IMG/VR virus record: IMGVR_UViG_3300008999_000034
Coordinates: 1-24,810 of that record
Direction: 5' to 3' (one strand)
Source: a virus
DNA length: 24,810 bases
Made by a program: the position numbers and the translations under genes
In this document: piece by piece, positions 1 through 24,810 of the stretch
Numbering within the stretch: position 1 is the stretch's first letter
Layout: every line of letters begins with the position of its first letter
Notes under the pieces: generated by a model
What the model was told of the DNA's origin: nothing
Seen by the model: only the letters and a program-made list of their open reading frames with translations
Database searches by the model: none

Positions 1-1
1 A

Positions 2-496
2 CCATACTCAACTAGCTTCTTTAATAAAGATATAGACTATATAAAAGAATATTATCCATTTGAAAAACTAAAAGAAGCTTTTAATAAAGCAAAAGCATTG
101 TCAAGTGTAGAAGAATTTATATGGGGAGTACCTATGGAACGTCCTCACTACTATTATGAAGGTCCTGGAAAGAGACAAGACGAAACACATCCTTCTACAA
201 CACAACATTTAGCATTCGCAAAGTATTTAGATAAAGAGTTAAATTTAAATGGAACTAATTTATACACAGAACAGATGAGTAAATACCTCAAAGACATTGA
301 AGATGTATTTTGCGAACCTGATCTAGATTTTGATAAATTAGCAAAAAATGAAAAACCCCAATATCGTTTATTTGGTTACGGGTCTAGCTGGAATAAAAAC
401 AAACACCTTCAATTACCTTACAAAAATTACCCTTCTAAGATATTCAATAAAGGGTACCAAGCGTATGACAATGACATGAAAACATGGAAGCAGTAA
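2..496 (+). CDS. Possible SGNH/GDSL-type hydrolase, C-terminal part (5' end outside window)
   Basis: The reading frame is open from the first bases of the window to the TAA at 494-496, so the gene begins upstream; a TTG at 98 is in frame but is not needed as a start. Near nt 179-190 the protein reads D-E-T-H-P-S, followed by T-T-Q-H-L-A-F-A-K-Y-L. This resembles the last conserved block of SGNH/GDSL esterases, DxxHPs..gH..fA..L, where the Asp and His are catalytic. The preceding catalytic Ser, Gly and Asn blocks would lie upstream and cannot be checked. If the match is real, the protein may be an esterase acting on surface sugars or on virion glycans, which would suit the glycosyltransferase-like neighbour it overlaps by 13 bases. 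The tail after the block, residues rich in Lys, Tyr and Trp, is unassigned. It could equally be an unrelated phage protein. Confidence 0.45.
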   Translation, partial: PYSTSFFNKDIDYIKEYYPFEKLKEAFNKAKALSSVEEFIWGVPMERPHYYYEGPGKRQDETHPSTTQHLAFAKYLDKELNLNGTNLYTEQMSKYLKDIEDVFCEPDLDFDKLAKNEKPQYRLFGYGSSWNKNKHLQLPYKNYPSKIFNKGYQAYDNDMKTWKQ

Positions 497-1119
497 TTAT
501 CTCAGGTTACTTAAAAGATCTGTCCGATAATATAATTCCATTTATTAAAGGTAATGACTTATATGTTCATACCTGGAATGATAGAGATAATACAAGATGG
601 TTAAATAAACTTGAAAGATATAGGAAGTATACTAATAAGATGATATGTTATGTAGATCCTCCTAAGTACGAAAAAAAGCTTTATTCTTATTTTTATTCAA
701 CTTATAGAGCGTTAGATCTTATACCTAATATAGATATATACGACAAGATAGTAAAATTTAAACCTAACTTGATAGGAGATAAGATTGAATTTAAAGGTGA
801 TACACAGAAATACTTTAATAAAGCTAAACTAGCTACGAGACCTTTATTAAAAGACTACAACAGAGAAGACTGTTTATATGGCTCAGTATACTATAAGAAT
901 ATAGATGAAAGATTATTTTCTGGTCATTCGTTGGCTTTTAAAAAAAACTTTCTTATATTAAATGATATAGAGGCGTCTATGTATAAACTAGATAACACGT
1001 TAGAACAGAAGTACGGAAAAGAATACGAAGGAAGTATATTTTGGACTGAGTGGTTTAGTAATAATAAAACGCCAATAATAGTAGATACAGATTTAATCAT
1101 ACCTAATAATAAAATGTAA
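484..1119 (+). CDS. Glycosyltransferase-like protein
   Basis: This is a 211-residue protein starting at ATG 484, inside the end of the previous gene. The N-terminus, A-V-I-I-S-G-Y-L-K-D-L, leads into D-L-Y-V-H-T-W-N. Further on, Y-S-Y-F-Y-S-T-Y-R-A-L precedes I-Y-D-K-I-V-K-F-K-P-N-L. The layout of an ISGxxR/K strand, a D(I/L)(F/Y)(I/V)HTW segment and a yD.vir.RpDl segment is typical of a family of polysaccharide-associated glycosyltransferase-like proteins found in bacteria and large phages. There is no signal peptide or membrane segment, so it is expected in the cytoplasm. A role in decorating a phage tail or capsid protein, or in changing host surface sugar, is inference. I see no clear DxD metal-binding motif, so activity is uncertain. 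The stop codon shares its last A with the next start (TAATG). Confidence 0.45.
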   Translation: MEAVIISGYLKDLSDNIIPFIKGNDLYVHTWNDRDNTRWLNKLERYRKYTNKMICYVDPPKYEKKLYSYFYSTYRALDLIPNIDIYDKIVKFKPNLIGDKIEFKGDTQKYFNKAKLATRPLLKDYNREDCLYGSVYYKNIDERLFSGHSLAFKKNFLILNDIEASMYKLDNTLEQKYGKEYEGSIFWTEWFSNNKTPIIVDTDLIIPNNKM

Positions 1120-1373
1120 TGGCAAAAAAAACTAAATTAGCACAAGAAGAAATTCAAGCACTTGAAAACATTAAAACAAAAAATATAGCTATCGTCGAAG
1201 AATTCGGGAGAATAGGTATAATTAATTTAGATATAGAAGCTAGACAAGAAAGAGCAGAAGACTTCTTAGCTAAGTTAAGAAATGAAGAAGTTAACTTATC
1301 AAAATCACTAGAAGAAAAGTACGGAAAAGGTACAGTAAATCTAGAAACTGGAGAGTTTAACTCCCTTAAGTAA
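1119..1373 (+). CDS. Small coiled-coil protein of unknown function
   Basis: This 84-residue hydrophilic protein starts with an ATG that overlaps the previous TAA by one base, so the two are probably translationally coupled. It is rich in Glu, Lys and Leu and predicted by eye to be almost wholly helical. Two helices are separated by a short I-G-I-I-N-L segment near residues 32-37. It ends T-V-N-L-E-T-G-E-F, a turn-rich tail. Small coiled-coil proteins of this kind are common in T4-like genomes next to virion genes, but I do not recognise the family. It is the last gene before a 146-base gap and the tail sheath gene. Confidence 0.7.
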   Translation: MAKKTKLAQEEIQALENIKTKNIAIVEEFGRIGIINLDIEARQERAEDFLAKLRNEEVNLSKSLEEKYGKGTVNLETGEFNSLK

Positions 1374-1425
1374 AAACTTTTTTAACTTACATTTTTATCT
1401 TAGTAGGTTTTCAACTTTCTTTTCC

Positions 1426-1434
1426 TATTTATAA
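1426..1434 (+). promoter_or_regulatory. TATTTATAA motif, candidate late promoter (distal copy before sheath)
   Basis: First of two copies of TATTTATAA in the gap before the tail sheath gene, about 86 bases before its start. The same nonamer or its first eight bases recurs before several other genes in this window (see findings). In an AT-rich genome a single copy carries little weight. Confidence 0.3.
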
Positions 1435-1448
1435 ATGTTAATATCATA

Positions 1449-1470
1449 CGAACAGGCAGATCTGTTTTCG
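1449..1470 (+). other. Imperfect hairpin in the leader before the tail sheath gene
   Basis: CGAACAG pairs with CTGTT-(TT)-CG around a GCAGAT loop, and the 8-base palindrome CAGATCTG sits inside. It lies between the two TATTTATAA copies. It could end transcription from the upstream genes or be a regulatory site; the stem is short and has a bulge. Confidence 0.25.
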
Positions 1471-1482
1471 ATTTACTAACGA

Positions 1483-1491
1483 TATTTATAA
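1483..1491 (+). promoter_or_regulatory. TATTTATAA motif, candidate late promoter before tail sheath
   Basis: TATTTATAA ends 28 bases before the sheath ATG. An identical motif lies 36-37 bases before the 9037 gene and about 24 bases before the tail tube gene. The distance would suit a -10 element with a short leader. T4 late promoters use TATAAATA as their only core element, and this motif is a two-base variant of it. Confidence 0.45.
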
Positions 1492-1519
1492 GAGAACGAA
1501 TAATCTAATTTAAGATACA

Positions 1520-3262
1520 ATGGCAGAATCATTAATCTCCCCAGGGGTACTATCAAGAGAGCAAGATAGATCTTTTATTGCTCCCGCTCCATTAGAAGCT
1601 GGTGCAGCTTTTATAGGGCCAACAGTAATCGGACCAGTAGAAGAACCAACAGTGGTTACTTCATACGGTAGCTACCAAAGCAAATTTGGTGTTACTTTCG
1701 AGTCTGGTTCTAACAAATACGAATTTTTAACCTCACTAGCAGTTAAGTCCTACTTTGAGCAAGGAGGTAACTCAGCATTGATTACTAGAGTAGTAAACGG
1801 TTCCTTCACTGGAGCTTCTAACTCTACAATCGCTTCAGCAGATGCAGGTACAGCGCCATTCACTATCCAAACTTTAGGAAAAGGAGCTATACTTAATAAC
1901 TCTACAGGAGCAGGAGATGCAGGAGCACAAAATAGCGACGGGTCACTAGTTGACGGTAGCGCAGAAAATATTAGATGGGAAATCGGTAACGTTGACGCAA
2001 AGAACGGTACATTCTCATTATTGATCAGAAGAGGAGATGATAATTTAAGTCAAAAGACAGTACTTGAATCATTCAACGATCTTAGTTTAGATCCTAATTC
2101 AGAAGGATACGTTGCTAAAATTATTGGAGATCAGTATAAGTCTAAATCAGTAGATGGTGGACAGACTTATATCTCTACAAAAGGATCATATGTAAACAGA
2201 TCTAACTACATTAGAGTAGCATCTGTAGACAGACAAACACTTAATTACTTAGCTAACGATGGAGTTTCAGTAAGAACAGCAGCATACACTGGTTCTTTAC
2301 CGGTAGCATCTTCTGGATCTTTCCACGGAGCAGCAGGTAATTTATATCAATCAACTGAACCTAACAAACATTTCTCAGAAATTTCAGCTGGAAATACACA
2401 AGGTTTAGAAGCAGCAGATTATTCGGATGCTATTTCAATTTTAACTAACCAAGACGAATACGTTTTCAATATCGTTTCTGCTCCAGGATTAATTTATTCA
2501 TTCGGAGATCATAAAACTCAATTAGATGCAGTTATTTCATTAGCATCTAATAGAGGAGACAATATTGCAGTAGTAGATTTATCTTCATATGGAACTTCAG
2601 TATCTAATGCAGCAGGAAATGCAGCATCAGTTAATAGTTCTTATGCAGCTACTTACTGGCCTTGGCTACAAATGCAGTCTTCAACTGGCAAGTTAGAGTT
2701 CGTTCCTGCCTCAGTTGTAATTCCAGGTGTATATACATTCACTGACGGAGCTGCAGCACCATGGTTTGCACCAGCTGGTTTAACTAGAGGTGGAATATCA
2801 GATGTAATTCAAGCAGAAAGAAAATTAACTAGATCTCAAAGAGATACATTATATAGTGCTAATGTTAACCCAATCGCTACATTCCCAGGAAGTGGAATAT
2901 CAGTATTCGGTCAAAAGACATTACAGAAGAAAAAATCAGCACTAGATAGAGTAAATGTTAGAAGACTATTAATTGACCTTAAGAAATTCTTAGGAGATCA
3001 AGCTAAATCATTAGTATTCGAACAAAATACAATTGCAACAAGAAATACATTCTTGTCTAACGTTAATCCTTACTTAGAATCAGTGGTACAGAGACAAGGT
3101 CTTTATGCTTACAGAGTAGTAATGGACGACACGAATAACACCGCAGACGTAATTGACAGAAACCAATTGGTAGGGCAGATATTTATTCAGCCTGCAAAAA
3201 CAGCGGAATTCATTACACTTGATTTCGTAATCTTACCAACAGGTGCAACATTAGGTGAATAA
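1520..3262 (+). CDS. Tail sheath protein (gp18-like)
   Basis: This 580-residue protein is the contractile sheath subunit, which polymerises around the tail tube and shortens to drive it through the host envelope. The N-terminus S-P-G-V-L-S-R-E-Q-D is the classic sheath start. The last third carries the conserved sheath C-terminal domain: V-N-V-R-R-L near residue 478, then a helix with F-L-G-D-Q-A-K-S-L-V-F-E, the G-L-Y-A-Y-R-V-V-M-D segment, N-T-A-D-V-I-D and Q-I-F-I-Q-P-A-K-T-A-E-F-I near the end. The middle, about residues 90-400, is Ser/Gly/Ala-rich and variable, as expected for the surface-exposed insertion domains. Length is slightly under T4 gp18 (659 residues). It is followed 38 bases later by the tube gene, the usual sheath-tube pair. 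Confidence 0.95.
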   Translation: MAESLISPGVLSREQDRSFIAPAPLEAGAAFIGPTVIGPVEEPTVVTSYGSYQSKFGVTFESGSNKYEFLTSLAVKSYFEQGGNSALITRVVNGSFTGASNSTIASADAGTAPFTIQTLGKGAILNNSTGAGDAGAQNSDGSLVDGSAENIRWEIGNVDAKNGTFSLLIRRGDDNLSQKTVLESFNDLSLDPNSEGYVAKIIGDQYKSKSVDGGQTYISTKGSYVNRSNYIRVASVDRQTLNYLANDGVSVRTAAYTGSLPVASSGSFHGAAGNLYQSTEPNKHFSEISAGNTQGLEAADYSDAISILTNQDEYVFNIVSAPGLIYSFGDHKTQLDAVISLASNRGDNIAVVDLSSYGTSVSNAAGNAASVNSSYAATYWPWLQMQSSTGKLEFVPASVVIPGVYTFTDGAAAPWFAPAGLTRGGISDVIQAERKLTRSQRDTLYSANVNPIATFPGSGISVFGQKTLQKKKSALDRVNVRRLLIDLKKFLGDQAKSLVFEQNTIATRNTFLSNVNPYLESVVQRQGLYAYRVVMDDTNNTADVIDRNQLVGQIFIQPAKTAEFITLDFVILPTGATLGE

Positions 3263-3276
3263 ATTTAAAAGTTGAA

Positions 3277-3285
3277 TATTTATAA
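3277..3285 (+). promoter_or_regulatory. TATTTATAA motif, candidate late promoter before tail tube
   Basis: TATTTATAA lies in the 38-base gap between the sheath and tube genes and ends 15 bases before the tube ATG. It may allow the abundant tube protein to be transcribed separately from the sheath. Confidence 0.4.
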
Positions 3286-3300
3286 TAAAGATAACATAAA

Positions 3301-3786
3301 ATGGCAGTATTAGATCCTAACGAAATAATGTTCAGAGCTTTCGAACCGAAAGTCCAAAACAGATTTATCATGTATATTGATGCAATTCCATCATTCATGA
3401 TAAAAAACGTCAAAGCACCTACGTTTACAGACAACGTAGTAAAGCTAGACCATATAAATTCATACAGAAAAATTAGAGGAAAGAGAGAATGGGCAGAGAT
3501 GACTATGACTCTATACGATCCGATAACTCCAAGTGGAGCACAAGCCGTAATGGAATGGGCAAGACTAGGATACGAATCAGTAACTGGTAGAGCTGGATAT
3601 TCAGATTTCTACAAAAAAGATTTAACTCTTAACGTATTAGGTCCTGTAGGGGACGTAATTGGAGAATGGATCATTAAAGGTGCATTCGTTACAAACGGAG
3701 ACTTTGGTCAATTTGACTGGTCTTCTGATGCAGTAGTTGATTTAGGAATTACAATCAACATGGATTACTGTATATTGAATTACTAG
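3301..3786 (+). CDS. Tail tube protein (gp19-like)
   Basis: This 161-residue protein forms the inner tube through which DNA passes. Its length nearly equals T4 gp19 (163 residues). The N-terminal half reads as a tube fold: N-R-F-I-M-Y-I-D near residue 20, I-P-S-F-M-I-K-N-V-K-A-P, then the tube-specific W-A-E-M-T-M-T-L-Y-D-P-I-T-P-S-G-A-Q near residue 62. The C-terminus carries W-I-I-K-G-A-F and a final strand with D-L-G-I-T-I-N-M-D-Y-C. Position directly after the sheath and before the assembly protein and tape measure genes is the canonical order. It ends at TAG, the only TAG stop in the window, just before a strong terminator. Confidence 0.93.
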   Translation: MAVLDPNEIMFRAFEPKVQNRFIMYIDAIPSFMIKNVKAPTFTDNVVKLDHINSYRKIRGKREWAEMTMTLYDPITPSGAQAVMEWARLGYESVTGRAGYSDFYKKDLTLNVLGPVGDVIGEWIIKGAFVTNGDFGQFDWSSDAVVDLGITINMDYCILNY

Positions 3787-3813
3787 GAATAAAATACTTT
3801 ATTATATATTAAG

Positions 3814-3838
3814 AAGCCCCCTTGTGGGGCTTTTTTTT
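3814..3838 (+). terminator. Rho-independent terminator after tail tube gene
   Basis: AAGCCCC pairs perfectly with GGGGCTT (7 bp) around a CTTGT loop and runs straight into eight T. It is the strongest terminator in the window and lies 28 bases after the tube stop. It probably closes the sheath/tube transcripts and keeps their level apart from the downstream assembly genes. Confidence 0.92.
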
Positions 3839-3860
3839 AGTTTATAGTTGTTTCTAAAAG

Positions 3861-3880
3861 TTTATATTCGTATATTTATA
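3861..3880 (+). promoter_or_regulatory. Candidate promoter region before gp26-like gene
   Basis: TTTATATT at 3861-3868 is followed by CGTATATTTATA, which contains TATTTATA at 3873-3880. Both recurrent motifs of this window therefore sit together just after the terminator and 30 bases before the next ATG, the place where a new promoter is needed. Confidence 0.45.
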
Positions 3881-3909
3881 TATAAACTAGTTCTAATTAT
3901 TAATAATTT

Positions 3910-4674
3910 ATGGAAAATCAAGTAAAAAAGGCAGAAAAGCCTAAATTTCAAATCCCTACCGAACAGGTAGACATTCCATCTAAAGGTAAGTTATACCCAT
4001 CCGATCACCCTCTGGCCAGTGGTAAAGTCGAAATGAAGTATATGACTGCCAAAGAGGAAGATATCTTAACGAATCAAAACTACATTGAAAAAGGAGTAGT
4101 AATTGATAAGTTATTACAATCACTAATCGTATCAGATTTCAACTACAACGATTTACTTATTGGAGACAAAAATGCAATTATGGTTGCAGCACGTATATTA
4201 TCTTACGGTAAAGATTACGATATTCAATATAACGGTAAAGATATTACAGTTGATTTAACTGAAATCAAAGATAAAGAGTTAGATTTCGATAGTCTTGAAC
4301 AAGGACAGAGAGAGTTTACTTTTGGACTACCTAAAAGTGGTAATGAAGTAACTTTTAAACTTCTTACTCATGGAGATGATAAAAACATTGACAGAGAAGT
4401 AGAAGGACTAAAGAAAATCAACAGAGAAAGTAGCGCTACACTATCAACTAGAATGAAGTACATTATTACTTCAGTAAATGGAGATAGAGAGGTATCTACA
4501 ATAAGACAGTTTGTTGACCAAGGGCTATTAGCTCAAGATGCAAGAGCATTGAGAGAAGAATACGCAAGAGTACAACCAGATGTTGAATTTAAAGTCTACC
4601 ATGTGGATGAAGACGGTGTTGGGGAGGACATCGACGTCCCTGTGACGATCAACTTTTTTTGGCCTGACGCCTAA
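3910..4674 (+). CDS. Tail/baseplate assembly protein, gp26-like (zero-frame product)
   Basis: This 254-residue protein resembles the T4 gp26 baseplate family (T4_baseplate). The N-terminus has I-P-S-K-G-K-L-Y-P (22-30), followed by a K-V-E-M-K-Y-M-T-A-K-E-E-D-I-L segment (about 39-54), and a helix with I-D-K-L-L-Q-S-L-I. These are the hallmark blocks of the family. T4 gp26 is 208 residues, so this one is a little longer. Residues about 130-235 hold the second, charged domain. Gene position between tail tube and tape measure is exactly where long-tailed phages encode their tail assembly chaperones, which are commonly made in short and frameshifted long forms. Here the last codons contain seven T, and the +1 frame after it stays open for 87 codons (next entry). 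The zero-frame stop TAA is at 4672-4674. No Shine-Dalgarno is visible; the leader is A/T only. Confidence 0.8.
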   Translation: MENQVKKAEKPKFQIPTEQVDIPSKGKLYPSDHPLASGKVEMKYMTAKEEDILTNQNYIEKGVVIDKLLQSLIVSDFNYNDLLIGDKNAIMVAARILSYGKDYDIQYNGKDITVDLTEIKDKELDFDSLEQGQREFTFGLPKSGNEVTFKLLTHGDDKNIDREVEGLKKINRESSATLSTRMKYIITSVNGDREVSTIRQFVDQGLLAQDARALREEYARVQPDVEFKVYHVDEDGVGEDIDVPVTINFFWPDA

Positions 4675-4924
4675 CGCTGCTGCGGAAACGCGAAGCAGAT
4701 TATTTCGGCAAATACACGACATAGTATTTCATGGTAAAGGTGGCTATGACTGGCATACTGTGTATAACATGCCGATATGGTTAAGAAGATTAACTTTCAA
4801 CTATATTAACGAGTGGTATAAAGAGCAAAACGAAGAAAACGAAAGCGCTCAACAACAAACCACAGATAATAGACCAAAAGGACCGGATATTTCTCCATCC
4901 TATAGCACAACGGCTTCTAAATAA
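4646..4924 (+). CDS. Frameshift-expressed C-terminal domain, gp51-like
   Basis: This +1-frame region has no usable start before its conserved part: upstream it is closed by TGA at 4643-4645, and the first ATG (4769) lies in the middle of the recognisable domain. It joins the gp26-like gene if the ribosome shifts +1 (or -2) on the seven T at 4654-4660, giving N-F-F-G-L-T-P-N. The fusion would be 337 residues (250 + 87). The extension contains F-H-G-K-G-G-Y-D-W, then Y-N-M-P-I-W-L-R-R-L-T-F and I-N-E-W-Y, a block I recognise from the short proteins that follow gp26 in T4-like genomes. In T4 genes 26 and 51 are adjacent. The last 30 residues are Gln/Asn/Ser/Thr/Pro-rich and probably disordered. 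A homopolymer sequencing error is the main alternative. Confidence 0.72.
   Translation, partial: RSTFFGLTPNAAAETRSRLFRQIHDIVFHGKGGYDWHTVYNMPIWLRRLTFNYINEWYKEQNEENESAQQQTTDNRPKGPDISPSYSTTASK
4654..4661 (+). promoter_or_regulatory. Candidate programmed frameshift site (T7-G)
   Basis: In the zero frame the codons read AAC TTT TTT TGG. If tRNA-Phe in the P site slides from 4657-4659 to 4658-4660, the next codon becomes GGC and the long +1 frame opens. A -1 shift would end almost at once at a TGA (4665-4667), so only +1 or -2 is productive. Transcript slippage on seven T is also possible. Confidence 0.65.
4677..4698 (+). other. GC-rich RNA hairpin just downstream of the frameshift site
   Basis: CTGCTGCG pairs with CGCG-(AA)-GCAG around a GAAA tetraloop: eight pairs, one of them a T-G wobble, with a two-base AA bulge. 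It begins two bases after the zero-frame TAA and 16 bases after the T run. In this AT-rich genome such a GC-rich stem inside a coding region stands out and could stimulate frameshifting. Confidence 0.5.
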
Positions 4925-4938
4925 TTAGGAGCCTTTGC

Positions 4939-4946
4939 TATTTATA
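4939..4946 (+). promoter_or_regulatory. TATTTATA motif, candidate late promoter before tape measure
   Basis: TATTTATA lies in the 38-base gap between the frameshift extension and the tape measure ATG and ends 16 bases before it. It has the same placement as the copy before the tube gene. Confidence 0.4.
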
Positions 4947-4962
4947 TTAAACTCATAGGTAA

Positions 4963-7900
4963 ATGGCGGAAGAAAAAGATCCCCTACAAGGTAACGAAGG
5001 AGCTACACAAGCACGTATAGATCAATTAAAAATGATCAATAGGGAAGGAGCGCAAGCTAAAGCAGCTCTTGAAGGGTTAGCTGGTGCCTTTAAGAATCTT
5101 GGAGCAGCCGATGCTGTCTTCGCCGAACGCGCAGTTAAGTCTAGTAATGAGATAGCAGGACAAGTAAAAAACTTTAGTAAATCATATAAAGATAATATTG
5201 ATCTTGCTAAAAAACTTTCTGGTTTTACTACGAACCAGCTAAAAGATACAAAAACACGTAATGCTTTTGAAAAACAGGTACTCAAAGCTGAAGCAGAACA
5301 AGCATCAGTACAGGCACAAAAAGCCGAGCTAGCAGAAAGAGCAGAAGTACTCGGTCGAGAATTATACGCGAATGAGGTATCTCTTTTAGAACAGATTAAA
5401 CAAGTTGTTTTAGCTGAAGAACAAGTTATAGCTGCTAAACAACAACAAAAAGACATATCTAAAGATGCGGAGGCTCAACGAAAAACAGCTTCTGATGCAG
5501 CATTTGAATCTCAAAAGAAGAGTGAAGACTTATCAAAGCAAATAGCTTTACTATCCAGCAAGGAAGGATTAAAAGCTTTTGAACAATCAAAAGGGGCAAA
5601 AGCAACACAAGGTGAGTTAGTTAAAATAATAAATCAGAAAAAAGCACAGCTAGCTGCTGAACAAGATAATATAAAAGCTCAATCGGAGCAAATGGAAGCT
5701 GCTGAAAAAATGAAAACTGACGCTTCCAACGTAGTAAAATCGGCAGAAGATAAGCTTAAGGTAGAAAAAGCAGTAGCAGAAGCATTAGAAGAACAGCAAG
5801 AAGACTTATCAGCTCAGGTAATTACCACTGATATGATGGTTGAAAACCTTAGCAAAGCAGCTCAAGAGATAGAAAATGGTTTAAACTATGCTCAAGGATT
5901 ATCTACTGAAATAGAAAAAGTAAATAATGCCACTCCAAAATTTATAGAAGCATTTGAGAAATTTGGAGCTGCTGCATCTGGTATACCTATTATAGGTAGC
6001 GCAATTAGCTTCTTAACTGGTGGTATATCGGAGGCTTCTAAGAAGTTTAAAACACTAAAAGCAGAAGGAAAAGGAGCAGGAGAAGCGGTTAGAAAAGCTT
6101 TTGGAGGATTTGTATTTGCAGGACTTACAGCTGCATTAACAGCATTCATTTCTTTAGCAGTTGATGGAGCCAAAAAGTCTTCTGAAGCTGTAGTAACATT
6201 AAATAAGAGCGTTGCTGGATCGATGGTAAATATGCAAGCTCAGATGAGTCGAGTTTCTGCAGCAGCCGGAAAATTTAGTGTACCTTTAAATGAAGCTGCC
6301 GCTACAATAGCAGGAATAAATGATTCTCTTGGTACGTCTTTAGACTTTACCAAAGAAACTACAGAACAAGCTATTAAGTTAGCAAATAAATACGGAGTAT
6401 CTGTTGATGCCGTAGCTCATATAGTTAAAAATTCAGCAGCGAATAAAAAGACAATGACTGAGACTGTTGATGCAGTCACAGCAGGAGTAGCTAGGTTTAA
6501 TGAGATGAATAACGTCTCTATAAGTACTAAAGCTATTTTCGAAGATATAGGTAAAGCCTCTGCCACAACTTTAAGAGGCATAGGGAAACAACCTGGAGCA
6601 TTAGCAGCAGCCGCTGCAGCAGCAAGATCGTTAGGTATGTCAATGGAGGACATAAGAGCTGCATCTGAATCAACAACAGACTTCCAGAAAAGTTTAACTG
6701 ATGAAATGACTACTGAGATGATGCTCGGTAAACAGTTAAACTTAAATAAATTAAGAGAAGCAGCTTTAACAGGAAATGTAACTACACAGGCCGAAGAAAT
6801 GAAAAGGCTTGTTATGGAGAACCAAGGAAGAATTGGTAATAACGTAAAACTTCAAGAACAGTTTGCTGCTACATTAGGTATCACAAGAGACCAATATAAT
6901 GATATTATAAAAAACGGTGAGGCCCTATCTACTTTAACTGAAAAATCAGGAGCAGCAGAAGAAGCAAACGGCAAAGCTAGAAAAATGTCTCAAGAAGATA
7001 TTGCTAAATCTGTAGAAAAAACAACCGGCAAGTTAACTTCTTTAGGAGACAAAATTGCAAAGTTCCAAGAAAACATGGCTCTTGGAGCAAATAGTTTTGC
7101 CTCAGATATAATTGACGGTTTTGACGATGGATTCATGGCTGGTATGTCAAATATCGGGAGTATGATGTGGGATGAAATATCTAAAGCTTTTGAAGAAGGC
7201 TTTGACTATTTTAAATCTGGTTCAAACGTAGGAAGATTTTTAGGAGTTTTAGCAGTTGGAGGAGGAGCAGCAATAACATTTAAAGCTGCAAAAGGTGTTT
7301 TTAGCGGGATTAAAAGTTTCTTAGGACTAGGTTCTAATAAACCTACAGGTAGCGCAATGGATCCTATTCATACCGTAAGTGGAGGAATGAATGCCGGAGA
7401 TCTTACCCAATCTTTAGGTAAAGCGGGGTTCTTTAAACAGGTAAAAACTTTATTTAAAAAGCCTCAAGTGTTCTTTAGAGCATTGAAAATGAAAGGTGGC
7501 TTCTTAGGTAAACAAATAGGTAGATTTGGAACGATGTTCTCTAAAATGAAACTTCCAAATCTTACTAAGATATTCTCTAAAATAAAATTACCTAATTTAG
7601 GTAACATTTTCTCTAAACTTAAATTTCCTTCAGGAGCAGCTAGTGGTATATTAAAAACCGTAGGGGGTAAGATATTAGCACCATTAGAATTAGCAATGGG
7701 TGCTTTTAAAGGTGTTAATCAAGTTAAAGATTTAACTGCTGAACAAAAGAAAGAACAAGGTATCCGAGAGGATATGGGCGTAGTTGAAGCCGGCGTCTTA
7801 GGTGCTTTAACTGGAGGAGCTGAAAAAGGCTCGATGTTTAGTGAAAAATTAGGTATAGAGAAAGGCGGTGCAGGAGATGAAGCATTAGGTATTGCTTCTG

Positions 7901-8997
7901 CAGGTGCTAGAGGTGCAATGACAGGAGCAGCTATTGGTTCAGTTATTCCTGTGGTAGGTACAGCTGTAGGCGCAGCTGTTGGTGGAGCAATAGGGTTAAT
8001 ATCAGAAGGGTTTAAAGTATTCTCAGACCCTAATTCTACACTTAGAAAAGGAGTAAGCGAGTTTGCAACTGCTACTTGGGATAAAGCTAAGGAGATAGGT
8101 AATAAAGTTAAAGAAGGTGCCATTATGGTAGGCGCCAAAATTAAAGACTTTGCTGTAGGTGTTAAAGACAAAGCTGTTGAAGTAGCAGGTAGAATGAAAG
8201 ACTTTGCGGTCGGAGTAAAAGATAAAGCATTTGCATTTGCCTCATCTGTCGGAGAAGGTATATCTAACTTTGCAACTTCAGCAAAAGACAAAGCAGTCGA
8301 ATTAGCCAGTGCAGTAGGTGAAGGTATATCTAACTTTGCAACTTCAGCAAAAGAAAAGATTGGAGCATTTGCCAGTACTGTAGGTGCAGGAGTAGCTAAT
8401 TTTGCTAGTACTGCTAGAGACAAAATCGCAGGTTTTGCTTCATCTATAGGAGAAGGCGCATCTAAAGTTGCTAGTAAGATAGGAGACTTCATATCAGAAA
8501 GTGGAGGTTTTGCAAATGCAGTTGGAGCAGCCGCTCGTGGATTAGCTTCTAAAGCTAAAGATATGCTAGGTAAAGCATGGAAAGGTGTTAAAAACTTTGT
8601 CGGAATGGGTGATAAAACTAAATCAGCATCCCCAGAGATCAAACAGAAAGAAATTAAAAAGGTTACTGCACCGTTAATGCAAATGTCTAAAGATCAAGCT
8701 AAGACATTCACTACAGCTATTAATACTGCGATAGAAAAGAGTACTAAAGGTACTGTTAAAGCGATGGATAGTTTAGGAGATGTATTAGAAAATCCTTTAG
8801 GAGAAAATGCAAAAGCAGCAAACAATCAATTAGTAGAGCTAAAGAAATTAAAAGAATCAAGTGATAAGCAACATTCAAAAGAATTACTAGAACTTAGAAA
8901 TCAAACATTACTACTATATCAATACATAAAATCACCGCAGAAAAATATAATAAAAATGAACACTTTCAAAGTCGGTCAATCATTAACAAGAGTATAA
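4963..8997 (+). CDS. Tape measure protein
   Basis: This 1344-residue protein sets tail length and fills the tube until DNA ejection. The first 310 residues are nearly continuous Ala/Glu/Lys/Gln-rich coiled coil. Around 380-400 there is a hydrophobic stretch (F-V-F-A-G-L-T-A-A-L-T-A-F-I) that could cross the host membrane. About 985-1017 is a second Ala/Gly-rich hydrophobic stretch with a glycine-zipper look. Residues 859-890 hold 12-residue repeats and 1059-1176 hold about five 22-residue amphipathic repeats. The C-terminus returns to coiled coil (L-V-E-L-K-K-L-K, then L-L-E-L-R-N-Q-T-L-L-L). Length, helicity, membrane segments and position after the assembly protein support the call, the functional counterpart of T4 gp29. 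ATG 4963 is the first in-frame start after the gap. Long antisense frames here are composition effects. Confidence 0.92.
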   Translation: MAEEKDPLQGNEGATQARIDQLKMINREGAQAKAALEGLAGAFKNLGAADAVFAERAVKSSNEIAGQVKNFSKSYKDNIDLAKKLSGFTTNQLKDTKTRNAFEKQVLKAEAEQASVQAQKAELAERAEVLGRELYANEVSLLEQIKQVVLAEEQVIAAKQQQKDISKDAEAQRKTASDAAFESQKKSEDLSKQIALLSSKEGLKAFEQSKGAKATQGELVKIINQKKAQLAAEQDNIKAQSEQMEAAEKMKTDASNVVKSAEDKLKVEKAVAEALEEQQEDLSAQVITTDMMVENLSKAAQEIENGLNYAQGLSTEIEKVNNATPKFIEAFEKFGAAASGIPIIGSAISFLTGGISEASKKFKTLKAEGKGAGEAVRKAFGGFVFAGLTAALTAFISLAVDGAKKSSEAVVTLNKSVAGSMVNMQAQMSRVSAAAGKFSVPLNEAAATIAGINDSLGTSLDFTKETTEQAIKLANKYGVSVDAVAHIVKNSAANKKTMTETVDAVTAGVARFNEMNNVSISTKAIFEDIGKASATTLRGIGKQPGALAAAAAAARSLGMSMEDIRAASESTTDFQKSLTDEMTTEMMLGKQLNLNKLREAALTGNVTTQAEEMKRLVMENQGRIGNNVKLQEQFAATLGITRDQYNDIIKNGEALSTLTEKSGAAEEANGKARKMSQEDIAKSVEKTTGKLTSLGDKIAKFQENMALGANSFASDIIDGFDDGFMAGMSNIGSMMWDEISKAFEEGFDYFKSGSNVGRFLGVLAVGGGAAITFKAAKGVFSGIKSFLGLGSNKPTGSAMDPIHTVSGGMNAGDLTQSLGKAGFFKQVKTLFKKPQVFFRALKMKGGFLGKQIGRFGTMFSKMKLPNLTKIFSKIKLPNLGNIFSKLKFPSGAASGILKTVGGKILAPLELAMGAFKGVNQVKDLTAEQKKEQGIREDMGVVEAGVLGALTGGAEKGSMFSEKLGIEKGGAGDEALGIASAGARGAMTGAAIGSVIPVVGTAVGAAVGGAIGLISEGFKVFSDPNSTLRKGVSEFATATWDKAKEIGNKVKEGAIMVGAKIKDFAVGVKDKAVEVAGRMKDFAVGVKDKAFAFASSVGEGISNFATSAKDKAVELASAVGEGISNFATSAKEKIGAFASTVGAGVANFASTARDKIAGFASSIGEGASKVASKIGDFISESGGFANAVGAAARGLASKAKDMLGKAWKGVKNFVGMGDKTKSASPEIKQKEIKKVTAPLMQMSKDQAKTFTTAINTAIEKSTKGTVKAMDSLGDVLENPLGENAKAANNQLVELKKLKESSDKQHSKELLELRNQTLLLYQYIKSPQKNIIKMNTFKVGQSLTRV
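7537..7635 (+). repeat. 12-residue tandem repeats in tape measure gene
   Basis: Three consecutive units: FSKMKLPNLTKI (7537-7572), FSKIKLPNLGNI (7573-7608) and a shortened FSKLKFPSG from 7609. The DNA copies differ at several third positions, so the repeat is kept at protein level rather than being a fresh duplication. Confidence 0.85.
8137..8490 (+). repeat. 22-residue amphipathic repeats in tape measure gene
   Basis: Units of the type (S/A)NFA(T/S)(S/T)A(K/R)(D/E)K(x)3(F/L)AS(x)(V/I)GEG(x) recur about every 66 bases, preceded by two related KDFAVGVKDKA units. The 22-residue spacing is two 11-residue helical turns, similar in layout to LEA and apolipoprotein repeats. One 35-base segment is exactly duplicated at 8254-8288 and 8320-8354, exactly 66 bases apart, so part of the array was duplicated recently or is kept alike by recombination. 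Confidence 0.85.
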
Positions 8998-8999
8998 AC

Positions 9000-9008
9000 T
9001 ATTTATAA
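9000..9008 (+). promoter_or_regulatory. TATTTATAA motif, candidate late promoter
   Basis: TATTTATAA starts three bases after the tape measure stop and ends 28 bases before the next ATG, the same distance as the proximal copy before the sheath gene. This shared spacing is the best support for a promoter role. Confidence 0.45.
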
Positions 9009-9036
9009 GTATATTAACAATTAAAACTAAACAACT

Positions 9037-9225
9037 ATGGCACTTATTGATTCATTAGCAACAACAACTTTAGGTCTTGGAGGAGCACAACCAGCATTAA
9101 GAGCAGGAGCATCCGCTGATACAACTAAAGTACATGTTGACGGAGGAAATATCGCTGCAGGTTCTTCAGCTATCGATTTAGATGGAGCAACACCAGCAAA
9201 GTACTTGGATAATCCTCCTACGTAA
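9037..9225 (+). CDS. Small Ala/Gly-rich protein between tape measure and baseplate genes
   Basis: This 62-residue protein has its own AT-rich leader and a candidate late promoter. It is rich in Ala, Gly, Thr and Asp, with no charged helix and no membrane segment, and ends S-A-I-D-L-D-G-A-T-P-A-K-Y-L-D-N. Codon use matches the tail genes and the spacing is tight, so it is likely real. I do not recognise the family; a minor virion or baseplate component is a guess from position. Its N-terminus MALIDSL resembles the MALTDLK start of the next gene, which may be chance. Confidence 0.65.
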   Translation: MALIDSLATTTLGLGGAQPALRAGASADTTKVHVDGGNIAAGSSAIDLDGATPAKYLDNPPT

Positions 9226-9230
9226 TATTT

Positions 9231-10475
9231 ATGGCATTAACAGATCTAAAAACTGATCTAAAGTCTTTAAAATTTGAGAGCGGTTTAAATCGTAAACCTC
9301 TTATTGTAAAAGATATAGATAAAGAAGGCGGAAGAAATTCCGGCTTAGCTGTACAAGGTATCCTCGCTGCAAAGCGATTAGACGATACTATACGTATGGC
9401 TAAACTTGTTATTGCTAAACCCGGGATAACCCACGTAGTAAAACAAGCCTTAACTGGATTTATTAGTGCTGTAGATAAAAAAGCATTATATAAAGGAACT
9501 GCCGCATTAGGTAAGGAACTTTTAGACGAAGGTAAAGACATACTTTTGACTGCTTTGACAAATATAGGACAAACACCTTTAAATGGTTTAGGTTTACATC
9601 TATATAAAGGAAGTAAAGAGTTTGGAGGAGTTGATGTTAGAGACTACATAAAAAGAACTTATACAAATGAGTATAATAGTAAAGCTGGAAAACGAATAAT
9701 ACAATCAGGTCATTCCAATGCACTTTCAGCAGGTATTAAAAAAAGTAAAAAGTTACCCTTATCTGAAAGCGATTCCGATAAAGCTAAATATGGTAGAATA
9801 AACTATACAAGTGAAATAGGTAATTCTGTTAATACTGCAGATCCAATTAATGCTCTCAAAATTAGCAGAGGAGAATCAATACCTTCTGTTTTTGATGACC
9901 AAATGGATTTAATTCCTTTCGGATTTTCAGTATATGACCAAGAAACTCCTATTAATATTAGATTTAGAGCTTTCTTAGATAGCTTTTCAGATACCTTTAC
10001 AGGTAATTGGAATAGTACAAGGTACTTAGGTAATCCTCAACAATTTAGAACATACGACGGATTTGATCGTCAACTTTCTATGGGATTCAAAATAGCTGCA
10101 TTAACTAGAGAAGAGCTAATACCTATTTACAGGAAACTTAATGTACTTGTATCTACTACAGCTCCTAATTATGACATCGATGGGTTATTTATGAGAGGTA
10201 CTTGGTGTAAGATAACTGTTGGGGACTACCTAAAACAGACTCCTTGTACTATATCATCTGTCGGTCTGAGTTGGCAGCAAGATTATCCTTGGGAGATAAA
10301 ACAAGATAAAGACGAGGATGATGTTATGATAGTACCTCACGTATTAGATGTTAATCTATCTGCTGTATTAGAACATGACTTTATCCCTCAAGCCGGTGTA
10401 ATACCGTTTATAGGTGATCATACAAATAAAGACTTTATTAACTCAGAAGATGGGCAACCAGAAAGCGGCTTTTAA
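9231..10475 (+). CDS. Baseplate tail-tube protein (gp48/gp54-like)
   Basis: This 414-residue protein starts five bases after the previous stop. The N-terminal 220 residues are Lys-rich with a few helices. Residues about 226-384 form the recognisable part: I-P-F-G-F-S-V-Y-D, I-R-F-R-A-F-L-D-S-F-S-D, Y-L-G-N-P-Q-Q-F-R-T-Y-D-G-F-D-R, then E-E-L-I-P-I-Y-R-K-L-N, G-T-W-C-K-I-T-V-G-D-Y-L and a W-Q-Q-D-Y-P-W-E strand. This order (strand, R-x-Y patch, ELxxiyxkl helix, tiGdyl strand, sW..d..W) is that of tube-like baseplate proteins such as T4 gp48 and gp54, which sit on the hub and start tube polymerisation. T4 places 48 and 54 after the tape measure gene as here. Which of the two it replaces cannot be told; one copy may do both jobs. 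Confidence 0.65.
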   Translation: MALTDLKTDLKSLKFESGLNRKPLIVKDIDKEGGRNSGLAVQGILAAKRLDDTIRMAKLVIAKPGITHVVKQALTGFISAVDKKALYKGTAALGKELLDEGKDILLTALTNIGQTPLNGLGLHLYKGSKEFGGVDVRDYIKRTYTNEYNSKAGKRIIQSGHSNALSAGIKKSKKLPLSESDSDKAKYGRINYTSEIGNSVNTADPINALKISRGESIPSVFDDQMDLIPFGFSVYDQETPINIRFRAFLDSFSDTFTGNWNSTRYLGNPQQFRTYDGFDRQLSMGFKIAALTREELIPIYRKLNVLVSTTAPNYDIDGLFMRGTWCKITVGDYLKQTPCTISSVGLSWQQDYPWEIKQDKDEDDVMIVPHVLDVNLSAVLEHDFIPQAGVIPFIGDHTNKDFINSEDGQPESGF

Positions 10476-10485
10476 TTAATCTCTA

Positions 10486-10791
10486 ATGAACAGATACACG
10501 ACAATAGAACAATCTAAGACATCTGAAGGTACGAGATATATACAAAACTCTATTTACCCAGATATACCTGAAACTGTAGATGATATTTACGTTATTACTA
10601 CTGTCGGAGATCGATATGATATATTAGCAAAACAATTTTATAGAGATGCATCACTATGGTGGATAATAGCTTCTGCTAATCCTATAAATACATCAGATTC
10701 TTTAGTACCAACACCAGGAGAACAGTTAAGAATACCAGCAAATCCAAATGAGATTATATCAAAATATGAGCAGCTAAATAAAAAAAGATAA
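10486..10791 (+). CDS. LysM-type baseplate protein (gp53-like)
   Basis: This 101-residue protein carries a LysM-like module at about residues 35-84: I-Y-V-I-T-T-V-G-D-R-Y-D-I-L-A, then F-Y-R-D-A-S-L-W-W-I-I-A-S-A-N-P-I and P-T-P-G-E-Q-L-R-I-P. In contractile-tail phages such small LysM proteins (T4 gp53 and relatives) link the wedge to the hub and tube rather than binding cell wall. There is no signal sequence. The gene lies ten bases after the tube-like baseplate gene and three bases before the large hub gene, so the three are probably one translational unit. Confidence 0.78.
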   Translation: MNRYTTIEQSKTSEGTRYIQNSIYPDIPETVDDIYVITTVGDRYDILAKQFYRDASLWWIIASANPINTSDSLVPTPGEQLRIPANPNEIISKYEQLNKKR

Positions 10792-10794
10792 GTT

Positions 10795-12945
10795 ATGTCA
10801 GATAGTGTTTTTAATAAAACCCCTATAACAGGATTAACACCGGTTGACGGAACTGTTAGAGACCAGTTAAAAGTCAGAGGTGAACTACACGGTAAAACTT
10901 TTGAGGACCCAGATTTTACTCAACATTACATCCATACCAATTACGCTTTCATAAAAGTATCATCCGGTATAGATATAACTAAAAAATCCGATGCTGCAAA
11001 ACAATACCAACTTTTAGGTGGAACTTTAGTCAGAACAAAAGGAGCAGACGATAAATTATCAGCAGGAAAAGCCCGTAAAGGTATTAACTTCAAAGGAGAA
11101 GACTTTGAAACTTCAGACAATGCATACACATTTCAAAAAGAGGGAATAGTACCTCAACCCGGTATTACTTCCTTTGATATTCAAACTCAAGGAGCAGAAG
11201 GTTTATTAAGAATGGTTGATTTAAATATTAAATGTTTCTCTGTGGAACATTTTAGTGTATTAGAAAAACTATATATGAGACCAGGGTTCAAACTTCTTTT
11301 TGAATGGGGACATTCAGTTTATGTTGACAATAGCGGGGGTAAAGTATATACCCCAAAAACTATTTCAGATGATATTGTATTCGGTAAAGAAAAACCAATA
11401 GCTAAAATAAAAGAAGCAGGAGGACAGTTAATATATGACTCTCAACATAACTACGATTATATGATTGGGACTATAATGAACTATGAATGGGGGTATGACA
11501 ATGGAGAGTACAATATAACTGTTCAAGCATTGGGAATGGGAGGATTATCAGAAACCCAAGCTCGTATGTTTAAAGTAGGTACAGATAAAGATACAAATCC
11601 TGACGGCGAAGCAGATAAAGGACTAGAATTTGATAATGCAGATAAATTAGAAGGTTCTTTTACTACCATATTAAAAACTATTACAGAAACAGCTGGTAGA
11701 GGAAGACAGTCAGAAGACAAACTAATCCCTATAAAAGCAGACCAAGAAAGAATAGATAAAGGTTTAAAGAAAAGAAAAGTCAAAAAATTTGTTGATGATA
11801 TATGCTCACAGATTGGAGATGGATTTAAATTAGAAGTATATAAATTAGATTTCAAGCAATCTGAAAATTTAAAATTTACTTATATTCCTTTTAGATTTAT
11901 TTTTGGATGTATGAATTATTTTTTCTTACCAAAGTACGAAGGAGAGAAAGATCCAGAAGGAAAGTTTTGTGTAAAAAGCGAAAGAAACCTATACGTAACA
12001 TATGATGATCACTACAGCGTAGATCCTCATGTATGTTTACTACCAGGACAGAGCGCTTCTACTCCTATAGAAACTGCTGCACTGAGTGGATTTAGAGATA
12101 CATCAGCTTTTAAAGGGGACTTACTAGATGTATGGATTAATACAGAATACGTATACAACGTAGCAAAAGATATACAAAAAGATCCTGATGCTGCACCCAC
12201 AATCGCTACTTTTTTAGATGTATTATTACTTGGTCTTCGAACTGCAATGGGAGGTGTAAATGATTTTACTCTATATAACGATTTTTATTTAGATAAAGAA
12301 TTAGGACCTACGTCAGTAAGAGACAGACAATTACCAATAGATTCTTCTATAAAAGATCAAGAAACAATATTACAAGCTTTAGGAAAAAAGTCTTATGTTC
12401 AGTCATTTAGTTTTAACACAAGTATCGATCAAGCTACTTTAAACGCAATGACTACTCAAGCTGTTCTTTCCGGAACAGATGCTGCTGAAAGCTTACATAG
12501 AGGAGTCTCAGCGTACAATAAAGGTATAACAGATAGATTCGGAGAAGATAAACCGCTAGAAACAATAAGTGGACAAACTTCAGATGCACCAGCACAAAAG
12601 AAATCTGTTGAAGAACAGTATGATCAATTATTCAGCAAAAAATCCTATATAAGGGATACGGTTGAAAAAATAAAATACGCAGCCTCTGATGACCAACAGA
12701 TTAAAATATCAGAGAAACTACATAGCGAAGAGAAACACACCGGCTTCGCAATACCCGGTAATATCAGTTTAGTAATGAAAGGAATTGGAGGAGTAAAAAT
12801 GCTTCAATTTTTTAAATTACCATATGATAATTTACCTGATTCATATAAAGACGCAGAAGTAGTTTTTATGGTAACAAATATAAGCCACTCTATAGACGGA
12901 GGATCATGGATAACTAGCTTAGAAGCACAAGTACAGATAATATAA
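10795..12945 (+). CDS. Large probable baseplate hub protein
   Basis: This 716-residue protein has a distinctive central block at about residues 120-185: P-G-I-T-S-F-D-I-Q-T-Q-G, G-L-L-R-M-V-D-L-N-I-K-C-F-S, F-S-V-L-E-K-L-Y-M-R-P-G-F and L-F-E-W-G-H-S. This reads like a hub beta-barrel core: a statement of orientation, a tensor-like strand set and a W-G motif. The end has I-S-L-V-M-K-G-I-G-G-V and F-M-V-T-N-I-S-H-S-I-D-G-G-S-W, also typical of hub C-terminal barrels. Position matches T4 gene 27, but the protein is nearly twice the 391 residues of gp27, so it may combine hub and another role. No lysozyme-like catalytic block was seen, so a gp5-type lysozyme must be elsewhere. Its last A is shared with the next ATG. 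Confidence 0.6.
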   Translation: MSDSVFNKTPITGLTPVDGTVRDQLKVRGELHGKTFEDPDFTQHYIHTNYAFIKVSSGIDITKKSDAAKQYQLLGGTLVRTKGADDKLSAGKARKGINFKGEDFETSDNAYTFQKEGIVPQPGITSFDIQTQGAEGLLRMVDLNIKCFSVEHFSVLEKLYMRPGFKLLFEWGHSVYVDNSGGKVYTPKTISDDIVFGKEKPIAKIKEAGGQLIYDSQHNYDYMIGTIMNYEWGYDNGEYNITVQALGMGGLSETQARMFKVGTDKDTNPDGEADKGLEFDNADKLEGSFTTILKTITETAGRGRQSEDKLIPIKADQERIDKGLKKRKVKKFVDDICSQIGDGFKLEVYKLDFKQSENLKFTYIPFRFIFGCMNYFFLPKYEGEKDPEGKFCVKSERNLYVTYDDHYSVDPHVCLLPGQSASTPIETAALSGFRDTSAFKGDLLDVWINTEYVYNVAKDIQKDPDAAPTIATFLDVLLLGLRTAMGGVNDFTLYNDFYLDKELGPTSVRDRQLPIDSSIKDQETILQALGKKSYVQSFSFNTSIDQATLNAMTTQAVLSGTDAAESLHRGVSAYNKGITDRFGEDKPLETISGQTSDAPAQKKSVEEQYDQLFSKKSYIRDTVEKIKYAASDDQQIKISEKLHSEEKHTGFAIPGNISLVMKGIGGVKMLQFFKLPYDNLPDSYKDAEVVFMVTNISHSIDGGSWITSLEAQVQII

Positions 12946-13478
12946 TGTTTTTACCAAAATCAAAATATAAAGGACCATTTACAGCAACAGGAGGAGATGA
13001 AGAACTTTTGGTCAAGTCTACTCTAAAGCCGTATAGAGGGGAATATATAATTACGTACAAGAATCAATACTTCAACGGTGCAACACCTCAAGAGGCTAAG
13101 TATGAGTTAATTCTTAAAAAAGTTCATTTAGAAAAAGAAGAGAATAAAAATAAACATATAGGACCGTTACAAGCATTTATTGAACCTAAAGAAGCAGATT
13201 ATAAGAATAAATTTTTTACTCGACATTTTGCTAAAGATTTAAGGTCTGAAAGGATTATGGAAATCACTTCAGAAGAAGTTAACAGACTTAAAAAAATACC
13301 AGGAAGTATTACAGTATCTTTAGAATGGTACTTAGAAGGTCCCTCAGAAAATACAGAATATAGAGGGTATATGTACCTTGGTGCTAAACATAGAAATGCT
13401 AAATCAGTAGCAGCAGCTACCAATACTATTAAAGGTTTAGATAAGTATATCAAAGATTTAGGTAAATTCGTTAAGTAA
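12945..13478 (+). CDS. Conserved tail-module protein of unknown function
   Basis: This 177-residue basic protein starts at an ATG overlapping the hub stop by one base, so it is probably coupled to hub translation. It has L-K-P-Y-R-G-E-Y-I-I-T-Y near residue 27, a charged K-K-V-H-L-E-K-E-E-N-K-N-K linker, F-F-T-R-H-F-A-K-D-L-R near 88 and a strand pair with I-T-V-S-L-E-W-Y-L-E-G. The pattern of strands and a (R/K)H(F)xKDLR element suggests a small virion or baseplate protein. It ends the late block: 58 bases later the polymerase gene begins with a different leader. I do not recognise the family with confidence. Confidence 0.75.
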   Translation: MFLPKSKYKGPFTATGGDEELLVKSTLKPYRGEYIITYKNQYFNGATPQEAKYELILKKVHLEKEENKNKHIGPLQAFIEPKEADYKNKFFTRHFAKDLRSERIMEITSEEVNRLKKIPGSITVSLEWYLEGPSENTEYRGYMYLGAKHRNAKSVAAATNTIKGLDKYIKDLGKFVK

Positions 13479-13490
13479 AAGTTGTCTCTT

Positions 13491-13527
13491 ACCTTTTAAA
13501 TGCTTATATTTAAGTATAATTAAAGGT
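13491..13527 (+). promoter_or_regulatory. Dyad-symmetric leader with candidate promoter before DNA polymerase
   Basis: ACCTTTTAA at 13491 is mirrored by TTAAAGGT at 13520 (one T bulged), and between them TTATATTTAAGTATAA is itself nearly palindromic. The CTTATATT motif (13503-13510) with GTATAAT (13514-13520) lies inside. It could be a promoter with an operator, or an RNA hairpin ending nine bases before the GTG start. Confidence 0.4.
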
Positions 13528-13536
13528 TATACACAA

Positions 13537-14862
13537 GTGTTTTATATAGTAGAAGAAGAGAGTAAATTACAGTCAATAGAGAATCTAGTTAGATTAGGTT
13601 GCTACGTAAATGTAGTATCAACTAATGACTTATACCATCCAAAGCTTACTTCATCAATAGCAGTCTACATAAGATTACTGAAATCCGATTACGGATACAT
13701 CATTCCTATAGATCACCCAGAAGGATTAAACGTAGATAAAGAACGGGTCTACCAACTTCTTCTGAAAGCAAACACACTGTATACATTAAATAAGAAAGAG
13801 CTGCTCTATCACTTTAATCTACAGGAAGCTATAGATATTTCATTGCTTTATGCTATGACAAAATACGATAAGTTAGAGTACACTAAAGAGAATAGCTCAC
13901 TAAACTACTTTTATAATAAATTTCAGAAACATAAAGAGGTAAATAAGTTAATTCCTATTTCTAAGCTTTACGAAGCTAATGAAAATATATATAAGCAAAT
14001 TAAACCAGTATTGAATATTGCAATACCTAATGGCTTTGATTTTTATAATAAAACTGCTACTAATGTTTTCTATTTACTAGAGCACGGAGGTTTAGGAGTA
14101 TATTATGATGAGTTTAATAAAATATTTACCCCTAGAAACCCACTATACAACACAGATAATAACACAGTACTAACTTCATACAATTTATACAATGCTACTT
14201 CTAGACCTACTAATGCTTTTAATTCTGTTAATTTTGCTGCTATACCTAAGACTCCCGAGCATAGAAAGACCTTTCGACCGACCGGTGATTACTTTGTTGA
14301 GTTTGATTTTGACGGTTATCATTTGCGCTTACTTTGTGAGCAAATTGGGTATAAACTTACCGAAGCATCAGCTCATAAGCAACTAGCTACCCAATACTTT
14401 AATAAAGAACATATAACAGAAGAAGAATATGACCAAGCTAAACAAATTAACTTTCACGCAATTTATGGAAAGATACCAGAAAAGTATGCTTTCCTTGAAA
14501 TCTTTACAAGAATTGATGATTATATCAAAGAGTTATGGAAACGATACAAAGATGACGGAGAAGTCCTGGCACCAATTAGTGGAAAGCCTTTCACAAGCTC
14601 GCTTAAGGGAATGAACCCACAGAAGTTAATGAATTATGTTATGCAATCATTAGAAACTTCTAGAAATATTAATATACTTAAAGCAGTCTTTAAATACCTA
14701 CAGGGTAAAAAATCTAAAGCTGTACTTTATACCTACGATTCAATTCTTTTCGACTTTTCTAAGGAAGACGGAAAGGACCTATTAAACGACTTAGAACAAA
14801 TACTATCTGAAAACGGGAAATACCCAGTAAAATTCAAGTTCTCAAAGAATCTGGTTTTATGA
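13537..14862 (+). CDS. Divergent compact family A DNA polymerase
   Basis: This 441-residue protein copies phage DNA. The GTG start at 13537 is the likely one, since no ATG lies near. The C-terminal 240 residues hold the PolA motifs in order: T-S-R (R233, as Pol I R668), motif A F-D-F-D-G-Y-H-L-R with D257, motif B A-K-Q-I-N-F-H-A-I-Y-G with K302, F306 and Y310, N376/Q380 (as N845/Q849), and motif C L-Y-T-Y-D-S with D401. Both catalytic Asp are present. Pol I E710 is His262, R754 is Tyr298 and the motif C H-D-E reads Y-D-S. Residues 1-190 look like a worn DnaQ-type fold without a recognisable D-x-E exonuclease motif, so proofreading is probably absent or supplied elsewhere. Typical PolA enzymes exceed 600 residues. 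It replaces the family B gp43 expected in a T4-like replisome. Confidence 0.85.
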   Translation: MFYIVEEESKLQSIENLVRLGCYVNVVSTNDLYHPKLTSSIAVYIRLLKSDYGYIIPIDHPEGLNVDKERVYQLLLKANTLYTLNKKELLYHFNLQEAIDISLLYAMTKYDKLEYTKENSSLNYFYNKFQKHKEVNKLIPISKLYEANENIYKQIKPVLNIAIPNGFDFYNKTATNVFYLLEHGGLGVYYDEFNKIFTPRNPLYNTDNNTVLTSYNLYNATSRPTNAFNSVNFAAIPKTPEHRKTFRPTGDYFVEFDFDGYHLRLLCEQIGYKLTEASAHKQLATQYFNKEHITEEEYDQAKQINFHAIYGKIPEKYAFLEIFTRIDDYIKELWKRYKDDGEVLAPISGKPFTSSLKGMNPQKLMNYVMQSLETSRNINILKAVFKYLQGKKSKAVLYTYDSILFDFSKEDGKDLLNDLEQILSENGKYPVKFKFSKNLVL

Positions 14863-14868
14863 TACTAA

Positions 14869-14876
14869 CTTATATT
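14869..14876 (+). promoter_or_regulatory. CTTATATT motif, candidate promoter
   Basis: CTTATATT overlaps a TATTTATA and lies nine bases before the ATG at 14885, in the 22-base gap after the polymerase gene. It shares the octamer with the leaders of the polymerase and SSB genes. Confidence 0.3.
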
Positions 14877-14884
14877 TATATAAA

Positions 14885-15343
14885 ATGACAAATGTTACAG
14901 AGGAGCGTCAATTCGACTACGATATTGACGAAATTAGTTTAAACGAAGATATGAGCAACAAATTATTTTGTACTTTTTCTACAGAAGGAGAATTAGAGAG
15001 CACATTAAAAGAAATACAGGAAAGGTATAAAATCATCTATAACAAGATCTTTGTCCTATATTCAAAAAGCCAGGATGAGTACATATGTACCTATAACGTC
15101 GACTACGGCAATGTGTCTACATTTCTAGAGAATACAATACTAGTACATAGAAAGAAAGAATCAAACACACTTTACACAATCAATGCACTGAATACTCTAG
15201 TTAAGGAGTTAAATGACGGAGTATTAGATAAAAGTTTTAGAGTTAACTGGACGGATTACAGAAATTGCATACTGTTAACCAAAGGTCCAGAATTAAAAAG
15301 AGTAAATACCAAACTTTTTCGTATAATAGAGTTGGAGAACTAA
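14885..15343 (+). CDS. Unknown protein between polymerase and SSB genes
   Basis: This 152-residue protein starts with an acidic stretch (about residues 5-25) and then a mixed alpha/beta region: Y-I-C-T-Y-N-V-D near residue 67, T-I-L-V-H-R-K-K-E-S-N-T-L-Y-T-I-N-A-L-N near 84-103, F-R-V-N-W-T-D-Y and C-I-L-L-T-K near the end. The H-R-K-K-E-S-N-T-L-Y-T-I-N-A-L-N block is striking enough to be a conserved signature. Its acidic N-terminus and place between the polymerase and the single-strand-binding protein suggest a replication or transcription accessory protein, for example a helicase loader or late-transcription factor. This is inference only. The 54-base gap after it carries another CTTATATT motif. 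Confidence 0.8.
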   Translation: MTNVTEERQFDYDIDEISLNEDMSNKLFCTFSTEGELESTLKEIQERYKIIYNKIFVLYSKSQDEYICTYNVDYGNVSTFLENTILVHRKKESNTLYTINALNTLVKELNDGVLDKSFRVNWTDYRNCILLTKGPELKRVNTKLFRIIELEN

Positions 15344-15352
15344 AAATAAGTT

Positions 15353-15360
15353 CTTATATT
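15353..15360 (+). promoter_or_regulatory. CTTATATT motif, candidate promoter before SSB gene
   Basis: CTTATATT followed by GGTATATA, 37 bases before the SSB ATG. SSB is needed in large amounts, so its own promoter would make sense. Confidence 0.35.
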
Positions 15361-15397
15361 GGTATATATAGAGTTATAAATTTAATAAATTAGTTAT

Positions 15398-16195
15398 ATG
15401 GACATCAATGCAATCAAGGCTAAACTATCTGCCTTAAACAACAACGGTCAGGAAAGAGAAAAAACTGACTATTCAAAAATCTTTTGGAAACCTGAACAAG
15501 GTAAACAGACTGTACGTATTGTACCGTCTCATTTCGATCCTACTTTTCCATTTAAGGAATTAAAATTCCACTATGGTATTGGTAAGTATCCTATGGTAGC
15601 TTTATCTAACTTCGGTAAACAAGATCCAATTGAAGAGTTCGTAAAAGAACTTAGAAAAACAAATGATAAAGACAATTGGTCATTATCTGGTAAAATTAAC
15701 CCTAAGACTAGAGTATTCGCTCCTGTAATTGTAAGAGGAGAAGAAGACAAAGGAGTTAGACTATGGGGCTTCGGAGTTACTATCTATAAAGCGTTACTTG
15801 CTTTAGCCGAAGATGAAGACGTAGGAGATTTTACAGACGTTATTAACGGATGGGATATGGTAGTTGAACAACAACCTGGAAATCCTTACCCTACTACTTC
15901 AGTAAGAATTAAACCTAAACAAACACCGTTATCTAATGATAATGTACAAGTAGATACGTGGTTGAAAGAACAACCTAATCCGGTCGAAGTACATACTCAG
16001 TATGATTACGACTTTATTAAGAAACAACTACAAAACTACTTAAACCCAGGTTCAGTAGAGGAGAATGCTCCAGCTGCAGGATCTGAAACACCGCCAGAAA
16101 GCTCTAGTCCTCAAAAGACTGACTTTACTTTAGAAACAGCTACTGCTGGCAATAAAGATACAGTTAGTAAATTTGACGACCTATTTAACGAGTAA
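15398..16195 (+). CDS. Single-stranded DNA-binding protein (gp32-like)
   Basis: This 265-residue protein coats single-stranded DNA during replication and recombination. The N-terminus is a short helix with basic residues, then F-W-K-P-E-Q-G-K-Q-T-V-R-I-V-P, the usual start of the gp32-like core. F-H-Y-G-I-G and R-V-F-A-P-V-I-V-R-G-E-E-D, W-G-F-G-V-T-I-Y-K-A-L follow, all typical of the family. The last 40 residues are Ser/Pro/Glu-rich and end K-F-D-D-L-F-N-E, the acidic tip that binds partner proteins. There is no cysteine at all, so the zinc site of T4 gp32 is missing. Length is close to T4 gp32 (301 residues). It is followed five bases later by uvsX, a partner in strand exchange. Confidence 0.88.
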   Translation: MDINAIKAKLSALNNNGQEREKTDYSKIFWKPEQGKQTVRIVPSHFDPTFPFKELKFHYGIGKYPMVALSNFGKQDPIEEFVKELRKTNDKDNWSLSGKINPKTRVFAPVIVRGEEDKGVRLWGFGVTIYKALLALAEDEDVGDFTDVINGWDMVVEQQPGNPYPTTSVRIKPKQTPLSNDNVQVDTWLKEQPNPVEVHTQYDYDFIKKQLQNYLNPGSVEENAPAAGSETPPESSSPQKTDFTLETATAGNKDTVSKFDDLFNE

Positions 16196-16200
16196 TATTT

Positions 16201-17271
16201 ATGGCAAAGAAAAAAGCAGTACAAGAAGCCGCATCTGCGGCAGTCAAGAAAGGGTTTAACTTAGGAAACTTTAAGAAAAAGAAAGGATTCTCAAATGCTT
16301 CTGTTAAATTCAAGGAACAGGGATGGATTCCACTGTCGAAAGCGTTCCAAGACATAACATCTCTACCCGGTATTCCAACCGGACATATAACTCTACTAAG
16401 AGGACACAGTGATACGGGCAAAACAACTGCCCTATTAGAAGCTGCAGTTAATGCCCAGAAAAAGGGCATACTGCCTGTGTTTATTATATCAGAGATGAAA
16501 TGGTCATGGGATCACGCTAAAGAGATGGGATTACAGATTGAAGAAATCAAAGACGCTAATGGTACAGTAGTAGATTATGAAGGTCACTTTTTATATGCTG
16601 ACAGAGGTTCATTAAATACTATTGAAGAAGTAGCAGTTTATATGGCTGACCTAATGGACGAACAAGCGAAAGGTAACCTACCTTATGATATGTGCTTCTT
16701 CTGGGATTCTATCGGCTCTATACCTTGTGATTTATCAGTTCGTTCTAATAAGAATAATAACGAATGGAATGCAGGGGCTATGTCTACTCAATTTGGTAAT
16801 AATCTTAATCAAAAGATACTATTATCTAGAAAAGAGAACTCACCTTATACTAACACGTTAGTTGCTATTAATAAGGTATGGACTATGAAACCAGAACACC
16901 CTATGGGTCAACCTAAATTACAGAATAAAGGAGGAATGTCAATGTGGTATGATGCTACATTAGTTGTTACTTTTGGTAATATTACTAACCCGGGTACTTC
17001 TAAGATTAAAGCTGTAAAGAACGGACTTCAAGTAGAATTCGCTAAAAGAACTAATATTCAGATAGAGAAGAACCATATTGGAGGAGTGCAGTCTAGAGGT
17101 AGAGTTGTAATGACATCGCATGGATTTATCGAAGACGATAAAAAAGCTATTGATAAGTATAGAGATGCTCATAAAGAACACTGGTTAAAACTAGTCGGTT
17201 CCGTAGACTTTGACCTGATCGAGGAAGGAGATTTAGAAGAAACACCAATCTCTCCTAACTTACTCGATTAA
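16201..17271 (+). CDS. uvsX: UvsX/RecA-family recombinase
   Basis: This 356-residue ATPase forms filaments on single-stranded DNA and drives strand invasion, which starts T4-type recombination-dependent replication. Walker A is G-H-S-D-T-G-K-T-T at 68-76, and Walker B is M-C-F-F-W-D-S at 164-170, with S-I-G-S following. The Lys-rich first 35 residues and a G-W-I-P-L-S-K-A-F start to the core fit UvsX better than bacterial RecA. The region N-N-L-N-Q-K-I-L-L and the K-G-G-M-S-M-W-Y-D-A-T segment match the L1/L2 DNA-binding area. T4 UvsX is 391 residues. The start codon follows TAATATTT with no Shine-Dalgarno, and the stop shares one A with the next ATG. No UvsY is visible here. Confidence 0.92.
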   Translation: MAKKKAVQEAASAAVKKGFNLGNFKKKKGFSNASVKFKEQGWIPLSKAFQDITSLPGIPTGHITLLRGHSDTGKTTALLEAAVNAQKKGILPVFIISEMKWSWDHAKEMGLQIEEIKDANGTVVDYEGHFLYADRGSLNTIEEVAVYMADLMDEQAKGNLPYDMCFFWDSIGSIPCDLSVRSNKNNNEWNAGAMSTQFGNNLNQKILLSRKENSPYTNTLVAINKVWTMKPEHPMGQPKLQNKGGMSMWYDATLVVTFGNITNPGTSKIKAVKNGLQVEFAKRTNIQIEKNHIGGVQSRGRVVMTSHGFIEDDKKAIDKYRDAHKEHWLKLVGSVDFDLIEEGDLEETPISPNLLD

Positions 17272-18299
17272 TGGCATACGAAAATATACTCAACAATTTA
17301 AAAGAGACCCCACCCCGAGCGTTGAATGACCATATCCTGGTCATAGATGCTATGAATATGCTTATTCGTAGTTTCTCATTGCTCAAAGCGATGAACCCAT
17401 CAGGTCACCATGTAGGTGGCTTGGTAGGGTTTCTTCGTTCTTTAGGCTACGTAACTAGGATATTCGATCCTACTAGAGTTATGATAGTATGGGACGGTAA
17501 AGGAGGTTCAGCTAATAGAAAAAATATAGATCCTAATTATAAAGCTCAGAGGGCAACATCTAGAATTACTCACTGGGGACTTTACGATAGTAAGGCTGAA
17601 GAAATGGAAGCTTTAATAGGGCAACTTTATAGGACTCAAGATTATCTAGAATGCTTACCAGTACAGCAATTGCAGATGGAGAAGTTAGAAGCGGATGATA
17701 TTATAGCATACATTGCAAAGAGAGCATCTATGAGTGATGTTAAGAAATGTACTATTATTTCTTCTGATAAAGACTTCTTACAACTAGTAGACGATACAAT
17801 CGAAGTGTATGCACCGGTTAAAAAGAAAACCTTTACAGAGAGTAATATATTCGATGAACTTAAGGTATTACCAGAGAATTACAACGTAGTTAAAGCATTA
17901 CTAGGAGACAATTCAGATAATTTAGCAGGAGTTAAAGGATTAGGTATAAAAACTATTATATCTGAATTTCCAGACCTGGTAAATAAGCCCGGAACTACTT
18001 TGGAGTACGTATATAATGTATGCGCTGCTAAATTAGAAGAGAAAAAGTTTAAAAAGATATTTCCTAAAATCATCACTGAGTGGGATAGAGTCGAAACAAA
18101 CTATAAACTAATGGATCTAAATGTATCTGACTTAGACGAGAAAGAAAAATCATTCGTAGTAGATACTATTAAGAGCCCTGTACCTGACTTGCAGACTGGA
18201 GCATTTCTTAGACTATTAGAAAAGGATAAAATTGAAGGTATTACTAAAAATACAGAAGGTTGGTTAGAGAATTTTAGAGGGTTAACAGTTAGGTCATGA
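17271..18299 (+). CDS. FEN-type 5'-3' exonuclease / RNase H
   Basis: This 342-residue nuclease is expected to remove RNA primers and flaps during lagging-strand synthesis. The metal-binding acids are in place: V-I-D-A-M-N (D26), V-W-D-G (D75), L-E-A-D-D-I-I (E140, D142, D143), S-S-D-K-D-F (D166, D168) and G-D-N-S-D-N (D213, D216). The helix-hairpin-helix G-V-K-G-L-G-I-K-T follows at about 220-228. Order, spacing and length agree with T4 RNase H (305 residues) and Pol I 5' nuclease domains. A separate nuclease fits with the polymerase lacking such a domain. It overlaps the UvsX stop by one base and the next gene by four (ATGA), so the three are likely coupled. Confidence 0.93.
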   Translation: MAYENILNNLKETPPRALNDHILVIDAMNMLIRSFSLLKAMNPSGHHVGGLVGFLRSLGYVTRIFDPTRVMIVWDGKGGSANRKNIDPNYKAQRATSRITHWGLYDSKAEEMEALIGQLYRTQDYLECLPVQQLQMEKLEADDIIAYIAKRASMSDVKKCTIISSDKDFLQLVDDTIEVYAPVKKKTFTESNIFDELKVLPENYNVVKALLGDNSDNLAGVKGLGIKTIISEFPDLVNKPGTTLEYVYNVCAAKLEEKKFKKIFPKIITEWDRVETNYKLMDLNVSDLDEKEKSFVVDTIKSPVPDLQTGAFLRLLEKDKIEGITKNTEGWLENFRGLTVRS

Positions 18300-18715
18300 A
18301 GAAAGCAATAATAGTCAGCGGATATTTCAATCCCTTACATAAAGGACACTTAGAGTTATTTGATAAAGCTAAAGAAGCTGGTGACGCTTTAATAGTTATC
18401 GTTAATAATGATAAACAGAGGGAAATAAAAGGTTCATCGTTTTTTATGGATGAAGCAGAAAGAGTACAGATCATAAGAGCTCTTACAGTAGTAGATATGG
18501 CTTGGATTTCAGTGGACGAAGACAGTACTCAAAACGATACCTTAAAACTTATGTTCAGCAAGTTTCACGAAACGTATAAACTAGCATTTGCAAACGGAGG
18601 AGATCAAAATAATAGTACTATTCCAGAAAGAAAAATCTGTGAACAGTACGGTATAGAATTAATTGACGGATTAGGTGATAAAATTCAATCTAGTAGTTGG
18701 TTATTAAACAAATAA
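18296..18715 (+). CDS. Cytidylyltransferase-fold nucleotidyltransferase
   Basis: This 139-residue protein is a small HxGH nucleotidyltransferase. The N-terminus I-I-V-S-G-Y-F-N-P-L-H-K-G-H-L-E gives the H15-K-G-H18 motif after the first strand, followed by a helix and L-I-V-I-V-N-N-D, and near the end I-Q-S-S-S-W stands where ISS(T/S) is usual. Such enzymes join CMP or AMP to a phosphorylated alcohol or sugar (glycerol-3-phosphate, heptose phosphate, pantetheine). F-M-D-E-A-E-R-V-Q-I-I is the second family block, closest to the glycerol-phosphate/heptose type. The substrate cannot be told. It starts inside the nuclease stop codon and sits in the replication operon, where a sugar or lipid role is unexpected. 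Confidence 0.82.
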   Translation: MKKAIIVSGYFNPLHKGHLELFDKAKEAGDALIVIVNNDKQREIKGSSFFMDEAERVQIIRALTVVDMAWISVDEDSTQNDTLKLMFSKFHETYKLAFANGGDQNNSTIPERKICEQYGIELIDGLGDKIQSSSWLLNK

Positions 18716-18747
18716 ATCATATATTAATTAAACAAACAAGGTTATAG

Positions 18748-20097
18748 ATGACATTAAAGAGCTTACAACAATACGGGAAGGGGTTCCAATTAAAAGTACT
18801 TGGATCATTACTTACAGACAAAAGTTTTCTACTTAACGTTAGAGACGTACTTCACGATTTTTATTTTGATGCAGATTCCCATAAATGGATAATTAACGAA
18901 ATTGTTAAATATTTCGATAAGTATCATACTAACATTACAATGGATGTACTTAAAGTAGAACTTCAGAAATTAGAAAACGAAGTACTTCAAGTAGCTCTTA
19001 AAGAAGAATTAAGAAACTCATACGAGGCTTCTCAAGATGATTTAGAGTATGTACAAGAAGAGTTTCAAACGTTCTGTAAGAATCAAGAAATGAAATCTGC
19101 AATACTTAACTCAGCCGACTTGCTTAAAGAACATGATTTTGATGGTATCAGAAACATGATTGAGAAAGCTATGAAAGCTGGTATGGATAAAAATATCGGA
19201 CATGAATACAATAAAGACGTTGAAACTCGTTACAGAACTGACTATCGTCCTACTATTCCTAGTCCTTGGCCTATCCTTAATGATGGACTACAGGGAGGAT
19301 TTGGACCTGGTGACTTGGCTATTATATTTGGTAATCCGGGAGGTGGTAAGTCTTGGACTTGTGTTGCTATGGCTGCTCATGCTGTTAAGATGGGCTATAA
19401 AGTCAACTATTATACTTTGGAACTCGGAGAAGATTACGTCGGTAAGAGATTTGACTGTTATTTTACAGGGCACTCTATTGATGAAGTTAATAACCACCGT
19501 AAAGAAGTTCAGACACACGTTGACGGCCTTAAAGGAGCGTTAATTGTTAAAGAGTATGCACCGAAATCAGCTTCAGTAGGTAGTATAAGATCACATATAC
19601 AGAAGTGTGCTGATATGGATCATAAACCAGACCTAGTCATAATTGATTATGTTGATTACTTAAGAGCACCTTCTAGAGGTTCTAAGTTTGCTGAACGTAA
19701 AGATGAAATAGACGACGTATTTATTGCTACTAAAGGATTAGCTAAAGAATTAAAGATACCAATCATTACACCTTCACAGGTAAACAGAATGGGAGCTAAA
19801 GATTCAGTAATCGAAGGTGATAAAGCAGCTGGTTCGTATGATAAGATGATGGTAGCAGATATTTGTTTATCTTTATCTAGGCAAAAAGAAGATAAGGTAC
19901 TCGGTACCGGGAGAGTCCATGTTATGAAAAACAGATACGGTCAAGACGGAATGACCTATAATGTTAAAATGGATACGAATAATGGTCATATAGAGTTTGA
20001 AGGTAAAGTAGATCCTTCAGATTTAATTGAACCAGGAGGAGATAGTAACTTCACAGTTGATAGAGCTACTGTAAATAAAATTTTTGATAAAATTTAA
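18748..20097 (+). CDS. Replicative DNA helicase (DnaB/gp41-type)
   Basis: This 449-residue hexameric helicase unwinds the fork ahead of the polymerase. The first 165 residues are helical, with L-G-S-L-L-T-D near residue 18 matching the DnaB N-terminal domain. The RecA-like motor has Walker A G-N-P-G-G-G-K-S (195-202), the Y-Y-T-L-E-L segment (H1a) near 222, Walker B L-V-I-I-D (296-300), the P-I-I-T-P-S-Q-V-N-R sensor near 336-345 and a final arginine-rich K-N-R-Y-G-Q-D-G. T4 gp41 is 475 residues. ATG 18748 follows a 32-base A/T gap. No primase gene is in the window. The final ten residues form a short, lysine-ended helix. Confidence 0.93.
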   Translation: MTLKSLQQYGKGFQLKVLGSLLTDKSFLLNVRDVLHDFYFDADSHKWIINEIVKYFDKYHTNITMDVLKVELQKLENEVLQVALKEELRNSYEASQDDLEYVQEEFQTFCKNQEMKSAILNSADLLKEHDFDGIRNMIEKAMKAGMDKNIGHEYNKDVETRYRTDYRPTIPSPWPILNDGLQGGFGPGDLAIIFGNPGGGKSWTCVAMAAHAVKMGYKVNYYTLELGEDYVGKRFDCYFTGHSIDEVNNHRKEVQTHVDGLKGALIVKEYAPKSASVGSIRSHIQKCADMDHKPDLVIIDYVDYLRAPSRGSKFAERKDEIDDVFIATKGLAKELKIPIITPSQVNRMGAKDSVIEGDKAAGSYDKMMVADICLSLSRQKEDKVLGTGRVHVMKNRYGQDGMTYNVKMDTNNGHIEFEGKVDPSDLIEPGGDSNFTVDRATVNKIFDKI

Positions 20098-20142
20098 CTA
20101 ATTTGGTGATGAATAGTAAATATATATTCTATTTATTACCAT

Positions 20143-20173
20143 GCCCGAAAGACATAGTCCGCCGGGTGTTTTT
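20143..20173 (+). terminator. Possible terminator or RNA structure before nrdB
   Basis: GCCCG pairs with CGGGT (one wobble) around a 15-base loop that holds a second small stem, GAC-ATA-GTC, and is followed by GTTTTTG. It fills the only GC-rich part of the 107-base gap between the helicase and nrdB. It may end the replication transcript or control nrdB; the long loop makes it a weaker terminator. Confidence 0.4.
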
Positions 20174-20204
20174 GTCTAACAATACCAATAATATATAAAG
20201 ATAT

Positions 20205-21182
20205 ATGAGTTTACTAGAAGAAAGAGTTGTGTACAAGCCTTTTGAATACCCTAAAGCATACGATTACTGGTTAAAGCAACAACAAGCACACTGGCTTCAT
20301 ACTGAAGTACCAATGTCGCAAGATGTTACTGACTGGAAATCTAACCTAAAAGCACATGAAAAAAATGTTGTAGGTGGGATACTTAAAGGATTTGCACAAA
20401 CTGAGACTGTTGTTAATGACTATTGGTCAACACTAGTCACTAAATGGTTTAGAAAACCGGAGATTATCATGATGGGAACGACTCTTGGGTCTAGTGAAAC
20501 TATCCATGCAGAAGCTTACTCACTATTAAATGAACAACTAGGTTTAGATAACTTTGCTGAGTTTATGGAGGATGAAGCTACAATGGCTAAGATTGAAAAC
20601 CTTATGAATGTCAGAGATGGTCATAATGGAGAACCTAATTGGCACGATAGAGCTAAGTCTCTTGCAATTTTTTCCGCGTTTACGGAAGGTGTTAACTTAT
20701 TTAGTTCCTTCGCAGTTCTTTTGTCGTTTAAGATGAGAAACAAACTTAAAGGAGTAGGGCAGATCGTTGAATGGTCTGTACGAGATGAGTCTCTACACTC
20801 TGAAGCAGGATGTTGGTTATTCAGGACATTAATGAAGGAACATCCTGAGTTTAAAACTGATGCTTTAATACAGGATATTGAAGAAGCAGCAAAAAATGCT
20901 TTACAATTAGAGTTTGATTTTATTGATAAGATATTCGTAATGGGTGATTTAGAGAACCTAACTAAAAACGAATTAAAAAACTTTATTAAGCATAGAGTAA
21001 ATACTAAGATGGCAGATTTAGGTCTTTCACCTATAGTAGCATCAGAAGATATAGATAAAGGAGCATTGAAGACTATGAAATGGTTTGACGCAGTTATTGC
21101 AGGTAAACAACAAACAGATTTCTTTGCAAGTAGAGTTACAAATTATAGTAAAGGACATTTAGACTGGTCAGCAGCATTTTAA
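20205..21182 (+). CDS. nrdB: Class I ribonucleotide reductase, beta (radical) subunit
   Basis: This 325-residue protein holds the dimetal centre that generates the radical for deoxynucleotide synthesis with NrdA. Ligands are recognisable: E67 (Q-T-E-T), E98 and H101 (E-T-I-H), E161 (F-T-E-G), E195 and H198 (R-D-E-S-L-H). Y105 occupies the radical tyrosine position of E. coli Y122, and W30 matches W48. The first ligand is Glu where class Ia enzymes have Asp (E. coli D84), with the same 31-residue spacing to the next ligand. There is no N-terminal ATP-cone. The C-terminal tail ends D-W-S-A-A-F. The protein is about 50 residues shorter than E. coli NrdB, the difference falling between E98 and E161. 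It is followed ten bases later by nrdA. Confidence 0.94.
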   Translation: MSLLEERVVYKPFEYPKAYDYWLKQQQAHWLHTEVPMSQDVTDWKSNLKAHEKNVVGGILKGFAQTETVVNDYWSTLVTKWFRKPEIIMMGTTLGSSETIHAEAYSLLNEQLGLDNFAEFMEDEATMAKIENLMNVRDGHNGEPNWHDRAKSLAIFSAFTEGVNLFSSFAVLLSFKMRNKLKGVGQIVEWSVRDESLHSEAGCWLFRTLMKEHPEFKTDALIQDIEEAAKNALQLEFDFIDKIFVMGDLENLTKNELKNFIKHRVNTKMADLGLSPIVASEDIDKGALKTMKWFDAVIAGKQQTDFFASRVTNYSKGHLDWSAAF

Positions 21183-21192
21183 TATATAAGTT

Positions 21193-22908
21193 ATGAGCAT
21201 AATAGTAGATACCAGCAATTGGGAAGCTGGAAAAGATTACCCAGAATGGATGAATGATGTTTCACTTGCAACTATCTCAAAAGGATATATGCTCCCGGGT
21301 GAAACACCAAAAAAAGCATATAGAAGAGTCGCTTCTACAATAGCTAAAAGATTAGACCGTCCGGATCTAGAGAATAAATTCTTTAGGTACATTTGGAAAG
21401 GATGGTTGAACTTAGCCTCTCCTGTACTTTCAAACACAGGAACTGACAGAGGATTACCAATCTCATGTTTCGGAATCGATACCCCCGACAGTATACGAGG
21501 AATTGGGTTAACCAATGCTGAACTCATGAGATTGACCTCTTTAGGTGGAGGAGTAGGAATCGGGCTTTCTAAGATAAGAGGAAGAGAAGAGAAAATAGGA
21601 GACGGTTCTATGGGAAGCTCTGAAGGAGTTGTGCCATGGGCTAAGATTTATGACTCAACTATTATTGCTACTAATCAAGGAGCAGTAAGAAGAGGAGCAG
21701 CCTCTGTTAATCTCGATATTAATCACCCAGATATAGAAGAATACCTGGAGATACGTAGACCTAAAGGAGACCCAAATAGACAGTGTCTAAACCTACATCA
21801 ATGCGTTGTAGTGGATGATAACTTTATGCAAAAACTAGAGCATAGAGACGCTGATGCAATGGGATTATGGGTTAAAATACTAAAGTCTAGAGTGGAGACT
21901 GGAGAGCCTTATATCATGTATAAGGATACAGTTAATAATGCTAATCCACCTGCATATAAAAAGAACAACCTGGATGTTAGTATGACTAATATCTGTTCTG
22001 AGATTACTTTACATACAGACGAAGAACATAGTTTTATTTGCTGTCTTTCTTCTGTTAATTTAAGTAAATGGCACGAATGGAAAAATAGCGATTTAATTGA
22101 AACTTCAATTTATTTTCTAGACGGAGTATTAGAAGAGTTCTTAGCTAAAACTTCTGGTAGAGATTCTTTAATTAGAGCTCATAGATCTGCTAAAAAAGGT
22201 AGAGCAATTGGATTAGGAGTTTTAGGATGGCATACACTACTACAAAACGAAAAGATTCCATTCACTTCTATTGCAGCAACATCACTTACTCACCAAATAT
22301 TTTCGGATATTAGAACTAAAGCTGAAGCAGCTTCAAGACAATTAGCTATAGAGTATGGAGAACCAGTTTGGTGTAAAGGAACAGGAATGAGAAACACTCA
22401 CGTAATGGCTATTGCTCCAACAGTATCAAATAGTACAATAGCTGGAGGAGTATCTGCCGGCATTGAACCTGTACCAGCTAACGTATATACATTTAACTCT
22501 GCTAAAGGCACATTTATCAGAAAAAACCCTGCTTTAGAAACGTACCTTGCAGATAAAGGAGCTAATACTGAAGAAGTATGGGATCAGATCATGAAAGATA
22601 GAGGAAGCATCGCTAATCTACCTGAAGATGTTATGCCAGCGGACGATAAACCAATATTTTTAACATTTGCAGAAATTAACCAATTAGCTTTGGTTGAACA
22701 AGCAGGTGCTAGACAGAAATATATTGATCAAACACAATCACTAAATTTAGCTTTTGATCCTACAGATTCACCTAAATTTATTAATGAAGTCCATCAAGCA
22801 GCATGGAGATTTGGAGTAAAAACACTATATTATTTAAGAACAGATTCTGTGATTAATGGAGATATAGGTTCTAGAACATCTTTAGATTGCTTAAGTTGTG
22901 ATGGCTAA
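21193..22908 (+). CDS. nrdA: Class I ribonucleotide reductase, alpha (catalytic) subunit
   Basis: This 571-residue enzyme reduces ribonucleotides to deoxyribonucleotides. Catalytic residues: C92 (S-C-F-G), N266-I-C268-S-E270, C283 (I-C-C-L-S), Y546-Y547 for radical transfer, and a C-terminal C566-L-S-C569 pair that passes electrons from thioredoxin. The L-G-G-G-V-G-I-G-L substrate loop is at about 117-125. It is much shorter than E. coli NrdA (761 residues) and begins directly with the barrel region. The N-terminal ATP-cone is absent, so overall activity should not be shut off by dATP, which is common in phage enzymes. The tail spacing CxxC differs from the E. coli C-x4-C. A thioredoxin gene lies 740 bases downstream. 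Confidence 0.95.
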   Translation: MSIIVDTSNWEAGKDYPEWMNDVSLATISKGYMLPGETPKKAYRRVASTIAKRLDRPDLENKFFRYIWKGWLNLASPVLSNTGTDRGLPISCFGIDTPDSIRGIGLTNAELMRLTSLGGGVGIGLSKIRGREEKIGDGSMGSSEGVVPWAKIYDSTIIATNQGAVRRGAASVNLDINHPDIEEYLEIRRPKGDPNRQCLNLHQCVVVDDNFMQKLEHRDADAMGLWVKILKSRVETGEPYIMYKDTVNNANPPAYKKNNLDVSMTNICSEITLHTDEEHSFICCLSSVNLSKWHEWKNSDLIETSIYFLDGVLEEFLAKTSGRDSLIRAHRSAKKGRAIGLGVLGWHTLLQNEKIPFTSIAATSLTHQIFSDIRTKAEAASRQLAIEYGEPVWCKGTGMRNTHVMAIAPTVSNSTIAGGVSAGIEPVPANVYTFNSAKGTFIRKNPALETYLADKGANTEEVWDQIMKDRGSIANLPEDVMPADDKPIFLTFAEINQLALVEQAGARQKYIDQTQSLNLAFDPTDSPKFINEVHQAAWRFGVKTLYYLRTDSVINGDIGSRTSLDCLSCDG

Positions 22909-22909
22909 C

Positions 22910-22918
22910 TATTTATAA
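22910..22918 (+). promoter_or_regulatory. TATTTATAA motif before the TGA-interrupted gene
   Basis: TATTTATAA follows the nrdA stop by one base and ends three bases before the ATG at 22922. If it is a core promoter element the start site would fall inside the gene, so here it may be only a translation-leader sequence. Alternatively the true start may be a later in-frame codon such as the ATG at 22964. Confidence 0.3.
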
Positions 22919-22921
22919 GTA

Positions 22922-23263
22922 ATGAAAACAGTTAAACTTCAAAATACGGTCAATTCTGCAGATATGCATGAATTAGAAATATACCACACTGCTATTACCG
23001 CTAGTAACTTACTTACTAGTAGTGTTTCATCAAGTGGTATATTTACTGGAGTAGATTTATTTAAGGGACTACAATTTCAAGTAGAAGATGATATTAATCA
23101 GTTTTTTATCAAAAACCTTACCTTATGTACAAATATAGGTTCAGGATCTCTAGGGGAAGCTACTAGTAATGTACGATTCTACGATGTATATCCTGGAGAT
23201 TATAGTACCGTTAATGTGTTAGGAACAATTGAAAGAACTTCTGCAATACCTACTACTAACTGA
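22922..23263 (+). CDS. Structural-looking protein ending at an in-frame TGA
   Basis: This 113-residue product ends at TGA 23261-23263, but the same frame continues open to a TAA at 23459-23461. It is rich in Ser, Thr, Val, Asn and Gly with many short beta strands: V-K-L-Q-N-T-V-N, L-E-I-Y-H-T-A-I-T-A, I-F-T-G-V-D-L, F-F-I-K-N-L-T-L-C-T, V-R-F-Y-D-V-Y-P-G-D-Y. That composition is usual for fibre or decoration proteins and is out of place between nrdA and thioredoxin. I do not recognise the family. The short form may be functional by itself, the first part of a readthrough product, or the remains of a gene broken by a TGG-to-TGA change. Confidence 0.6.
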   Translation: MKTVKLQNTVNSADMHELEIYHTAITASNLLTSSVSSSGIFTGVDLFKGLQFQVEDDINQFFIKNLTLCTNIGSGSLGEATSNVRFYDVYPGDYSTVNVLGTIERTSAIPTTN

Positions 23264-23461
23264 CAGAACTTTGCTCTTCATCCGACACTGACCCTTACGG
23301 CAACTGTGAATTATCCTTACGAATTCTCCGCTTGGTACTCAAATGCCGCTTTTACAGGATCTGCTTTATCTAATAATAATCCTGTTACTATTTCTATCAA
23401 TGATTTTGATGATACCACCACTTGGTATGTACAGACTCAACTGGGAGATAATTACTACTAA
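23264..23461 (+). other. In-frame readthrough extension (or second half of a pseudogene)
   Basis: After the TGA the frame gives 65 more residues of similar beta-rich, Asn/Thr-rich character, including Y-P-Y-E-F-S-A-W-Y, N-P-V-T-I-S-I-N-D-F-D-D and T-T-T-W-Y-V-Q-T-Q-L-G, then TAA. A readthrough product would be 179 residues. The base after TGA is C (TGAC), a context often leaky in bacteria. The extension uses more C-ending codons than its neighbours. No independent start with a plausible leader is visible within it, so it is either read through or dead. Confidence 0.5.
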
Positions 23462-23470
23462 AGTTGGTTT

Positions 23471-23488
23471 TACGAAAGGATTTTCGTA
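23471..23488 (+). other. Perfect 7-bp hairpin in the gap before the 52-residue gene
   Basis: TACGAAA and TTTCGTA pair perfectly around a GGAT loop, ten bases after the TAA at 23461. The stem is followed by TCTTATAATA without a T run, so it is more likely an operator or a processing site than a standard terminator. Confidence 0.35.
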
Positions 23489-23512
23489 TCTTATAATAAA
23501 ACAAATAGTTAT

Positions 23513-23671
23513 ATGTCAAAAAACAGCGCAAAGCAAAGAATTACACAATTAAAAGAATGGTTAGTAACCTTTAAGAAAGGTGCTCCTGTACAAGAAGGTA
23601 AACGTACTTCTAAATTTTCTAAAGCAGATCATTACAAAAAGAAAAATAGATATGGCAAAAAAAGCAATTAA
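23513..23671 (+). CDS. Small basic protein (52 residues) overlapping thioredoxin
   Basis: ATG 23513 opens a 52-residue frame that ends TAA 23669-23671, 20 bases inside the thioredoxin gene in another frame. The protein starts with a helix (K-Q-R-I-T-Q-L-K-E-W-L-V-T-F) and continues P-V-Q-E-G-K-R-T-S-K-F-S-K-A-D-H-Y, ending in a cluster of Lys and Arg. Net charge is strongly positive with no membrane segment, so nucleic-acid or acidic-protein binding is possible. The EGKRTSKFSK-type segment looks conserved rather than random, and the gene fills what would otherwise be a gap of about 190 bases. Function is unknown. Confidence 0.62.
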   Translation: MSKNSAKQRITQLKEWLVTFKKGAPVQEGKRTSKFSKADHYKKKNRYGKKSN

Positions 23672-23915
23672 GTTTAGTGCTTCATGGTGCGGACCATGTA
23701 GATCTTACGCTCCGGTATGGAACAAGGTCAAAGAAGAAATCACAGACGGAGTAGAATACATTGAAGTAGATATTGATAGTGATACAAAAGGCTTAGCAGC
23801 TGAGTATCAAGTTAGATCTGTACCTACTACAGTCATTATTCAAGAAAACGGAGATACATCGAAACATGTAGGACTTCAGACTTCACAAAACCTTAAAGAA
23901 TTAATTTTATTTTAA
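23652..23915 (+). CDS. Short thioredoxin
   Basis: This 87-residue redox protein has W-C-G-P-C (C13, C16) and the cis-proline loop S-V-P-T-T (P58). The strand Y-I-E-V-D-I-D lies between them and G-D-T-S-K-H-V-G-L follows. It lacks the first strand and helix of full thioredoxins (about 105 residues), as in several phage forms. ATG 23652 (MAKKAIKFSASW) is chosen over in-frame upstream starts, since those would add a Lys/Leu-rich stretch that merely overlaps the 52-residue gene. The likely partner is the C-terminal CxxC of NrdA. The stop is one base before the next ATG. Confidence 0.93.
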   Translation: MAKKAIKFSASWCGPCRSYAPVWNKVKEEITDGVEYIEVDIDSDTKGLAAEYQVRSVPTTVIIQENGDTSKHVGLQTSQNLKELILF

Positions 23916-23916
23916 T

Positions 23917-24219
23917 ATGTTACGAAAACCAGATTCAATACCCTCTACAGATACGATCGTAAAAGATCCTGTTATGGAACCATTTTTCATCTCTAAATCT
24001 GCTAGTGGTGGATTTACAGTTTATGAAAGAGTTATTAAAGGAGACAACGATACTCCTTACATTAAGACAGTCTCTTACCCAGGTAATTTTGGAGCAGCAC
24101 TGAAAACAGTTGCAAGAGAATTACTTAATGGAGACCCTAATAAAAAAGTATATTCATTAAAAGAATATGCAGACCGTTGGAAGACAATAGGAAATTCCTT
24201 ATCTTCTATATTAGAATAA
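23917..24219 (+). CDS. Conserved small phage protein of unknown function
   Basis: This 100-residue protein has M-E-P-F-F-I-S-K-S, G-G-F-T-V-Y-E-R-V, Y-I-K-T-V-S-Y-P-G-N-F-G-A-A-L-K-T-V-A-R-E and a final helix with S-L-K-E-Y-A-D-R-W-K-T-I. The G-G-(F/Y)-T-V-Y-E to Y-P-x-N-F-x-x-A-L-K-x-(V/I)-A-R-E layout is one I associate with small proteins of T4-like marine phages, without a known role. It begins two bases after the thioredoxin TAA and ends at the next terminator, closing the nrd-thioredoxin unit. Confidence 0.82.
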   Translation: MLRKPDSIPSTDTIVKDPVMEPFFISKSASGGFTVYERVIKGDNDTPYIKTVSYPGNFGAALKTVARELLNGDPNKKVYSLKEYADRWKTIGNSLSSILE

Positions 24220-24238
24220 CGTTCGCCTATACGTTTTT
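24218..24238 (+). terminator. Probable Rho-independent terminator before queC
   Basis: AACGT pairs with ACGTT around the loop TCGCCTAT, followed by further T (five T in all). The 5' arm overlaps the last two bases of the preceding stop codon. The stem is short but the layout and position, in the only gap between the nrd-thioredoxin unit and queC, support it. Confidence 0.55.
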
Positions 24239-24268
24239 AATACCTGGCAATTTTTAAATATAATTAAG

Positions 24269-24810
24269 ATGGCAAAAAATGTTGTTGTAAGTCTAAGCGG
24301 AGGGATGGACTCCTCTACATTATTACTCAGATGTTTAAAAGAGTACGATCAAGTAACTGCTATATCTTTTGATTACGGTCAGAAGCATAGAGTTGAGCTA
24401 GAAAGAGCACAATCATTAGTAAATTATATTAATGAGACTTGCCCTTCTGATAACGAATGTTTCGGAGGTTGCAAGATTAACTATCAAGTTATTAAACTAG
24501 ACGGTTTAGTTAACTTACTAAATTCAGCACTAACTGAAGGAGGAGAAGATGTACCGGAAGGTCATTATGAAGAAGATAACATGAAAGCTACAGTAGTACC
24601 TAATAGGAACAAGATATTTGCTTCTTTAGTACAAGCAGTAGCATTATCAGCAGCTACATCTAATGGTAACGATACAGATATCGCATTAGGAATTCATGCT
24701 GGTGATCATGCAATCTATCCTGACTGTAGACAAGAGTTTAGAGATGCTGACGATAATGCCTTTAGATTAGGTAATTGGGAAGCTGAGAAAGTAGGGTATT
24801 TTACTCCTTA
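24269..24810 (+). CDS. queC: 7-cyano-7-deazaguanine (preQ0) synthase QueC, 3' end outside window
   Basis: The open frame from ATG 24269 runs off the right edge after 180 codons. QueC converts 7-carboxy-7-deazaguanine to preQ0 using ATP and ammonia. The PP-loop S-G-G-M-D-S-S is at residues 10-16, followed by F-D-Y-G-Q-K-H, V-P-N-R-N near 110-114, A-L-G-I-H-A-G-D-H near 139-147 and Y-P-D-C-R-Q-E-F near 150-157, all standard QueC blocks. An extra Cys-bearing segment (C58, C64, C68) lies where many bacterial QueC are shorter. The C-terminal zinc cysteines are beyond the edge. In phages QueC usually serves 7-deazaguanine modification of DNA rather than tRNA queuosine; its partners (FolE, QueD, QueE, DpdA) are not in this window. 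Confidence 0.95.
   Translation, partial: MAKNVVVSLSGGMDSSTLLLRCLKEYDQVTAISFDYGQKHRVELERAQSLVNYINETCPSDNECFGGCKINYQVIKLDGLVNLLNSALTEGGEDVPEGHYEEDNMKATVVPNRNKIFASLVQAVALSAATSNGNDTDIALGIHAGDHAIYPDCRQEFRDADDNAFRLGNWEAEKVGYFTP

Follow-up and report, generated by a model that had tools for sequence, protein, structure and literature searches.

In the 24,810-nucleotide stretch of viral DNA analysed here (hereafter the window), the gene that starts at 3910 very probably encodes a short and a long tail assembly chaperone by way of a programmed +1 ribosomal frameshift, as judged from its sequence and those of its relatives. Direct reading revealed that frame 0 runs from the ATG at 3910 to the TAA at 4672-4674 (254 amino acids), and that the open stretch of the +1 frame begins at 4646 and ends with the stop codon at 4922-4924. 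The overlap of the frames reads AAC TTT TTT TGG CCT GAC GCC TAA in 5' to 3' direction, with seven T at 4654-4660 that fall into the codons TTT (4654-4656), TTT (4657-4659) and TGG (4660-4662). A +1 join of the frames gives a product of 337 residues through the junction NFF-GLTP. The -1 frame at the site reads TTG GCC TGA and stops within three codons, so that the open -1 frame expected for X_XXY_YYZ, the canonical site of lambda-type -1 shifts, is missing. Besides, no ATG, GTG or TTG was found in the open +1 frame of the window 5' of the GGYDW block. These readings bear out what the initial annotation had described, namely a gp26-like frame ending at 4672, a +1 frame reaching 4924, a seven-T overlap, an immediate stop after a -1 shift, a 337-residue product of the +1 join and, for the +1 frame of the window, the lack of a start codon before the conserved block.

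Sheath, tube, candidate chaperone and tape measure genes form a T4-related tail cluster in the window (Table 1). The frame-0 protein matches the T4_baseplate family PF12322 with 28.2 bits, above the curated cut-off of 24.5, and phrog_150 with an E value of 2.4e-10. From its position between the tail tube and tape measure genes, the gene is therefore most likely that of a tail assembly chaperone. Given the terminator-like hairpin that precedes it, it may be transcribed separately or under attenuation. Another hairpin of the terminator-like kind, weaker than the first, overlaps the stop codon of the extension (4912-4933). The window contains no tRNA genes. Elsewhere in it, an ORF of 441 amino acids with a GTG start (13537-14862) has no PHROG match at E 0.001, and by eye resembles the C-terminal part of a family A DNA polymerase.

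Table 1. The putative frameshifted chaperone gene and its surroundings (positions in the window).
Feature	Position	Strand	Evidence or remark
Tail sheath	1520..3262	+	phrog_23, E 4.1e-70
Tail tube protein, upstream neighbour	3301..3786	+	phrog_4542, E 7e-20
Terminator-like hairpin with T run, between tube and chaperone genes	3811..3835	+	Two in region; shuffles mean 0.8, sd 0.9
Short tail assembly chaperone, T4 gp26-like, 254 aa	3910..4674	+	PF12322, phrog_150; AlphaFold2 mean pLDDT 91
Predicted long product, 337 aa, via +1 frameshifting	3910..4924	+	Colinear profile match through junction
Open +1 frame; coding extension 4661-4921, 87 aa	4646..4924	+	dN/dS, gp51-type profile match, helical model with pLDDT 81
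Putative shift site TTTTTTTGGCCTGA	4654..4667	+	P-site TTT 4657-4659 would re-pair at 4658-4660, then GGC 4661-4663
Tape measure protein, downstream neighbour, 1344 aa	4963..8997	+	phrog_167, E 6.2e-5

The extension was modelled as three helices, with its end less certain. Foldseek searches led to viral T4-type hub proteins, for instance that of Bacillus phage SP-15 (E 4.1e-17), and among solved structures the rank 1 hit was the HK97 tail assembly chaperone 2ob9_B, at a non-significant level (E 0.68, prob 0.60). Comparison by VIA-align gave Z 5.9 for YqbN 3klu (rmsd 8.7, 95 aligned) and Z 4.2 for HK97 2ob9_B (rmsd 4.5, 95 aligned), values that may mean only a common arrangement. The resemblance to the HK97 chaperone is weak, and the fold comparisons are in line with the chaperone assignment without proving it.

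In the proposed mechanism, most ribosomes would stay in frame 0 and produce the 254-residue short form. At UUU_UUU_UGG_C, a fraction of the ribosomes with peptidyl-tRNA(Phe) on the second UUU would slip +1 onto the overlapping UUU, after which GGC would be read instead of UGG, giving a long form of 337 residues, the last 87 of which would make up a largely helical tail. On the model of lambda gpG/gpGT, the part shared by both forms would serve as a coat for the tape measure protein, and the additional tail would bring in tube subunits. The shift itself, its rate and the roles of both forms are what we infer.

Relatives were collected in an IMG/VR scan with the frame-0 protein by means of six peptide patterns, none of which lies over the site. 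The best 80 of at least 600 relatives, which are 55-77% identical in the best segment and were chosen by protein similarity alone, were kept. An alignment with relatives had been suggested by the initial annotation, and it shows that the T run and the overlap are kept: within this selection of the best 80 of at least 600, 80/80 have a +1 frame that stays open across the site, 77/80 have the exact TTT TTT TGG CCTGA, and none has the frames fused in-frame. The three deviating sites read TTT TTT TTC CCTGA (L028), TTT CTT TGG CCTGA (L041) and TTT TTT TAC CCTGA (L069); the A-site codon is TGG in 78 of the 80, TTC in one and TAC in one, and the UGA that marks RF2 is found in none. For those without a contig-end cut, the extension comprises 79-113 codons. 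Together with the window, these relatives form a set of 81 genes, 74 of which are mutually less than 90% identical. Third codon positions differ at about half of the sites in pairs of these 74, unlike the near-fixed shift site, whose 14 bases are each conserved at 97-100% in the 74 relatives. In the GGCCTGA stretch, positions +6 to +10 are invariant and +4 and +5 reach 97% in the same 74. We considered this stretch as a separate nucleotide signal and rejected it, as both frames code there (WPD and GLT) and the loci L425 and L430, which have their own start for the second half, still read (Y/W)PD in frame 0; dual coding suffices to explain its conservation.

The 14-base site TTTTTTTGGCCTGA occurs once in the window and in 0/100 dinucleotide shuffles. 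When it was searched for exactly in IMG/VR, 113 among the 120 matches listed lay in the chaperone gene, with both halves matching the profiles, while one was ended by a contig edge and six were unrelated. For the CTT form TTTCTTTGGCCTGA, 46 among the 120 matches listed are the chaperone gene, one is partial and 73 are unrelated. TTC TTT TGG CCTGA was encountered in 14 of the 20 loci from a scan based on LR756508, the other six being two with TTT TTT TGG, two with an own second gene (L425 and L430) and two incomplete ones. In addition, eight loci were found in bacterial bins, and the +1 arrangement is present in all seven that could be assessed, including the variants TTT TTT TTC CCTGA (L437) and, after TGG, CCT TC (L441) and CCT CA (L442). 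The titles of the eight bins name Winogradskyella, Flavobacteriales (twice), Flavobacteriaceae, Saprospiraceae and Sphingobacteriales, and two read only 'bacterium'; since six of eight refer to Bacteroidota groups, Bacteroidota are the likely hosts, as far as the bins tell. The isolates with the +1 arrangement have Flavobacterium, Microcystis and Rhodothermus as hosts.

The extension evolves as a protein in the +1 frame only. Its codon positions 1, 2 and 3 differ at 0.38, 0.30 and 0.53 in this frame, which is coding-like. For 90 pairs at 75-99.9% identity, dN/dS amounted to 0.21 in frame 0 and 0.25 for the extension in +1, compared with 1.25 and 1.81 for the remaining two frames of the extension; for 943 deeper pairs (65-75% identity), the extension gave 0.44 in +1 versus 1.09 and 1.75 otherwise. 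Both parts are under purifying selection.

We weighed whether the extension might instead be a separate protein, made without any frameshift from a start within or behind the gp26-like gene, in line with the annotation of some cyanophages, and regard this as improbable. Versions with an own start are known (L425, L430, Cygsa01 and S-SCSM1), and the lack of a gp51 start, whose conservation the initial annotation had proposed to test, holds for only a part of the genes: 30/81, including the window, have no start codon before the block, whereas 51/81 have some ATG, GTG or TTG in the open +1 frame there. However, the positions of these starts vary and often lie within the gp26-like part, the commonest being a TTG 18 bases before the first +1 codon (21/81), and an SD-like tetramer precedes such a start in only 11/81. 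In 68 of the best 80 of at least 600 relatives, the stretch from the site to the block contains no start codon, and in L425 and L430 the +1 frame closes five codons past the frame-0 stop. The conserved element is the shift site and not a start. With starts that vary or are missing, separate initiation cannot be the shared mechanism, and it may add a product in some genes.

The direction of the shift had been left as +1 or -2 in the initial annotation, and on seven T both indeed lead to the same frame; a -2 ribosomal shift would join the frames as NFFF-GLTP. In the CTT form, the -2 codon TTC would pair not much worse than the +1 codon TTT. Nevertheless, the 14 loci with TTC TTT TGG offer only UCU at -2 and UUU at +1, and the CTT variants match the known CUU_U +1 site of RF2, so the evidence leans clearly to +1 and we consider the -2 shift very unlikely. 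All three site forms allow a +1 slip to UUU by a tRNA paired with UUU or CUU, and the P-site arrangement of RF2-type +1 shifts (CUU or UUU followed by U) is present at the site; from the TTC TTT TGG and CTT TGG variants we therefore read a +1 slip of the P-site tRNA at [U/C]UU_U. Because these variants also break the T run, they argue against transcriptional slippage and read errors as well. RNA polymerase slipping on the T run, which would yield some mRNA with six or nine T, fits the location of the homopolymer at the overlap, but the T runs are only three long in the CTT variants (46 among 120 matches listed) and only four in TTC TTT TGG (14/20 loci), with the same open +1 frame in both; we give it an even smaller chance than the -2 shift. 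It is highly improbable, least of all these readings, that a sequencing error or a decayed gene disguises an intact fused gene in the real genome. Homopolymers are error-prone and one contig alone would be inconclusive on the T count, yet the same frame relation recurs in 80/80 of the best 80 of at least 600 relatives, none of them fused, and purifying selection acts on both parts. The main proposal of the initial annotation, that gp26-like and gp51-like parts are joined by a +1 shift, is hence supported by conservation and by the colinear homology presented below.

Candidate stimulators of the +1 shift were also analysed. An SD-like tetramer in the 18 nt upstream of the site is absent in 62/74 relatives and present in 12, and a Shine-Dalgarno stimulator was rejected on this basis. 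Bacteroidota use Shine-Dalgarno pairing little. Folding of two downstream stretches (60 and 90 nt) and of 60 nt upstream in the 74 relatives gave mean z values of -0.93, -0.67 and -0.70, with z below -2 in 10, 8 and 6 of the 74, respectively; RNA structure was thus rejected as a clear stimulator. In the 18 ORFs of the window, UGG is used at 10.8 and GGC at 4.8 per 1000 codons. This is at odds with a simple 'hungry codon' account, in which UGG should be the rarer of the two, and the idea of a slow A-site codon receives no support from codon use in the window. [C/T]TT TGG occurs in frame in two other of the 18 ORFs, so something beyond this codon pair would have to contribute to a programmed shift.

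We were interested in how the two parts relate to T4 gp26 and gp51. T4 gp26 matches PF12322 with an E value of 5.2e-63, and T4 gp51 matches the same family over residues 1-201 (E 3.9e-52), with 48 residues beyond, and is covered nearly to its end by phrog_150 and phrog_634 (hub assembly catalyst). As T4 gp51 consists of the gp26 family plus a C-terminal extension, only its last ~50 residues match the second frame here. By these profile matches, T4 gp26 and gp51 are the short and the long form of the family of the chaperone. The initial annotation had treated T4 26 and 51 as separate adjacent genes; they are neighbours, but on opposite strands and both of the gp26 family. In S-SCSM1 and Cygsa01, gp51 has 54-57 residues and directly follows gp26.

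The +1-joined proteins (198 rows, 112 used after the filter) were compared by hhalign with the -1-joined cyanophage proteins plus T4 gp51. The joined proteins aligned with a probability of 98 (E 1.6e-13) over 280 columns through the junction, NFFGLT standing opposite SFFRIAL, and the extensions alone matched the gp51-type profile with a probability of 93.5 (E 2.2e-7). The T4 match appeared only with the wider protein set; with the nearest relatives only, the profile comparison gave no match to T4 gp26/gp51 and a weak one to cyanophages (E 0.02). The extension of RM378 matched neither profile, so RM378 is assigned by frame and site alone, and those of GXN1 and LIS04 gave weak matches to the wide profile (E 1.4e-4 and 7.1e-5, probabilities 53 and 63). 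Searching the extension alone against Pfam (E<=10), PHROGs (<=0.001) and NCBIfam (<=1) returned no meaningful family and one chance-level NCBIfam match. On the strength of the profile comparison, the extension is gp51-like in the sense that it resembles both the gp51 of cyanophages and the C-terminal part of its T4 counterpart. The initial annotation was right in tying gp26/gp51 to the general tail chaperone system, a link that is already in print (Vladimirov, Gautam and Davidson 2022, as cited elsewhere).

Other members of the family appear to make the pair in other ways. Twelve phage records matched, and eight were compared (one of four immuto, one of two Stenotrophomonas and six others). 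A +1 shift at UUU_UGG or CUU_UGG fits phages RM378, Mel-JY01 and immuto, and a +1 shift at other UUU contexts, with sites assigned by eye, fits LR756508, LIS04 and GXN1; a GXN1-based scan of viral contigs recovered one locus. A -1 shift also fits RAS14, LR756511 and Vibrio phage Bakedbeans. In the large genomes RAS14 and LR756511 (L087 2929-3783, L090 ~3771), the apparent -1 shifts lie at T-rich sites in the same place. Among the 80 cyanophage relatives, 78 were assessed, L385 and L400 being left out as incomplete, and the -1 frame is open in 78/78, at T_TTT_TTC in 74, T_TTT_TTG in two and T_TTT_TTA in two. A -1 shift is, on these sequences, the likely mode in cyanophages; a start codon precedes the conserved block in 77/78, so separate initiation may operate there instead. 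The cyanophage gp26/gp51 overlaps of L211 (2974-3684) and L335-L414 resemble -1 frameshift genes. In the record of S-CAM8 no gene is annotated at the gp51 overlap, and in that of S-SCSM1 gp51 is listed as a separate gene. Of the six annotated isolate records, those of immuto, Mel-JY01, RAS14 and RM378 show a hypothetical gene, short or separate, in place of the extension, and those of LIS04 and GXN1 have no gene annotated there. In the Flavobacterium phage immuto (L082, 6866-6976), the annotated short hypothetical protein starts late in the extension.

Relatives in which the second half has its own start had been named in the initial annotation as a case against the frameshift. Such a case exists in L425 and L430, where an ATG lies 5 and 8 bases 3' of the first base of the frame-0 stop, the +1 frame is lost, and the second half is a gene of its own with a longer leader. 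However, in a tree of 57 N-terminal parts (200 bootstrap trees; the root is for drawing only), both nest inside the +1 clade, beside genes with a CTT site. T4 gp26 and gp51, sisters in 98% of the bootstrap trees, branch on the same side as the cyanophage -1 genes. The tree holds six mode changes, compared with a minimum of three and a shuffled mean of 15.2. A long-branch warning applies to T4 gp51, RAS14, RM378, LR756511, T4 gp26, Bakedbeans, Cygsa01 and one more; as long branches meet in the joins of T4 gp26 with gp51 and of Bakedbeans with Cygsa01, these joins may be false. A duplication in the T4 line is likely from the tree topology, a view weakened by this warning. To the following joint reading we would give even chances: a sense-codon +1 shift at [U/C]UU_UGG_C, one that needs neither a stop codon nor Shine-Dalgarno or RNA structure, would be the standard mode of making the chaperone pair in a large clade of T4-related phages that are uncultured and mostly infect Bacteroidota; the family would have exchanged +1 shift, -1 shift, coupled separate cistron and gene duplication; and T4 gp26/gp51 would be a remnant after duplication replaced the frameshift.

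Frameshifts in viral tail helper genes are known and usually go backward. The gene studied here resembles lambda gpG/gpGT, chaperones with a programmed frameshift (Xu 2004), in its location between tube and tape measure, the shared N-terminus of short and long product, the overlap near the 3' end and an extension without a conserved start of its own. Lambda-type shifts are mostly -1, whereas here a +1 shift at [U/C]UU_UGG_C is predicted and -1 soon meets the stop codon. According to a passage in Atkins 2016 (PMC5009743), mature lambda virions contain neither gpG nor gpGT. T4 gp26 and gp51, listed as hub assembly chaperones in Table 2 of PMC3004832, are alike in that the N-terminal part belongs to the same family and the joined protein aligns colinearly with a gp51-containing profile; in T4, however, the short and long forms are two genes on opposite strands, in contrast to the one frameshifted gene proposed here. 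The -1 overlaps of cyanophages share the same F-F codon pair and take the opposite direction. For the tail chaperones of Vandenendeviridae, -1 overlaps are likewise mentioned (PMC12846349).

Among known +1 shifts, the RF2 gene prfB uses CUU_U as the +1 site, and UUU_U in a small minority of species at much lower efficiency, with UGA in the A site and an upstream Shine-Dalgarno stimulator, as summarised in passages of Atkins 2016 (PMC5009743). The P site is alike here, but UGG takes the place of UGA and the SD-like tetramer is mostly missing. The yeast Ty1/ABP140 site CUU_AGG_C (Atkins 2016, PMC5009743) also has a sense codon in the A site with GGC as the +1 codon, and CUU_UGG_C is one base away from it; these systems are eukaryotic, with a slow AGG in the A site and, as the mark of this type, an abundant tRNA for the overlapping +1 codon, whereas the A-site UGG is used more often than GGC in the window. 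In sequence terms, [U/C]UU_UGG_C combines the P-site codons of RF2 with the A-site arrangement of Ty1. Besides, a +1 shift is called 'very likely' for the G-T gene of the haloarchaeal myovirus HSTV-2 in the same source (Atkins 2016, PMC5009743), another myovirus tail chaperone, albeit of an archaeal virus and alike by description only. That source also notes the conservation of G-T frameshifting among long-tailed phages, 'except T4'.

Chaperone identity and the T4 two-gene pair are already known. As reported by a citing article (PMC10885494), Vladimirov, Gautam and Davidson 2022 identified T4-like chaperones, and some T4-like phages have one short and one longer fused gene instead of frameshifting; the same study is cited for poly-T -1 signals (PMC12846349). 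In the literature at the level of titles, abstract openings and passages, which for Vladimirov 2022 means its title and the sentences citing it, no +1 shift in the gp26/gp51 family was found. New as far as searched are the +1 mode, its site, its breadth across the clade, the two site variants with CTT and TTC, and the loss of the shift within the +1 clade. To our knowledge, release factor 2 is the main bacterial case of programmed +1 frameshifting, and there the shift is driven by a stop codon and a Shine-Dalgarno sequence. If true, a simple and deeply conserved sense-codon +1 site with 198 distinct extensions would provide a clean natural system for forward ribosome slippage. It would also correct the annotation of isolate records in which the extension is mis-listed or missing. 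Moreover, it becomes testable how the protein pair would keep its ratio as its coding switches among a +1 shift, a -1 shift, two cistrons and two genes of the same family.
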